From positions 129,773 to 193,772 of the forward strand of contig NZ_JAHKPH010000010.1 of the NCBI RefSeq assembly GCF_018860385.1: a DNA stretch of 64,000 nt, written 5' to 3'. The notes under the pieces were generated by a model that saw nothing but the letters and a program-made list of their open reading frames with translations, made no database searches and had not been told where the DNA came from. Each line of letters begins with the position of its first letter. Positions within the stretch are counted from its first letter, which is position 1. Origin of the DNA: Reinekea forsetii (GTDB lineage Bacteria > Pseudomonadota > Gammaproteobacteria > Pseudomonadales > Natronospirillaceae). The translations under genes were made by a program, and so were the position numbers. Below are positions 1 to 64,000 of the stretch, in pieces.

Positions 1-1029
1 ATTGCATTGTCTATTTTTATACTACGCAATATGAAAAAAGACCTCGCAAAAATTGTGACAGAAACCAATTATGTGGCGCAGGGTGATTTAACGCGCCCCA
101 TAATTGTGTCTGAAGGTAAAAATGAGATCAGTGATGTGAATCGCTCGATCAATACAATGCAAAATAAGCTTAAAGAGATGTTTTCTAACATAAATGAGCT
201 GTCAAGTGAGCTGGGCAAGAGCACTAACTTACTGGAAGCCGACGGTGACAATCGCCGTAGAGGTGCTGAGAAGCAAACGGAGAAAATTGAAGCGGTGCTA
301 GCCACCTTTCAAAAGGTAGAGTATGCATCTCAGCAGGTTGAACACAACGCAACGCGCGCGATTGATCAAAGTGACAGTGCTTCAGAGTTAGTAGAAAAAA
401 GTGAACATATCATTCACGCAACGGCGACGGTGATTAAAGCCTTGGCTGAGAAAATCGAAGATGCGGTTAATATTATTTCTAACTTGAATGCTCAAACTGA
501 GAACATTCAAAATATCTTGGGTGTAATTAAAGGTATCGCCGATCAGACTAATTTACTTGCATTAAATGCTGCCATCGAAGCGGCAAGAGCTGGAGAGCAA
601 GGCCGAGGCTTTGCCGTTGTTGCCGATGAAGTTCGAACACTTGCCATGCGCACACAGCAGTCTACCCAAGAAATAGAATCTACGCTCGATACCTTGACGG
701 TAAGTACTGGCAAGGCCGTAAAGGCTATTAACGAAAGCAAAGACGTTTCAGAGCAAAGTGTGACAAAAGCAACTGAAGCGGCCGAAGTTATGAGCAGTAT
801 TGGAACAACAGTCAGTGATATTAAAGCTATGTCTAGCGAGACAACCGTTTCGGCACAAGAGCAAATTCAATCATTACAATCGCTCTCAGAAATTATTAAT
901 GATATTGCAGAAGTAGCGACCGATAACGCTAAGCAAGCTAATTCTTCGAGTGTTATTACTGAGACATTAAGCAGCTTAAGCAAGAATCTGTTGAAATCTT
1001 TAGAAGATTTTAAATTTAATAAAGTTTAA
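1..1029 (+). CDS. Methyl-accepting chemotaxis protein, C-terminal part (5' end outside window)
   Basis: The reading frame is open from the first base, so the N-terminal sensor and membrane segments lie outside the window. What remains begins with the end of a HAMP linker (roughly residues 8-60, with a DLTRPI-type motif) and continues as a long helical signalling domain. The hairpin tip is clear at about residues 175-215 ([20 protein letters not shown], then [12 protein letters not shown]). This tip binds CheA and CheW in chemoreceptor arrays at the inner membrane. The ligand cannot be inferred from this part. It is followed by a hairpin terminator shared with the convergent esterase gene. Confidence 0.95.
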
Positions 1030-1037
1030 TAAAAAAA

Positions 1038-1057
1038 GCGGGCTGCTTAAAGCCCGC
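1038..1057. terminator. Bidirectional rho-independent terminator
   Basis: A 7-bp stem GCGGGCT/AGCCCGC closes a 6-nt loop. Seven A residues lie on the left, which read as a T tract on the minus strand. It sits between the convergent chemoreceptor and esterase genes and suits the minus-strand esterase transcript best. Confidence 0.8.
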
Positions 1058-1079
1058 TATTACTTTCAGTCAGTCCATA

Positions 1080-2777
1080 TTATGGGCATTGACCCACTTC
1101 AAAAATGCCATCAGAAGTTTCTGCCACCCAACTATAAGATCCCGACACGCCACCTAAATAATCATTGCCTCCAACAGTGTAGTAACCCATGGAATAATAC
1201 GCCCGAGAATTATTAGAGTGCTGTAAGTTCGATCCATACCATTGTTGGCATTCGAAAGAACTTGGTGGTGGTGGGGTACTATGACAAGCCGCAGGCTCTA
1301 ATAAGTACCATAGGCCAGGTTCACCTTCGGTTAGCGCCACAGAACTCCAGCTATCCCATGCAAAGCCAATGTCGCTTTGGTCGCCAGTAGAGATAGCTCT
1401 TAAGTTGTATGAACCCCCAGCATTAGCACGCCCAGCTTGAATATGGTCGCTGGGTGATGCATTGCTCACCGCACATGTTTCTGTGGGAGCGTTAGGGTCG
1501 TAAACCTCAACAGTACGAGTTGCTGTACCCGTATAGTTATCGGAATCAGTTGCGCTGTAACTACAGTAGTAATCGCCAACCACGGCCGTGTTCACGTTGC
1601 AACTAGATTGCACCGCTAAACTGCCATCTTCGGCATCATAAGCTGTTGCACCTGGGTCATTAAAGTTATTGCCAATAGCGACTAACATTGGGTTTGCGCC
1701 ATTCATTGTAATGATGGGTTTGTTCACAGGCGTACCGGCCTGTTTAGGGTGGCGATTAAAGAAATCCCAAATAATATCAGGCATGCTTGGCCCTAGTTTA
1801 ATTGACCATTTGCCGTTGTTTCCGTTTTGGCCGCCAATCCAATAGTGACCATGGTTTGTGTCTTGTGTGTTTGGTGTACTCAATGGACCATTATAAAAAA
1901 CAGTTTCTACAATGGAGCGTGAGCCAATATTGCCATCTTGTGTAAAGTACTCGTGCTCACAACCGTAATCATTGCTGCCATTAACCGGCGAACAGTTTTC
2001 TATTTTTGCTCGAGTTTCACTCGGGGAATTAAAGTTTTCGGAACCAAAAACTAATAAATGGCTGTCGCGAATATTTCGCCCAGCGGGCTGAACCACGGTG
2101 CAATCATTTTCACTTTGAATAACCATCATAGGAATAGGGTAGTCGTCATCTAGCTCTAGATTGATATCATTGGCAACTCTACCAACTGAATGGAATGTCG
2201 CGTTACCAGGGCATTGACCACTTAAAGAAACAGACGCTGCATCCTCTCCATAAGGTAACCCTGCTACCGAGGCTGAAGCCGCCCAATATTCGTTATGAGT
2301 AATGGCCGCTACTTCGGCCATTGCTCCACCTGAAGATAGCCCTGTGATGTAGCGGCGATTAGGGTCAATACTAAATTCTTGTTCAACTAAAAGCCCAATT
2401 TGATGTAAGTCTTCAGCTTCCCCAGAGCCTTCGTGGCGGTGATTTTCAAACCAAAATCCCCAGCAATTTTCATTACGTAACCCATCGTAGCTTGTAATAA
2501 ATGGCATAACTAAAACAAAACCATATTGGTCGGCGGCGTCGACTAGCCCCCAATCGTTTTTCACGTCGGTATTTGTTTGTTTGCAGCCATGCAAAGCCAT
2601 AACCATTGGAGCGGAGCTGGTTGCTCCTGTAGGTACATACACTTCATATTGTCTTGTTTGCGATGCGGTATAAGATTGTTGATTTAGTGTTCTTGAATAA
2701 AAGGTTCCAGCAACAACGGTTGCACTGGAAAGTGAAAATAGGGCGATCATTAAATAGCCCATGAGTCGGTAGTTCAT
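1080..2777 (-). CDS. Secreted PHB-depolymerase-family esterase with C-terminal accessory modules
   Basis: A 565-residue protein with an N-terminal signal peptide (hydrophobic residues about 6-23, ending VVAG). Residues about 25-345 form an Esterase_phd-type alpha/beta hydrolase: LHGCKQ supplies the oxyanion region, GLSSG places the nucleophile at Ser148, and an NHGHYW segment probably carries the catalytic His. Relatives include poly(3-hydroxybutyrate) depolymerases and feruloyl/acetylxylan esterases, so the substrate is uncertain. A DUF5011/HYR-like Ig domain follows (about 350-425), then a Cys-rich region and a Pro linker (PPPP) leading to a Tyr/Gly/Ser-rich tail, which may bind insoluble polymer. 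A GAGGAG ribosome site precedes the ATG. Export through the type II system encoded at 36-44 kb is plausible but inferred. Confidence 0.85.
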   Translation of the reverse strand: MNYRLMGYLMIALFSLSSATVVAGTFYSRTLNQQSYTASQTRQYEVYVPTGATSSAPMVMALHGCKQTNTDVKNDWGLVDAADQYGFVLVMPFITSYDGLRNENCWGFWFENHRHEGSGEAEDLHQIGLLVEQEFSIDPNRRYITGLSSGGAMAEVAAITHNEYWAASASVAGLPYGEDAASVSLSGQCPGNATFHSVGRVANDINLELDDDYPIPMMVIQSENDCTVVQPAGRNIRDSHLLVFGSENFNSPSETRAKIENCSPVNGSNDYGCEHEYFTQDGNIGSRSIVETVFYNGPLSTPNTQDTNHGHYWIGGQNGNNGKWSIKLGPSMPDIIWDFFNRHPKQAGTPVNKPIITMNGANPMLVAIGNNFNDPGATAYDAEDGSLAVQSSCNVNTAVVGDYYCSYSATDSDNYTGTATRTVEVYDPNAPTETCAVSNASPSDHIQAGRANAGGSYNLRAISTGDQSDIGFAWDSWSSVALTEGEPGLWYLLEPAACHSTPPPPSSFECQQWYGSNLQHSNNSRAYYSMGYYTVGGNDYLGGVSGSYSWVAETSDGIFEVGQCP

Positions 2778-2969
2778 TTGTCTCTCCTCGTTATTTTTAT
2801 TTTAATAACGTAGACATGAGACCCCAATTTTCGCTAGTCGTCATCAGAGTGGCTCACTCTACGGCCACGACTGCTCAACATGGTTCTGATACTATGGCTG
2901 TTCAAATAACAAACAGAAATCGTAAGATAGGAGGAGGTTAAAAATGATGAGGTTGAGCGAAAAAAACAT

Positions 2970-2996
2970 GCCCACTTCCGTTTGTTGGCCGTGGGC
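2970..2996 (-). terminator. Rho-independent terminator of the symporter gene
   Basis: On the minus strand a GCCCAC/GTGGGC stem with a 15-nt loop is followed by ATG and seven T residues, 14 bases after the symporter stop codon. Confidence 0.75.
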
Positions 2997-3010
2997 TGAA
3001 TAGTTTTCTA

Positions 3011-4507
3011 CTAAGCTTTTTCTTTTTGCTTTAATCGATTTTCCCAAAAAGTTGCATTTTTAATGCCTAGTTTTACTGGGTCAAACGTAATTGGTCCGCC
3101 TGCTTTTTTCTGGTCTTCGTAATCTTTCAGGCAACGCATAGTTGGCTTATACATCATGAAAATAACTAAGATGCCGACGATGTTTACCCAAGCCATTAAG
3201 CCAACGCCAACATCTCCTAAGTTCCATATGTAGCCGGCACTGTTAACGGTGCCGTAAGCGACCATAAACATAAGTAGGAATTTGAAAACCGTAGAAGGCA
3301 AACGATTGTTGAGTAATCGATTCAAATACACAACGTTGGTTTCGGTAATGTAGTAGTAAGCCAAGATAGTCGTAAACGCAAAGAAGAATAAGGCGATGCC
3401 AACGAACACTTGACCAAATTGTCCGAATACACTGAATAAAGCCATTTGCGTAAAGGCAGCTGATCCAATTTCAGTAGACGCATCGATATTTTGAATTATG
3501 AACGAGCCATCGGTTAATGTACCAACTACGTTGTATTGCTGAGTGATTAAAATCATAAATGCCGTTGCAGTACATACGAAAAGAGTATCGACGTACACAG
3601 AAAATGCCTGAACTAAACCTTGCTGAGAAGGGTGGTCAACCTCTGCTGCAGCGGCTGCATGTGGCCCTGTACCTTGACCTGCCTCATTAGAGTATATGCC
3701 ACGCTTCACACCCCATCCAATGGCTGCACCAAAACCAGCCTGAGCGGTAAATGCATCGCTAAAGATAAGCGCGAAAATACCAGGTACCTTATCGAAGTTT
3801 AAGAAAACAATGATTAAAGCCATGATGATGTAGCCAAGTGCCATGAATGGAACGACTACTTGCGTAAATGAGGCAATACGCTTAATACCGCCAAAAATAA
3901 TGAAACCCAATACAACTAAAATAATGGCTAACGCGACTAACTTATGCGTTCCAACATCACCAAAAGCGGTAGAAACAATATTGCCATCACCAAATATTTG
4001 TGTGACAGCATTGCCTACTGCATTTGCTTGTACGCCTGGTAGGAAGATACCGCAAGCAACAATGGCAGAGATCGCAAACACAACTCCCAGCCAACGCCAA
4101 CCTAAGCAGCGCTCAAAGTAATAAGCAGGGCCACCGCGGTATTCACCTTCTTCTTCAACTTTATAAAGCTGACCTAAAGTCGATTCAACATAAGCGGTAC
4201 TGGCTCCTAAAAAGGCAACAACCCACATCCAGAAAATGGCGCCAGGACCACCAAAACCAATAGCCGCAGCAACACCGGCAATGTTGCCCACACCCACACG
4301 ACCAGAAAGCGAAACGGCTAACGCCTGAAAAGAAGAAATGCCTTTTTCAGAAGTATTGCCATTTAAAAGCAGCTTCCACATTTCTTTAAAATGCCGAACC
4401 TGACCAAAACGAGTTAAAATTGAATAGAATAAACCTGCGCCGAGGCAAAGGTATATTAGAGCTTCGCTCCAAATAAACCCATTGAGCGTAGAAATAAATG
4501 CTTCCAT
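3011..4507 (-). CDS. Alanine/glycine:cation (Na+) symporter, AGCS family
   Basis: A 498-residue polytopic inner-membrane protein with about ten or eleven hydrophobic segments. It carries the AGCS signatures: an N-terminal region with GRVGVGNIAGVA and a central KRGIYSNEAGQGTGPHAAAA segment, which contribute to the Na+ and amino-acid sites in this family. Such proteins (DagA/AlsT type) import alanine or glycine with Na+. The length is normal for the family. It is transcribed alone, with its own terminator downstream. The substrate preference cannot be read from sequence. Confidence 0.93.
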   Translation of the reverse strand: MEAFISTLNGFIWSEALIYLCLGAGLFYSILTRFGQVRHFKEMWKLLLNGNTSEKGISSFQALAVSLSGRVGVGNIAGVAAAIGFGGPGAIFWMWVVAFLGASTAYVESTLGQLYKVEEEGEYRGGPAYYFERCLGWRWLGVVFAISAIVACGIFLPGVQANAVGNAVTQIFGDGNIVSTAFGDVGTHKLVALAIILVVLGFIIFGGIKRIASFTQVVVPFMALGYIIMALIIVFLNFDKVPGIFALIFSDAFTAQAGFGAAIGWGVKRGIYSNEAGQGTGPHAAAAAEVDHPSQQGLVQAFSVYVDTLFVCTATAFMILITQQYNVVGTLTDGSFIIQNIDASTEIGSAAFTQMALFSVFGQFGQVFVGIALFFFAFTTILAYYYITETNVVYLNRLLNNRLPSTVFKFLLMFMVAYGTVNSAGYIWNLGDVGVGLMAWVNIVGILVIFMMYKPTMRCLKDYEDQKKAGGPITFDPVKLGIKNATFWENRLKQKEKA

Positions 4508-4705
4508 TGTTTTCCCTTATTGTTGTTGTCTAAATTAAACCGCCGAAATGCTATTCACTTTGATGTTTGAAAACAATGTCGTTTAGGGAAAAACTGTAAG
4601 AAAGTGGAGGATTTTGTAAGACGCAATAATGCAGTCTGAAAATGTTAATTATGTTTATTCTTTAACCCGTGAAATTAAAGCTATTCGTTGCAAAAGGGCA
4701 AATTA

Positions 4706-5392
4706 ATGAGTGTGATATTTTGGGTTTTCGACGGCACTTTAGCAAGCCGACAAGGCATGTGGTCGGGCGCATTAGCTAACTTAGCACAACAACATTTCCC
4801 TGATTCTGAAATAACAATAGACGATATTCGGCCGCATCTAAAAACTGGATTTCCTTGGCATGAACCGCTAAAAAATTACGGTATTCGAAGCTCTGATGAT
4901 TGGTGGGCTGAAATGCAGCAAGTATTTAGCCGTGCTTATAGAAATGCAGGGTTAGCTTCGAATGATGCAAGAAAGCTATCTAGGTTAGTTAAAGGCGAAT
5001 TTCTGAATCCACAATACTGGACAATTTATGATGATGTAGAAGAATGCCTTTTGAAACTGACTGAGTTGGGTTGGAAGCAAATAATACTAAGCAACCATGT
5101 TCCAGAATTGCCTACATTAGTAAAAGCCTTAGGTTTATCTCAATATTTTGATGAAATAATAAGCTCAGCCAACGTAGGTTTTGAGAAACCTTACAAAGCA
5201 GTTTATGAAGCTGCAAAAGCAAGAGTGAATAGGCAATTAAAAATGTGGATGATTGGCGATAATTATAAAGCCGATGTTGAAGGCGCTGAGCTATGCGGTA
5301 TACCTGCAATTTTAGTTCGCAATCATAATGAAGCGGCCACGCGAAGTTCTTTGTCATTATCTGGCATTGCCGATATTGTCGGAGAAGCATAA
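4706..5392 (+). CDS. HAD-superfamily hydrolase-like protein lacking the nucleophilic Asp
   Basis: I chose the ATG at 4706 (preceded by AAGGGC) over an upstream TTG, giving 228 residues. The protein has a HAD fold with a cap: motif II ILSNH, motif III Lys in FEKPYKAVY, and motif IV IGDNYKADVEGA are all present. Motif I, normally hhhDFDGTL, reads IFWVFDGTL, so the first Asp (the nucleophile that forms the phospho-aspartyl intermediate) is Val7, while the second Asp (Asp9) remains. Codon 7 is GTT, one base from GAT. The protein may be catalytically dead, have another role, or reflect a recent mutation or sequence error. It stands alone between the symporter and the recombinase. Confidence 0.85.
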   Translation: MSVIFWVFDGTLASRQGMWSGALANLAQQHFPDSEITIDDIRPHLKTGFPWHEPLKNYGIRSSDDWWAEMQQVFSRAYRNAGLASNDARKLSRLVKGEFLNPQYWTIYDDVEECLLKLTELGWKQIILSNHVPELPTLVKALGLSQYFDEIISSANVGFEKPYKAVYEAAKARVNRQLKMWMIGDNYKADVEGAELCGIPAILVRNHNEAATRSSLSLSGIADIVGEA

Positions 5393-5529
5393 GCACCTTA
5401 GGCATACTTAGCCATTAACTGAGCGGGGTATCTAACCATAGTATTTATTTCCGATACTGTTCAGTACTCGACATAATGTAATAAGCCAGATAGAATAGCT
5501 TATATACTCATAAGCCAACCTAAAACCAT

Positions 5530-6756
5530 ATGAAAATCGATAACCCAACGCCGTTGTTTCCTAAACAGGATGATTTCAAACATTTCGATATGCGCGACTA
5601 TCCGAGCATTGAACCCGTTTTAAATGAATCTTGGAAACTCAAAGATTGGCAGCAAGCTTTTGATTTTTTAGCCTACATCAACCGCAATAAATCAAAAAAT
5701 ACCTTTACGCGCTTTCGCAGTGAAATTGAAAAGCTGTTGCTTTGGTGCTTCTTGGTTAAGCAGTCGCCCTTAGAATCTTTGCGGAAATCCGATATTCTTG
5801 AGTACATTGATTTTTTCTGGAGCCCTCCAAAACATTGGATGGCATTTAACAATTACGATCGATTCGTGTTATCTGAAGGTAGATTTCTAGTTAACGAGAA
5901 ATGGATGCCTTATAAGGTTTCTACGCCGAAAGCTTCTAAAATAAAGGCCGATAAGTCTAAATACCGTCCGTCACAACAATCGCTCGCGTCTTTATTTACT
6001 GCAAACAATGCCTTTTTTAAGCACCTAATTGATGAAGAATACCTCATCGGTAACCCAATACCGCTGGCTAAGAAAGATTGTCGATACTTCATCAAAGATG
6101 CTCAGGTTAAGAAAATTAAGCGCTTATCTGAAGCTCAATGGGCCTATGTACTGACTACGGCGATAGATTTAGCCGATAATGATGCCATTTACGAGCGCAG
6201 TTTATTCTTGATAATTACCTTGAAAACACTGTTTTTACGTATTTCAGAGTTGTCTGACCGGGATGAATGGAGCCCAACCATGGGCGATTTTTGGAAAGAT
6301 CACGATGGTCATTGGTGGCTAAAAGTGTATGGAAAAGGGCGCAAAATACGCGATGTTTCGGTACCTGCTAGCTATTTAGACTATTTACGTCGTTATCGTG
6401 CCAGTCAAAGTTTACCATCACTGCCCTCACCCAATGAGCCCTCGCCTATTATATTTAAACTACGCGGCCCTGGCAGCCCAACTTCTCGTCAGTTAACACG
6501 GTTAATACAAGAACTGTTCGATATCGCTTATGACAAAATGGTCAAAGAAAAAGGTGTGGAGGAATCGCAACAACTAAAAGAATCCTCTACGCATTGGCTA
6601 AGGCATACTGGCGCCAGTATGGAGATTGAGCGTGGCCGTGATATGAAAGATTTATCAGATGATTTAGGCCATTCCAGTATGGCTACAACCGATACGGTAT
6701 ACGTGCAGTCTGAAAACAAAAAGAGAGCAGAGAGTGGTAAGGAACGAAAAGTATAG
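5530..6756 (+). CDS. Tyrosine recombinase / site-specific integrase
   Basis: A 408-residue phage-integrase-family enzyme. The SAM-like core-binding domain spans roughly residues 35-175 and the catalytic domain about 195-400. The full active site is visible: Arg237 (LRISEL), Lys269 (YGKGRK), His355-x-x-Arg358 (HWLRHT), His381 (LGHSS) and nucleophile Tyr391 (TVYVQ). It breaks and rejoins DNA through a 3'-phosphotyrosine. No phage genes, excisionase or tRNA attachment site lies beside it, so it may be a lone integrase left from a mobile element. It is about 3 kb from the rhs island, but no link is proven. Confidence 0.93.
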   Translation: MKIDNPTPLFPKQDDFKHFDMRDYPSIEPVLNESWKLKDWQQAFDFLAYINRNKSKNTFTRFRSEIEKLLLWCFLVKQSPLESLRKSDILEYIDFFWSPPKHWMAFNNYDRFVLSEGRFLVNEKWMPYKVSTPKASKIKADKSKYRPSQQSLASLFTANNAFFKHLIDEEYLIGNPIPLAKKDCRYFIKDAQVKKIKRLSEAQWAYVLTTAIDLADNDAIYERSLFLIITLKTLFLRISELSDRDEWSPTMGDFWKDHDGHWWLKVYGKGRKIRDVSVPASYLDYLRRYRASQSLPSLPSPNEPSPIIFKLRGPGSPTSRQLTRLIQELFDIAYDKMVKEKGVEESQQLKESSTHWLRHTGASMEIERGRDMKDLSDDLGHSSMATTDTVYVQSENKKRAESGKERKV

Positions 6757-6772
6757 GCTTCAAAATAACCGG

Positions 6773-6786
6773 CCTATTTAAATAGG
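6773..6786. repeat. 14-bp perfect palindrome after the integrase gene
   Basis: CCTATTTAAATAGG lies 16 bases after the integrase stop codon, without a T tract. It could be a weak terminator or a protein-binding site; nothing more can be said. Confidence 0.4.
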
Positions 6787-6852
6787 TTCTGCATTATTGC
6801 TACTACGCTACTACACTATGTCGACCTGCTGATTTATTAAAGAGGAGCTAAA

Positions 6853-7086
6853 ATGGATACCACTGATCACAGCCATATGGCATCACTGTTTGAGCAATTG
6901 GGGCTTTCAGCTTCAAATGAAGATATTGAACGTTTTGTTTCTAGTCATAGCCTCGATGCTGGAGTTTCAATAGAAAAAGCGCCTTTTTGGACAACCGCGC
7001 AAGCCAGCTTTTTAGAAGAGTCGATTAGTGAAGATTCTGATTGGGCCGAGCTAGTCGATCAGTTGGCGGTATTGCTAAGAGCATAG
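6853..7086 (+). CDS. DUF2789 family protein
   Basis: A 77-residue acidic protein matching the small gammaproteobacterial DUF2789 family in length and pattern (SLFEQLGL near the start, PFWTTAQASFLEE, then a DWAELVDQLAVLLR end). The function of the family is unknown. The start is well supported by GAGGAG six bases before the ATG. A second, broken copy lies at 20361-20630, so the gene has been duplicated or acquired twice. It is convergent with gcdH. Confidence 0.85.
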   Translation: MDTTDHSHMASLFEQLGLSASNEDIERFVSSHSLDAGVSIEKAPFWTTAQASFLEESISEDSDWAELVDQLAVLLRA

Positions 7087-7152
7087 TCAACCAGTAATTT
7101 AGATCCAATACTTTAATGCCAGCTAACGCCCGACTTTGGATAGACTCAACCA

Positions 7153-8328
7153 TTAGAAAAACGCCTGAAGACCCGTTTGTGCACGACCAAGAATGAGCGC
7201 ATGTACATCATGAGTTCCTTCATAAGTGTTCACGGCCTCTAAGTTCATGACATGGCGGATAACGCCATATTCATCGCTGATACCGTTTCCGCCGTGCATA
7301 TCACGAGCGACACGTGCGATATCGAGTGCTTTACCTGTGTTGTTGCGTTTCATGAGTGAAATGAGTTCGACTGGGCAAGCACCTTTGTCCATTAATTGAC
7401 CCATGCGTAATGCACCTTGCAATCCTAAGCTAATCTCAGTTTGCATGTCGGCCAATTTCTTTTGAATCAGCTGTGTAGCGGCTAATGGTTTTCCAAACTG
7501 AACACGTTCCATCACATAAGATTGTGCCGCATGCCAGCAGGCTTCAGCGGCACCCATTGAACCCCAAGCAATACCGTAACGGGCTTTATTTAAACAGCCA
7601 AACGGACCTTTTAAACCAGCAACGGTAGGAAATATATTGGCTTCCGGAACAAATACATCTTCCATGACAATTTCACCGGTTGTTGAGGCTCTCAGGCTAA
7701 ATTTACCCTCAATTTTAGGTGTGCTTAAACCATTCATGTCGCGCTCAAGAATAAATCCGCGAATTTCACCGTCTAATTTAGCCCATACGACAAATACATC
7801 AGCAATGGGCGAATTCGTGATCCACATCTTTGCACCGTTTAAGATGTAGCCATTGTTGGTCTTAACGGCTTTAGATCGCATACTGGCTGGATCAGACCCA
7901 GCATCGGGCTCGGTTAAGCCAAAACAACCTACAAATTCCCCGCTCGCTAATTTAGGGAGATACTTCATGCGCTGCTCTTCACTGCCGTAGGCATAAATGG
8001 GGTGCATTACAAGGGATGATTGAACACTCATGGCGGATCGGTAACCACTGTCTACCCGCTCTACTTCTCGGGCAATCAAGCCATAGGCAACGTAAGTGGC
8101 ATCTGCACCACCATATTGTGCCGGCAAGGTTGCCCCTAACATGCCTAATGCGCCTAACTCTTTCATTATGTTGGCATCAAAATGCTCTTCACGATTGGCC
8201 ATTTGCGCTCTAGGCAATAGCTCGCCCTGGCAATAATCGCGTGCGGCTTCCATGATCATGCGTTCATCATCTGACACTTGAGCACTAATTAAAAATGGGT
8301 CTTTCCAATCGAAGGAGGTACGAGACAT
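7153..8328 (-). CDS. gcdH: Glutaryl-CoA dehydrogenase
   Basis: A 391-residue acyl-CoA dehydrogenase. FAD- and substrate-binding signatures include [16 protein letters not shown] and WITNSP, and the catalytic Glu lies in [15 protein letters not shown] near the C terminus, the arrangement of glutaryl-CoA dehydrogenases. The enzyme oxidises and decarboxylates glutaryl-CoA to crotonyl-CoA in lysine and tryptophan breakdown, passing electrons to ETF; etfAB and etfQO are at 46-50 kb. A divergent LysR gene starts 113 bp away, the usual gcdH/gcdR arrangement. Confidence 0.93.
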
Positions 8329-8381
8329 GTTTATTTCCTATAGTTTTTAATTATTTGATAACACCACCATACTAAAAACTT

Positions 8382-8408
8382 TAAGATAGGTATATTATAT
8401 ATATCTTA
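8382..8408. promoter_or_regulatory. Candidate LysR-type operator between gcdH and its regulator
   Basis: A 7-bp inverted repeat, TAAGATA at 8382-8388 and TATCTTA at 8402-8408, is separated by 13 bp inside the divergent intergenic region. LysR regulators usually bind such interrupted dyads between themselves and their target. This assignment is inference. Confidence 0.4.
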
Positions 8409-8441
8409 TATTTTCCATATAATAATTATATAGGTGTACCT

Positions 8442-9338
8442 TTGAACCTTAACAGTATCAGTCGGTTGAAATACTTTGTAGATATCGCCCAATCTGGCAG
8501 CTTTTCGAAATCGGCTAGAAACCTAGGGATTGCCCAACCTGCCCTGAGTATTGCGATTAAAACTTTAGAAGAAGAAACCGGCCTTAAACTGATCAACCGA
8601 AGTAATCGTACAATGTCACTTACCTCCGATGGCAATGTACTACTGAAGCATGCTCAAAATATTCTAAAAAACCTGAGCGAAGCCAGCCATGAATTATCAG
8701 AACTACGAGGTTTGGAAAAAGGGGAGATCAATATAGGTGCATCTTCTATGCTCTCTACCTATTTCTTGCCAGGTGTTCTCATTAAATTTAAACAGGCTTA
8801 CCCTGGTATCCGTGTAAGGCTTTATGAAGCCGGAACAAAAACACTGGAAAATAAGGTGATTTCAGGTGAATTAGACATTGCCTTGCTACAATCGAGCCCA
8901 GAGAACGCCGATATACGATACACAGCAACTTTAAGCGAGCAGGTAGTTGCCTGTTTACCAATTGATCATCATTTAGCGAATAAGAAAGCGATCAGTGTTG
9001 ATCAGTTTTCAGATTATCCGTTAGTAATGTTTCGTGAAGATTATTACCTGCGAGACTCAATTGAATTAAGTGCGCAGCAAGAGAAGAAGAAATTAAACAT
9101 ACAGTTTGAAACCAATTTAATAGAACTATTAAAAAAGTTAGTTCGGGAGCAAGTGGGTATTGCAACCTGTTTAAGCATGATCGTAGAAAACGAACCCGAC
9201 CTGTGTACTGTTCCCTTTAACCCCCCTATTCCGTTAGAGCTTTCTTGGGGTTGGAAAATGAATCATTATTTATCAAAAGCGGCGCAGGCATTTTTAAAGT
9301 TTTACGAACAGGAAAATAAGAAAAATAACATTAAATGA
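8442..9338 (+). CDS. LysR-family transcriptional regulator, probably of gcdH
   Basis: A 298-residue LysR protein. An N-terminal winged helix-turn-helix (about residues 5-62: SGSFSKSARNLGIAQPALS, then LEEETGLKL) is followed by a periplasmic-binding-protein-like effector domain (about 90-295). The start is a TTG preceded by AGGTG; no in-frame ATG lies nearby. Divergence from gcdH suggests it controls gcdH, perhaps with a glutarate-pathway effector; that follows from position only. Confidence 0.88.
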   Translation: MNLNSISRLKYFVDIAQSGSFSKSARNLGIAQPALSIAIKTLEEETGLKLINRSNRTMSLTSDGNVLLKHAQNILKNLSEASHELSELRGLEKGEINIGASSMLSTYFLPGVLIKFKQAYPGIRVRLYEAGTKTLENKVISGELDIALLQSSPENADIRYTATLSEQVVACLPIDHHLANKKAISVDQFSDYPLVMFREDYYLRDSIELSAQQEKKKLNIQFETNLIELLKKLVREQVGIATCLSMIVENEPDLCTVPFNPPIPLELSWGWKMNHYLSKAAQAFLKFYEQENKKNNIK

Positions 9339-9342
9339 TCAA

Positions 9343-9576
9343 TTGCTACCACCCATTCTTGCACGGTTAAAAATAGATTCTAAAAACTGGCTTCAGAATG
9401 TGAAATATTTTGAAACTATTTTTAAAGTTATGGCCGGTTCATTAAGCTCCGTGAAGTTTAAATGTACGCATTTGGGTTTTCAGAGAGCGCCTACTATTAG
9501 CCCTATTCTTACCTATTACCAACTTTATATTCACATCAAAAAAAATCAGGTGGCTGAAGGGTTTATGGTGCGTTAA
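9343..9576 (+). pseudogene. C-terminal remnant of a Y1-type (REP-associated-like) transposase
   Basis: The frame starts with LLPPILARLKIDSKNWL and continues with a segment rich in basic and aromatic residues. From memory, this resembles the C-terminal region of long tyrosine Y1 transposases (IS200/REP-associated relatives), where a PPIL.RL.ID...W motif follows the catalytic domain. The HUH and Tyr catalytic motifs are absent, and the only starts are non-ATG codons directly after the LysR stop. It is probably a decayed fragment. It lies just left of the repeat-bounded rhs cassettes, which makes it a candidate for the element that spread those repeats. Confidence 0.45.
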
Positions 9577-9666
9577 AAATAGCAATACTGTTTAAACACC
9601 ACCTTATTTAGTCTGCGCGGAACATCTTCAATCCTAACGAGTACACTAACATATAAACTAGCTTTC

Positions 9667-9698
9667 AACCCTTGTTAGAGTGCGTGTCCATATTAGTT
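9667..9698 (+). repeat. Cassette-boundary direct repeat, copy A
   Basis: The core at 9677-9698 is AGAGTGCGTGTCCATATTAG plus TT. It differs at one base from copy E (13870-13891), and the similarity extends about 9 bases to the left with a one-base gap. It marks the left limit of the rhs cassette array, beyond the first immunity candidate. Confidence 0.7.
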
Positions 9699-9738
9699 AT
9701 CACTGGTGGTTGCAATTCAACTGCTTGCTACTAGTTTT

Positions 9739-9786
9739 AAAGTATCTGTCCTATTAAGTTTGCTGGGCTAACAAACTTAATAGGAC
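9739..9786 (+). repeat. Cassette-boundary direct repeat, copy B, extended into a perfect 15-bp hairpin
   Basis: AAAGTATCTGTCCTATTAAG at 9739-9758 belongs to the same repeat family as copies C and D. From 9748 it forms a perfect 15-bp inverted repeat (9748-9762 with 9772-9786) around a 9-nt loop, with GTCC and GGAC at its foot. It could also terminate the minus-strand immunity gene ending at 9801. Foot tetranucleotides and a hairpin recall REP elements, but this is not established. Confidence 0.65.
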
Positions 9787-9800
9787 ATATTTTAGTGCGC

Positions 9801-10070
9801 TTAGAGAAATAGCGAGGTTATTAAAATAAAATAAATGAAGCCCGAAAGAACCATAAAGTGAGTTTTTTCGAGAGGCTTCATATTCATATATTTACTGTTT
9901 TTAAAATCTCTTTTGACTGGCCATAGGAAATATAAATTCGAAAAAGTTACAGAAGCTACTAAACTTCCTTTAAAAAGCAATCGACATTCTGAAGTATATG
10001 TAGCTAAAACTAAAACTACTGATAGTACAAACAAAACTGCTGGGAAAGACCTATTGTTAAAAATATTCAA
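9801..10070 (-). CDS. Small membrane protein, candidate immunity protein of rhs tip cassette 1
   Basis: An 89-residue protein with three hydrophobic stretches (about residues 9-23, 33-50 and 70-88) and no family I recognise. The start is a TTG; TAGGAG at the end of the preceding rhs tip gene provides both its stop codon and the ribosome site, so the two are translationally coupled. A small gene directly after an rhs toxin tip is usually its immunity gene. Membrane location suggests the toxin acts at or across the inner membrane. Function is inferred from position. Confidence 0.6.
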   Translation of the reverse strand: MNIFNNRSFPAVLFVLSVVLVLATYTSECRLLFKGSLVASVTFSNLYFLWPVKRDFKNSKYMNMKPLEKTHFMVLSGFIYFILITSLFL

Positions 10071-10079
10071 TTTTAACTC

Positions 10080-11310
10080 CTATTTAGCACCACTGCAGTT
10101 AGTTACCGCGCTTTCACAGAACTGTAACCCAACTGATATACCATAACCAGGCCCTTTCCAAGAGGACGCCAAACCAATTGCGTTATCAGAGAGTGAAATC
10201 GCACCTCCTTGAGTTCCCACATTTAAGAATGGCCCCCAACTCTCAGACTCACCTTCCTCCAATTCAGAAGTACTCAGACTTCCAGATCCGTAACCACCTC
10301 CGCCAATATGGGCGCCTAATCCAATTTGAACACAAGCTGAACTAACCGTACAACTTTGCCCACTATCGGTGATCGACTGACCGATTGTCGCTGTGGTCCC
10401 AAAAAAACCGCCGAATAAATCCCCAGCGAATCCAGCATTTCCTTCTAGTTCTATTGAAATAAAATTAACATCGGTCTCAGGGCTATACCCATAAATCAAA
10501 TTACTATCATCACTAAAATATAAAGGTTGAACATAATTACCGGGGTTAGCATACATATTACTGGGGTCAACAACTTGAACTCCATTACCAACCAACCCCA
10601 CATATCCAGCATCTTCTGGCTCACACAACCCCAACGGATCCACCCAACGCAACGCATTCCCACTCACATACCCATACCGCATCTGCTGTGCAGGGTCTTT
10701 TAATAAATCACTTTGCGTGCGCCCAATATAACGCATCAATTCACTTTGTGCGTCTTTTGGCAGCATTAAATTCACATGATTGTATTGATCGGGTTGGATG
10801 AACCGCCCTACTGTTGGGTTGTACCAGCGAGCATCCATGTGGTTAAACCCACTGATGCTTTCACGGTATTTACCGGTGTATTGGTACGGTATTAAGTTGT
10901 TGGTGCGGGTGTGGATGCTGCTGGCGCTGTAGCCGCCTTCATCATTCCCGTTCTGGTATTGGCTTGAGACTACTCCAAAGGCGTTGTAGCGAAAGCCGTA
11001 GTTGTTTTGGCTATCAATGCCGCTCACGCGCAGTGTGCTGTTTTGATAATCACTGTGGAAGAACAGTTTGGTTTGCAAGCCTTTTAGGTGCCCGCTGACT
11101 TTGGTCTCTTTATTGCCGGCTTGGTAGAGGTTTTGCGCCAATAGTTGGCCGTATAAACCGGCTACTTGGTTCGGTAAGTAGGTTAGCTGACGGTACGCTT
11201 GGTAATCGGCTTGGTTGATGGCGCTGGTTGCGTATTGCGCAAGCTCTTGGCGGCCGTCAAGCAGGCTGATTAATACATAGTTGCTGTTTTTGGCGTTGTG
11301 GCCTGTGGGC
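10080..11310 (-). pseudogene. Displaced rhs C-terminal cassette 1 (core end plus variable tip)
   Basis: The frame is open from the junction at 11310, where TAG from the repeat precedes PTGHNAKNS. There is no ATG start; only TTG codons are available, such as 11141. It encodes the end of the rhs core (YD-repeat tail, QYTGKYRES, MDARWYNPTVGRFIQPDQYN, then the DPLGL hinge at about 10630) and a variable tip of about 180 residues. The first ~50 tip residues are shared with cassette 2; the rest is Gly/Ser-rich with no recognised toxin motif. Sequence identity with the main rhs gene ends exactly at 11310, next to repeat C. This is the known orphan rhs-CT/immunity arrangement; expression would need recombination with the main gene. 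Confidence 0.8.
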
Positions 11311-11315
11311 TATTT

Positions 11316-11336
11316 AAAGTGCCTGTCCGTATAAGT
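11316..11336 (+). repeat. Cassette-boundary direct repeat, copy C
   Basis: AAAGTGCCTGTCCGTATAAG plus T, immediately beyond the truncated core of cassette 1. A short ATTGTG/CACAAT dyad follows, a weaker version of the hairpin seen at copy B. The A/T-rich spacer on to 11500 holds no gene that I can support. Confidence 0.65.
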
Positions 11337-11500
11337 ATTGTGAACTAGACAAAATATACACAATTACCCTGCATATAATTTTATTGATTGTCCTATTTGT
11401 TAATTAACACAGCTATATTTTAACGATTGCATGATTAGACTAACATAGGCGATCGGTTATTTTTTATAGCGATAGAATACACATCAATTTTCATTTTGGC

Positions 11501-11770
11501 TCACTTATCCTGTTCAAGCTTTTTCCTTATAATTATTGCAGTTAACAAGAATGCACAGCATAGATATAGCCCTGTTACTATCAAGATATATTCCCGATAA
11601 AAAGAAAAAGTGTAGCTCGATAAAAATATTATTGGTAAATATATGGCCATAAATTGAGGAAAACTTAAACTGTAAACATCCCCACATTTTTTACATCGAT
11701 GTTTTCCGTTGTAAATAGCTAAGATAAACTCTTTCTTATGAATCTTTGATTTGCATTTTGTACACTTCAT
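11501..11770 (-). CDS. Zinc-ribbon membrane protein, candidate immunity protein of rhs tip cassette 2
   Basis: An 89-residue protein. The N terminus has two CxxC pairs (CTKCKSK at residues 3-9 and CKKCGD at about 26-31), a compact zinc-ribbon pattern, followed by two hydrophobic segments (about 37-55 and 61-80) and a basic tail. It begins with ATG after AGGTAG, 15 bp downstream of the cassette 2 tip. No family recognised. Position after an rhs tip makes immunity the best guess; unlike the cassette 1 partner it has a metal-binding head. Confidence 0.55.
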   Translation of the reverse strand: MKCTKCKSKIHKKEFILAIYNGKHRCKKCGDVYSLSFPQFMAIYLPIIFLSSYTFSFYREYILIVTGLYLCCAFLLTAIIIRKKLEQDK

Positions 11771-11785
11771 AGAATCTACCTGTAT

Positions 11786-13794
11786 TTAGTAATCTGCAGT
11801 TAAGTAATTATAGGCTTTACTTCCAGCCCAGTTGGCAGCATAACCAACCCCAATTGAAACCGCAGTAACACCAACCGAAGGACCAACCACTGCAGCTCCA
11901 ATTCCGAGGGTTAATGCGCCTGCTGCAAAACCTGTAGCAGTTCCAAATGTAGCGGCGCTATCATACTCTTCATAGTAAGCCTGCTTCGTTATTTCAGCAC
12001 CAATATCAACGTAACCACCCAAAGTTGTCCCACTTGGTAATTTATTATCCGTTAGCTCAGTTGCAACTATCGCTAGGATATCAATAAGAGTCCCGACAAC
12101 TGGAATAATTATTTGAGTATCGCTTTCGGGGCTATACCCAAAAATCAAATTACTATCATCACTAAAATATGAAGGTTGAACATAACTACCGGGGTTAGCA
12201 TACATATTACTGGGATCAACAACTTGAACCCCATTACCAACCAACCCCACATATCCAGCATCTTCTGGGTAACACAACCCCAACGGATCAACCCAACGCA
12301 ACGCATTCCCACTCACATACCCATAACGCATCTGCTGGGCTGGGTCTTTCAACAAATCACTTTGGCTACGCCCAATATACCGCATCAATTCACTTTGCGC
12401 GCCTTTTGGCAGCATTAAATTCACGTGATTGTATTGATCGGGTTGAATGAACCGCCCTACTTTAGGGTTGTACCAACGAGCGTCCATATGGTTGAACCCA
12501 CTGATGCTTTCACGTTACTTACCTGTGTATTGGTACGGTATTAAATTGTTGGTTCTTGTGTGGATGCTGCTACCACTGTAGTCGTCATCATCCCAATCAT
12601 CATCGTCGTTCTGGTAATGGCTTGAGACAACCCCAAAGGCGTTATAACGGAAGCCGTAGTTGCTTTGGCTATCAACGCCACTTACTCGCAGTGTGCTGTT
12701 TTGGTAATCGTTGTGGAAGTACAGTTTTGCTTGTAAGCCTTTTAGGTGCCCGCTGACTTAGGTTTCTTTATTGCCGGCTTGGTAAAGGTTTTGCGCCAAT
12801 AGTTGGCCGTATAAACCGGCGACTTGGTTCGGCAAGTACGTTAGCTGACGGTACGCTTGGTAATCGGCTTGGTTGATGGCGCTGGTTGCGTATTGCGCAA
12901 GCTCTTGGCGGCCATCGAACAGGCTGGTTAACACATAGTTGCTGTTCTTGGCGTTGTGGCCTGTGGGCAGCTTGGTGTTGTTTTTGCCTTTTTTGTTGTC
13001 ATCGTCATCATCTTCTCTTACCCAACCTTGGAAGGAGCTGAGGATACGACGGTCACGGCTGTCGTAGGCAAACGTTAACGTATCTTGGTTGTCTCCGATG
13101 ATGGCAATGAGGCGGCCATAGGCATCGCTGTTATATTGAGTGGTGCGCGGGTCGTTATCATCATCTGTGGCGATTGTTTGTGTGAGCTCACCGTTGCGGC
13201 TGTATTGATACTGGGTATCAACGCGGTCGTCCCATTCAAACTCATCTTCGTCATGGTCATCGTCATCTTCATCATCACGTTCCCACTCACGCGCATGCGT
13301 CAGTTGGTTGGCTTCGTTGTAGCTGTAGACGAACGTTTTGCCTTGCTGGGTTTTACTTTCTAAGTTGCCGTTGGCATCCCAGTTATACACGGTGGTGTAT
13401 TTACCTTCAAACGCTTGCGATAAACGGTCGGCGGCGTCGTAATCGTAGAAGTAGCTGTTTTGAGTTTTTTCGCTGGCGTCATATTTGGCCATTAAGTTAC
13501 CGACTTCGTTCCATTGGTACACAATGAGGTCGGTTAACACGTAGCCGTTTTCTGGGTAGGCGGCAATGAGTTTCTGTTCTACTTGGTACAGGTGGTTTTC
13601 AAAACTGTATAGGTCAGCATAGTTTGGCGCTTTGTGTTCGCGTTTGTAGTCATCGAACAATTGCGTATCAAAACCGTACTGTTGGCCTTTTTTCAGTTCT
13701 TTGCTGGTTTGCGGGCGTTGGAAGGCAATGGCGATTATTCCACCGCGTTCATTGTACAGTTTAACATCGCGGGTGCCGTTGGTGCTGGTTTTGG
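11786..13794 (-). pseudogene. Displaced rhs C-terminal cassette 2, broken by two nonsense codons
   Basis: Sequence matching the main rhs core runs from the junction at 13794 to the DPLGL hinge near 12290, then a tip of about 165 residues. The frame is interrupted by TAA at 12758-12760 (AAA in the other copies, after QAGNKET) and TAA at 12515-12517 (TAC elsewhere, in TGKYRES), leaving three pieces. A TAA also sits at the repeat junction. The last piece (from ATG 12487) carries the whole tip. After ~50 residues shared with cassette 1, the tip has long Gly/Ala/Val-rich hydrophobic stretches that may insert in membranes. The tip is intact, so it remains a usable donor for recombination. Confidence 0.8.
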
Positions 13795-13800
13795 GGGTTT

Positions 13801-13822
13801 AAAGTGCCTGTCTTATTAAGTT
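13801..13822 (+). repeat. Cassette-boundary direct repeat, copy D
   Basis: AAAGTGCCTGTCTTATTAAG plus TT, six bases beyond the point where the core homology of cassette 2 ends. It is followed by a GTTATTG/CAATAAC dyad. Confidence 0.65.
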
Positions 13823-13860
13823 ATTGCTAAAGAGTTCAATAACATTTAGATTGGCACTAA

Positions 13861-13891
13861 AACCCTGCTAGAGTGCGCGTCCATATTAGTT
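13861..13891 (+). repeat. Cassette-boundary direct repeat, copy E
   Basis: The core AGAGTGCGCGTCCATATTAG plus TT at 13870-13891 differs from copy A at one position. It lies 8 bp after the stop codon of the immunity candidate of the main rhs gene. Confidence 0.7.
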
Positions 13892-13898
13892 CGAAAAT

Positions 13899-14537
13899 TT
13901 ACCAAGAGAAGCCTCTAATTATTAAAACACTGTCTATTTCATTGTTACTAAGCAATGTCAATTCTACAGAAATTACATCATTAAAAGGGAGATCAATACC
14001 CACAAAGCCCTCTATAATTTTTGAATATTCAATATTGTATTTTTTGACCTTAGTGCTAGGCGATATGTATTCAGAATAAGTGAACTTATGTACAACTTGG
14101 TTAGACTCATTAAAATAACTTCGCTTTCTAAAACTAAGTTCACTTGGAGCCAACTCTGTTAATACTTTTTCAATTGCATTGCTATACTTTTTTCCTAATA
14201 AATCATGAATCCCAGCCCCTTCAAAGTTAATCGTCCTAGTGCAATACGCCTTTTCAAGGTCATTCCTGAATTCAACTGATTTAATAACATTTCTTTCCAT
14301 CTCTGGAAATACTTTAACGAATCCCAGAATGCCACTTTTTGTAGATACGCAATTCAATTCATTAGCCTGAGATTTCACACCAAATATTTCTTCTACAGTT
14401 GATTTAAATATTATTATATTTGGACCTACAACTTTTATGCCCTCTATATTCAAAGGCGCCGCCGCACCATATGAGCAACCGTTAAATATGGCAACAATAA
14501 TAGCAATTGTAAATCTAGTATATGACAACAAGACCAT
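13899..14537 (-). CDS. Secreted or periplasmic protein, candidate immunity protein of the main rhs toxin
   Basis: A 212-residue protein with an N-terminal export signal (hydrophobic residues about 8-26, FTIAIIVAIFNGCSYGAAA; cleavage after AAA or a weak lipobox at Cys21). The mature part is a mixed alpha/beta protein with two or three Cys and no family I recognise. Its ATG (14537), preceded by AGAGGAGA, lies inside the end of the rhs gene, a 23-bp overlap that implies coupled translation. A periplasmic immunity protein is what one expects for a toxin that attacks peptidoglycan, matching the L,D-transpeptidase-like tip of the neighbour. Confidence 0.65.
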   Translation of the reverse strand: MVLLSYTRFTIAIIVAIFNGCSYGAAAPLNIEGIKVVGPNIIIFKSTVEEIFGVKSQANELNCVSTKSGILGFVKVFPEMERNVIKSVEFRNDLEKAYCTRTINFEGAGIHDLLGKKYSNAIEKVLTELAPSELSFRKRSYFNESNQVVHKFTYSEYISPSTKVKKYNIEYSKIIEGFVGIDLPFNDVISVELTLLSNNEIDSVLIIRGFSW

Positions 14538-17500
14538 TCTCCTCTGTTTTATTCCTATCAGTTAAATTCAATATCGGGCAGCCCTTTGAACGGGTTTGGG
14601 TGGCAGTACTGTTTGCCCCATGAAAATATAAGCTGTCTCTATACCCATCTCCATCTGCATGCATATCATTATATGGTGAAGGGAATAGCTGCATTCCTTC
14701 AACAGTAGTCCCTGGTAAGTCCACAATAGGTCCCTGCATATACAAACCCCTAGGAGCTGCACCTAGGTTATCTCGATGTTCAAAAGCACTACTATTATGA
14801 AATCCTTGGTAGCCAGAAAAAGAGCTTCCTGAAGCAACTGTATTCCCATTTCGATCAAATACTTTGAAATCTCCTGTAGATTGCTCCCACGTCGTTAGCG
14901 TTCCAGTCCAATCATTTTTTCTAGTGTCGTATTCACCAGATTTTTGTTCTGGCGACTGGTCTCCAAATAAACTCTGTAACAAACTTAAGTTACTTACTGA
15001 AGGGTTAGTTGGATCGTACAAATCATTTACGCTCTCAGTAAATGGATTTTCATTACCAGTAATATTATCGTGATTTTCATCTAAGCTTCCTAAAAAACTT
15101 GCTTGGTACTCAGGCTTAGAATTTATAAATGGTAACAAATATTGAATATCTCCACTCGATATAGCTCCTCTATCCACACTAATATTTACTTCTAATTTCT
15201 CATTATTTTCAATCAACCCCAACGGATCCACCCAACGCAACGCATTCCCACTCACATACCCATAACGCATCTGCTGAGCTGGGTCTTTCAACAAGTCACT
15301 TTGGCTACGCCCAATATACCGCATCAATTCACTATGTGCGCCTTTTGGTAGCATTAAATTCACGTGATTGTATTGATCGGGTTGGATGAACCGCCCTACT
15401 TTCGGGTTGTACCAACGCGCGTCCATGTGGTTCAAGCCACTGATGCTTTCACGGTATTTACCGGTGTATTGGTACGGTATTAAGTTGTTGGTTCTTGTGT
15501 GGATGCTGCTGGCGCTGTAACCTTCGTTTTTATCATCATCCCAATCATCGTCGTCGTTCTGGTAATGGCTTGAGACAACCCCAAAGGCGTTATAACGGAA
15601 CCCGTAGTTGTTTTGGCTATCAACGCCGCTCACTCGCAGTATGCTGTTTTGGTAGTCGCTGTGGAAGTACAGTTTTGCTTGTAAGCCTTTTAGGTGCCCG
15701 CTGACTTTGGTTTCTTTATTACCGGCTTGGTAGAGGTTTTGCGCCAATAGTTGGCCGTATAAACCGGCGACTTGGTTCGGCAAATAGGTGAGCTGACGGT
15801 ACGCTTGGTAATCGGTTTGGTTGATGGCGCTGGTTGCGTATTGCGCGAGCTCTTGGCGGCCATCGAACAGGCTGGTTAATACATAGTTGCTGTTTTTGGC
15901 GTTGTGGCCTGTGGGCAGCTTGGTGTTGTTTTTGCCTTTTTTGTTGTCATCGTCATCATCTTCGCGATCGTTGTCATCCCAATCTTCATTGTGGTGGTCG
16001 TCATCGTCATCTTCGTCCCAATCGTCATCATCGTCTTCTCTTACCCAACCTTGGAAGGCGCTGAGGATGCGGCGGTCACGGCTGTCGTAGGCAAACGTTA
16101 ACGTATCTTGGTTGTCGCCGATGATGGCAATGAGGCGGCCATAGGCATCGCTGTTGTATTGTGTGGTGTATTGGTCGTTATCATCATCTGTGGCGATGGT
16201 TTGTGTGAGTTCACCATTGCGGCTGTATTGATACTGGGTATCGACGCGGTCGTCCCATTCAAACTCATCTTCGTCATGGTCGTCGTCATCTTCATCATCA
16301 CGTTCCCACTCACGCGCATGAGTGAGTTGGTTGGCTTCGTTGTAGGTATAAACAAACGTTTTGCCTTGCTGGGTTTTACTTTCTAAGTTGCCGTTGGCAT
16401 CCCAGTTATACAGGGTGGTGTATTTACCTTCAAACGCCTGCGTTAAACGGTCGGCGGCGTCGTAATCGTAGAAGAAGCTGTTTTGAGTTTTTTCACTGGC
16501 GTCATATTTGGCCATTAAGTTACCGACTTCGTTCCATTGATACACGATGAGGTCGGTTAACACATAGCCGTTTTCTGGGTAGGCGGTTTTTAACTGCTGT
16601 TCTACTTGGTATAGTTGAGTTTCAAACTGGTATAGGTCGGCATAGTTTGGCGCTTTGTGTTCGCGTTTGTAGTCATCAAACAGCTGCGTATCAAAACCGT
16701 ATTGGTAGCCTTTTTTCAGCTCTTTGCTGGTTTGCGGGCGTTGGAAGGCAACGGCGATGATGTCACCGCGTTCGTTGTACAGTTTAACATCGCGGGTGCC
16801 GTTGGTGCTGGTTTTGGTCACCATGCGGTTTAGGGTGTCGTAACCAAATTCAAAGCGATCTTCTTGCGTGGTTAAGGTGTGTATGCGGCCTAACGCATCG
16901 CGTTTGTAATTCACTTGGGTGAGATCGGTGGCTAACCCTATACGACGGCCATTGAGGTCATCGGTGTAATCGATGATTTGGTTTAAGGTGTGGTTGGTTA
17001 CCTTATCCAGCGTGCCTCGTTTGGTGTATTGGTAGCTTTCATTGTATTGCGCATTGGTTATTTGGCTGAGTCGGCCGACTTGATCAAACGCCCAGGATTC
17101 TTGTGTGGTTGCATCGCCATTGGCCATGCGTTGGGTTTTTTGCCCGAGTGCATTGTATTGGTAATCAATGCGGTCGTAGCTTGGTTGAGTGATGGCATTC
17201 AATCGCCCTGCGGGGTCTATATCGTAATCGGTTGTCAGACCAAGCTCATTGGTGGCGGTATCTAAATAGCCGTTGGCATCGAAGGTGTAGGTTTGCGTGT
17301 AACGAGGATCATTTGCGGCAAAGCCTTTGGCACTGGTCACACTTGTTAAACGGTTTGCGGCATCGTAATTGTAATGCGTGGTGCCGTTGTTTGGTTGGGT
17401 TACTGCCGTAAGGTTACCTGCGGCGCTGTAATCCATACTGGTGGTTCGGTTTTGTGCATCAACAATCGCGGTAATTTGGCCACGGGTGTTATAAGCAAAA

Positions 17501-20337
17501 TATTGTGGATTGCTGAGTTGGTCCCACTGGGCTATTTGCTCACCGCGTTCGTTGTAGGCGTAATGCCGTTCATTGTTTTCGGCATCGATGACAGAAATCA
17601 ATTCACCAAAGGCGTTGTACTGCACTGTTGTAACGTTGCCTAATGCATCGGTCATTTTAACCACGCGTCCACCTTGTTCATATTCTGTGGTGGTGGCTTG
17701 GTTGTAGGCATCGGCCTGCAATGTAGTGCGGCCTAAACTGTCGGTGTTGATATCAAAGAAGGTGTTAGCCGCATCGTAGTAGCCATCGGCGTTGCCGTTG
17801 GCGTTGAAGCGGTATTCCGTTGTTTCAAATTCGGCATTGGTCACTGATGCCAGTGCTCCCAGTGGGGTATATTGGTATTCAGTGGCATTTAAGCTCGGAA
17901 TGCCTTGCAATGGGTTGCCTAGGTTTTGAATACGTACCAGCCGCCCTTCTCCAGAATATGCCCAAGCTTGTTCCAACCCGGTTGGGTCTACTGTGTGTTC
18001 TTTTTCACCTCGGCTGTTGTAGCCGATGCGCGTTTGGCTATAACCATCGGGTAAGGTGACGGCGGTGGTTTGACCACGGAAGTTGTAATCGTAGCTTTGC
18101 ACTCGGTTATCAGGCATCACTAAACGCTGAGCACGGCCTAAAGCATCCAATGACTGGTATTGAGTCACTTGCCCGCCTGGGTTGATGGTTTTTACCAGGT
18201 AACCCACGTCGTTGTATTCGTAGGCCGTTACTAAATAACAACCACTGCTGGCTTTTTCAGCTCCTGTGTAAAAAGCTCGCCCTTGGCAAGAGGCTTCATT
18301 TTCTGGGTTAGGTTCTGGGTAAACAATGGTCGCTAGCAAGCCTTGTGGGTTGTAAAGGTAATGCCAAGCTAAGGTTTGCGCTGGCTGTAATGAGGTAGCC
18401 GATACATCTTGCTCGGTGCGAATTAAGCGACCTAATAGATCATAGGCATTGCGCTCTACCCGCACTCGTCCTGTGGCAACCACAGACATAAGTGTGTCGG
18501 TTTGGGTACGGGTGACCACGAGTTGGTCAGCCAATTGCTCGTATAGCCAAGTGGTTTCTAACCCATTGGCGTCTAACCGATAAATGACTCGGCCCATGGC
18601 ATCGTAGCGTAAGTGGGTTGCATCACCCTCGGCATTTTTTTCATAAATCAGTTCGCCGACACCACTGAACTCACGAGTCACAACCTCACCATTGGGCAAC
18701 ACGGTTTCGAGCGCTTGGCCTAGGTGGTTCACTTGGGTATTGGTCCAAGTAGAGCCGTGTGTGTTATTGATTGTGCGCGATAACTCCGCGCCGGTAATGG
18801 CGTATTCAAATGACCAAGTATCACCATCGGCATTGGTGGTGCTTGCCGTCCAGCCGCGGGCTGTGGGTTCAATTGATTTAGTGGCGACCGATGTAGAGCC
18901 ATCGGCATGAACGATGACTTCTTCTGTTTCAATTAACCGCCCGGCACCATCGTAATAATTACGCTGCACACCGCCATCTGGGTTTACAACCGATTCTAAA
19001 AGACCCGATGGGTAGTAGGTGTATGCCCAAGTATCGTATTGGCCATTAGCGACATGTACTGATTTGGTTTTTAACCAACCATTGGCGTAGTAGCTGTATT
19101 TTTCTTCAATATCTGTTTCGGTTGCAAAAAATGGCGCTTGCAATTGTACTTTGCGTGTTAATCGCTGGCGGAAGTCGTATTCATATTGGGTTAATCGCCC
19201 TATATCGTCTTCGGAAAGTTTTTCAAATACGGTTTCCAATTTACGTTCTGGCGTGTAGGTGTATTGCCAGGTACGCGTAATAGCCCCTTCTGGGTGCGGC
19301 ACGGTTTCAGTTTTGGTTTTAACATCGTCATTTGCGTAGTAGCTGTATTCGGTAACAACGCCGGTGTAATCTTCTTTCTTAATTAATCTATTATAATCGT
19401 CATACCAGAAGCGAATGGCGAAATTATCTTCAACAACCGTACCATTGCCTAAGTCAGTTTGAACTGGTGGGAGTTCAATGCGTGTTGGCTGGTTGTAATC
19501 GCGCGAGCTGCTTGGGCAAGTTGCATTTAGAGCTGCACCCTCGCGATGGGCTTCACAATAAAAATATTGGGTTGTTCGGCCTGCGGCATCGGTGACCGAT
19601 CGTTTTCGGCCAATGGCGTCGTTTACGATAAAGGTAGAGACTGGCTCGGCATTCCCATAAGGGGTTGATTGGGTAATTGAATTTACATAGCCATTGGCAT
19701 CATAGCTATAGGCCTGAACATAGTCGCCAGCGCTGCTGCGTTGAATTTTCTGTGCAACTAAGTTTGTTCCCGGCTTATATATGTATTCGATTGTTGCACC
19801 GTCTACAGCACCGTCACTTGGAAGGTTGGTGTGTTTTAGTAGGCCGTTCTCATATATGTGATTGGTTGTTTCACCTAAACCATTTGTAAGGTTAGTTAAT
19901 AAATTATCAACATAGCTAGTTTCTAGTGCATCAAGCTCACCCTGTTTCTTCGAACTAACTTTACTATTATCGTCATAACTTGTTTCTGTAATGTTACCTA
20001 GTTCATCAGTAAAGCTGGTTTGTAGACCGTCATCATTATAGCTCATTGACACTTTTTGCTCAGTTCCACTCACAATGTCGCCCACAACTTTAGCGACTAA
20101 CAAACGCTTATCATTATACTCATAGCGTATATATGATTGACGGTCTCGATTAGTCAAAGTAGTTGATTTTTGAGAGTAATCATAACTCCAAATATTACCT
20201 CTTTCATCAGTTTGAGTGGCTACTACATAGTTATCGTGAATGTCGGACCATTTATAAGTAACTAATCTTTTTCCTTCGCCCTTTTGGCGAGATGTAACTA
20301 AAAAATTACCACTACTATCTAAACAAGCTAACCTAAA
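14515..20337 (-). CDS. RHS/YD-repeat polymorphic toxin with L,D-transpeptidase-like tip, 5'-truncated
   Basis: The open frame runs from 20337 to 14515 (about 1,940 codons). It is YD-repeat sequence from its first residues, with no ATG or ribosome site near the upstream end; the first usable start is a TTG at 20157 (1880 residues). The N-terminal delivery domain expected of an RHS effector (PAAR, SpvB/TcaC-like or signal region) is missing, so the gene is probably truncated at 20337. The RHS core ends with MDARWYNPKVGRFIQPDQYN and DPLGL near 15215. The 230-residue tip has a GPI...G block and FHG...RSKGC (His1846, Ser1857, Cys1860 in TTG numbering), the H/SxGC signature of L,D-transpeptidases and Tlde1/DUF2778 effectors. 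Two Asp/Glu-rich insertions occur near residues 1275 and 1375. Confidence 0.85.
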   Translation of the reverse strand, partial: FRLACLDSSGNFLVTSRQKGEGKRLVTYKWSDIHDNYVVATQTDERGNIWSYDYSQKSTTLTNRDRQSYIRYEYNDKRLLVAKVVGDIVSGTEQKVSMSYNDDGLQTSFTDELGNITETSYDDNSKVSSKKQGELDALETSYVDNLLTNLTNGLGETTNHIYENGLLKHTNLPSDGAVDGATIEYIYKPGTNLVAQKIQRSSAGDYVQAYSYDANGYVNSITQSTPYGNAEPVSTFIVNDAIGRKRSVTDAAGRTTQYFYCEAHREGAALNATCPSSSRDYNQPTRIELPPVQTDLGNGTVVEDNFAIRFWYDDYNRLIKKEDYTGVVTEYSYYANDDVKTKTETVPHPEGAITRTWQYTYTPERKLETVFEKLSEDDIGRLTQYEYDFRQRLTRKVQLQAPFFATETDIEEKYSYYANGWLKTKSVHVANGQYDTWAYTYYPSGLLESVVNPDGGVQRNYYDGAGRLIETEEVIVHADGSTSVATKSIEPTARGWTASTTNADGDTWSFEYAITGAELSRTINNTHGSTWTNTQVNHLGQALETVLPNGEVVTREFSGVGELIYEKNAEGDATHLRYDAMGRVIYRLDANGLETTWLYEQLADQLVVTRTQTDTLMSVVATGRVRVERNAYDLLGRLIRTEQDVSATSLQPAQTLAWHYLYNPQGLLATIVYPEPNPENEASCQGRAFYTGAEKASSGCYLVTAYEYNDVGYLVKTINPGGQVTQYQSLDALGRAQRLVMPDNRVQSYDYNFRGQTTAVTLPDGYSQTRIGYNSRGEKEHTVDPTGLEQAWAYSGEGRLVRIQNLGNPLQGIPSLNATEYQYTPLGALASVTNAEFETTEYRFNANGNADGYYDAANTFFDINTDSLGRTTLQADAYNQATTTEYEQGGRVVKMTDALGNVTTVQYNAFGELISVIDAENNERHYAYNERGEQIAQWDQLSNPQYFAYNTRGQITAIVDAQNRTTSMDYSAAGNLTAVTQPNNGTTHYNYDAANRLTSVTSAKGFAANDPRYTQTYTFDANGYLDTATNELGLTTDYDIDPAGRLNAITQPSYDRIDYQYNALGQKTQRMANGDATTQESWAFDQVGRLSQITNAQYNESYQYTKRGTLDKVTNHTLNQIIDYTDDLNGRRIGLATDLTQVNYKRDALGRIHTLTTQEDRFEFGYDTLNRMVTKTSTNGTRDVKLYNERGDIIAVAFQRPQTSKELKKGYQYGFDTQLFDDYKREHKAPNYADLYQFETQLYQVEQQLKTAYPENGYVLTDLIVYQWNEVGNLMAKYDASEKTQNSFFYDYDAADRLTQAFEGKYTTLYNWDANGNLESKTQQGKTFVYTYNEANQLTHAREWERDDEDDDDHDEDEFEWDDRVDTQYQYSRNGELTQTIATDDDNDQYTTQYNSDAYGRLIAIIGDNQDTLTFAYDSRDRRILSAFQGWVREDDDDDWDEDDDDDHHNEDWDDNDREDDDDDNKKGKNNTKLPTGHNAKNSNYVLTSLFDGRQELAQYATSAINQTDYQAYRQLTYLPNQVAGLYGQLLAQNLYQAGNKETKVSGHLKGLQAKLYFHSDYQNSILRVSGVDSQNNYGFRYNAFGVVSSHYQNDDDDWDDDKNEGYSASSIHTRTNNLIPYQYTGKYRESISGLNHMDARWYNPKVGRFIQPDQYNHVNLMLPKGAHSELMRYIGRSQSDLLKDPAQQMRYGYVSGNALRWVDPLGLIENNEKLEVNISVDRGAISSGDIQYLLPFINSKPEYQASFLGSLDENHDNITGNENPFTESVNDLYDPTNPSVSNLSLLQSLFGDQSPEQKSGEYDTRKNDWTGTLTTWEQSTGDFKVFDRNGNTVASGSSFSGYQGFHNSSAFEHRDNLGAAPRGLYMQGPIVDLPGTTVEGMQLFPSPYNDMHADGDGYRDSLYFHGANSTATQTRSKGCPILNLTDRNKTEENGLVVIY
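15945..16045 (-). repeat. Expanded Asp-codon repeat tract in the rhs gene
   Basis: A run of GAT/GAC/GAA codons with scattered Trp, His and Asn encodes an extremely acidic stretch between WVRE and NKKGKNN. In cassette 2 the same place has only about five Asp codons. A second acidic run (DDEDDDDHDEDEFEWDD, about 16245-16315) is conserved between copies. The difference points to slippage or unequal recombination in this tract. Confidence 0.75.
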
Positions 20338-20360
20338 TTAAACCTTTAAAAAGAGTTAAT

Positions 20361-20630
20361 ATGGGCACTGCCAATCACGGCCACAAGAAATCGTTGTTTG
20401 AGCAACTTGGGCTTGCTTCGCCTAATGATGCTATAGAGTAGTTTGTTAACAGTCATCGTTAAGAGCTTGGCACTCCTATCGAAAAAGCGTCCTTTTGGAC
20501 TTCTGCGCAAGCCAGCTTTTTAGAGGAGTAAATTCAAGAAAATTCTGATTGGGCGGAACTTGTCGATCAGTTGGCGGTGTTGCTTCGTACTTATTTGAAT
20601 ATGACTGAGTATTTGTTAGTTGTTTTTTAG
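20361..20630 (+). pseudogene. DUF2789 paralogue with three in-frame stop codons
   Basis: Read in one frame from ATG 20361 to TAG 20628, this sequence aligns without gaps to the intact DUF2789 gene at 6853-7086: LFEQLGL, IEKA.FWT.AQASFLEE and SDWAELVDQLAVLLR are all kept. Three codons are stops: TAG at 20439, TAA at 20460 and TAA at 20529. There is no frameshift, and about a dozen extra codons follow at the end. It sits 24 bp from the truncated end of the rhs open frame, so it may mark the edge of a rearrangement. Confidence 0.85.
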
Positions 20631-20661
20631 GTCTTTTCCGGTTTTACAGTCACTTAAACCA

Positions 20662-20687
20662 AAAAGCCACCTGAATCGGTGGCTTTT
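20662..20687. terminator. Bidirectional rho-independent terminator
   Basis: A 10-bp perfect stem AAAAGCCACC/GGTGGCTTTT with a 6-nt loop. It serves the minus-strand bet/cho operon, which ends at 20704, and could also stop reading from the DUF2789 pseudogene. Confidence 0.85.
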
Positions 20688-20703
20688 AATGTGAATATAG
20701 CAG

Positions 20704-21894
20704 TTAGTCGTTGGCGTCCATTAATTTTCCGAGCATGGCATGGTAAATTTCACGATCTCCAATATAGCCCACTAGCTCTCCTTGCGATTCAACTAGTACG
20801 GCGTGTCCACTCTGGTATCTCAATGCCATTACGTCTTGCATTTTCGTATCGAGCGGCACGATTAACACGGCTGATTTATCCAGCTGTTCTATGCTTTGCT
20901 CATCGCTAACTTGCCAGTGTTTAACCGGTGTTTTTTGATCACCATAACGAATAAAGGATTCCGCAAGATTATCAGCCATGGATAGCCAAACGTCATCACG
21001 CTGGCTTAGGCAGTATTCACCATTTTCTTGTTTTATGTCGGCAATGGGTCGCATTAAAGACTGGGCATTTACCACGTTTACCGGGTTTATATGAGCTACA
21101 AAATCACGCACATAATCGGTAGCCGGCTTCATCACAATGTTTTCTGGTGTATCGTGTTGTACTACTTCACCGTCTTTCATGATCGCAATGTGGTTACCCA
21201 GTTTTAGGGCTTCGTCTAAATCGTGGCTCACAAAAATAACCGTCTTATTGAGTTTTTCTTGTAATCGAAGCAATTCATCTTGCAGTTGAGTTCGAATAAG
21301 CGGGTCTAATGCTGAAAATGGTTCGTCCATTAATATAATGTCGGTTTCCATTGCAAAGGCACGAGCCAACCCTACGCGTTGCTGCATACCGCCAGAAAGC
21401 TGATGCGGCTTGCTATCAGCCCACTCTGCTAGCCCTACTAGATCTAGCTGTTCTAAAGCTTTGGCTTTAACCGTAGCTTTGTCTAGCCCTTTTTGCTCCA
21501 AACCAAAGCCAACATTTTCTGCAACGGTTAGCCAAGGCATAAGTGCAAACTTTTGAAACACCATAGTAATTTTGTTCATGCGAGCGTTTCGTTTATCTTC
21601 TTCATTGAGCTCGTGGAAGTTTTGTTTGCCATTTTCTGTTTCAATAAACACTTCACCGCGGGAAACAGAATTTAAGCCATTGGCTGTTCTCAGTAAGCTC
21701 GATTTACCCGAGCCAGATAACCCCATTAACACACAAATTTCACCCTTACCAACGCTTAAGCTGACGTTACGAACCGCTGCGGTAAGGCCGGTCGATTCTT
21801 GTATTTGCTGAATAGATTGGCCACTGTCCATTAACGGTAGAGCGCGTTCGGGTTGCTTGCCAAAGACAACATCAACATTATTAAATTCGATCAT
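20704..21894 (-). CDS. choV: Choline/betaine ABC transporter, ATP-binding protein
   Basis: A 396-residue ProV-type ATPase. Walker A is GLSGSGKSS, the signature LSGGMQQRVGLARA, Walker B IILMDEPFSALDP, and the H-loop VSHDLDEA. The N-terminal extension of about 45 residues is typical of ProV/ChoV. A C-terminal region of about 110 residues (from about 285) contains CBS-like sequence (MALRYQSGHAVLVE...GYIGD), used in relatives for osmotic or ionic gating. It follows choW by 12 bp and ends the operon before a strong terminator. Choline as substrate is inferred from the adjacent choX and bet genes. Confidence 0.92.
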   Translation of the reverse strand: MIEFNNVDVVFGKQPERALPLMDSGQSIQQIQESTGLTAAVRNVSLSVGKGEICVLMGLSGSGKSSLLRTANGLNSVSRGEVFIETENGKQNFHELNEEDKRNARMNKITMVFQKFALMPWLTVAENVGFGLEQKGLDKATVKAKALEQLDLVGLAEWADSKPHQLSGGMQQRVGLARAFAMETDIILMDEPFSALDPLIRTQLQDELLRLQEKLNKTVIFVSHDLDEALKLGNHIAIMKDGEVVQHDTPENIVMKPATDYVRDFVAHINPVNVVNAQSLMRPIADIKQENGEYCLSQRDDVWLSMADNLAESFIRYGDQKTPVKHWQVSDEQSIEQLDKSAVLIVPLDTKMQDVMALRYQSGHAVLVESQGELVGYIGDREIYHAMLGKLMDAND

Positions 21895-21906
21895 AGTGTT
21901 CTGCCT

Positions 21907-22737
21907 TTAGTTGGATTTAAAAATTCGGTCTAACATAATTGCCACCAAAACAATGGCTAGCCCTGCTTCGAAACCGGTAGCAATATCTACTGTGTTTAGC
22001 GCTCGTACCACGGGTTTACCTAAACCATCTGCACCCACTAATGCCGAAATAACCACCATAGATAAACTCAACATAATGCATTGTGTAATGCCGGCTCTAA
22101 TGCTCGATATGGCCGCGGGTATCTCTACTTTTAGCAACAAGTTTCGGTTGGTACAGCCAAAGGCGCGGCCGGCTTCTAGCAGCTCTTTAGGTACTTCAGA
22201 AATACCTAAGTACGTAAGCCGTATTGGCGCAGCTATGGCAAAAACAATGGTCGAAATTAAACCCGGCACTACACCTAAACCAAATAGGGTTAACGCAGGA
22301 ATTAAATAAACAAATGGCGGTATGGTTTGCATTAAATCGAGTATGGGGCGCAGTAACTTAAACAACCAAGGCCGGTGCGCGGCAGCAATACCTATAGGTA
22401 CGCCTATTAATACACATAAGGTGGTGGCGTATACGATCAATGAAAAGGTTTCTATCGATTCTTCCCAATACCCCAAGTTCCAGATTAGAAGTAGAGATAA
22501 AATAAAAAATAACGTGACGCCTTTATTGCGCTGCCGCCAGTATACTAACCCCGCAACAATGCCAATAAATAGCCAAGGCGGTACCATGGATAATCCATCA
22601 ACTAGGCCTTCTATCATCGTATCTAACACTAAAGAAATTGCGTCAAAAAATGAACCGCTGACATCAATCACGCCGTCCATCAAATTTTCGGCCCATTCGC
22701 CAATCGGCAGTTTGTTTTCTGTAATAAAACTCATCAT
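21907..22737 (-). CDS. choW: Choline/betaine ABC transporter, permease protein
   Basis: A 276-residue ProW-type permease with six or seven hydrophobic segments. The cytoplasmic coupling loop that contacts the ATPase is visible at about residues 190-215 (EVPKELLEAGRAFGCT). A short N-terminal amphipathic region precedes the first membrane span, as in ChoW. It lies between choX and choV in one transcription unit and forms the membrane channel of the importer. The length is usual for the family. Confidence 0.92.
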   Translation of the reverse strand: MMSFITENKLPIGEWAENLMDGVIDVSGSFFDAISLVLDTMIEGLVDGLSMVPPWLFIGIVAGLVYWRQRNKGVTLFFILSLLLIWNLGYWEESIETFSLIVYATTLCVLIGVPIGIAAAHRPWLFKLLRPILDLMQTIPPFVYLIPALTLFGLGVVPGLISTIVFAIAAPIRLTYLGISEVPKELLEAGRAFGCTNRNLLLKVEIPAAISSIRAGITQCIMLSLSMVVISALVGADGLGKPVVRALNTVDIATGFEAGLAIVLVAIMLDRIFKSN

Positions 22738-22803
22738 TAAATAATCTATTTTGGTGAAACAATTTTAGGTTGGCCAAGGGCCAACCTAAATGAACAACCC
22801 AGC

Positions 22804-23730
22804 TTACTGTGCTAGGTGTGCTTTTACGGCGGCTAACGCAGGCTTGCCATCAAGAGTTTTAACGCCTTCAAGCCAGTCGGAAAGAACGGCTTCATTTGCT
22901 TGTAACCAGTTTTTAGCGGCTACGTTTGGCTTTTGACCATCATTCAAAATACTCGCCATAACTTCGTTTTCAGCTGAAAGCGTGAAGGTTAAGTTAGTCA
23001 GTAGTTTGCCAACGTTAGCGCACTCTTGGGTGTAGCCTTTACGAACGTTGGTATAAACACTGGCACCGCCAAAATCAGGACCAAAGAAATCATCACCGCC
23101 GCTTAGGTACGCAAGGTCAAAGTTTGCGTTCATTGGGTGTGGCTCCCAACCTAAGAATACAACCCAGTTGTTTCGTTTGGTTGCACGTTTAACTTGAGAT
23201 AACATACCGGCTTCGCTCGATTCAACCACTTCAAAATCTTCTAGGCCAAATGCGTTTTGATCAATCATAGATTGAATTAAACGGTTACCATCGTTGCCCG
23301 GTTCAATACCAAAAATTTCACTGTCGAATTTATCGGCATATTTAGCAATATCACTGAAGTCTTTAACGCCAGCGTCGTAAACATATTGCGGTACGGCTAG
23401 TGTATATTTAGCGCCCGATAAGTTTTTGTGGATAGTTTCTACTGTGCCCGCTTCACGGTAAGGCTTAATGTCACCTTCCATCGTTGGCATCCAGTTGCCT
23501 AAAAACACATCAATATCGCCATTTTCTAACGATTTATAGGTAACAGGTACCGATAACAATTGCGTGTCTGTTTTGTAACCCATGCCTTCTAAAACAGTCG
23601 AAGCAATGGCGGTTGTTGCGGTGATGTCTGTCCAGCCTACATCTGAAAAGCGTACAGTTTCACATTGGTTGGCTTGTACCGTCATAGCCGCACTGGCCGC
23701 TAATATGGGTAGTATCATTTTTGCTTTCAT
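22804..23730 (-). CDS. choX: Choline-binding periplasmic protein of ABC transporter
   Basis: A 308-residue substrate-binding protein with a signal peptide (residues about 1-20, cleavage after VQA). It is of the OpuAC/ProX class; the ChoX-like segments VGWTDITATTA, FLGNWMPTM and VVFLGWEPHPM carry the aromatic residues that in this family form a cage around the trimethylammonium group. It captures choline in the periplasm for ChoW/ChoV. It is 110 bp downstream of betA; no separate promoter is obvious. Confidence 0.92.
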   Translation of the reverse strand: MKAKMILPILAASAAMTVQANQCETVRFSDVGWTDITATTAIASTVLEGMGYKTDTQLLSVPVTYKSLENGDIDVFLGNWMPTMEGDIKPYREAGTVETIHKNLSGAKYTLAVPQYVYDAGVKDFSDIAKYADKFDSEIFGIEPGNDGNRLIQSMIDQNAFGLEDFEVVESSEAGMLSQVKRATKRNNWVVFLGWEPHPMNANFDLAYLSGGDDFFGPDFGGASVYTNVRKGYTQECANVGKLLTNLTFTLSAENEVMASILNDGQKPNVAAKNWLQANEAVLSDWLEGVKTLDGKPALAAVKAHLAQ

Positions 23731-23840
23731 GATTAATCCTTACTTTTTGGTTACTTAATTTTTATCCGATTTGAAAACATATAGATGCAAATCGATACGA
23801 ATAGCCCAGACAAGTTCACCTCAGGCTATTAAGGTGGAAA

Positions 23841-25517
23841 TTAGTTATTTTTGGCAAATTTGGGCCTTTGACGGGTTTGCCATTTCTCGTCAATTTTTAC
23901 AGTAACTTGTGCAGCGGGAAGAGCTTCCCCATTTAATATTAGGTCAGCGGCACGCTCAGCAACCATGATGGTGGGCGCATTCAAATTACCATTCGGGATA
24001 GTCGGGAAAATAGAAGAATCGACTACACGCAGCCCTTCAATACCGTGTACTTTGGTTGTTGGGTCTACTACGGCCAGGTCATCAACACCCATTTTGCATG
24101 AGCACGATGGATGGTAAGCGCTTTCTACATGTTCACGTACAAAGGCATCAATTTGTTCATCGGTTTTTATGTGCTCACCTGGTTGAATCTCGCCATCGCG
24201 ATACTCATCAAACGCAGGTTGCGCAATAATTTCACGTGTTTTACGAACACATTCTCTAAAACCCGCACGATCATCTTCATGCTGCAAATAGTTGAACTGA
24301 ATACTGGGCGCCTGTTTAGGATCGGCACTTTTTACACGCACATGACCGCGGCTTTTGGGTTTGTTGTGCCCTATGTGTACTTGAAAACCATGACCATCAA
24401 AGGCGGCGCGGCCATCATAGCGCATGGCGGCTGGTAAAAAGTGGTACTGCAAATCGGGCCATTCGACACCAGCTTTAGAGCGAATAAAGCCACAACTTTC
24501 AAAGTGGTTAGTTGCGCCTAAACCAGTTTTAGTGAAAAACCATTGCGCGCCAATAAGTCCCTTATTTAAGAGGTCTAATTTTCCATTTAATGTAATAGGC
24601 TGTTTGCACTTAAACTGAAAATAGAACTCAAGATGATCTTGTAAGTTTTCACCAACGCCGTTAAGTTCATGTTTTACTTCAATACCCGCTTTATTTAAAA
24701 CATCGGCATTGCCAATACCTGATAACTGCAAAATATGCGGAGACCCAATTGAACCTGCACTGAGTATGGTTTCTTTTGCAGCCAGCGCTGTTTTGGTCGT
24801 ACCCTTGTGTTCGTATTCGATCCCAGTGGCTTTTTTGCCTTCAAGAATTACCTTTTTTACTAAAGCATGTGTTACCACGGTTAAATTCTTACGTTGCTTT
24901 GCAGGGCGTAAATAGGCATTGGCCGTAGACCAACGACGACCATTTTTAACGGTCATGTGCATGGCACCAAAGCCTTCTTGCTGCGCGCCATTATAGTCTT
25001 TAGTGAATTCATAACCGGCCTGTTCTCCGGCTTTAATAAAGGCGCTATACAATGGGTTTTTCATCTCGTTGCCATTATTTACGCCTAAAGGCCCTGTGTC
25101 TCCACGGTAGTCATCACCTCCAAAAGACCAAGTTTCAGCCTTTTTAAAGTAAGGCAGGCAATGTTGATAATCCCAGTTATGCGCGCCCTGCTCCGCCCAT
25201 TCGTCAAAGTCTTTCGCGTGACCGCGCACATAGACCATGCCGTTAATAGAGGATGAGCCACCCAAAACCTTGCCACGAGGGCAATGCATTTTTCGGTTAT
25301 CTAGGTACGGCTCGGCATCGGTTTTAAATTGCCATGCGTATTTTTCAGTATTCATCGGTATAGACAATGCTGTAGGCATTTGGATAAAAATACTTTTATC
25401 ACTGCCACCGGTTTCTACCACCAGTACCTTATTATTTGGGTCTTCCGAAAGTCGGTTTGCCAGTACGCAACCAGCAGACCCAGCACCAACGATGATGTAA
25501 TCAAATTCATTTGTCAT
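23841..25517 (-). CDS. betA: Choline dehydrogenase
   Basis: A GMC-family flavoenzyme, 558 residues from the ATG at 25517, which has AAGGAG nine bases upstream; a start ten codons earlier would overlap betB and lacks a good ribosome site. The FAD-binding motif is at the N terminus ([18 protein letters not shown]), with GMC signatures [19 protein letters not shown] and [17 protein letters not shown]. The C-terminal catalytic region has HPSCSCKMG and the [10 protein letters not shown] segment. It oxidises choline to betaine aldehyde. It starts 14 bp after the betB stop, in the order betI-betB-betA. Confidence 0.95.
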
Positions 25518-25530
25518 TGTGTTGGCTCCT

Positions 25531-26994
25531 TCAAAATGGGCTGTCAATTTTGTTCATGCCGACATATACCGCTTTTTGCTGCGTGTAATGATTCAGCGTT
25601 GACAGGCCATTTTCTCGCCCAATGCCCGATTGCTTATATCCGCCAACCGGCATTTCAGCTGGGCTATTACCGTAGGCATTAATCCAACAAATGCCCGCTT
25701 GAATTTGATGAATGACTCGGTGAGCACGCTGAATATTTTGCGTGAATACACCGGCGGCTAACCCAAACTGGGTATCATTTGCACGATTAATCACTTCTTC
25801 TTCAGTGCTAAAACTTAAGACCGACATAACCGGACCAAATATCTCTTCACGAACGATCGTCATGTCATCGGTGCATTGGGTAAATACGGTGGGGGCTACA
25901 AAGTAACCATTAGGGGCATCCTCTGGCGCTAGAGCACTTCCGCCGCAGGCTAATTGAGCGCCTTCTGCTTTACCTTTTTCGATGTATTCCAACACAAGCG
26001 CTTGATGCTTTTTAGAAATAAGTGCGCCAAAGTTAACATCGGCATTCATCGGGTTGCCGGCAACAATGTTCTTTTCGATGCGCCCAACGAGTACCTTTAA
26101 GAATTTTTCTTGAATAGATTCGTGTACAAATACACGGGTACCGTTGGTGCAAATTTCACCTTGGGTATAAAAGTTACCAAGCATTGCAGCAGAAACCGCT
26201 TCGTCTATATCGGCATCTTCAAAAACAATCAAAGGCGATTTACCACCTAACTCCATGGTCACGTCTTTTAGTGTGCTAGACGCGGCGGCCATTACTTTCT
26301 TACCCGTACCTACTTCACCTGTAAACGACACCTTGGCAATGTGTTGATGATGCGTAAGTAACTCACCTACACGGTGATCACCTTGAACCACATTAAACAC
26401 CCCTGCCGGTAAGCCAGCTTCATAGAATATTTCGGCTAGCTTTAAGGCACCTAAGGGTGTTTCTTCTGATGGCTTAAACACCATAGCGTTACCGGCTGCT
26501 AATGCAGGTGCGGCTTTCCAGCATGCAATTTGTAGTGGATAGTTCCATGCGCCAATACCCGCACAAACGCCTAGAGGCTCGCGACGGGTATAATAAAAAT
26601 CACCGCCTAAATCTTGCTGATTTCCTTCAATAGCCGGTGCTAAACCAGCAAAAAACTCAATTGAATCTGCGCCTGTCACTACGTCTACGACGCTGGCTTC
26701 TTGCCATGGTTTACCCGTATCAATGACTTCTATTTTGGCTAGTTCATCATTGCGCTCGCGTAATAACGCCACCGCTTTTAATAAAATTCTCGATCGCTCC
26801 ATGCCTGTCATGGCTGACCAAACTTTAAAACCTTCTTGAGCGCTTCGAACCGCTTCTTCTACTAGCTCAGGGCTCGCCAGTTCAACAGAATATTCAACGC
26901 CCCCAGTAGCAGGGTTAATCACGTCAAAGGTTTCGTTACTGTTACTGCTTACATATTGGCCAGCAATAAAGGATTGGTAAGTGGTAGTGCTCAT
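25531..26994 (-). CDS. betB: Betaine aldehyde dehydrogenase
   Basis: A 487-residue aldehyde dehydrogenase. The catalytic Glu lies in [18 protein letters not shown] and the nucleophilic Cys in [16 protein letters not shown]; the NAD-binding [11 protein letters not shown] is present. It oxidises betaine aldehyde to glycine betaine, the osmoprotectant. The ATG overlaps the betI stop codon by 4 bp, so the two are translationally coupled. Confidence 0.95.
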
Positions 26995-27608
26995 GCGTGT
27001 GCAACCTCATCGGTCTGTAATAGCTGGGGATTAATAAGAGAATGAATATATTTAATACAATATTCTGCGGAGGCTTCGATAGAGATAGGCTGTTTACTCA
27101 GTGCTCTTCTCAACCAAAGCCCATCAATCAATGCAGCGGTCGTTTGTGCCGCCTGTTCAACCTGTTCACTGGGCAGTAACTGTTTAAACGAGTAACGTAA
27201 GTTCGATAATAAGCGTCGTTCGTTAACTTGCTGTAAAGCCGAGAACTGTTCGTCATGCATCGCTTGAGTCCAGAAAGCCAGCCAAGTTTTTGAGCTTTTA
27301 TCGGCCGTTTGAACCTGAGCGAAATTTGCTTTGACGATGGCTTCTAAGCGCTTTACAGGGTCTTTATTATCTATTTTGCGAAGCTCTTTCATGAGTTCAT
27401 CGTGAAGTGACTGCAATAAAAAGCGAACTGTGGCTTCTAATAACCCCTGTTTACCGCCGAAATAATGATTAATGATGCCTGTTGAGACGCCTGCGATTTT
27501 AGCAATAGAAATAATGGTGGTCTTATTAAAACCATACTGCTCTACCGATAAAAGCGTGGCTTCTATTAGCTGGATTTCTCGCAGTGGTTTCATTCCAACT
27601 TTAGGCAT
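26991..27608 (-). CDS. betI: TetR-family repressor of choline oxidation genes
   Basis: A 205-residue TetR regulator. The N-terminal helix-turn-helix ([23 protein letters not shown]) is followed by a helical ligand domain. BetI represses the bet genes until choline is present. It heads the operon betI-betB-betA-choX-choW-choV, and a perfect palindrome matching the BetI operator lies 30 bp upstream, indicating autoregulation. Confidence 0.95.
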
Positions 27609-27638
27609 CAGTGCTCCGTCAAAGTTCTTTTTTTATTA

Positions 27639-27652
27639 ATTGAACGTTCAAT
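27639..27652. promoter_or_regulatory. BetI operator
   Basis: ATTGAACGTTCAAT is a perfect 14-bp palindrome 30 bp upstream of the betI start codon. It closely resembles the known BetI recognition sequence (TTGGACGTTCAAT type). Binding here would block the promoter of the whole bet/cho operon. Confidence 0.8.
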
Positions 27653-27855
27653 ATAAAAAGAATGATAACGGATATTTTATAGAGTACACAAGTTTGTTTT
27701 GGAATAAACGGCGTGATTTTGATGGCTTATACTTAGATATCTAACCTTAAAAAGGTCTTTAATGCCCTAATTATAGGCGCTCTAGGGGATTTTTTATTTT
27801 TTAATATTTAGCGCTCTAAATTGTAGTGAACAAATAAAGATAAGGGGGTAATTGT

Positions 27856-28080
27856 TTATTCCGCGCCCATCTCAGATGCTTTTGTTTCAAACGGGATGAC
27901 CATTTCGTTAAATTGAACGTACGCTAAGATTAAGCGTGTAAACTGTTCAACTAGCCACGCCACTTCTGCCCTACTAAAAACCGAATAAACGGACTTTGAC
28001 TGGCCTTTGGTTTGGAACGAGCCATGGTTTTTAACTTGTTTCGGCTTTTGATTTACAAAAATAAGAGTGTTTCTGCACAT
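27856..28080 (-). CDS. Hypothetical small protein
   Basis: A 74-residue reading frame with no family I recognise. The C-terminal half (SRAEVAWLVEQFTRLILAYVQF) could form an amphipathic helix. The ATG at 28080 lacks a good ribosome site, and the gene stands alone between betI and the divergent DedA-like gene. An alternative minus-strand frame also contains a short ATG-started peptide, so coding is uncertain. Confidence 0.35.
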   Translation of the reverse strand: MCRNTLIFVNQKPKQVKNHGSFQTKGQSKSVYSVFSRAEVAWLVEQFTRLILAYVQFNEMVIPFETKASEMGAE

Positions 28081-28134
28081 CCATTTTTACAGCAGGCGCG
28101 TACAATGGTCACTACTACTTAGAATGTTCACACT

Positions 28135-28776
28135 ATGAAATACACTAAATTACCAACCGCTATCCTTTCTATTTTTCTGTTTATGACATTGGCGATATCA
28201 CAAGGCTGGATTCCCACCGGGCTCGAGCTCTTGCAATCGTTAAGAGACGGTATAGGTGATCAATGGTTTTGGTTAGTTGTGTTTTGTATATTCTTAGAAG
28301 CACTTATTGTTATAAGTCTCTACTTTCCTGGTCAGTATATCGCGGCTATCTTAGTGATACTTTCAGGTCCAACGTTTACCGATATTATATTGCTGACGGC
28401 CGCCATGGTCATTGCAGTAACTCTTGGCTCTAGCGTTAACTATGCAATAGGCCGTTATTATTCTAATGAACGCATCACCAAGCCTATGTCTTTTAAAACG
28501 CTATTACCAGCGATGATTCATTCCAGTGGTTTAGCCATTTTTACCTTTAACTGGGGGTTACAAAAAGGCACTGCAAAACTGATTATTGCCTCGGCGTTAC
28601 TGAATTTACCTTACTACCTACTCATAATGTTCATCACAGTTTCGTTTGGTGAGCAAATTATTGCAGCAACCGATAACCCCTTGATAATTGGTACCGCCCT
28701 ATTGATTTGGTTAGGCATCGCAATTTACCGCGATCGACAGTTGCTAGTAGCTTCGCGGAATGTTTTGCCCAGCTAA
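28135..28776 (+). CDS. DedA-like (VTT domain) inner-membrane protein
   Basis: A 213-residue protein with about five membrane segments. The arrangement (a PGQ-containing re-entrant region, FLEALIVISLYFPGQYI, then LGSSVNYAIGRYY and a final pair of spans) resembles DedA/SNARE-associated proteins, which act as phospholipid flippases for undecaprenyl phosphate or aminophospholipids in other bacteria. The similarity is moderate and some conserved DedA acidic/arginine positions are not obvious. It is monocistronic. Confidence 0.65.
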   Translation: MKYTKLPTAILSIFLFMTLAISQGWIPTGLELLQSLRDGIGDQWFWLVVFCIFLEALIVISLYFPGQYIAAILVILSGPTFTDIILLTAAMVIAVTLGSSVNYAIGRYYSNERITKPMSFKTLLPAMIHSSGLAIFTFNWGLQKGTAKLIIASALLNLPYYLLIMFITVSFGEQIIAATDNPLIIGTALLIWLGIAIYRDRQLLVASRNVLPS

Positions 28777-28795
28777 GAGAAGCGTCTTAATGGTA

Positions 28796-29545
28796 TTAAC
28801 GGCCTCCAGAAACTTCTAAAAAGGCACCCGTGGTATAAGCTGATTCGTCTGAGACCAAAAATGCAATGGCTGCAGCAACCTCTTCTGGCTGGCCACCTCG
28901 TTGTAACGGTAGATTTTGCTTTAAACGGTCTACTCGTGCCGGCTCCCCACCACTGGCGTGCATTTCGGTGTAGATCAAGCCTGGCCGTACGCAATTAACA
29001 CGAATACCTTGGTTTGCTACTTCCAGTGACAACCCAATGGTTAAGGTATCTAAAGCCCCTTTGGATGCGGCGTAATCCACATATTCATTAGGTGCCCCTA
29101 TTCTTGAGGCCGCTGAAGAAACGTTCACAATGACCCCGCCTTCATGGCCATACTCGGTCGACATTCGCTTAATTGCTTCAATGCAACACAAAAAAGGACC
29201 GGTAACGTTGGTTTGTAATACCTTATTGATTCTTTCCGCGCTGAGTGACACCACCGGGCTCTGAGTAAATAGAATGCCTGCATTGTTTACTAGCACGTCT
29301 AATCGGCCGCAGTTTATGTCTATTTCTTGATACATGCGTTTAACATCAGATTCTACACCAACATCGGCTTGCACTACCCAAGCTTGATTGCCCATTGCCA
29401 AGACCTGTTGGGCGACTTTCTGTGCTGCTTCTAGATTGGAAACATAGTTAACTACGATATTGTAGCCATCTTTAGCTAACCTCAAAGCCGTTGCAGCGCC
29501 AATGCCACGACCACCACCAGTAACTAAGGCTACTTTATTCATCAT
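28796..29545 (-). CDS. SDR-family NAD(P)-dependent oxidoreductase
   Basis: A 249-residue classical short-chain dehydrogenase. Cofactor motif TGGGRGIG at residues 10-17, NNAG at about 88-91, catalytic Ser in VSSAAS and Tyr-x-x-x-Lys in YAASKGA. The end (TGAFLEVSGGR) is typical of FabG-like or sugar/aldehyde reductases. The substrate is unknown, and its neighbours (DedA-like, DUF3010) do not suggest one. The conserved catalytic tetrad implies an active enzyme. Confidence 0.9.
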   Translation of the reverse strand: MMNKVALVTGGGRGIGAATALRLAKDGYNIVVNYVSNLEAAQKVAQQVLAMGNQAWVVQADVGVESDVKRMYQEIDINCGRLDVLVNNAGILFTQSPVVSLSAERINKVLQTNVTGPFLCCIEAIKRMSTEYGHEGGVIVNVSSAASRIGAPNEYVDYAASKGALDTLTIGLSLEVANQGIRVNCVRPGLIYTEMHASGGEPARVDRLKQNLPLQRGGQPEEVAAAIAFLVSDESAYTTGAFLEVSGGR

Positions 29546-29648
29546 TCAAAATATCCAATTTGTTAAACAAGAAAAATACTAACAAGATTCGATACATAAA
29601 CCAAAAGGCTGGCTATAATGAGCCTTTTAAACCTTGTATAGAGTTATT

Positions 29649-30107
29649 ATGAGAATTTGTGGTATTGAACTGAAAGGCGGCGAAGCTGTTTTGTGTATTT
29701 TGGGTTATAACATGGGGGCCTTTGAACTGCCCGACAGTCGACAGCGGCAAATCGCCGTGTCCAACTCTGAAGACACTCAAAGTATTCGAGACTTTCAGTT
29801 TTCGATCAAAAAACTATTTGAAGATTACAAAGTTGAACGCGTCGCCATTATAAAGCGCGAGCAAAAAGGTAAGTTTGCAGGAAGTGCCACCAGTTTTAAG
29901 CTGGAAGCCGCATTGCAGCTGCTCGATATGCCCGTCGAGGTATTTAGCCCTTCGGTCATTAAAGACCAGATGAAGCGCAACCCATTACAAACAGACTTTG
30001 CATCTCTAGGGCTAAAAAAGTTTCAACAACAAGCTTTTAATGTAGCCTACGCCGCACACAATTTAAGACTCTACAAAGAAGGTGATGCTTCATTAGATCA
30101 AGAATAA
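29649..30107 (+). CDS. DUF3010 family protein
   Basis: A 152-residue protein from the ATG at 29649; a start five codons upstream is less likely because MRICGIELKGGEA is the family's usual beginning. DUF3010 proteins are found in marine gammaproteobacteria and have an RNase H-like/RuvC-like outline, but no function is known. It is convergent with the DUF1456 gene and shares a terminator with it. Confidence 0.8.
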   Translation: MRICGIELKGGEAVLCILGYNMGAFELPDSRQRQIAVSNSEDTQSIRDFQFSIKKLFEDYKVERVAIIKREQKGKFAGSATSFKLEAALQLLDMPVEVFSPSVIKDQMKRNPLQTDFASLGLKKFQQQAFNVAYAAHNLRLYKEGDASLDQE

Positions 30108-30121
30108 GCCTGCCTCAACTT

Positions 30122-30144
30122 GCATCGCCTATTTAGGGCGATGC
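30122..30144. terminator. Bidirectional terminator between convergent DUF genes
   Basis: GCATCGCC/GGCGATGC forms an 8-bp stem with a 7-nt loop; TTATTTT follows on the plus side. It overlaps the minus-strand DUF1456 stop codon. Confidence 0.6.
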
Positions 30145-30590
30145 TTATTTTGTAAGCCTTGAAGGAAATTCCTGAGCACCTGATCTTTACACGGGCGAAA
30201 ATGTTGGTGGTCTGGTTTGCGGAAGAATGCGCTTAACTCAGATTTGCTCAAGCGAAAATCAGCTAATTGCAATGTGGCGAGTATATCTTCAGCTTGCAGA
30301 TTAAGTGCAATTTTAAGCTTTCTAAGCACAATGTTATTGTTTAACTTAGTTTCAACAACAGGCTCAGCGCCCTCTTTTTTGCCACGATGCTTCACAATAA
30401 AACCGTTTAAAAACTGCGCTAAAGCTGGGTCTTTTAGTGCCTTATAAGCTTCATCTTTATCACTTTTCAACCAATCACTCACTTCAGCTCTGGTGACATT
30501 CAGCCCCCCTAGCGAAAATATTTTGATCATAGCGTCGTCTTTTAAATCATAAATAAAGCGGATTTTGCGGAGCACATCGTTATTTGTCAT
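30129..30590 (-). CDS. yehS: DUF1456 family protein (YehS-like)
   Basis: A 153-residue protein with two tandem repeats of a ~65-residue helical unit. Each repeat begins with N(N/D)-(I/D)-VLRK(I/L) and ends with a basic RNFLQGL/QFLNGFI-type helix, matching the duplicated DUF1456 domain of YehS. The molecular role is unknown. Monocistronic. Confidence 0.85.
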   Translation of the reverse strand: MTNNDVLRKIRFIYDLKDDAMIKIFSLGGLNVTRAEVSDWLKSDKDEAYKALKDPALAQFLNGFIVKHRGKKEGAEPVVETKLNNNIVLRKLKIALNLQAEDILATLQLADFRLSKSELSAFFRKPDHQHFRPCKDQVLRNFLQGLQNKHRPK

Positions 30591-30677
30591 AGAAACCTTT
30601 AGTTAGATAAATATTGCGGTAATTTGAGGGATTTTAGCAGGTATCTAGCTCAATAGCCGCGTGCGGCGGCTTTTAAT

Positions 30678-31400
30678 TCATAAAGTGGCGATTCTTTCTT
30701 CCAATTCGCCTAAATTCATTTCAGAAAGCGAAGCCTTTAAGTGCGTTTCATTCCAAACTATATCTTCGATAAACCGATCAAGAATCATATGAAAGCTCGT
30801 TTTATCGGGTCTTTTCTGAAACAGCTGAAACGCAATCTTACATGAATTCGCTAAGCTTTTACGCTCATCACTGCGACCTAGATAAGCACCGACTATGCGC
30901 ACCAGTTCAGACGCACGGTAAGATTTTAAAACCGCGCGTAATTGTTTTGACCGTGCTTCAGCACTGCTATGAGTTAATGATTGGATAGGTGCACGTAAGC
31001 CTTCGATGATAGCGCTACTGATTGTTTCTTCGCCTGTCAGCTCTTTAAATTCGAGCAACATTTTGTGTGCTTCTGGTGTAAGCGTGATATTAATCGGTGC
31101 CGAATCTAAGCGTTTGTCTTTACGTCGCCGTTTCTTAGCGGAAAGCGCTTTTCTTAGTCGAGCCCAATCTTCGGCCTCTAGTGCATTGTCGAGTATTTTT
31201 TGTGCAGCCTCGCAAAGCTCATCAGAAGGGCTTGAAACCTCTCGCCATTGAACAACACACTCTTTGAGGGCGGGTATACCCATATCGTGAATAGAGTGTT
31301 TAGGTTGCTCTAACCATTTGGGTAAAGTTAATTGGTAAGACAACCAATCTAGGCTGTCGTGCCAATCTTTGCGATTAATTTTGTACTTAGGTCGAGCCAT
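30678..31400 (-). CDS. Ribbon-helix-helix DNA-binding protein, MatP-like
   Basis: A 240-residue protein. A basic stretch (KKRRRKDKR at about 89-97) leads into INITLTPEAHKMLLEFKELTG and a helix, the layout of a ribbon-helix-helix domain. An N-terminal helical region of about 85 residues precedes it, as in MatP, the protein that organises the chromosome terminus in enterobacteria. A further helical domain of about 100 residues follows that MatP lacks. Basic-cluster position and domain order match MatP, but overall identity looks low. It may be a remote MatP homologue or an unrelated RHH regulator. Confidence 0.5.
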   Translation of the reverse strand: MARPKYKINRKDWHDSLDWLSYQLTLPKWLEQPKHSIHDMGIPALKECVVQWREVSSPSDELCEAAQKILDNALEAEDWARLRKALSAKKRRRKDKRLDSAPINITLTPEAHKMLLEFKELTGEETISSAIIEGLRAPIQSLTHSSAEARSKQLRAVLKSYRASELVRIVGAYLGRSDERKSLANSCKIAFQLFQKRPDKTSFHMILDRFIEDIVWNETHLKASLSEMNLGELEERIATL

Positions 31401-31483
31401 ATATCTACACGGTAGCTAATAGTAGCCTTTAATTTAAACTCATATCCTGATAAATGCCAGCGCTTTCATCAATGGATTCAAAA

Positions 31484-32158
31484 TTAAATTACCCCTAATT
31501 CTAAAGCTTTAAGTACCGCGCGAGTACGATCTCTGACGCCCAGTTTCGCTAAAATATTAGAAACATGGTTCTTAATGGTGCCTTCAGATTTAAAAATGGC
31601 TCTAGATATTTCTTTGTTTGAATACCCTCCCGCCATGAGCCTTAAAATTTCAATTTCCCGAGAAGTCAGCGGGTCTTGTACGGGCTCTTTTTCAACTTTG
31701 CTTTCGCCATTACTTTGAAGCTCAGTAAAACCTTTAATAACGCGTTCAGTCACGGCCGGTTGAATTAACGTTTCGCCTCGGCTTACCGCGTCTATTGCTT
31801 CAACAAGGCTTTCAAGTGAAACATCTTTAAGTAAGAAACCTCGTGCACCGGCTCTAATACCGTTCAACACTAATTCATGATCATCAAAGGTTGTTAATAT
31901 AATTACAGGGGTTTCATTACCCTGCTCTTTAAGAGCTTTCAACGCTTCAATGCCATCCATTCGAGGCATTCTTATATCCATAAGAATGACATCGGGTGCT
32001 AGTTGTTCAACTGTTTCAATGGCTTCTTGCCCGTCGGATGCTTCGCCGACAATATTTATGTGTCCGGCCAATTTTAAAAGGGATTTTATGCCTTGTCTTA
32101 CAAGGTTCTGGTCATCTACCAGCATCACATTAATGGTTTGTTTTCCTGCGTCGCTCAT
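31484..32158 (-). CDS. NarL/LuxR-type response regulator
   Basis: A 224-residue two-domain regulator. The receiver domain (about 9-125) has the acidic pair in VDDQ, the phospho-acceptor Asp in VILMDIRMPRMDG, Thr in ILTTF and Lys in LLKDVS. A LuxR-type helix-turn-helix occupies about 150-215 (LTSREIEILRLMAGGYSNKEI). It overlaps the end of the sensor kinase gene by 4 bp (ATGA), so the pair is co-translated. The target genes are unknown. Confidence 0.93.
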   Translation of the reverse strand: MSDAGKQTINVMLVDDQNLVRQGIKSLLKLAGHINIVGEASDGQEAIETVEQLAPDVILMDIRMPRMDGIEALKALKEQGNETPVIILTTFDDHELVLNGIRAGARGFLLKDVSLESLVEAIDAVSRGETLIQPAVTERVIKGFTELQSNGESKVEKEPVQDPLTSREIEILRLMAGGYSNKEISRAIFKSEGTIKNHVSNILAKLGVRDRTRAVLKALELGVI

Positions 32159-33294
32159 AGTTCTTCCTTATATGGGATGTTGATGGTGATCGAAAAGCCA
32201 TCAGTTGAGTCAATTTGTACCTGCCCTTGAACATTTTGCACACGTTCTTGCATTCCTAACAGGCCATTTCCTTCAATGATGGTGTGTTTTGCCTTACCGT
32301 TGTCTTTGATGATCAGCCTTAAGTTTTGATCCACTTTAGACAATGAAATAGATATTTCTGTTGCTTTCGAATGTTTCAATGTATTGGTTATGGCTTCTTG
32401 AATGCTTCTGAACAGTGCTTCAGTAACAGCGACATCGGTAATTTTGATTTCCTCATCTAAATTTAATTTGATGTCGATATCAGGTACCTGGGCAATTAAT
32501 GCATCGAGAGCATCATTAAAGCTAACAGTAGACTGTTCACGCATTTGGTGAACGGTTGATCTTACATCTTGCAATAGTTCACGGGCTAAATCATAGGCTT
32601 CTGTGATGTCATTTTTAGTGTCACCTTCAGTGGTATAGGTTAAATACTGAAGTTTTAAAATTAATGCCGTCAAATGGTGCCCTAGTCCATCGTGTAAATC
32701 TCTTGATATTCTCATGCGCTCGCTGTGTTTAGAGGACTCTTCTAGCAAGGCCTGCGTGGCAATAAGTTCGCGGTTTAGAGTTGCAATTTCATCTCGGGCT
32801 TCTTGCTCTTGAATCACTCTTTGCGTCATTCTAAAAGCAAAAAGATGGAACGCAGCCGCTAACATGGTCCAAATGAGCGCATCCTGGAGATGCCAGTGCC
32901 ATTGATTAAACCAAAAGTCGACTAAGATCAGCGCTAAAACGCCCAGCAACGCTGAAAGCTGATTTAAATACATCGGAAGCAGCGCCGCCAATGCCACGCT
33001 GAGAATAACTACGACACCTGAATCACTTAATACTCGAATAAGTATAATGGCTATAAATTGAATGAAAATTGCGCTTAAGCGAATAACAATGTCGTTTTTA
33101 GGTGATACCTGAGGTCGGGTCGCAAAATAGAAGCCCACGATAAACAACAATAACCCCGCCACAATAGCAAACAGTAGAATTTGCCCAGAGAAAGTATCCG
33201 TGGGTTGGTCATTTAGCGTTAAATAGCACACCATTGCCCAAGACAAGTAGCCGATAATACCTTCAAGGTTTTGAGCAAATGAATTTTTATACAA
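32155..33294 (-). CDS. Sensor histidine kinase, DesK/NarX (HisKA_3) type
   Basis: I prefer the TTG at 33294, which has AGGAAG seven bases upstream, giving 379 residues; a TTG at 33396 would add 34 residues of unlikely sequence. About six membrane segments occupy the first ~170 residues, with little extracytoplasmic sequence, as in DesK-like sensors. The H-box is RISRDLHDGLGHHL (phospho-His after DL), followed by a HATPase_c domain with N-box SIQEAITNTLKHSKA and GNGLLGMQERV. It pairs with the overlapping response regulator. The signal is unknown. Confidence 0.9.
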   Translation of the reverse strand: MYKNSFAQNLEGIIGYLSWAMVCYLTLNDQPTDTFSGQILLFAIVAGLLLFIVGFYFATRPQVSPKNDIVIRLSAIFIQFIAIILIRVLSDSGVVVILSVALAALLPMYLNQLSALLGVLALILVDFWFNQWHWHLQDALIWTMLAAAFHLFAFRMTQRVIQEQEARDEIATLNRELIATQALLEESSKHSERMRISRDLHDGLGHHLTALILKLQYLTYTTEGDTKNDITEAYDLARELLQDVRSTVHQMREQSTVSFNDALDALIAQVPDIDIKLNLDEEIKITDVAVTEALFRSIQEAITNTLKHSKATEISISLSKVDQNLRLIIKDNGKAKHTIIEGNGLLGMQERVQNVQGQVQIDSTDGFSITINIPYKEEL

Positions 33295-33414
33295 AGTGGA
33301 GCTTCCTTTCTGAGCTAACAGTGCAATTCGGCTAGTGTATATTGAATTGTGACCCTGCGCACAGTGACTAAGGTCACGGTTGCTATTCCGATGCAAGCAT
33401 GGTGATATTAGGAA

Positions 33415-34113
33415 ATGACTAGTTCAATCATCAAAAAAGCGTATCAGCCTCATATCTTCTTAGATGAAAATCGCATCGGAAGAGACTTTGTGGTGTCCGA
33501 TCTACACGGATATCGTGATCAACTCGACAAAGCATTATTAGAAGTTTCCTTTAACCCAAATAAAGATCGACTCATTTCTGTAGGCGATTTAATCGATCGC
33601 GGCCCTAATAGTCAGGCCTGCTTAGATTTATTAGAAGAACCTTGGTTTTGGAGTGTAATGGGTAATCACGAGCAACTACTGATTGATGCTGTTGAACACC
33701 AAACAGACGCACTTTGGAGTCGATGGTTATTAAATGGCGGTAGTTGGATCCTGAAGTGTGATGATGCCGTAGTGGCTAATTACGCAAGCTCCCTTAAATT
33801 TTTACCATTGACTATTACGATTCCCGTTGGCGGACAGTTGATGGGCGTTTGTCACGCCCAATATTCAGAATCTTCTTGGTTAGAACGAAAAACGGCCAGC
33901 GAGCATAGTCAAGCCGATTGGTTGTGGGGGCGAAGCCGACTAAAGAATAATGATACCCAGCCTATTAATGATATAGACTGGGTGTTTAATGGCCACACGG
34001 TGGTGCCTGATATTACAACGCTGGGCAACAGTGTCTTTATTGAACGGGGTACTTACCTAGAACACCCTATTTCACTGATTAACCTTCATCAATGGGCAAG
34101 CGACTATTCATAA
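33415..34113 (+). CDS. PphA-like serine/threonine phosphatase (metallophosphoesterase)
   Basis: A 232-residue PPP-family protein. Metal-binding motifs appear in the expected order: SDLHG (about 29-33), GDLIDRGP (about 57-64), GNHEQL (about 82-87) and FNGHT near residue 194. Such enzymes remove phosphate from Ser/Thr, or act on dinucleoside polyphosphates (ApaH relatives). It begins with ATG and is divergent from the histidine kinase. The substrate is unknown. Confidence 0.88.
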   Translation: MTSSIIKKAYQPHIFLDENRIGRDFVVSDLHGYRDQLDKALLEVSFNPNKDRLISVGDLIDRGPNSQACLDLLEEPWFWSVMGNHEQLLIDAVEHQTDALWSRWLLNGGSWILKCDDAVVANYASSLKFLPLTITIPVGGQLMGVCHAQYSESSWLERKTASEHSQADWLWGRSRLKNNDTQPINDIDWVFNGHTVVPDITTLGNSVFIERGTYLEHPISLINLHQWASDYS

Positions 34114-34119
34114 AGCGTT

Positions 34120-35502
34120 TCAATTGTTCACTTTTTTGCCTACAAACCGAGAAGGTTCTCGCATAGTCACAAACTCTTCGGCTGCGGTAGGATGAATGCC
34201 AATGGTGCTGTCAAAGTCATTTTTAGTAGCTCCGGCTTGAAGTGCTACGCCAATGCCTTGAATAATTTCACCTGCATCATGGCCCGCCATGTGGCAACCA
34301 ATAACTTTATCAGTTTCAGTGTCTACCAATAACTTCATTAACATTCGCTGAGGATTGCCTGAAAGCGTATTTTTCATTGGCTTGAACGCACTGTCGAAAA
34401 CGGCGACTCGATCATACTGCTTGGCGGCTTCTTCTTCAGATATACCTACCGTGCCGAGGTTTGGCTGGCAAAATACAGCGGTTGGAATCAGGTCATAATT
34501 CACTTTACGAGGTGCTTTATCTGAAAACAGTTGATGGGCAACATGCATACCTTCGGCCAATGCAACCGGAGTTAATTGAACTTTGCCAATAACATCGCCG
34601 ACGGCAAAAATATGAGCTTTAGAGGTTTGATATTGGTCATTGACGACAATCTCTCCACCATGTCCAACGGATAAACCAGCCTTTTCTATCTTCAGGGGCT
34701 CTACAAGTGGTTTTCGGCCAAGCGCGCAAATTAATGCATCAGTAACGATCGTGGTTCCGTCATTAAAAGTGGCTTCAAACTGACCATTTTCAAGCTTTTC
34801 CACTTTCTCAATCGTTGTATGGTAATGCAAATTAATACCAGCGTTGCTCAGCTCTTCAGAAACAAAGTTTCGTACTTGCTCGTCAAATCCTCTTAAGACA
34901 GGCTCTCCTCGATACACAATATGAGTATCACAGCCTAACCCGTTAAGAATGCCCGCAAACTCAACCGCAATGTAACCACCGCCAATGACAATTGCGTGTT
35001 TAGGGAAATTTTCCATATAGAAGAATTCATTCGACGTTAAAACATGTTCGCTTCCTGGAATTGCCGGTTTGAATGGCCAACTGCCAGTTGCTATGAGGAT
35101 ATTTTTTGCGGAGAAGATTTTATCGCCAACTTTTACCGAATGTTCCGATTCAAATTCAGCATGACCGTCGATAATTTCAACGCCTGCGTTTTCGAGCATG
35201 CGTTGATACACACCGTTCAAGCGCTCAATTTCAGCTGTTTTGTTATCTCGCAAGGTCGCCCAATTAAATTGAGGCTTACTATCTACCGTGTAGCCGTAAC
35301 CCGCCGAATCTTCAAAGTGTTCTTGGTACTCTGAAGCATATACGAAGAGTTTTTTCGGTACGCAACCTACATTAACACAGGTGCCGCCTAAGTATCTTGA
35401 TTCCACCACGGCAACTTTTGCACCCATAGATGCAGACATTCGTGCGGCTCGTACACCGCCAGACCCTGCCCCTATAACCAGTAGATCATAATCAAATTCC
35501 AT
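34120..35502 (-). CDS. gor: Glutathione-disulfide reductase
   Basis: A flavoprotein of 460 residues from the ATG at 35502, which follows AGGAGC; a start seven codons earlier is less likely. FAD motif IGAGSGGVRAAR, redox-active GGTCVNVGCVPKK, NADPH motif GGGYIAVEFAG and C-terminal catalytic HPTAAEEFVT are all present. It reduces GSSG to GSH with NADPH. A terminator follows the convergent phosphatase weakly at best; a clear terminator lies on its upstream side. Confidence 0.95.
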   Translation of the reverse strand: MEFDYDLLVIGAGSGGVRAARMSASMGAKVAVVESRYLGGTCVNVGCVPKKLFVYASEYQEHFEDSAGYGYTVDSKPQFNWATLRDNKTAEIERLNGVYQRMLENAGVEIIDGHAEFESEHSVKVGDKIFSAKNILIATGSWPFKPAIPGSEHVLTSNEFFYMENFPKHAIVIGGGYIAVEFAGILNGLGCDTHIVYRGEPVLRGFDEQVRNFVSEELSNAGINLHYHTTIEKVEKLENGQFEATFNDGTTIVTDALICALGRKPLVEPLKIEKAGLSVGHGGEIVVNDQYQTSKAHIFAVGDVIGKVQLTPVALAEGMHVAHQLFSDKAPRKVNYDLIPTAVFCQPNLGTVGISEEEAAKQYDRVAVFDSAFKPMKNTLSGNPQRMLMKLLVDTETDKVIGCHMAGHDAGEIIQGIGVALQAGATKNDFDSTIGIHPTAAEEFVTMREPSRFVGKKVNN

Positions 35503-35530
35503 CACTTTTTGCTCCTGTGGCAATCAATAA

Positions 35531-35554
35531 AAAAAGGCCGAAAACGGCCTTTTT
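35531..35554. terminator. Rho-independent terminator between the GNAT gene and gor
   Basis: A 10-bp perfect stem AAAAAGGCCG/CGGCCTTTTT around a 4-nt loop. It ends the minus-strand GNAT transcript. Confidence 0.85.
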
Positions 35555-35585
35555 ACGACATATGTTTAGTGTACGACCAATGCGG

Positions 35586-36239
35586 TTAGGCTGCCGCTTC
35601 CTTGTAATTTGGGTTTGGCCGATACAGTATGTATTCTTTCTGAGGGCCGAGCGGTAACTCAGCAAATACCTCATACCCTAATGACTGGTAGAAATTTAGA
35701 TACTTGTTATTACCGGTATCTAAAAATAGCCCAATAGAGTTGTTATCTTTATCAGTTAACTCATGAATGCTGTCTAATAATTTTTTTCCAAGGCCTTGTT
35801 TTTGAAAATCTGGATGAATACCGATTAAACTGACCATTCGATGATTTTTGACCGGTAAACTGTCTTGTACATCATTAAAGTATTCAACATACCGACGAGT
35901 TCCCTCAAACCCAGCCGTCAAAAGCATTTTGCAACGCCATAAAAATTGGTTGGAGATATCCATTTTCAACTCTAAGTCACTAAAAAATGCGATGCCAATT
36001 AGCCGCTCTTCTTTTTTGTGAATTACGCCCAAAACAAACTCACCTCGGCTGAAATGAAGCTTTATAAGTTCTCTAATGGTGGCTCGAATTCGTTGCTTAT
36101 AGCCAGTACGATGGGCATCTAACAAATACTTAAACGTTGGTTCGTCTTTATACGAATGATAAAGAAGTGAGCGAGCTTGTCGTGAAAAACGGTCATCTAA
36201 GCGTACAACTTCCACATCTTCAAGGTCGATTAGCGGCAT
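35586..36239 (-). CDS. GNAT-family N-acetyltransferase
   Basis: A 217-residue protein starting at the ATG at 36239, preceded by AAGGGAACC; an earlier start would add 20 unlikely residues. The acetyl-CoA-binding motif A is IGIHPDFQKQGLGKKLL (about 135-151), with motif B LDTGNNKYLNFYQSLGYEV after it. The substrate is unknown. It stands between gor and gspM and is probably separately transcribed. Confidence 0.85.
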   Translation of the reverse strand: MPLIDLEDVEVVRLDDRFSRQARSLLYHSYKDEPTFKYLLDAHRTGYKQRIRATIRELIKLHFSRGEFVLGVIHKKEERLIGIAFFSDLELKMDISNQFLWRCKMLLTAGFEGTRRYVEYFNDVQDSLPVKNHRMVSLIGIHPDFQKQGLGKKLLDSIHELTDKDNNSIGLFLDTGNNKYLNFYQSLGYEVFAELPLGPQKEYILYRPNPNYKEAAA

Positions 36240-36310
36240 TGAGGTTCCCTTTTTTATTATTATCTTTTTTAGCGTAATGTTTGCTAAACCCGAATTCAAG
36301 CGAAATTAGG

Positions 36311-36802
36311 TCAATTTTTAGGTAATGCAAAAGTTACACGAACCGATACAAAACCAGGTTTGTTCTCATCATCTAACGTCAATTCTGCTTGAGTAATACC
36401 CATCGATTCTAAACCAGCTAACCACTTTACGACAGATGGGTAACGTGCGCCTTCTAGCCACACTCGCAAATTATCACCTTGAGGTTCAAAGCGTTGAATC
36501 GACAATCCATGGCGAACGGCCTGTCGGCGAATTTCAGAATTTAAAGAACTGATCGAAAATGCCGGTGTCGATTGACCATTTGCCAGAGCTTGTGGCGCAA
36601 TGGCGAGCAGCTCTTGATATGTTGTTTCTGCATTAGCGAGTGAGTTTTTGGCATTGTTATGAGCATTTACAAGAGGCATTACAATGCCAAAAATAATAAT
36701 AGCCACTAACAGAGAAACACTTAAAACAATAACTGACTTCTGATCACGCTCAGAAAGGAGCGCCCAGCGTTCAGAAAGTTTAGTTTTTACATCGGCAAAC
36801 AT
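36311..36802 (-). CDS. gspM: Type II secretion system protein M
   Basis: A 163-residue bitopic inner-membrane protein: a short cytoplasmic start (LSERWALLSERDQK), one membrane span at about 25-45, and a periplasmic ferredoxin-like domain. GspM binds GspL in the inner-membrane platform of the secretion machine. It is the last gene of the gspE-to-gspM run, 3 bp after gspL. The length is normal. Confidence 0.9.
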   Translation of the reverse strand: MFADVKTKLSERWALLSERDQKSVIVLSVSLLVAIIIFGIVMPLVNAHNNAKNSLANAETTYQELLAIAPQALANGQSTPAFSISSLNSEIRRQAVRHGLSIQRFEPQGDNLRVWLEGARYPSVVKWLAGLESMGITQAELTLDDENKPGFVSVRVTFALPKN

Positions 36803-36805
36803 GGT

Positions 36806-38053
36806 CTAACCTCCTAATACGCTTTTAAATTTAGCTCGAACCGCATCACGATCTTGGCTGGCCGAATATTCCACACTGTACCCTTTACGACTTAACTCAG
36901 TTTTAAGTGCTTCAAAGTGGTTAAATGCATCGCTTGACGCATCGCTGACCAGGGTAAAGGTTGTTTCATTGCGATCTTGGTTGTATCGCAAGTCTTCTAA
37001 CTGAAGAGTAGCGTTTGCACTACGTAAATCATTCAAAACGGTTAAGGCATTCGCATTGGGCTGTTTAGAGTCGCTAGAACCAATAGATGCGGCTTTATTA
37101 CGCATTTCACGGACCATGAGCGGTCTTTGAATTCGTTTTTGATCGCCAAAAACCTGTTTAAAGACAGCTTCACTGGCTTGCCAAGTTTGATCAGCTTGCT
37201 CTTGTAATCGCATAGTTGATATTCCGGTATAGGCAGACCAAATCACTAACGAGAATACAGCCGCAATACTCGTTGGCACCCAGAATCGAGCATGTTTATT
37301 GGACGTCCCCGGTCTAAGGTTTGCTGTCAGTAAATTATGGACCGATTTACTGGAGGATGCTGTTTCGGCCCATTGTGCAATCGAACTGTCTTCTTGAATA
37401 ACCCACTCTACTTTGTGACCGTTAGTTTCTAGCGAAGTCACTAGGTTTCTAGCGGCACCATCTGTTTGAGCGCTGTAGACCATAATAGACAAATTTTCTT
37501 CGAAGCCATTTTGACTGAGCCAATGCTCAAACCATTGTGGAAATCCACGGTAATGTGCCTGTGAAAAATTAAGCCCAGATCTTATGGAGACCTGTTCGTT
37601 GTTTACATGAATATCAACGTCATGGGTACTTTGATGTGGAAGCAAAAATTGGCCCGCGTCATAGGCTTCAAACACGTTCATATTTCGGGTTTTGAGGGTG
37701 CTTATTACCTGTAGAAAAGGCTCTTTAGCCGTTGCACAAACAGACGCTTCTCCTTGTTGTGGCTTTCCTAACATTACTAGATGCACATCTTCGATGTTTT
37801 GAGCAATAAATTCTTCTGCAGCGAAACTGAGCATTTGGCTCGACACTCGCTTTGCACCTTTTGGCAATTGTACAGGGAAAGTAGTAAACCAACCCGCTGG
37901 CAAGAATAGCCGAGTTACAACTTGGGCTAAATTTCGCTGCTGCACCTGATCTTCCAGCTCTTCAAGCGTGCCATTAAACTGAGAATTTTCTTCAGCCCAA
38001 TACCAACTTATATTTTGTGCATCTTGCCAGTAAAGGCTTAATTGTATGCTCAT
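36806..38053 (-). CDS. gspL: Type II secretion system protein L
   Basis: A 415-residue bitopic protein. The cytoplasmic actin-like domain (about 1-260) recruits the ATPase GspE; a membrane span at about 265-285 (IAAVFSLVIWSAYTGIS) precedes a periplasmic domain that pairs with GspM. It is between gspK and gspM, with gaps of 10 and 3 bp. Confidence 0.92.
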   Translation of the reverse strand: MSIQLSLYWQDAQNISWYWAEENSQFNGTLEELEDQVQQRNLAQVVTRLFLPAGWFTTFPVQLPKGAKRVSSQMLSFAAEEFIAQNIEDVHLVMLGKPQQGEASVCATAKEPFLQVISTLKTRNMNVFEAYDAGQFLLPHQSTHDVDIHVNNEQVSIRSGLNFSQAHYRGFPQWFEHWLSQNGFEENLSIMVYSAQTDGAARNLVTSLETNGHKVEWVIQEDSSIAQWAETASSSKSVHNLLTANLRPGTSNKHARFWVPTSIAAVFSLVIWSAYTGISTMRLQEQADQTWQASEAVFKQVFGDQKRIQRPLMVREMRNKAASIGSSDSKQPNANALTVLNDLRSANATLQLEDLRYNQDRNETTFTLVSDASSDAFNHFEALKTELSRKGYSVEYSASQDRDAVRAKFKSVLGG

Positions 38054-38063
38054 AAAATGCCTA

Positions 38064-39044
38064 TTATTCTACTTTTACATTGCCTTGGTTGGATGATCCG
38101 CTTTTGATCGGATCTCCTGGTGCACGATTGGCCGCTTGAGCCGACCTATTACGTGCTACCACAATTACCTGCTGATTATTTCTTGATAGCAAGCTTTGCT
38201 GAGTCAGAGTTCGATCTTCTATAGTGACTGAAGTATAAAGTTCGAACCACTGCGAAGAAACGCTCAACTCAGAAATATTAAGTGATTTATCCTGATTAAT
38301 GGTAAAGACTGGGTATTTTTTAAAATCATCAACATTTTTAAACCCAGATTCACCTCGGTCAGTCACCATCTGATTAGCGGTATCTTGATCGATAAACGTT
38401 GCTATGCTTTGCAATACTTCTATGGGTGCCGTATTCACATTTAACGCACTTTCTGGTGGCAGAGCACTGATGTAAGGGGCCAACTTATCGTACTGTTCAA
38501 CATCTATCGCATTCAGTAACCTCAACTCTGAAATGTCTGCTAGTGGGTAATACGAGGGTGCATAGGTTGGTATTTTATCGAGATAAAAATAATCTGCACC
38601 GCTGTCTTGATCGAACCACATATTTAACTCATCGGCTATTTCAGCATTCGCACCAACGAGAGAGAGTAGTCTCTTAAAGGCTATTAATGCCCCTTCCCGG
38701 TTTGCGCTTTGCATCGACATCCAGTTTAGGTTGAATCGACCTTGTAGATCATTCAACTCTGTTTCTAATATGCCCTTGGGTTCTGTTAAAGGGAATATTC
38801 CTTCAGAGACATTCCAAAGTTCATATAGGTGATCGGTTTTAGAGTTTTGTGCATCAAGGGTTAAGCCAACTTTCGCAATGGCTTCGGCGCTGTCGAGTAA
38901 TGTAGTGGCTTGCGAATAAAAAAGCGATTGCTGCGCCCGCTCAATGTTTAAGCGCTGCCCTAGTTGTAAATTGACCGCCACGATGCTGAGTAATGCAAAG
39001 ATTAGTAGTACTTGAAGTAAGGCGATGCCTCTTTGCGCTATCAT
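38064..39044 (-). CDS. gspK: Type II secretion system minor pseudopilin K
   Basis: A 326-residue pseudopilin. The prepilin cleavage site is AQRG/IALLQVLL; as is usual for GspK the Glu at position +5 is missing (Gln here). The large inserted helical domain and hairpin-helix region fit GspK. With GspI and GspJ it caps the pseudopilus. It overlaps gspJ by 4 bp. Confidence 0.93.
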   Translation of the reverse strand: MIAQRGIALLQVLLIFALLSIVAVNLQLGQRLNIERAQQSLFYSQATTLLDSAEAIAKVGLTLDAQNSKTDHLYELWNVSEGIFPLTEPKGILETELNDLQGRFNLNWMSMQSANREGALIAFKRLLSLVGANAEIADELNMWFDQDSGADYFYLDKIPTYAPSYYPLADISELRLLNAIDVEQYDKLAPYISALPPESALNVNTAPIEVLQSIATFIDQDTANQMVTDRGESGFKNVDDFKKYPVFTINQDKSLNISELSVSSQWFELYTSVTIEDRTLTQQSLLSRNNQQVIVVARNRSAQAANRAPGDPIKSGSSNQGNVKVE

Positions 39045-39751
39045 GATGCCGCTCCGCTAGATTTCTCATAAGGGCGGCTCGGTGTTGCAATAATACGTTT
39101 AAAGCGCCGATCATCGTCCAGCGTGAGCGTAACAGAAAGTGCGTGTATTACTAACGATTGTGGCTGTGTGCGGTCAAAGTTTTCTGGCAATATTGAGACA
39201 AGATTTTGTTCGCCCGTAGCCTCATCAACCAACAAAAATTCCCAATCGAGCTCTGTCACGTGCTCACTGATCACCTGGTGTTTCCACTCAAACGAACCAT
39301 CATCATCAAGGTGAACCGTGAAGCTGCGTACAAAGCAAGGTGTGTCTGTAACAGAATCTGACTCTGACTCTGCTGAGTATTCGCATAGCTCACTGCCGCG
39401 CGGTGCTAAGCGATATTGAACGCGCTGTAAGGTAGAGCGCTGATAGGTTTGATAAGGGCTCACGGCCCAACCATTTCTGGTCAATTGTAAGCCTTCGTAG
39501 GTAACTGCTAAAAAATCATTGTACTCACCGTATGGATTACGAATGGGGCGAAACGGGGCTATTTGAGAAAAATCACGTTCTAAAATTGCCATTGCCCGTG
39601 TCAATTCTAAAAAAACATCACTTTGTTGTTCAATGCTTTTTTTGGTTTCGACACTGATGCTAAACAACCGAAACGATACCACCGCAATGATCGCTGAAAT
39701 AGCTAACGCGATTAACAATTCGACTAAAGTTAACCCCTGTTGCCTTTTCAT
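39041..39751 (-). CDS. gspJ: Type II secretion system minor pseudopilin J
   Basis: A 236-residue pseudopilin with the type III signal sequence KRQQG/LTLVELLIALAISAII (cleavage after Gly6, Glu at +5). The soluble part is beta-rich, as in GspJ, which forms the pseudopilus tip with GspI and GspK. It overlaps gspI and gspK by 4 bp each, showing tight coupling. Confidence 0.92.
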   Translation of the reverse strand: MKRQQGLTLVELLIALAISAIIAVVSFRLFSISVETKKSIEQQSDVFLELTRAMAILERDFSQIAPFRPIRNPYGEYNDFLAVTYEGLQLTRNGWAVSPYQTYQRSTLQRVQYRLAPRGSELCEYSAESESDSVTDTPCFVRSFTVHLDDDGSFEWKHQVISEHVTELDWEFLLVDEATGEQNLVSILPENFDRTQPQSLVIHALSVTLTLDDDRRFKRIIATPSRPYEKSSGAAS

Positions 39752-40137
39752 TGAGTCACCTGCACATGCCCTATTACAGCATGCAATCTATCTACAGCTG
39801 ATTCGTCGTTTTCTAAATAAGCCCGAACTTCAACGCGACGTAAAAACGGACCGATAATCTCTACCTCTACGTTGAAGGTTTCTATTTCTACCGTCCATTC
39901 ATTGTTGTTTAACGTCACCTTGTCTTTACTGAGGCCCGGTTTTGGTAACACTTCAGATAACCGTAGTTCGGTCAAAGCATTTTGTGTTAGCCAACGAGCA
40001 TTTTGCTGCTCTTCTATTTGCCTCGCGGCAGCAATGCTTTGCGTGTTGGCGATTGAAATAGCCGATGCCATAACAGCAAATACGACAAGCGCTACCATGA
40101 CTTCAACTAATGTAAAACCACCGTTAACGCGCTTCAC
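39748..40137 (-). CDS. gspI: Type II secretion system minor pseudopilin I
   Basis: A 129-residue pseudopilin. The cleavage site is VNGG/FTLVEVMVALVVFAVMAS with Glu at +5. GspI nucleates the tip complex with GspJ and GspK. It overlaps gspH by 14 bp and gspJ by 4 bp. The length is normal. Confidence 0.92.
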   Translation of the reverse strand: MKRVNGGFTLVEVMVALVVFAVMASAISIANTQSIAAARQIEEQQNARWLTQNALTELRLSEVLPKPGLSKDKVTLNNNEWTVEIETFNVEVEIIGPFLRRVEVRAYLENDESAVDRLHAVIGHVQVTQ

Positions 40138-40690
40138 GATTTACCCTTGCGCGATTAAAGCCATCAGCAATTATTTTCATTTGCTCATCGCTGTAACCGT
40201 CATCATAAAAATGAATATAATAGGAAGGAAAATATTCTTCAGAAGGCGTAACAACAACGTGTGGGGTTAAAAACTTGCCTTCCGGTTCTTCTTGCAAATC
40301 TGACTCTAATTCTACCCAATCGCTGAGATCGATATCTAAAAACAACTCAATGCCTAAATCTTCTGGAATGGTAAAGGCACTCAACTGACCGTGAGCTTCC
40401 CAAACAATGTCGGGCTCGGCCTCCATCGGGTCGCCTTCTCGCCATTTCATGGCCTGCACATTAGATTCAGTAAAGTACAGACCAATGTCCTTGCCGGATA
40501 AGAGTGATTGGTCAATTGATTTTGAAAACCAATGCTGAAAGCCATAAGCTTTTTTTACGGTATCTTCGAGCGGATCTTTAGTTTGGCTGGCTAGAGAAAT
40601 CATACTCATTACCACACCCATAATGAGAATCACCACTAATACTTCGATCAGCGTGAATCCATTAATTGTTTGGCGTGGTAACTTTGTCAT
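40124..40690 (-). CDS. gspH: Type II secretion system minor pseudopilin H
   Basis: A 188-residue pseudopilin with cleavage site TING/FTLIEVLVVILIMGVV and a GspH-like soluble domain. It links the major pseudopilin fibre to the tip complex. It is 6 bp downstream of gspG. Confidence 0.92.
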   Translation of the reverse strand: MTKLPRQTINGFTLIEVLVVILIMGVVMSMISLASQTKDPLEDTVKKAYGFQHWFSKSIDQSLLSGKDIGLYFTESNVQAMKWREGDPMEAEPDIVWEAHGQLSAFTIPEDLGIELFLDIDLSDWVELESDLQEEPEGKFLTPHVVVTPSEEYFPSYYIHFYDDGYSDEQMKIIADGFNRARVNREAR

Positions 40691-40696
40691 TTGATT

Positions 40697-41110
40697 TTAT
40701 TGAGCCGCCGAACTGATATCGGCATTCACGCCTTCCCCACCTTCTGCTCCGTCGGCTCCATAAGAAATTATTTCTGGCACACTGCCATCATTGATATAGC
40801 CGTAATCGTTGCCCCAAGGATCTTTTGGCTGTTGCTTCAGGTAAGGCCCCCGCCAATTTTTAGGCTCAGGTGATCCACTTGGCTTGCTTACTAACGCTTC
40901 TAAACCTTGGTCTGTTCCTGGGTAATGTGAGTTGTGTAACCGATACATTTCTAACGCATTGCCAATGGTCTTTATATCCGTTGCGGCGGCCGTGGCACGT
41001 GCTTCGTCTCCGCGACCGGTTACATTTGGTACCACCAAACCAATGATGATCCCTAAAATAACCAATACGACCATCAGTTCAATTAGGGTAAAACCCGTTT
41101 GTTTTTTCAT
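40697..41110 (-). CDS. gspG: Type II secretion system major pseudopilin G
   Basis: A 137-residue protein from the ATG at 41110 (GGAG upstream); a GTG five codons earlier is less likely because [19 protein letters not shown] gives the normal six-residue leader. The soluble part has the GspG pattern [16 protein letters not shown] and a C-terminal Asp-containing loop that binds calcium in relatives. It polymerises into the pseudopilus that pushes cargo through the outer membrane. Confidence 0.95.
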
Positions 41111-41144
41111 TTCAATCTTCTCCACAACTAAAAACGGTGTGTGT

Positions 41145-42362
41145 TTAACCTGCCAATGTATTCATTGTTAACATAGGCAATACAATGGCTAACACAATAA
41201 TTAATACGATGACGCCCATCACTAAAATCATGAGCGGCTCAAATAAACTTAAAATACTGGATATCAGAATTTGAATTGATTTGGTTTCAGCATCGGCTGT
41301 TTTTTGCAACATGATGTCGAGCTCACCACTGGTCTCACCGCTGCCAATCATATGCAACATCATTGGTCTAAAGTAACCTGCTTCTTTTAGAGCTTGATAC
41401 AATGAGCCGCCTTCACTGACCTTAACCGCTGCCCTTGATACACGTTGTTGAATTTCCAAATTGGTCACAACTTGAGTGGCTATTTTCATGGCTTCCACCA
41501 AGGGTACGCCGCTGCTTGACAACATAGCAATGGTGCCAATAAAACGAGACGTATTAAAGCCTTTCGAGATTCGCGCTATCAACGGTAGCTTTAAATACAA
41601 TCTGTGTGTTCGAATTCTGCGCTGAGGCTTTTTATTAAACATCACTATCGCAATAATGAACAACGCGATACCAATCAATCCCTTTCCCCAGTGATTTTGG
41701 ATGGCCTCGCTCACTTGTAATAATACTTGAGTCGGCTTTGGCAGTTCGGCTCCAGAATTAACAAATACGCCCACGATTTCTGGGACTACCGTGTTTAAAA
41801 GCAAAATAACAATGCCAATGGCAATGCAGCTTAATATCCCCGGATAAATACTGGCGTTTAATACTTGAGCATTGATGGCTCTTTGCTCTTCCATATAATC
41901 TGCAAGGCGATCCATAACTTCGTCTAAATGGCCACTGTGTTCACCGGCTTGCACAGTGGCTCGGTATAATACAGGGAAAGCTCTTGGATACTCTTCTAGC
42001 GCTTTGGCTAAGCTATAACCTTCTAGCACTTTCGAACGCACACTGAGCATAATATTGCGTACTTTGATCTTTTCAGATTGCTCTGCTGCAGCACGTAAGC
42101 ACTCTTCTAACGGCATCCCAGAGCCAACCAAGGTCGACAACTGTCGGGTCACCAGTGATAAATCAGACACTGAGAGTTTAGGACCAATAAGAGTAGAAAA
42201 GCCGCCGCCTTGTTTGCGAGATTTGGTCGATAACTCTACCGATTCAGGATACCAACCTTTGTCTCTCAATTGTTGCCGCACCTGACGAGCGCTGTCGGCT
42301 TCTAGAGCGCCCTTTTTCTTTTTTCCTTGGGCATCTAAAGCTAGGTATTCATAGGCCGCCAC
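41145..42362 (-). CDS. gspF: Type II secretion system inner-membrane protein F
   Basis: A 405-residue protein with two homologous cytoplasmic helical domains (about 70-165 and 270-370) and three membrane spans (about 170-190, 222-240 and 375-400), the standard GspF layout. It is the platform protein that the ATPase GspE turns or moves to build the pseudopilus. 2 bp after gspE. Confidence 0.95.
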
Positions 42363-42364
42363 CG

Positions 42365-43834
42365 TTAATAGCTCCTATTCACTCGAAGTATTTCTTCAAT
42401 AGTGGTTAAGCCGGCCAGTACCTTCTCTTTACCATCATCCATTAATGCGGGTGTGGTTTTACGAGCATGCTTTTCAAGTTCTATATCACCAGCGTTGTCA
42501 TGTATCAGTTGGCGCATGCCTTCATCTACTTTGACCAGCTCGTAAAGCCCTAAACGGCCTTTATAGCCACTACTTTTACAGGCATTGCAGCCTTTGGGTT
42601 GAAATACATTAAGTGGCTCTGCTAGGCCAACACCTAAAAATTCACGCTCTTTAGCATCAGGCTGATATGGCTCTTTGCATTCGGGGCAAAGGGTGCGCAC
42701 GAGGCGTTGCGATACTAAGCCAATGACACTGGAAGAAAGCAAAAATGGCTCAACGCCCATGTCTTGTAATCGTGTAATGGCACCAACGGCGGAGTTTGTG
42801 TGTAGAGTACTTAATACTAGGTGCCCGGTTAAACTGGCTTGTACCGCAATTTCGGCTGTTTCTAAGTCACGTATCTCACCAATCATGACGACATCAGGGT
42901 CTTGTCGTAAAATGGCTCGTAAGCCGCGGGCAAATGTCATATCAACTTTGGTGTTAACCTGGGTTTGACCTATTCCTGGTAAGCCATATTCAATCGGGTC
43001 TTCTACGGTCATAATATTGCGCGCATGGCTATTAAGCGATTGCAATGCGGCATACAGCGATGTGGTTTTACCTGAACCTGTTGGACCCGTGACTAAAATA
43101 ATGCCATGAGGACGGGCGATCAGTTCCTGCATTAGCGTTAAATCACGATCCACCAACCCTAAATGACTTAAATCCAGTCGGCCTGCCTGCTTGTCTAACA
43201 ATCGCAGAACGACTCGCTCACCATGACTGGAAGGTATAGTCGATACTCGTAAATCTACCTCTCGACCCGCCACTCGTAATGATATTCGGCCGTCTTGAGG
43301 CAAACGTTTTTCGGCAATGTCTAATTTGGCCATTACTTTAATACGTGAAACTAATAATGACGCTAACGCACGCTTAGGTTGAACAACTTCTCTTAGCACT
43401 CCGTCTACACGGAAGCGAATAGACAGGCGTGTTTCAAATGTTTCGACATGAATATCTGAGGCATTCTCACGAACAGCTTCGGTCAAAATGGCGTTTATAA
43501 GACGAATAATGGGCGCATCATCCACTTGGTCCATTAAGTCTTCAGTTTCAGGGACAGAATCGGCTAACGAGCTTAAATCCATAGACTCACCCAAACCCTC
43601 AACCATTTGCATGGTTTCATCCGAATCGGTTTGGTAAGCCAAGTTCAATGCCTCTGAAAATGCCGCATCGTTTACTAACTCCAACGGCAATAAAGCTTGA
43701 GCTACTCGTTGCGCTTCTTGGATAGCCACTAAGTTTGCTAATTCGGTATACAACAGACGTGCGCCATCACCGTGGCGATAATCAATAATTACGCCATGGC
43801 GCTTAGCAAACGAAAAAGGTAATTGTCTTTCCAA
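42365..43834 (-). CDS. gspE: Type II secretion system ATPase E
   Basis: A 489-residue secretion ATPase. Walker A is GPTGSGKTT, the Asp box TVEDPIEYGLPG, Walker B DPDVVMIGEIRD and the His box TGHLVLSTLHTNS. The tetracysteine zinc site is CPEC...CNAC near residues 388-425. It powers pseudopilus assembly. It opens the gspE-F-G-H-I-J-K-L-M run; gspC, gspD and the prepilin peptidase are not in this window. Confidence 0.96.
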   Translation of the reverse strand: MERQLPFSFAKRHGVIIDYRHGDGARLLYTELANLVAIQEAQRVAQALLPLELVNDAAFSEALNLAYQTDSDETMQMVEGLGESMDLSSLADSVPETEDLMDQVDDAPIIRLINAILTEAVRENASDIHVETFETRLSIRFRVDGVLREVVQPKRALASLLVSRIKVMAKLDIAEKRLPQDGRISLRVAGREVDLRVSTIPSSHGERVVLRLLDKQAGRLDLSHLGLVDRDLTLMQELIARPHGIILVTGPTGSGKTTSLYAALQSLNSHARNIMTVEDPIEYGLPGIGQTQVNTKVDMTFARGLRAILRQDPDVVMIGEIRDLETAEIAVQASLTGHLVLSTLHTNSAVGAITRLQDMGVEPFLLSSSVIGLVSQRLVRTLCPECKEPYQPDAKEREFLGVGLAEPLNVFQPKGCNACKSSGYKGRLGLYELVKVDEGMRQLIHDNAGDIELEKHARKTTPALMDDGKEKVLAGLTTIEEILRVNRSY

Positions 43835-43930
43835 ATGGAGAGATCCTTCTATTTTTATTAGTTGGATGAAACGACTTTAAAGATAACCTCTAAGGTATTG
43901 ATTCTCTATTATTTTCACGTGCCCTTTACA

Positions 43931-46099
43931 TCAATAGCTGCTCCAGCGTTGCATAACACTGACTAATTCATCGTATTGGAGGGGTTTAGACAAGAAATCA
44001 TCCATACCGGCGGCTAAATATTCGCGCTCTTGTTCAGCCGATTGTTCAGAAGACATCGCAATAATGGGTATGTGGCTACCCGTTTGTGATTCAATTTGCC
44101 TTATTTCGCGTGTGGCTAACAATCCGTCTAAACGTGGCATGTAACAATCCATTAGTACCAGGGCGTAGTCATTTTCACTTACCTTTTTAATGGCTTCATG
44201 ACCGTTAACCACGGCATCTACTTCGGCACCCATCTGTTCGAGCATGGCAGACAATACACGCTGATTCAGTAAATTATCTTCTGCAATTAGTACTTTGACT
44301 TGCTTTTCGCACTGGTATTTATTTTCAGCGGTATCATCTAACACCTCTATGGCTTGCCTTAATGTGTACAGCAATTGGTCTCGGGGGACTGGTTTTTCAA
44401 TGAATATTGGGTCTACAGTCAAATTCTTAACAATGTTTCGCTGTAATTCTGATGCATATATGATCAGATGAGTATTTTCATCGAAGCGAGAAGCCAACTG
44501 GTTAACTAGCTGAATCTGAGTTAACGCTTTTTGGTCTTCAACTGAAAGGTTAACCAACACAAAATCAGTATCAATGGCATTATCGCCGTCTATTAACTTT
44601 TCTAAATCAAGCTTTTGAACCGTCATGTTCCAGCTGAGGAATTCAGCTGCTAATGCCCTTTCAGATAATGGGCTTAAATCGGATAATATGATTGAGCGCC
44701 CGGCCATATGCTTGGTTGGCCTAAAGGAACTAGCTTGCTGAGTCGTTGCTTTTATCGGTAAACGTACTTCAATGGTTTTTAAATCACCCTTGGCGCGAAT
44801 ATATATCTTGGCGCCCATCGCTTTAAACTGAGCCGTAGAAACCATGAGCGTTAATTGATCTGTAATGTCCTCATCTTCTGGCAGGATGGACATCTGGCGT
44901 TCTACCGCGGCGGATAAATCTGATTTTTCTATTTCGTTGTTCATAAAATAGAATGACAACACTAACAAATCGTCTTCATGCTCTGGGTCTAAGCCAATCT
45001 TTACGGTAATTTCGCCTTGTTCAGCCGACTCCAACGCAAAATCGAGCATTCGACGAAACGCGTTCGATAACCAAGTAGGATCGGCTTCTATGCGTTCTGG
45101 TACATCAGGGTGGTACAAATAAGACAACTCACGGCCATGTTCGTGGGCTTTGGGTCCCATATCGGCGAGCGTATGTTCTAAGGTTTTGCGTAAATTAAAA
45201 ACAATTGGATTAGGAACGCGGGTTTGGTCTCGTTGTTCAATAAAAGCTTCCAAATCACTCATTAAATCTAAAATAGAAAACCCAGATCGCCGAGCAATGG
45301 TCAGCATGCTGTTGTTGGCGCTTTCTTGGTCTTCGGAGCTGAGCATGCCTAAAACGCCTAACAGCCCACTGAGTGGTGTTTTTAAACGTAAGAGTATTTG
45401 TTGAACGAAGCGTCGATTCGATGATTTTTCGACGGTGGTTGCTTCTCTCGCCTGCTCTAATGCCGTAAGTCTCAGCTTATACTCGGTATTCATTTTCAAG
45501 AAGCTCCAAATAAGCTCTGAAATACGAGAGGCTGTCATAACCAAGTAGGCATAAAGCGCTAAAATGGCGATTCCGATTACAAAATCGTGTGGCTTTGCAC
45601 CAACAGCTAAATAAAACACCACCAAAGGCAAAAGCAAAACAGCTAAATACACTTTAACCGTGTACCCATAGAGCGAATACACAAAGGTTCCGCCCGCGGC
45701 TATTGCAGAGGTATAGAGAATGCCTAATAACAAAATTGGGTGATCAGGTTCGGTGTAAAGGCGATAAGCTAAATAACTTGACCAAATACCCGCATGTAAG
45801 ATGCCTGAAAGAATAAAGCGTTCACGCCACTTTTTAGGCCCGCGAGCATACCAGCTTTCAAACTGGGCAATCATGACAAAACGCCAAGCCGCCATAATTA
45901 TGAGCGCAAAACCAAAGAAATAAACGGTATCAGGTATGGTATAGCCCGTTTTGCCGCTTAAGTAGGCTTCTAAAATAATGAACAAGCCAAAATGAAGAAT
46001 GGCACTGGGCAGCCCTTGGCGACTTAACGTCTGATCAATCTTTTTTAAAGTGGCTCGATCTTTTTGGGCTTTATGCTTTGGGTTAAAAAATAAACTCAT
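43931..46099 (-). CDS. Degenerate hybrid histidine kinase with intact receiver domain
   Basis: A 722-residue protein: about seven membrane segments (residues 32-190), a dimerisation/H-box region (about 225-295), a HATPase-like domain (about 300-460), a degenerate middle receiver-like segment and a C-terminal receiver (about 605-720). The H-box, usually SHELRTPL, reads LLRLKTPL, so the phospho-acceptor His is Leu237. The N-box Asn (RRMLDFALESAE) and the G1 DxGxG motif are also lost. The final receiver keeps EDN, Asp651 (LMDCYMP), AMSS and Lys705 (SKPL). It probably cannot autophosphorylate and may receive phosphate from another kinase. It lies 96 bp upstream of gspE on the same strand. Confidence 0.85.
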   Translation of the reverse strand: MSLFFNPKHKAQKDRATLKKIDQTLSRQGLPSAILHFGLFIILEAYLSGKTGYTIPDTVYFFGFALIIMAAWRFVMIAQFESWYARGPKKWRERFILSGILHAGIWSSYLAYRLYTEPDHPILLLGILYTSAIAAGGTFVYSLYGYTVKVYLAVLLLPLVVFYLAVGAKPHDFVIGIAILALYAYLVMTASRISELIWSFLKMNTEYKLRLTALEQAREATTVEKSSNRRFVQQILLRLKTPLSGLLGVLGMLSSEDQESANNSMLTIARRSGFSILDLMSDLEAFIEQRDQTRVPNPIVFNLRKTLEHTLADMGPKAHEHGRELSYLYHPDVPERIEADPTWLSNAFRRMLDFALESAEQGEITVKIGLDPEHEDDLLVLSFYFMNNEIEKSDLSAAVERQMSILPEDEDITDQLTLMVSTAQFKAMGAKIYIRAKGDLKTIEVRLPIKATTQQASSFRPTKHMAGRSIILSDLSPLSERALAAEFLSWNMTVQKLDLEKLIDGDNAIDTDFVLVNLSVEDQKALTQIQLVNQLASRFDENTHLIIYASELQRNIVKNLTVDPIFIEKPVPRDQLLYTLRQAIEVLDDTAENKYQCEKQVKVLIAEDNLLNQRVLSAMLEQMGAEVDAVVNGHEAIKKVSENDYALVLMDCYMPRLDGLLATREIRQIESQTGSHIPIIAMSSEQSAEQEREYLAAGMDDFLSKPLQYDELVSVMQRWSSY

Positions 46100-46275
46100 A
46101 ACGCGAATCGTTGACAGAAAAACGGCTACTATACGCCTGTATCACACTAATCCCAAGCCCTGTCAGCGTACAATCTGAGCTAACGACTACTTGATTAACA
46201 AAAAATACAGTTATTTTAAAACTGTGGTCGCCTTTGCGATGTTAACGCTGTATGGTTTTTAAATTGGGCATAAAA

Positions 46276-46295
46276 AAGCCAGCATGTGCTGGCTT
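46276..46295. terminator. Rho-independent terminator of etfBA
   Basis: A 9-bp stem AAGCCAGCA/TGCTGGCTT with a 2-nt centre, followed on the minus strand by a T tract. It is 25 bases past the etfA stop codon. Confidence 0.85.
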
Positions 46296-46319
46296 ATTTA
46301 ATGATATTTTTAAGCGAGA

Positions 46320-47246
46320 TTAGATGCTTTGCTCAAGTTCCGGCAAGGCATCAAATAAGTCTGCGACTAAGCCGTAATCGGCCACTTGGAAGATAGGCGC
46401 TTCTTCGTCTTTATTGATCGCAACAATGACTTTACTGTCTTTCATACCAGCCAAATGTTGAATCTGACCAGAAATACCAACGGCGATGTACAATTCAGGA
46501 GCAACAATCTTACCAGTCTGCCCAACTTGCATGTCGTTAGGAACAAACCCTGCATCAACCGCTGCGCGAGATGCGCCAACGGCCGCTCCTAACTTGTCGG
46601 CAACTTTATAAAGTAGGTCAAAGTTTTCACCGTTTTGCATACCACGGCCACCCGAAATAACCACGCCTGCTGAAGTTAACTCAGGGCGGTCAGATTCGGC
46701 AAGTTCTTCACCAACAAATTCACTAACACCAAGATCAGCCACGGCTTCAACCGCCTCGATTGAAGCACTGCCGCCCTCTGCACAGGCATCAAATGCCGTG
46801 CCACGAACCGTAATTACCTTAATGGCGTTAGCCGATTGAACCGTAGCAATGGCGTTGCCAGCGTATATTGGGCGACGGAAAGTGTCAGCGCTTTCTACGG
46901 AGACAATTTCAGAGATTTGCTCAACATCTAATTTAGCCGCTACACGAGGTAAAAAGTTTTTACCCGTGGTAGTTGCTGCCGCTAAAATGTGGCTATAGTT
47001 AGCGCCTAACGCACTAACAAGCTCACCCATTGGCTCTGCTAGTTGGTGAGCGTATTGTTCTGCATCGGCCGTTAAAACTTTGGCTACGCCTGCAAGCTTA
47101 GCTGCAGCTTCTGCTGCACCACTTACATTAGAACCTGCAACCAGAACGTCTACATCACCACCAATAGCCGTAGCTGCAGTAACCACGTTTTTAGTGACAG
47201 CTGATAATGCTTCGTTGTTATGCTCTGCAATGACAAGAATACTCAT
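46320..47246 (-). CDS. etfA: Electron transfer flavoprotein, alpha subunit
   Basis: A 308-residue ETF alpha subunit. The C-terminal FAD-binding region shows [34 protein letters not shown] and [19 protein letters not shown], the usual signature. With EtfB it accepts electrons from acyl-CoA dehydrogenases. Its ATG overlaps the etfB stop by 4 bp, so equal synthesis is expected. Confidence 0.96.
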
Positions 47247-47995
47247 GACAACACCTTCGCTTCATTTTTCAATTTATCGACAAGTTCTGCTACAGAGCCA
47301 ACTTTAATGCCCGCTTCACGTTGTGCTGGCGCTTCTACTTTTAAAGTCGTTACTGAATTTTTTAGCTCTACGCCAAAATCAGCTGCCGTCTTTTTATCCA
47401 AAGGCTTACGCTTAGCCTTCATAATGTCTGGAAGTTTCACGTAACGAGGTTCGTTTAGACGTAAATCTGTGGTTACAATGGCGGGAAGTTTCAAGCCAAC
47501 AGTTTGCAAACCACCGTCGATTTCACGAGTGACGTTCACTTTGTCACCATTAATTTCAACTTTGTTTGCAAAAGTGCCCTGAGGCAAGTTGCTTAATGCT
47601 GCCAACATCTGACCTGTTTGGTTATTGTCTGTATCGATAGCCTGCTTACCAAGAATAACTAAACCTGGTTGTTCTTGCTCAACAATAGCGTTTAACAACT
47701 TAGCGACGCCTAAAGAGCTTGGGGCTTCTTCGGTCGTAATAAGAATGCCGCGATCAGCGCCAATGGCCATTGCACGACGAATTTGTTCTTCCGCTTTGGC
47801 TTCGCCTATGGAAACAACGATGATTTCTTCAGCGACGCCGGCTTCTTTTAACCGAACGGCTTCTTCTACCGCAATATCACAAAACGGGTTGATGTCCATT
47901 TTAACGTTGGCGAGATCAACCCCAGTATTATCGGGCTTGACGCGTACTTTGACGTTGTAGTCTACAACGCGCTTTACAGGAACCAGAATTTTCAT
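47243..47995 (-). CDS. etfB: Electron transfer flavoprotein, beta subunit
   Basis: A 250-residue ETF beta subunit with the N-terminal [22 protein letters not shown]-binding region ([37 protein letters not shown]) and the recognition-loop region that docks on dehydrogenases. First gene of etfBA, divergent from etfQO across 279 bp. Confidence 0.96.
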
Positions 47996-48142
47996 AGCGT
48001 CCTCAATGTAGGTTTTGACGATTTAAACGGGCAATTGTTGCCTTCGTACGAAATATACGGCGTTTAAAATCATTACTGTTAACTAAATGACCATAAACAC
48101 TGACATAGTTGAGCCTATTTAAGCTGGTTTACGGAGAAAATT

Positions 48143-48156
48143 CAAACAGTTGTTTT
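48143..48156. promoter_or_regulatory. Candidate PsrA-type operator
   Basis: CAAACAGTTGTTTT in the etfB/etfQO intergenic region resembles the PsrA box CAAAC-N4-GTTTG with one mismatch in the second half. PsrA controls fatty-acid oxidation and ETF genes in several gammaproteobacteria. No psrA gene is in the window; this is a pattern match only. Confidence 0.35.
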
Positions 48157-48274
48157 AATTTTTTGTATATTACAGGTAAACTGAGGGTAATTAGTTAATA
48201 ATCACCGTGATTTTTAACCCAATAATAAAACGAATTTTTAAAATTTGAGCCATTTCGATAAAAAAGGGGTCTCT

Positions 48275-49927
48275 ATGGAACGCGAATCTATGGAATTTGA
48301 TGTTGTTGTTGTGGGAGCCGGTCCTGCAGGCTTATCAACAGCCATACGTCTGATGCAAAATGCACAGAAAGAATCAAAAGAAATAACAGTCTGTGTCGTT
48401 GAAAAAGGCTCTGAAGTCGGTGCTCATATTATGTCAGGTGCGGTTTTTGAGCCTGAAGTTTTATCCGATTTGTTCCCAGATTGGTCAGAAATGGGCGCAC
48501 CTCTAAACACCAAGGTGGTTCGAGATGAGATTCATGTTTTAAGATCTGAATCGAGCACCATTAAAGTACCAGGCGTGTTTGCACCGAGTACAATGCATAA
48601 CGAAGGCAACTATATTATTAGTCTAGGAAACCTGTGTCGCTGGTTGGCTGAACAAGCCGAAGGCATGGGCGTAGAGATCTTCCCTGGTTTTACGGCTGCT
48701 GACGTTCTTTATGATGAAAACGGAGCCGTAAAAGGCATCATTACCGGTGATATGGGCGTAGCAGAAGACGGATCTGAGAAAGATTCGTACATGCCTGGCA
48801 TGGAGCTTCACGCCAAAACAACTGTTTTCGCCGAAGGCGCTCGTGGCCACCTAGGTAAACAGCTAATTGCCAAGTTTAAGCTTGATGAAGGTAAAGACAC
48901 TCAACATTTCGGTTTGGGTATCAAAGAATTGTGGCAAGTGAGCGATGAAGTTCATGAGCAAGGGTTAGTCGTTCATACAGCCGGCTGGCCACTGCAAGAA
49001 CACGGTGCCGCAGGTGGTAGTTTTATGTATCATCTTGAAGATAATCAAGTGGTCGTTGGTTTAATAACCGATTTAGGTTATGACAATCCATACTTATCGC
49101 CATTTGATGAGTTCCAACGATTAAAGAGCCACCCAGTTTTTGCAAAAGTATTGAAAGGTGGCAAGCGAATTTCCTATGGCGCTCGTGCACTAAACAAAGG
49201 CGGGCCACAATGCCTTCCTAAAATGCACTTCCCCGGTGGACTGCTTATAGGTTGTGATGCCGGCACCATGAATGGTGCTAAAATTAAAGGTTCTCACACG
49301 GCAATGAAATCAGGTATTTTAGCGGCAGATACTATTTTCAACCAAATAGATGAAGCTGACTACGGAAAAGATTTAACACAATTTTCAGAAGCCTTTGCTG
49401 CAAGCTCATTACAAAAAGAGTTGCACTTACAGCGGAACTTCAGCCCTGCTCAACACAAATGGGGTAACATTTTAGGGTCTGCTTATGTCTTTATTGATAT
49501 TAATATCTTTAAAGGAAAGCTACCCTGGACCATGACGGATCCTGTTCCAGATCATGCGACTTTAAAGCCTGCGAGCGAATGCAAAGAAATTCACTACCCG
49601 AAACCCGATGGCGTATTGTCGTTCGATAAGCTGAGTTCAGTCTTTTTATCGAATACAAACCATGAGGAAGACCAGCCCGTTCATTTGAAGTTAAAAGATG
49701 CAACGATTCCTCTTGCTCAAAACTTACCTAAGTTTGCAGAGCCTGCACAACGGTACTGCCCTGCTGGCGTGTACGAAATTGTTGAGGATGAATCTGGTAC
49801 GAAAAACTTCCAGATAAACTCTCAAAACTGCGTGCATTGTAAAACTTGCGACATTAAAGACCCAGCCCAGAATATTACTTGGGTAACCCCAGAAGGCGCT
49901 GGTGGGCCAAACTATCCAAATATGTAA
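48275..49927 (+). CDS. etfQO: Electron transfer flavoprotein-ubiquinone oxidoreductase
   Basis: A 550-residue protein from the ATG at 48275, which has AAGGGG five bases upstream; a TTG ten codons earlier is less likely. The FAD motif is VVVGAGPAGLSTAIRL and the C-terminal 4Fe-4S cluster uses CPAGVYE...NCVHCKTCDIKDP. The enzyme sits on the inner membrane and passes electrons from ETF to ubiquinone, so it completes the path from GcdH and other dehydrogenases. It is divergent from etfBA and followed by a strong terminator. Confidence 0.95.
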   Translation: MERESMEFDVVVVGAGPAGLSTAIRLMQNAQKESKEITVCVVEKGSEVGAHIMSGAVFEPEVLSDLFPDWSEMGAPLNTKVVRDEIHVLRSESSTIKVPGVFAPSTMHNEGNYIISLGNLCRWLAEQAEGMGVEIFPGFTAADVLYDENGAVKGIITGDMGVAEDGSEKDSYMPGMELHAKTTVFAEGARGHLGKQLIAKFKLDEGKDTQHFGLGIKELWQVSDEVHEQGLVVHTAGWPLQEHGAAGGSFMYHLEDNQVVVGLITDLGYDNPYLSPFDEFQRLKSHPVFAKVLKGGKRISYGARALNKGGPQCLPKMHFPGGLLIGCDAGTMNGAKIKGSHTAMKSGILAADTIFNQIDEADYGKDLTQFSEAFAASSLQKELHLQRNFSPAQHKWGNILGSAYVFIDINIFKGKLPWTMTDPVPDHATLKPASECKEIHYPKPDGVLSFDKLSSVFLSNTNHEEDQPVHLKLKDATIPLAQNLPKFAEPAQRYCPAGVYEIVEDESGTKNFQINSQNCVHCKTCDIKDPAQNITWVTPEGAGGPNYPNM

Positions 49928-49946
49928 TAAATGCAATAAAATCAAG

Positions 49947-49970
49947 GGCTTCTGTTTAGAAGCCTTTTTT
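49947..49970 (+). terminator. Rho-independent terminator of etfQO
   Basis: A 7-bp stem GGCTTCT/AGAAGCC with a GTTT loop is followed by six T residues, 20 bases after the stop codon. It also lies just past the convergent DUF1285 stop. Confidence 0.85.
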
Positions 49971-49972
49971 GT

Positions 49973-50488
49973 TTATGACGTTTTTTCTAGCAAGAATGAA
50001 TGGTCATTGCTGCTAATGTATAAACCGTCATCTTTTAACCCACCTTGCTCAATGGCAAATAGTTGCAGTTGATACATCAGTTTTGTTGTGAGTCTTGCTG
50101 GTATTTTACGTTTCCAAATAATGGCTGGCTCGCCGTTCGAAACGTCAATGGGATGGTTTGCATCTAAGATGATCTGTTGGTCCAAGTTATTGTAAAACAC
50201 TAAAGCATTGTCGACACATTCAAAGCGAACAGCGACTAAGGGAGTAGACTCTACCTTTATTTGTACTTTTTCGACGGGCGTCACTAAGAAAAAATGCTCT
50301 CCTTCACGCTTCAGAATGGAAGCAAATAGTTTCACAAGTTTTATTCGACCTATCTTACTTCCTTCATGGAACCAGTCGCCATTTCGTTTAATTTCAATAT
50401 CAATTTCACCACAAAATTCAGGGTTCCATTGCTCCACAGGCGGATCAGACAATCCATCAACTTGGCTGAGTATATCGGATAATCCCAT
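49973..50488 (-). CDS. DUF1285 family protein
   Basis: A 171-residue protein of the DUF1285 family of proteobacteria: an N-terminal CGEIDIEIKRNGDWFHEGSKI segment and a second beta-rich half. The known structures contain two beta domains, and the role is unknown. Its ATG overlaps the last base of the tetR stop codon, so the two are expressed together. Confidence 0.85.
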   Translation of the reverse strand: MGLSDILSQVDGLSDPPVEQWNPEFCGEIDIEIKRNGDWFHEGSKIGRIKLVKLFASILKREGEHFFLVTPVEKVQIKVESTPLVAVRFECVDNALVFYNNLDQQIILDANHPIDVSNGEPAIIWKRKIPARLTTKLMYQLQLFAIEQGGLKDDGLYISSNDHSFLLEKTS

Positions 50489-51129
50489 TAGGTTTTCTCC
50501 CCTATTGTGTACACCGATTCTAATAAAAACTTTGAAAAACCTCGCTTGTCGGCGATTAATTCGTGAAAATAATCAGAATCGGTTAAATGTGAAACGCCTG
50601 AAGCAATCGACCATATCAGTCCATAGTAAAAGCGAATATTCTCTTCATCCAACTTATGTTCGGCCGGTAATGTAGATTGTATGGCGGCTGAAAATTCATC
50701 CACGTGGCTAGCCCTTAACAGTTTCCAGCGAGTAAATCGTTCAATAGTCTCGTTATTCTTCTGTAAAATGGTTTCGAGCTGACCTAAAAGTTTATACTTT
50801 TTAATATTTTGAATGCAGTAATTTAAATAGTTCTTTAATAGCTCGCCTGCTGAGTGTTCGTGACTCATTTGTTTAATGAGGCCGTGAATTGCAAGTTCTT
50901 CTGAAAGTAATATGGCGGCAAATAAATCTTCTTTATTCGAAAAGTATTTATAAAAACTAGCGCGGCTTACACCAGCGGCTTTGATAACTTGCGTAACAGA
51001 CAGCGGTTTTTCTGGGTGCTTAACTAACAAATTGAAGGCCGTGGCAATAAGCGCACTTTCAACGGGCTCTTGATCATGAAGGTCTGAAAGGATTATCTGA
51101 ATGGGCATAGCAATTTCAGTACTGATCAA
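50488..51129 (-). CDS. TetR-family transcriptional regulator
   Basis: A 213-residue regulator. The helix-turn-helix is at about residues 45-65 (SVTQVIKAAGVSRASFYKYFSN), followed by an all-helical ligand domain. The preferred start is a TTG at 51129, preceded by AAGG at six bases; an ATG at 51108 has no ribosome site. The start lies in the loop of a perfect 13-bp inverted repeat, probably the operator or a translation-blocking hairpin. The regulated pathway is unknown; it is coupled to DUF1285 and close to the fab/holB/pilZ cluster. Confidence 0.88.
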   Translation of the reverse strand: MISTEIAMPIQIILSDLHDQEPVESALIATAFNLLVKHPEKPLSVTQVIKAAGVSRASFYKYFSNKEDLFAAILLSEELAIHGLIKQMSHEHSAGELLKNYLNYCIQNIKKYKLLGQLETILQKNNETIERFTRWKLLRASHVDEFSAAIQSTLPAEHKLDEENIRFYYGLIWSIASGVSHLTDSDYFHELIADKRGFSKFLLESVYTIGEKT

Positions 51130-51153
51130 ATGAGCCTTAACAGTACTGAAATT
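51112..51153. promoter_or_regulatory. 13-bp inverted repeat around the tetR start codon
   Basis: AATTTCAGTACTG (51112-51124) and CAGTACTGAAATT (51141-51153) are exact inverted copies with a 16-base loop. Each arm holds the palindrome CAGTACTG, 24 bp apart centre to centre. The loop contains the ribosome site and TTG start of the TetR gene. It suits a two-dimer TetR operator; an mRNA hairpin is also possible. Confidence 0.75.
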
Positions 51154-51171
51154 AAAGACTCATGCCAAGTC

Positions 51172-51525
51172 TTACATTGTGTGTGTTGGCTTATCCGAAT
51201 TTAACGCGCCGGCTAAGTATTTTTCTATTTTATCTTTTGCCATTTCATTCTTTTTAGAAAACTGCACGCCGATGCCAGTGGCTCGGTTACCCTGCGCACC
51301 TCTTGGTGTTAACCAGATAACTTTACCCGCTACTGGTATTTTCTCGGGTTCATCCATCAATGTGAGTAGTAAAAAGACATCGTCGCCAATATTAAATCGC
51401 TTGTTTGTAGCAATAAATAACCCACCATTTTGTACAAATGGCATAAACGCAGCATATAACACGGCTTTATCTTTCATGGTGACCGATAAAATACCGCTAC
51501 GTGCTCCACCCAACTTAGGGTTCAT
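51172..51525 (-). CDS. pilZ: Type IV pilus assembly protein PilZ
   Basis: A 117-residue single PilZ domain from the ATG at 51525, which has GAGG six bases upstream and overlaps the holB stop by 4 bp (ATGA). It lacks the RxxxR/DxSxxG c-di-GMP motif, as is normal for the founding PilZ protein of pilus biogenesis; NGGLFIATN marks the corresponding position. It acts with PilB in pilus extension. Its place after holB is the usual Pseudomonas-like one. Confidence 0.9.
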   Translation of the reverse strand: MNPKLGGARSGILSVTMKDKAVLYAAFMPFVQNGGLFIATNKRFNIGDDVFLLLTLMDEPEKIPVAGKVIWLTPRGAQGNRATGIGVQFSKKNEMAKDKIEKYLAGALNSDKPTHTM

Positions 51526-52487
51526 ATTAATCCTCTCATTTTTAACCATCGTGCCGCAATTTGTTCGCTCATCAACTGAGTATTCAAATTCGCCTGATTT
51601 TTAACTGATGTTAGCATGCCTACAATATAGTCGCGAAATTTAAAAAGCAAAATTGAAGGCACTTTATTGAGTTCCTGCAGCATTGATTCAGAAACGCCTG
51701 TGTTGTCGCTCTTTGTGGTTTGCCTTTGCCTCAAGCTCTCATCTACCCAATATAACACTTGCTCCAATAGCTCTGGCAACGATTGGCTGTTAATAAATTT
51801 GCCCAGCGTCGTAAATGAAGAGGGTCGCAAAAAGGTCGTTTCACGCTCTAACCAGGCAGCTTCAGCCTCATTAGATAGTGTTAACGCCGAAAAAGGAAGC
51901 CCAAAGCACATGGCTAGCTTTCGGCTGGCGTCTTCTTTGGTAACACCTTGAAGCGCCATCCAGTCTAGTGATTCCTGGGGTTGCGGTCCGTTCAATCTAA
52001 CGATTCGGCTGCGAGATCGAACCGTTGGAAGTATTCGGCTTAATTCTTCTACTTCCATTAATAAAAACGTATTTTGTGTCGGTTCTTCTAGAACTTTTAA
52101 TAACGCATTTGCAGCATTCAGGTTCATTTTTTCTGCGTTTTGAATAAACACAACCTTATTGCCAGATTGTTGTGCCGTTTCTGATACTAAGTGCGTTAAT
52201 TGACGAATTGCGTCCACTTTGATGGTTTGGCTTTTTCCTTCCGGCTCTACCTTTAAATAATCCGGGTGAGAGCCGCTCGCGAGCAATTGGCAAGACTTGC
52301 ACGTTGAGCAAGCATCACCATGGATTGGCGCAATACACATTAAGGCGGCAATTAACCGTAAGCTGGCCTCTCGGCTACCGTTTCCTATGCGCCCTACCAT
52401 CATTAAACCATGCGGCAAGGTACTGTGAGTGTATTGTTTGGCTAAGTTTTGGTAGTCGGCTTCTAACCAGTTAGGAAAGTTGCTCAT
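51522..52487 (-). CDS. holB: DNA polymerase III, delta-prime subunit
   Basis: A 321-residue clamp-loader subunit from the ATG at 52487 (GGAGG upstream), overlapping tmk by 17 bp. The AAA+ domain has a degenerate Walker A (MMVGRIGNGSREAS), a zinc module CIAPIHGDACSTCKSC, the SRC-like region RSRSRIVRL and a C-terminal helical domain. Delta-prime is normally inactive as an ATPase but acts as a rigid stator in the clamp loader. Confidence 0.92.
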   Translation of the reverse strand: MSNFPNWLEADYQNLAKQYTHSTLPHGLMMVGRIGNGSREASLRLIAALMCIAPIHGDACSTCKSCQLLASGSHPDYLKVEPEGKSQTIKVDAIRQLTHLVSETAQQSGNKVVFIQNAEKMNLNAANALLKVLEEPTQNTFLLMEVEELSRILPTVRSRSRIVRLNGPQPQESLDWMALQGVTKEDASRKLAMCFGLPFSALTLSNEAEAAWLERETTFLRPSSFTTLGKFINSQSLPELLEQVLYWVDESLRQRQTTKSDNTGVSESMLQELNKVPSILLFKFRDYIVGMLTSVKNQANLNTQLMSEQIAARWLKMRGLI

Positions 52488-53100
52488 ACCATCCCTCCAA
52501 AGCATTAATTAAGTCTTTTTTCACCTGAGCCTCGGTTTGGTTAGCATCGAGTCGTATGAAGCGGCTGGGATCAGCGTCAAATCGCTGTTGGTAAGCTGCT
52601 CTACAGCGATTAAAGAAACCTAACTCTTCTTGCTCAATTCTATCTAGAGCGCCGCGTTGCTTGGCTCTTGCTAAGCCAATTTCAGCATCGCAATCTAGCC
52701 AAAGCGTGAGGTCGGGTTTAAAGCCGTTTAGCACTATACGCTCAAGATTACTGATCAGGTCTAAATCTAACCCCCTGCCACCGCCCTGGTAGGCATAGGT
52801 TGCGTCGGTGTATCTGTCAGAAAGCACCCAATGCCCATCATTTAAATTGGGCCGAATGAGCGCTTCTGTATGTTGTGCTCTCGATGCAAATACAAGCAGT
52901 AGCTCTGTTGAGGGCATCATCTTTTCGCTGTGATGCTCTAAAACAAGGTCTCGTACAGCTTCAGCAATAGGTGTACCGCCAGGTTCTCGAGTACGAACAA
53001 TGGTGTGCCCCTTACTGGCAATCCAATCGTTTAAGTGCTTAGCCTGGGTCGATTTTCCGACGCCTTCAAGGCCTTCAATTGAGATAAAACGACCGGTCAT
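52471..53100 (-). CDS. tmk: Thymidylate kinase
   Basis: A 209-residue kinase. P-loop GLEGVGKSTQ at about residues 10-19, DRY motif (LSDRYTDATYAYQGGGRG) and lid region RAKQRGALDRIEQ. It converts dTMP to dTDP. Its ATG overlaps the mltG stop (53100), within the pabC-mltG-tmk-holB-pilZ run. Confidence 0.96.
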   Translation of the reverse strand: MTGRFISIEGLEGVGKSTQAKHLNDWIASKGHTIVRTREPGGTPIAEAVRDLVLEHHSEKMMPSTELLLVFASRAQHTEALIRPNLNDGHWVLSDRYTDATYAYQGGGRGLDLDLISNLERIVLNGFKPDLTLWLDCDAEIGLARAKQRGALDRIEQEELGFFNRCRAAYQQRFDADPSRFIRLDANQTEAQVKKDLINALEGWYEQLS

Positions 53101-54137
53101 TATTTTGAATCCTCGGTGCTTGGGGCAGATTGATAATCTTCTCGGCGCCCAAAGCGCTGATACTGACGAACGGCGCTATTGTGTTCTTCTAATGTAGTCG
53201 AAAAGTAGTGAGTGCCGTCACCTTTGGCTACAAAAAACAAAGTTGTACCGTCACTGGGGTTTAGAGCTGCAAAAATAGCCTCTCGACCCGCACTGGCAAT
53301 AGGCGTAGGTGGCAAGCCCTTCCGTGTATAGGTGTTATAAGGCGTGTCTGTGCGTAAATGAGTACGCGTAAGATTGCCACTGAAGTTATCGCCTAAACCG
53401 TATATAACCGTTGGGTCGGTTTGCAATCGCATACCCCTTTTCAACCGACGAGTGAATACCCCGGAAATCATGGGTCGCTCAAACGCGGCACCTGTCTCTT
53501 TTTCAATGATCGAGGCTAATATTAGCGCGTCGTAAGGCGTTTTTACTGCAGCTTTATCTGATCGATTTTCCCATTCTTGCGCTAGAACATTTTTAGTGCG
53601 TTGATAGGCTGTTTTTAGAATGTGTAAATCGGTAGTCCCTTTCTCGAAATGGTAGGTGTCTGGGAAAAACCAGCCTTCAGGGTGTTTAATCTCGGAGCTT
53701 ACCTTTGCAACAATCTCTTCGACAGCTAAACCTGTCAGAGTTTGCTTTATATCGCTATGGGAGGCGAGTGTTTTAAGTAACTCGCTAAAGCGGTGGCCTT
53801 CGATGAACGAAATAGTGCTGAGCACTTTTTTACCTTCAATCATTTTCTCTATGGCAGCCATAGGGGTTAAACCAGAGGTTAACTCATAGTCGCCCCGTTG
53901 TATGGCGGTTTTTGCTAAATACCGTAAATACAACTCAGCCGCCCTAGATTGTGTCATCCAACCTTTTTGCTCAAAATCGGACAAAACCTTGCGAACGCTG
54001 GATCCGTTTTCCACGGTATACAAGGTAGGCTCTTGTATTTTTAGCGGTAAAGTGAATTGGTTATAAACATAATTGCCGTAACCTAAAATCGCGATTAATA
54101 CGATTAAAGGTAAAATTAAGAAAAGCTTTTTAATCAC
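53100..54137 (-). CDS. mltG: Endolytic murein transglycosylase
   Basis: A 345-residue YceG/MltG protein with an N-terminal membrane anchor (about residues 5-25), a LysM-like domain (about 40-110) and a catalytic domain with the active Glu in LASIIEKETG (about residue 217). It cuts nascent glycan strands at the inner membrane and so sets their length. It overlaps pabC by 8 bp. Confidence 0.95.
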   Translation of the reverse strand: MIKKLFLILPLIVLIAILGYGNYVYNQFTLPLKIQEPTLYTVENGSSVRKVLSDFEQKGWMTQSRAAELYLRYLAKTAIQRGDYELTSGLTPMAAIEKMIEGKKVLSTISFIEGHRFSELLKTLASHSDIKQTLTGLAVEEIVAKVSSEIKHPEGWFFPDTYHFEKGTTDLHILKTAYQRTKNVLAQEWENRSDKAAVKTPYDALILASIIEKETGAAFERPMISGVFTRRLKRGMRLQTDPTVIYGLGDNFSGNLTRTHLRTDTPYNTYTRKGLPPTPIASAGREAIFAALNPSDGTTLFFVAKGDGTHYFSTTLEEHNSAVRQYQRFGRREDYQSAPSTEDSK

Positions 54138-54939
54138 AAAGTAGCCTTAGTGAATCAGTAAATTGAGTAAGATTTGAGCACAACTCGAGCTTGCGTTGGT
54201 TTAATTCGATTATAGGGATAATTCCCATCAAACTATTCGTTAAGAATGCGGATTCTACCTGCGCTAATGTCGCTTGGTCTATATGCTGTTCTAAAATTTG
54301 AGAACTAAAGGCACTCAGTAAGTGTTGTCTAATAATGCCATTCACGCCAGCCGTATCTAGAATGGGCGTAAACCATTGCCCTTGAACTTTTAAAAAAACA
54401 TTAGCCATGCTCGATTCAATGACGCGTCGTTTGCTCGTTAGCATGAGCGCGTCGTGCGCACCTTCACCTCGAGCTTCCTGCCGAGCTAACACGGAGTCTA
54501 ATCTGTTTAGGTGTTTGATACCGGCTAAATAGGCATTTTCTGAAACGGGAATGCTGGATTCAACAACCTTTGCGCCCTGGCACCAATCGGGCTTTTGATA
54601 AGGATTTAGTTGAATAACAACGTCTAAGTCTTGCACTTTAGGGTTAAAGTCATAGCCGCGACCCGGTGCCTTACGTAACAGCATGATTTTTAAAACATGA
54701 GGCTCGTTGATATGACTTGTAAGATGAACGACATCTTGCTTAAGGCTAAGCTTTTGCGCATCATCAAACGGTAGTAGCAGTTTATTAGCGCCGTCCATAA
54801 GCCTTTGTAAATGGGCGGCCAAAAAGTGAATCGTTCGATGGCTGACCAAACAAGTTTCAAACAATCCATCTCCATACGCGAGCGCACGATGGTTCGCTTC
54901 TATTAACGCATTTTGGCCATTAACCAATAATATTTCCAT
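54130..54939 (-). CDS. pabC: 4-amino-4-deoxychorismate lyase
   Basis: A 269-residue fold-type IV PLP enzyme. The PLP Lys lies in AGIKHLNRLDSVLA and the cofactor-binding C-terminal part includes VIESSMANVF. It releases pyruvate to form p-aminobenzoate for folate. It starts after a terminator downstream of fabF and overlaps mltG, so it begins the second half of the cluster. Confidence 0.9.
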   Translation of the reverse strand: MEILLVNGQNALIEANHRALAYGDGLFETCLVSHRTIHFLAAHLQRLMDGANKLLLPFDDAQKLSLKQDVVHLTSHINEPHVLKIMLLRKAPGRGYDFNPKVQDLDVVIQLNPYQKPDWCQGAKVVESSIPVSENAYLAGIKHLNRLDSVLARQEARGEGAHDALMLTSKRRVIESSMANVFLKVQGQWFTPILDTAGVNGIIRQHLLSAFSSQILEQHIDQATLAQVESAFLTNSLMGIIPIIELNQRKLELCSNLTQFTDSLRLLCD

Positions 54940-54946
54940 AATAAAA

Positions 54947-54967
54947 AAGGGCTCTAAGTGAGCCCTT
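54947..54967 (-). terminator. Rho-independent terminator between fabF and pabC
   Basis: On the minus strand AAGGGCTC/GAGCCCTT forms an 8-bp stem with a 5-nt loop and a following T6 tract. It separates the fab genes from pabC-mltG-tmk-holB-pilZ, at least partly. Confidence 0.8.
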
Positions 54968-54974
54968 AATGTTA

Positions 54975-56213
54975 TCAGATTTTACTAAATATGAGAGATC
55001 CGTTTGTACCACCAAAACCAAACGAATTGCTTAAAGCATGGTTTATTTCCATATTCCTAGCCGTGTGAGGTACGTAATCCAGGTCACAACGTGGATCTGG
55101 GTTGTCTAGGTTAATTGTTGGCGGTGCTACTTGATCACGTATTGCCAAAACACTAAAAACAGCCTCGATTGCACCGGCAGCCCCTAACAAATGACCAACC
55201 ATAGATTTAGTAGAGCTAACCACAATTTTATCGGAATCTGCACCATAAATAGATTTAGCCGCCTGAGATTCAGCCACATCGCCTGCAGGAGTCGATGTAC
55301 CGTGTGCATTAATGTAGTTAATGTCGACAGCATTAAGCTTGGCATCATTTAGAGCGTTTTGCATAGATGCTGCAGCGCCAGAGCCATCTTCAGGTGGTGA
55401 TGTCATGTGGTATGCATCGCCGCTCATGCCAAAGCCAGTCATTTCTGCATAAATTTGAGCGCCGCGAGCCTTGGCGTGTTCGTATTCTTCTAGCACCAAT
55501 ACAGCTGCGCCATCGCCTAACACAAAACCATCACGATCAACGTCCCACGGGCGACTTGCGCTTATAGGATCATCATTGCGAGTAGACAGTGCACGAGCCG
55601 CACCGAAACCACCCATACCTAAACGCCCTGAAGCCATTTCAGCACCGCCCGCGATCATCACATCGGCATCACCATACGCAATTGTTCGCGCTGAATAGCC
55701 AATGTTATGGGTGCCTGTGGTGCAGGCTGTGGTGATTGCGATATTAGGGCCTTTAAATCCGTATTGAATAGACAAGTTACCCGAGATCATATTGATGATG
55801 GCCGCTGGAACAAAAAATGGCGACATTCTTCTTGGACCCGATTTTTGCATCGCCAAGAAATTGGTTTCAATGGTATCTAAACCACCAATACCCGATCCAA
55901 TAGCAACACCCATTCGGCTTGCATTAGAATCGGTAACTTCAATACCAGAATCGGCAATAGCTTCCACAGCAGCAGCAATGCCGTACTGAATAAAGCCATC
56001 CATTTTCTTGGTATCTTTAGAATTCATGTAATCGGAAGGGTCAAAGTTTTTGACCTGCGCAGCAAACTTAGTTGTGAATTTCTCGGTATCAAAATTCTCA
56101 ATTAAATTAACACCACTTTTACCTGCAAGAATACCATCCCAAGTATCTTTCACGGTGTTACCGAGCGGGCTAATGCACCCCATTCCGGTCACCACTACGC
56201 GTCTTTTAGTCAT
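54975..56213 (-). CDS. fabF: 3-oxoacyl-ACP synthase II
   Basis: A 412-residue elongating ketosynthase. The catalytic triad is visible: Cys in [11 protein letters not shown] (about 163), His in [11 protein letters not shown] (about 303) and His in [12 protein letters not shown] (about 340). It condenses malonyl-ACP with longer acyl-ACPs. It follows acpP, with a terminator-like hairpin between them. Confidence 0.96.
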
Positions 56214-56239
56214 GTAACACTCCGATTTTTTGCATAAAA

Positions 56240-56270
56240 AAAGCCGTAATCCTTTAAAGCTTACGGCTTT
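56240..56270 (-). terminator. Terminator-like hairpin between acpP and fabF
   Basis: AAAGCCGTAA/TTACGGCTTT makes a 10-bp stem with an 11-nt loop, followed on the minus strand by T residues. A partial terminator here would let acpP be made in excess over fabF. Confidence 0.75.
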
Positions 56271-56294
56271 CGATACTAATTAATTCTGTACGTC

Positions 56295-56531
56295 TTAAGA
56301 CAAGTGATTGTTGATGTAATCAATCGCGTCTTGAACAGAAGTTAGCTTCTCTGAATCTTCATCAGCAATTTCAGTTTCGAACTCTTCTTCAAGAGCCATT
56401 ACTAAGTTTACTGTGTCTAAAGAGTCAGCGCCTAAGTCATCGATGAAAGAAGCTTGATTTGTAACGTCTTCTTCTTTAGCACCTAACTGTTCGCAAACGA
56501 TTTTTTTAACGCGATCTTCAATGTTGCTCAT
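56295..56531 (-). CDS. acpP: Acyl carrier protein
   Basis: A 78-residue acidic four-helix protein from the ATG at 56531 (AGGGAG upstream). The phosphopantetheine Ser is in the motif [15 protein letters not shown]. It carries acyl chains through fatty-acid synthesis. It lies between fabG and fabF with intergenic gaps of about 80-100 bp, typical of a highly expressed gene with its own signals. Confidence 0.97.
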
Positions 56532-56633
56532 TATGAACACTCCCTAATATGTATTTGGCACTGCTAATGTGCCGGTTAGTTTATATAAATAGTAAACCTT
56601 TGAGCAAGTCAAAAGACTTTCAACTTGCAGGAA

Positions 56634-57377
56634 TTATCCCATATACATGCCGCCATTAACATGCAAAGTTTCACCTGTGATATACGAAGCGTTATCACTG
56701 GCTAAGAATGCAACCGCATGGGCGATTTCATCTGGCAAGCCTAAGCGTGCCAATGGAATTTGTTTTAAAAGTGTTTCTTTAACGTTTTCGGGTAACTCGT
56801 GTGTCATATCGGTTTGAATAAAACCAGGTGCAACTGAGTTAACTGTTATTGAGCGAGACCCAATTTCACGAGCTAGAGAACGTGTAAATCCTTCAACCCC
56901 AGCCTTCGCGGCGCAGTAGTTAGCCTGGCCTGCGTTCCCCATAGACCCAACTACTGAAGAGATATTAATAATGCGACCATAACGAGCGCGAGTCATAGAT
57001 TTGATAACCGCTTTGCTCATAGCAAAAACCGACGTTAAGTTGGTGTCTAACACAGACTGCCACTCTTCATCTTTCATGCGTAAAAATAGATTGTCTTTTG
57101 TAATGCCAGCATTATTTACAAGCACAGCCGGATCAGAATAATCTGCTTTAATGGCCGCTAAAGTCGCTTTTATTGATTCAGCATCCGTTACATTTAAGCA
57201 GTAACCTTTACCTTCAATGCCATTGCTATGTAAGCGCTCAGTAATAGCATTTGCGCCATTTTCAGAGGTGGCTGTACCAACAACGATAAAGCCTTGTTCA
57301 CCTAAGTTATCGGCAACCGCTGCGCCAATTCCTCGACTTGCCCCAGTGACCAGTACTACTTTTTTTGAATCTGTCAT
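56634..57377 (-). CDS. fabG: 3-oxoacyl-ACP reductase
   Basis: A 247-residue SDR enzyme. TGASRGIG at residues 12-19, NNAG at about 87-90, Ser in NISSVVG and YCAAKAG. It reduces 3-oxoacyl-ACP with NADPH. It begins directly after fabD (1 bp gap). Confidence 0.96.
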   Translation of the reverse strand: MTDSKKVVLVTGASRGIGAAVADNLGEQGFIVVGTATSENGANAITERLHSNGIEGKGYCLNVTDAESIKATLAAIKADYSDPAVLVNNAGITKDNLFLRMKDEEWQSVLDTNLTSVFAMSKAVIKSMTRARYGRIINISSVVGSMGNAGQANYCAAKAGVEGFTRSLAREIGSRSITVNSVAPGFIQTDMTHELPENVKETLLKQIPLARLGLPDEIAHAVAFLASDNASYITGETLHVNGGMYMG

Positions 57378-57378
57378 G

Positions 57379-58308
57379 TTATTTCCCTACTCGTTCTTCA
57401 AACGCGCTTAAACTTCCGATAGCCGTGTGTGTAGTGTCTTTTGCAATTCGCTTATTTAACCCAGATAAAACTTTGCCTGGTCCACATTCAATAATTTCTT
57501 CTACTCCTTGATCGGCCATATAAGATACTGAGTTAGTCCATAAAACAGGCATATAGAGCTGCTCTAATAAGTTGGCTCGAATTTCATCAAGGTTAGTAAC
57601 GGCTTTTGCAACACGGTTTTGAATAATTGGGCAGTTAGGTGCTTTAAAATTTATAGCGGTCAATTGCTCGGCAAGTTGATCCGCGGCTGGTTTCATCAGA
57701 GCGCAATGAGAAGGTACACTCACATTCAATGGCATTGCTCGTTTGGCACCTGCTTCTTTTAATGCCGCCATTGCGCGTTCTACGGCGCTTTTTTGACCAG
57801 CAATGACGACCTGGCCGGTTGTATTAAAGTTAACAGCAGAGACCACTTCGCCTTGTGCAGCTTGCTGGCAAACCTCGACAACTTTATCATCATCTAAGCC
57901 TAATATAGCGGCCATTAAGCCTTCACCTGCGGGTACTGCTTTTTGCATAAATTGACCGCGCATTTCAACTAACTTAACTGCATCGGCAAATGAAATGACG
58001 CCAGAAGCAACCAACGCACTGTACTCACCAAGACTATGACCCGCCATATAGCTAGGCTGCATGTCTGTATTGGCTGTAAACGCTCTAAACAAGGCTACAC
58101 TTGCGCAAAGCAATGCCGGCTGTGTTTTTTCAGTACTGTTTAATAACTCTATCGGCCCATCATTAATTAGAGCGCTCATGTCGTAGCCTAGAACATCACT
58201 TGCTTCACTGAACGTCTCAGAAATGACAGGGTAAGACTGAGCTATATCAGCCAGCATACCAATCTGTTGAGAACCTTGACCAGGAAAAACAAAGGCGACT
58301 TTTGACAT
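57379..58308 (-). CDS. fabD: Malonyl-CoA:ACP acyltransferase
   Basis: A 309-residue transacylase. The nucleophile Ser is in GHSLGEYSAL (about 92), the Arg in EMRGQFMQ (about 117) and the His in SVPSHCALMKP (about 202). It loads malonyl groups on ACP. It follows plsX directly; fabH, often found between them, is absent. Confidence 0.96.
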   Translation of the reverse strand: MSKVAFVFPGQGSQQIGMLADIAQSYPVISETFSEASDVLGYDMSALINDGPIELLNSTEKTQPALLCASVALFRAFTANTDMQPSYMAGHSLGEYSALVASGVISFADAVKLVEMRGQFMQKAVPAGEGLMAAILGLDDDKVVEVCQQAAQGEVVSAVNFNTTGQVVIAGQKSAVERAMAALKEAGAKRAMPLNVSVPSHCALMKPAADQLAEQLTAINFKAPNCPIIQNRVAKAVTNLDEIRANLLEQLYMPVLWTNSVSYMADQGVEEIIECGPGKVLSGLNKRIAKDTTHTAIGSLSAFEERVGK

Positions 58309-58442
58309 ACTTCTCTACCATTAACTGTAATTTGCAGGCGATTATGACGAGATTGGTTGTTTTTAAAAGGCGAACCCTGTTAAAACATTTATGAATTCTA
58401 GGCATCGACCAAACCGAATTCAGCATCGAAACAGACGCTAAT

Positions 58443-59432
58443 TTAGCGAACTTTGTCGAGTTCTTCCCATATTCGCTCAGCCGATTGGCTTTCTATTGCA
58501 TCAACAGCACGATTCAGAGCCGCGGTAAGTGCTCTTCGTCGAGCATTGCCATGGCTTTTTATGACAATTAAATCCGACCCTGCGACCAATGCTCCGTTTG
58601 CATTGTCTGGATGAAGTTGTGAAACGACGCTTTTTAATCGATATTTTAAAACCAATCCAAGCAATTTATGCCAAATAGAGGCGGTAAATTGATCCGAAAC
58701 GGAACTGAGGGTGAGCTTTAATGCGCCTTCCGCTGACTTAATGGCGGTATTACCGGTAAAGCCATCCGTAGCAACAATGTGGGTTCGCCCGCAATAAAGA
58801 TCATTCGCTTCAATAAAGCCTTGAAAATCTATTCCCTCCCATTGAGACAATACCTGGTAGGCGGTACGCAATTCGAGAGGCCCTTTAAAGGCTTCAGTCC
58901 CTAGGTTTAACAGGCTGACTTTAGGTGTTGAGTAACGGCTACGCATCAATCCAATGCCAACAGCGGCATAGGCCACCAGTTGGTCGGAGGTTGCCGAGAA
59001 AGAAGCACCTAAATCGAGCATCACGGTTTCAGAAGATGTCGTAGGTAACCAAGAAGCGAGTACTGGGCGATTCAATTGACTGTGCAGCTGACCATATTTT
59101 GTAGATAAAGCGAGTAATACGCCCGTATGCTCGGCCGATACAATCGCATCGACATCTTTATTAGACAGCGCTTTATAAGCTATTTCTATGGAGCTGGTGC
59201 CCGATTTTCTTAACAGCTTAGAGGGTGTAGCTCGCTCGATATCGGATAATTCATCGGTGTCTATCCACTCAACATTCGCTAGGCTTTCAGAAACATACGC
59301 ACGATAACTTTGGGCATTGCCAAATAAATAGCCGAAATGCTGGGGGTTAGAACGAAAGAAGTCTAAACAAGAAGGGATTACAACGAAGGGGCCAAAGTCC
59401 CCTCCGTGTATATCGACGGCAAGTTTTGCCAT
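58443..59432 (-). CDS. plsX: Phosphate acyltransferase
   Basis: A 329-residue PlsX protein with N-terminal AVDIHGGDFGP (usually AxDxMGGD in the family, with His in place of Met) and conserved ATDGFTGNTAIKSAEG and GALVAGSDLIVIKSHGNA regions. It makes acyl-phosphate from acyl-ACP for phospholipid synthesis. It is 8 bp after rpmF, in the order yceD-rpmF-plsX-fabD. Confidence 0.93.
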   Translation of the reverse strand: MAKLAVDIHGGDFGPFVVIPSCLDFFRSNPQHFGYLFGNAQSYRAYVSESLANVEWIDTDELSDIERATPSKLLRKSGTSSIEIAYKALSNKDVDAIVSAEHTGVLLALSTKYGQLHSQLNRPVLASWLPTTSSETVMLDLGASFSATSDQLVAYAAVGIGLMRSRYSTPKVSLLNLGTEAFKGPLELRTAYQVLSQWEGIDFQGFIEANDLYCGRTHIVATDGFTGNTAIKSAEGALKLTLSSVSDQFTASIWHKLLGLVLKYRLKSVVSQLHPDNANGALVAGSDLIVIKSHGNARRRALTAALNRAVDAIESQSAERIWEELDKVR

Positions 59433-59440
59433 CTCAAGAA

Positions 59441-59620
59441 TTAGTCGTCGCTACCTGCAACAACTTTACGGCCTTTGTAAAAGCCATCAGGAGATACGTG
59501 ATGACGACGATGAGTTTCGCCAGTCGTAGCATCTACTGTTAATTCTGGTGCTGTTAACGCATCGTGTGAGCGACGCATTCCGCGACGTGAACGAGTCACT
59601 TTACTTTTTTGAACTGCCAT
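59441..59620 (-). CDS. rpmF: 50S ribosomal protein L32
   Basis: A 59-residue basic protein, [20 protein letters not shown] at its start and [15 protein letters not shown] near its end, matching L32 of gammaproteobacteria. The ATG is preceded by AGGAGG. It sits between yceD and plsX, the standard arrangement. Confidence 0.97.
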
Positions 59621-59656
59621 GGCCCAAAGCCTCCTAATTGATATTTTTTTGAAGAT

Positions 59657-60172
59657 TTACTTCAAATCTTTTAATACATCGAATGGGTTGGGTGTTTTCT
59701 CAGTTTCCTGTTCTTCACCAACCTCTCCAAATTGGGTTTCAATCCGGCATTCACCTGCTGGATGCTTTGCGTGAATCGGCAAGCACAATAATAGCTCTTC
59801 CTCGATCACATCCGCTACATCCATGGCTTCATCTGGTAGCAATAAAAGTGCATCCAAATGTGCCGGCAATCCCTTAGACATTTCTTCGTTATAGACCAAA
59901 GCAAGCTGAAACTCACCTGATAACTTATAACCAAATGCATTAAGGCATCGTTGGCATTGCACTTTCGCAACGCCGTTTACCTGCCCTGCTATCACGCGTC
60001 TGTTAGATTCATCTCTGAAAAATCGCAATGTAGCGTGCGCTTCAGAGGGTTCTCCAGCAGTAGCATCTGCAAGGCGTTCCAACCGGCTGCCACTTATCAC
60101 TCCTTCCAGGTTAGTCTCTCTATCGGCTAACTGATAAGGGTTTACATGTTCCGGTAACTCGAAATTTGACAT
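59657..60172 (-). CDS. yceD: YceD/DUF177 family protein (23S rRNA accumulation protein)
   Basis: A 171-residue protein with the family motif VQCQRCLNAF (two Cys, about residues 72-81) and a C-terminal acidic region. In E. coli YceD is needed for normal 23S rRNA levels. Located directly before rpmF as in most gammaproteobacteria. Confidence 0.92.
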   Translation of the reverse strand: MSNFELPEHVNPYQLADRETNLEGVISGSRLERLADATAGEPSEAHATLRFFRDESNRRVIAGQVNGVAKVQCQRCLNAFGYKLSGEFQLALVYNEEMSKGLPAHLDALLLLPDEAMDVADVIEEELLLCLPIHAKHPAGECRIETQFGEVGEEQETEKTPNPFDVLKDLK

Positions 60173-60282
60173 AGGCGCGGTATGATACGTATGAGTTAGA
60201 GTAAGTCAAAGCCTTTTTCACAAAAAACCGCTCAAAAACAAGGTTTTACGCCACTAATGCTAAATAAAAGGATCATAAAACA

Positions 60283-60858
60283 TTGAACCCCTTAATTTTC
60301 GCCAGCACATCAACGTATAAACAGCAGCAATTATCGACATTAGGCCTTAAATATCAAGCCGTTAACTCACAGATTGAAGAATTTCATGACCCGGCTTTAA
60401 AGCCCAGTACGCTTGCCTTAGCGTTAGCTCAACAAAAAGCAGAGAGCGTAATGGATCATTTTTCACAATGCTGGGTGCTTGGTTCAGACCAGGTAGCCGT
60501 TTCGCCAGACAACACACTGTTAACGAAACCTAACACCGCTGAAAACGCCATTAAGCAGCTTTCTATGTGCAGCGGCAAAACTGCAACCTTCTACAGCGCT
60601 ATTTGCTTAATCAATGGAACTAAGAGCTACAACAGTTGCATAACAACAACGGTTAGCTTCAGGAAGCTTACTCAGTCCGAAATAGAACGATATATAGCAA
60701 AAGACCAGCCGTTAAATTGCGCAGGCAGCTTCAAAGCAGAATCTTTGGGCATTAGCTTGTTTGAAAAAGTCATCTCGGAAGACCCCAGCGCTTTAATCGG
60801 ACTGCCCTTAATAGCAACCTGTAATATGTTGCGAAAAGCCGGTTTCAGCCTGCCTTAA
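60283..60858 (+). CDS. Maf-like nucleotide pyrophosphatase (YceF type)
   Basis: A 191-residue Maf-family enzyme. Conserved parts are IFASTSTYKQQQL, LGSDQVAV and CAGSFKAESLGISLFEK. The CAGSF/ESLG form belongs to the YceF branch, which hydrolyses m7GTP in E. coli. The start is a TTG with AAGGATC upstream. It is divergent from yceD and convergent with the SppA-like gene. Confidence 0.93.
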   Translation: MNPLIFASTSTYKQQQLSTLGLKYQAVNSQIEEFHDPALKPSTLALALAQQKAESVMDHFSQCWVLGSDQVAVSPDNTLLTKPNTAENAIKQLSMCSGKTATFYSAICLINGTKSYNSCITTTVSFRKLTQSEIERYIAKDQPLNCAGSFKAESLGISLFEKVISEDPSALIGLPLIATCNMLRKAGFSLP

Positions 60859-60869
60859 AAACACAGTTA

Positions 60870-60898
60870 CAGGCGGGCTGATTTAACCAGCCTGCCTG
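60870..60898. terminator. Bidirectional hairpin between convergent maf and sppA-like genes
   Basis: CAGGCGGGCTG and CAGCCTGCCTG pair over 11 positions with one G-T wobble and a 7-nt loop. There is no clear T tract. Confidence 0.5.
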
Positions 60899-60907
60899 TC
60901 TGGCCCT

Positions 60908-61891
60908 TTAGCGAAGCGAAAACCCTTGCTCTGAAGATAAACTTAACAAGGCTTTAGCAATGCTGACCCCTAGTGAATCGGCAAATGACTGTAGCGGTGA
61001 AGGCCGATAAGTATAATCAACGATTTGCTCATAACCTAGCTCGCGCGCAAGCTCTGACGTTGACTTCAAACCATCAACTAAACCCATTTCAAGCGCTTGT
61101 CGTCCGGTCCAGAATAACCCTGAAAAAGTCTTTTCCGTCGGTTTCAGGCGGTCTCCTCGGCCTGCTTTCACATCATCTATAAATTGCTGATGAACATCAT
61201 TCAACAGTGTTTCAAAGAGGGCTTTTTCTTCTTCTTTTAATTCCACAAATGGGTCTAAAAAGGCTTTATGCTCGCCAGAAGTGAACTGCCGACGTTCCAC
61301 ACCAACTTTATCGAGTAATTCTTGAAACCCAAACTGTGCCGATGTAACACCTATAGAGCCCACAATACTGGCTCCGTTTGCATAAATGTTTTCGGTCGCC
61401 GCGGCAATATAATAGGCACCACTCGCGCCCGAGTCTGATATGACTGAATGAATAGGCACTTCGGGGTGCAGAACTCTTAACCGTATAATTTCATTGTAAA
61501 TGTATGAAGATTGCACTGGGCTACCACCGGGGCTATTTATTCGTAAAATAACCACTTTAGTATCTTCGTTTTTAAGCGCAGCTCGCAAACTACTCACGAC
61601 AGCATCTGCGCCAGCTGGCTTGCCGTCGGCAATGACACCCTGTACATCAATGACCGCCGTATGGCCACCGGTAGCAGTCGCTTCTTTGCGCGCATTGCTG
61701 GCATCTAGAAATAGAAACAGTAAGCCAAATAAATAGACGAACGTAAGAATCTTAAAAAATATGCCCCAACGACGGCTTCGTTTTAATTCGTCCGTATTTG
61801 CCATAACAACACGTTCGATTAGCTTCCATTCCTTTGCGGAAGGCTCTTTTGAACTGGGTGTTGAATCTTTACTTTGACCAATGCCTAACAT
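60908..61891 (-). CDS. S49-family signal peptide peptidase (SppA-like)
   Basis: A 327-residue membrane-anchored serine peptidase from the ATG at 61891 (AGAGG upstream). One membrane span at about residues 47-65 precedes the protease domain. The nucleophilic Ser lies in SDSGASGAYYIAAA (about residue 163), with GSIGV and the Lys-containing KVGVERRQFTSGEHKA region following. It is short (SppA2/SohB-like) rather than the tandem E. coli SppA. It cleaves leftover signal peptides or damaged membrane proteins. It is 14 bp after rluC. Confidence 0.9.
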   Translation of the reverse strand: MLGIGQSKDSTPSSKEPSAKEWKLIERVVMANTDELKRSRRWGIFFKILTFVYLFGLLFLFLDASNARKEATATGGHTAVIDVQGVIADGKPAGADAVVSSLRAALKNEDTKVVILRINSPGGSPVQSSYIYNEIIRLRVLHPEVPIHSVISDSGASGAYYIAAATENIYANGASIVGSIGVTSAQFGFQELLDKVGVERRQFTSGEHKAFLDPFVELKEEEKALFETLLNDVHQQFIDDVKAGRGDRLKPTEKTFSGLFWTGRQALEMGLVDGLKSTSELARELGYEQIVDYTYRPSPLQSFADSLGVSIAKALLSLSSEQGFSLR

Positions 61892-61904
61892 AATCAACCT
61901 CTAT

Positions 61905-62843
61905 TTAACTCAATGATGCTAATAGTGCCTTAAGCTTTGGCTCTAAGTCAGCAATAAAAGCCATTTCTTTACGCTCTATAGGGTGCGGAATCGTTAACCG
62001 AGCCGCGTGTAGAAAAAGCCGTTTCAGCCCTATTTTTTTAGCAATTAGCTCACTTTGCGAATCTTGATATTTATCATCCCCAAGAATTGGACATCCGGCT
62101 TCCACACAATGGACACGAATTTGATGTGTACGCCCCGTCACCGGTTGCGCCTCTATCCAAGCACAGTCTTCAAATTGCTTGAGCAGTCTAAATTTTGTTA
62201 GAGAGGGCTTTCCATCGGGGTGCACGGACACTCTCCGCTCACCCGATTGGCTTTCATCGTGGCGTAACAAGGGGGCGTCAATTTTTTTCACCGACTCAGG
62301 CCACTGGCCTTTCACTAAGCACCAATAGGTTTTTTGAACGTCTCTTTTTAAACGAAACTCATCTTGCATCAACGTTAATGCTTTTCTTTTTTTTGCCACC
62401 AAAACAATGCCCGAGGTATCGCGGTCTAATCGATGCACTAACTCTAAAAACTTATCCTCTGTTCTATCAGCTCTCAATGCTTCTATAAGGCCAAGTTTTA
62501 ACCCGGAGCCCCCGTGTACAGCCAGCCCACTGGGTTTATTTACAGCCATCATTACGTCATCTTCGTAAACGACTGATTTTTCGAGTGCTGACCTTAACCC
62601 CTGGCTAGGCTGTGCAATTTCTACGACTTTTTCTGAATCTGATACAGGCGGTATTCGCACAGAATCGCCTGTACAAAGTTTTGTTTCTGGCTTAGCTCGT
62701 TTTTTATTAATTCGCACCTCTCCCTTACGGATAATGCGATAAATTCGGCTTTTAGGGACATTATTCAAATAATACATCAAGAAGTTATCTAACCGCTGAC
62801 CTGAGCGATCTTCTTCAACTTCTATAAAACGAACTCCAGACAC
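61905..62843 (-). CDS. rluC: 23S rRNA pseudouridine synthase RluC
   Basis: A 312-residue enzyme. An S4 RNA-binding domain (about 15-75) precedes the catalytic domain, whose Asp is in VHRLDRDTSGIVLVAKK (about residue 143). The GTG at 62843 begins MSGVRFIEVEED, the usual RluC start. It modifies 23S rRNA at three uridines. It is divergent from rne, the classical rluC/rne arrangement. Confidence 0.92.
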   Translation of the reverse strand: MSGVRFIEVEEDRSGQRLDNFLMYYLNNVPKSRIYRIIRKGEVRINKKRAKPETKLCTGDSVRIPPVSDSEKVVEIAQPSQGLRSALEKSVVYEDDVMMAVNKPSGLAVHGGSGLKLGLIEALRADRTEDKFLELVHRLDRDTSGIVLVAKKRKALTLMQDEFRLKRDVQKTYWCLVKGQWPESVKKIDAPLLRHDESQSGERRVSVHPDGKPSLTKFRLLKQFEDCAWIEAQPVTGRTHQIRVHCVEAGCPILGDDKYQDSQSELIAKKIGLKRLFLHAARLTIPHPIERKEMAFIADLEPKLKALLASLS

Positions 62844-63272
62844 GTAGCAACCTTATAAACAACAGTGTAAAAACATGATGATAACAGGTTATACAAGATT
62901 GAAGCAGCGGGTATTTACTGCTATATTCAACTTGCTTGGTATATTTAGGCTACCGTCCAGCGATGACACAGGCGGATAGGCTATATGCCCAACACTTAAT
63001 TAATTGGTTGGGCAGCAAGAACAGAATGTACAGTTTTAATATTTTTGCGCCACCGGAAGCACGCTTTCCATTACAAAGGCGAGAAAGCGACTAAAGAGAG
63101 CCGGTATCTCCGTAAGACTCTGTCCAAGGGCGAAAATATTTTAAGGTTAAATATCGTTAGCTTACGCACCATAAGTGCGAAGTTTTTAGTATTAATCGAT
63201 TTCTATCGGTGTTAGCCGGCTGAGGCACCTGTCTTGTTGCTCTGAAACTTACGAATAGAGTAATAATCCTCA
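62844..63272 (+). promoter_or_regulatory. Long rne leader with possible structured elements
   Basis: No protein gene is visible in these 429 bases. AATATTTTTGCGCC (63038-63051) can pair with GGGCGAAAATATT (63128-63140), enclosing about 100 nt that contains a 7-bp hairpin CGCTTTC/GAAAGCG (63062-63089). RNase E controls its own mRNA through a structured 5' leader in E. coli, and the position here is the same. The structure and the role are inference; promoters were not pinned down. Confidence 0.5.
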
Positions 63273-64000
63273 ATGAAGAGAATGTTAATAAACGCAACAC
63301 AAGCCGAAGAGCTGCGTGTTGCCCTTGTAGATGGTCAAAAACTATACGATTTAGATATTGAAACTGGCTTTAGAGAACAAAAGAAAGCCAACATTTACAA
63401 AGGAAGAATCACCCGAATAGAACCCAGTTTAGAAGCCGCATTTGTTGAATTCGGCGCCGACCGACACGGTTTCCTCCCCCTTAAAGAAATTGCCCGCGAA
63501 TATTTTATCGATCCCTCCATGTCTTCTCGCTCAAGCATTAAAGAGTTAGTAAAAGAAGGCACTGAAGTTATTGTTCAGGTAGATAAAGAAGAACGTGGCA
63601 ATAAAGGTGCGGCACTCACTACAATGATCAGCTTAGCCGGTCGTTACCTTGTTTTAATGCCGAACAATGCACGCGCTGGCGGAATATCTCGTCGAATTGA
63701 AGGCGACGAACGTGCTCAGATTCGCGATGCGCTTCAAGGCGTTAATGTTCCAAACGGCATGGGCATGATTGTTCGTACGGCAGGTATTGGTCGTACCACT
63801 CAAGAATTGCAATGGGATTTAGACTACCTCATTCAATTATGGGCTTCTATCAAAGAAGCTTCTGAAACTCGCCCTGCTCCATTCTTGATCTTACAAGAGA
63901 GCAACGTAATTCTGCGCGCCATTCGCGATTACTTGCGCCAAGATATCGATGCCGTAATGATCGATACCAAAGAAGCTTATAACTACGCGTTAGACTTTGT
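63273..64000 (+). CDS. rne: Ribonuclease E, N-terminal part (runs off the window)
   Basis: 242 codons are visible from ATG 63273. [22 protein letters not shown] is the typical start; an S1 domain covers about residues 38-118 ([22 protein letters not shown]), and the 5'-sensor/RNase H-like region begins after it ([15 protein letters not shown]). RNase E starts most mRNA decay and processes rRNA and tRNA, and it anchors the degradosome at the inner membrane. The catalytic DNase I-like part and C-terminal scaffold are outside the window. Confidence 0.96.

Follow-up and report, generated by a model that had tools for sequence, protein, structure and literature searches.

The window analysed here is a stretch of 64,000 nucleotides from Reinekea forsetii. 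On its minus strand lies an ORF of 722 amino acids, which starts with ATG, contains no internal stops and encodes a histidine kinase-like protein (Table 1). It is followed by gspE, and the distance of 96 bp in the same direction that had been given by a reading of the letters without database searches (the sequence-only reading) agrees with the ORF coordinates. Behind gspE the run continues with genes which we take, from their sequence and order, to be gspF to gspM. Upstream of the kinase-like gene lie two genes that are presumably etfA and etfB, as judged from their sequence. The apparent start codon of gspE is a TTG (window 43832-43834), and several relatives carry an ATG at that place.

Table 1. 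Features of the kinase-like gene and its surroundings; positions are those of the window.
Feature	Position	Strand	Basis
gspF to gspM region, gspE gene run	36311..42362	(-)	sequence and gene order; several matched by tblastn to syntenic operon
gspE, type II secretion ATPase	42365..43834	(-)	TIGR02533, 706.7 bits, above cut-off
96-bp gap, kinase-like gene to gspE	43835..43930	(-)	no terminator-like site found on this strand
Pseudo-hybrid histidine kinase ORF (predicted), 722 aa	43931..46099	(-)	ORF and homologues
Intact receiver, residues 599-722	43934..44305	(-)	Response_reg, alignment, model
Codon of Lys705	43985..43987	(-)	alignment
Codon of Asp651, predicted phosphorylation site	44147..44149	(-)	alignment
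Degenerate first receiver (pseudo-receiver), residues 462-598, Asn517 at Asp place	44306..44716	(-)	alignment, model
ATPase-like (CA) fold without N, D and G boxes, residues 296-455	44735..45214	(-)	alignment, model
DHp (HisKA-like) helices without His, residues 206-295	45215..45484	(-)	profile, alignment
Codon of Leu237 (replaces the phospho-accepting His)	45389..45391	(-)	alignment
Membrane sensor, residues 1-205, 5-6 spans	45485..46099	(-)	hydrophobicity, model
Terminator-like hairpin after etfA, before kinase-like gene	46276..46295	(-)	-14.9 kcal/mol, z -4.0
etfA and etfB, frequent upstream neighbours	46320..47995	(-)	ORF list

The protein begins with a membrane sensor, in which five clear hydrophobic stretches are seen by sequence and six helices in a low-confidence model, in line with the multi-span sensor proposed before. 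No Pfam or NCBIfam family matches residues 1-205. For the sensor region of 18 members the best Pfam E-value was 0.03 and the best NCBIfam E-value 0.00038, the latter for one member and an antiporter model. D22, F80, W91, R92, P158 and W198 are invariant across 18 homologues of the order.

In the kinase core of the window protein HisKA is matched by Pfam with 17 bits, below the cut-off of 26.9, and no match to HATPase_c was found. Leu237 in QILLRLKTPLSG occupies the place of the H-box His, where active homologues read HEL/IRTPMN, and is followed by Arg238, so that no His-Glu/Asp pair is present. The N-box Asn is replaced (RRMLDFALE vs SNAIKF in active homologues), the D-box place reads YFMNNEI without DxGxG, and at the G-box place DQLTLMV is found without a G-box. 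The protein thus has none of the marks of an active kinase, i.e., a His followed by Glu/Asp, the N-box Asn, DxGxG and the G-box. The sequence-only reading had already named Leu237 at the His place and the missing N-box Asn and DxGxG, and the comparison with active homologues confirms this and adds the G-box to the losses. Behind the core, Response_reg (E 1e-25) is the sole Pfam domain above cut-off. This C-terminal receiver is complete; next to Asp651 and Lys705, which had been recognized before, it keeps E607/D608 and S683. A receiver with an intact active site behind the kinase core is a trait of hybrid sensor kinases, and six of the 21 family members do not have it. The degenerate first receiver at about residues 462-598 had been absent from the earlier reading. 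PADLOC gave two weak matches, both in the receiver region of the window protein.

A structure model of the window protein was built from three sequences and is of low confidence (mean pLDDT 60, pTM 0.41). Searched with Foldseek, it matched full-length ShkA best (E 1e-24), followed by GacS and RetS, and the CA domain of VanS was matched with a target TM of 0.79. The superposition of the model on ShkA (PDB 6qrj) gave a VIA Z of 20.7 over 372 residues with an rmsd of 11.8, and because of this rmsd it shows the order of the domains and not their placement; it is dominated by the receiver and carries little information on the other domains.

Of the 22 genomes in the family, 20 encode the protein at E≤1e-45. 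In a further genome, G013, the gene before gspE encodes a 21st member, as the N-terminal profile confirmed. In G010 no such protein was found, neither before gspE nor by the N-terminal profile at E≤1e-3, though gspE is present. The N, D and G boxes are missing from all 20 aligned members, and a His-Glu/Asp pair occurs in none of them. G013 stands outside the alignment and is scored 0 by default in the motif tally; by eye it likewise lacks the three ATP-site boxes and the His-Glu/Asp pair. HisKA is still detectable at E up to 1 in all 17 members scanned (of 21).

At the H-box place a His is found in 7 of the 21 members (G004 and six g8 genomes), and in all seven the next residue is Arg; the other aligned members have Leu, Gln, Met, Asn, Gly, Thr, Ala, Ser, Glu or Arg there. 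The sequence-only reading had set normal H-boxes among orthologues against its own proposal. Such a His does occur in these seven members, yet Arg follows and the ATP site is gone, and normal H-boxes are present in homologues of other families, none of which has a gsp gene in the stretch examined. The active-site residues of the receiver are kept in 15 of the 21 members, if Glu in place of Asp608 in G011 and G012 is counted, and it is damaged in four: Lys is changed to Thr in G004, one residue of the acidic pair is lost in G006 and in G021, and Asp is changed to Ser and Lys to Met in G007. In two further members (G020, G013) it is missing altogether.

gspE was found in all 22 family genomes. 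The kinase-like gene lies directly before it and in the same direction in 18 genomes and in G013, that is, in 19 of 19 uncut loci, so that the conserved linkage expected by the earlier reading is borne out within the family. The gaps to gspE span 47-313 bp in the 18 genomes, counted as far as the base that aligns to residue 1 of GspE, and no gene fits between the two in any of the 19 loci. The gene of G007 is split between two contigs, one of which carries its C-terminal piece followed by gspE, and in G009 the kinase-like gene and gspE are both located at contig ends. The place before gspE is kept as well in the two members without receiver and in the three of the four damaged ones that lie on uncut loci. 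Because the motif loss is common to 21 of the 22 genomes and the gene stands at gspE in every uncut locus, the loss is not a local accident.

On the other side of the gene, etfA lies at most 1.5 kb upstream in 13 members and in G013. It is 1.5-4.4 kb away in six (G001, G008, G009, G020, G004 with 1.6 kb and G005 with 2.1 kb), and a search over 10 kb did not reveal it in G006. Between etfA and the kinase-like gene of G020 lies an ORF of the opposite strand. Terminator-like hairpins were detected in 6 of 13 gaps between etfA and the kinase-like gene, two of these being from the same species, and in none of the 18 gaps that separate the kinase-like gene from gspE. The latter gaps tend to be shorter, and the comparison does not control for length. 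This difference in hairpins favours one unit of the kinase-like gene and the gsp genes, and judged from these sites they are probably co-transcribed. The terminator scan gave 6 sites against 2.9 expected. The promoter scan, with 6 sites against 6.1 expected, was uninformative.

The substitution pattern of the gene was compared with that of gspE in four pairs of genomes. The window species and G003 differ by 29 synonymous and 3 non-synonymous changes (dN/dS 0.028); two g8 pairs gave 0.029 and 0.028 and a g6 pair 0.136. For gspE the values of the same four pairs are 0.033, 0.011, 0.027 and 0.075. Selection on the dead kinase-like protein is therefore purifying, with dN/dS of 0.03 in three pairs and 0.14 in the fourth. 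In the three distant pairs synonymous sites are near saturation (dS above 1), which leaves all ratios of these pairs rough. For the DHp helices they gave 0.009, 0.027 and 0.026. No part has a lower value than these helices in the first and third pair, and in the second the sensor and the CA-like part are lower. In the closest pair the CA-like part shows 1 synonymous and 2 non-synonymous changes, which are too few to judge and give no evidence of constraint. As far as can be read from the genes, the motif loss is more than chance, being common to the 21 members found, the complete ones with intact ORFs, and accompanied by low dN/dS. The matches to a kinase fold, the motif loss and the dN/dS mark the window protein as a pseudo-histidine kinase whose inactivity is predicted.

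Beyond the family, the N-terminal profile finds the protein at E≤1e-6 in 91 of 390 genomes of the order. This set is a sample of a larger group and at most 8 candidates per genome were scored, which makes absences across the order uncertain. Outside the family 54 matches with E below 1e-20 were scored, and those at 8.5e-16 to 1e-6 were left out. All kinase boxes are present in 30 of the 54 (f43 17/17, f28 8/13, f16 2/2, f21 2/2 and f3 1/1). The N-box Asn is lost in 16 of 17 members of f15, in 5 of 13 of f28 and in the one member of f25. The f11 member is cut by a contig end and its D- and G-box are scored 0 by default. A quick tree of 75 proteins, which carries a long-branch warning inside the window family, places every family represented by more than one row, six in all, on one side of a branch. 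By parsimony the N-box requires at least 5 changes and the His at least 8. If the ancestor was active and nothing was regained, at least three losses follow (f1, f15 and part of f28), or four with f25, whose member sits on a long branch of unsure placement. Two f15 homologues, L107 (3914-6100 (-)) and L109, are ORFs of 729 amino acids; the scan of L107 gave no Pfam match at E≤0.01, and kinase decay has apparently run to its end there. In the class as a whole, 31 of 369 genomes have a match to the sensor part at E≤1e-8, partly before other output domains. Weaker relatives of the sensor in the class stand before plain HisKA/HATPase_c kinases (L165, L166, L167, L172) and before a GGDEF domain (L168).

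gspE itself is above cut-off in 295 of the 390 genomes of the order. Set against the 91 genomes with a homologue, at least 204 have gspE and no homologue at E≤1e-6. gspE is therefore useless as a predictor of the kinase-like protein, and these genomes, like G010, also rule against an obligatory component of type II secretion.

A second link to secretion was found in genus g24 of f15. In nine loci of this genus a GspL-like gene lies upstream of the dead homologue, and eight of them also have a GspM-like gene; the GspM name comes from tblastn with the window gspM at three loci tested, the GspL name from sequence and place alone. A longer stretch was available for L146, L147 and L148. There etfBA is followed after about 3 kb by gspE to gspM, and after a further 0.8-1.2 kb by the homologue. 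By this gene order the homologue follows the gsp operon in g24 and precedes it in the window family. etfBA is also found upstream of the homologue in five further f15 members (L099, L103, L107, L109, L112) and in the f11 member, and no gsp genes were found in the examined stretches of these six. In f28 and f43 the active homologues stand among other genes. In L094 and L106 (f15) a small membrane-protein gene, which we take to be DUF2788-like, lies just upstream of the homologue. Both linkages would also be explained if the gsp operon had twice entered a stable locus near etfBA, and two cases are too few to decide.

The kinase cores of RetS and GacS/BarA are among the nearest solved structures to the window protein, but their sensors are unlike its own, and RetS retains the His. 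BarA is also the top NCBIfam match, with 161.9 bits far under the cut-off of 890; at this score, and since the window protein ends after the receiver without an Hpt, identity with GacS/BarA was rejected. ShkA of Caulobacter is a soluble protein and shows DHp, CA, pseudo-receiver and receiver in the same order, whereas the window protein lacks the catalytic residues and has a membrane sensor. DivL, also from Caulobacter, is like the window protein kinase-like without kinase function, but has PAS sensors; it carries Tyr at the His place, lacks a receiver and, to our knowledge, has no link to secretion.

ShkA is reported to be an active kinase that is turned on by c-di-GMP (PMC7010744). Control of this type was rejected for the window protein, in which the linker between the two receivers (VLDDTAEN) shows no conserved DDR by eye and the core motifs are absent. 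DivL is described as having no kinase or phosphatase activity, with a core that has come to sense a phosphorylated regulator (PMC4211667), and the title of PDB 7n0e states that the DHp of GacS is bound by RetS. ChrS of Corynebacterium glutamicum is described as a pseudokinase version of a sensor kinase with an effect in the cell (PMC9491836); it belongs to another kinase system (heme tolerance), and its likeness to the window protein is drawn from this description. Among the literature matches listed, as far as titles and the starts of abstracts tell, no paper deals with the window protein or with such a gene before gspE.

What the sequence and its relatives show is a protein that has lost the kinase motifs, has retained DHp-like, ATPase-like and two receiver-like domains, is kept by purifying selection and is adjacent to gspE. 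Since the kinase parts are lost and the gene is yet kept by selection before the type II genes, the product is probably a docking or switch protein and not an enzyme. The explanation we prefer, although we put it slightly short of an even chance, is that a membrane hybrid histidine kinase has lost its His and ATP site and has been kept as a non-catalytic signalling part, which likely tunes type II secretion. The membrane part would sense a signal and shift the dimer, and the dead core and the receivers would dock partner two-component proteins or the secretion machinery, with no phosphate relayed from ATP. Where the receiver is intact, a separate Hpt or kinase may phosphorylate it in trans, which would provide a second input. 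As first gene of the presumed gsp unit it would be expressed along with the secretion ATPase, and the protein would most likely tune that system. By analogy, such a role, acting on or with type II secretion, is probably comparable in principle to that of DivL or RetS. Shared ancestry of a stable locus could be another source of the conserved order at gspE.

The strongest of the alternatives, though an unlikely one, is the membrane-tethered phosphate acceptor of the sequence-only reading, in which the protein serves mainly as a sink or switch whose receiver takes up phosphate from other kinases or from Hpt proteins. It may hold in the window species, whose receiver is intact, as it is in most of the family, and whose genome has ten Hpt matches above cut-off as possible donors. 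As an account of the whole family it fails, as four receivers are damaged and two are gone, and the place before gspE persists in most of these members. Wider than the docking or switch role itself is the proposal that a widespread hybrid kinase was repeatedly made non-catalytic and that in at least two lineages the dead form was coupled to type II secretion, where it would directly gate the GspE motor or its expression by docking and not by phosphotransfer from ATP; we regard this as rather unlikely.

Still less likely is an accessory of secretion without signalling, i.e., a membrane part that aids GspE at the inner membrane and uses the receiver-like domains as binding surfaces. The unbroken adjacency to gspE, the place behind the operon in genus g24 of f15 and a receiver that is dispensable in two members all agree with it. 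However, homologues of other families, some of them active kinases, have no gsp genes nearby, and the protein is missing from the many gspE-bearing genomes of the order counted above. An unusual catalysis, e.g., as phosphatase for a partner regulator or through phosphorylation in trans of the His of some relatives, we consider improbable. The His is correctly placed in seven members, and the phosphatase activity of HisKA is reported not to require the His (PMC12632262), but the Arg after the His in all seven and the absent N, D and G boxes speak against it, as does the window protein itself, which has no His. That the gene is a relic riding along in a stable gene order is very improbable, for the varying degree of motif and receiver loss, the equally conserved neighbour etfBA and the g6 pair, in which the ratio exceeds that of gspE, are outweighed by long intact ORFs and by the other three pairs with their low ratios.

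According to PMC12632262, 722 of 76,471 HisKA domains (0.9%) have no His. Such kinases are rare, and a role is known for few of them. The present protein, which is passed on within bacterial families, is found in stages from the full kinase to a remnant without Pfam match after several losses, and where this was measured, in the window family, the dead form is under selection. With these staged losses and this selection, the question of which purpose a sensor kinase has besides kinase activity becomes approachable. If the gsp linkage is functional, type II secretion would gain a dedicated sensory protein.

Other two-component genes were seen in the same genome. A 2254-aa open frame (G000:C21:141043-145602), presumably ChpA-like, has seven Hpt-like matches, five of them above cut-off. 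At window 31484-33396 the ORF list shows an apparently ordinary pair of a response regulator with a LuxR-type end and a sensor kinase.
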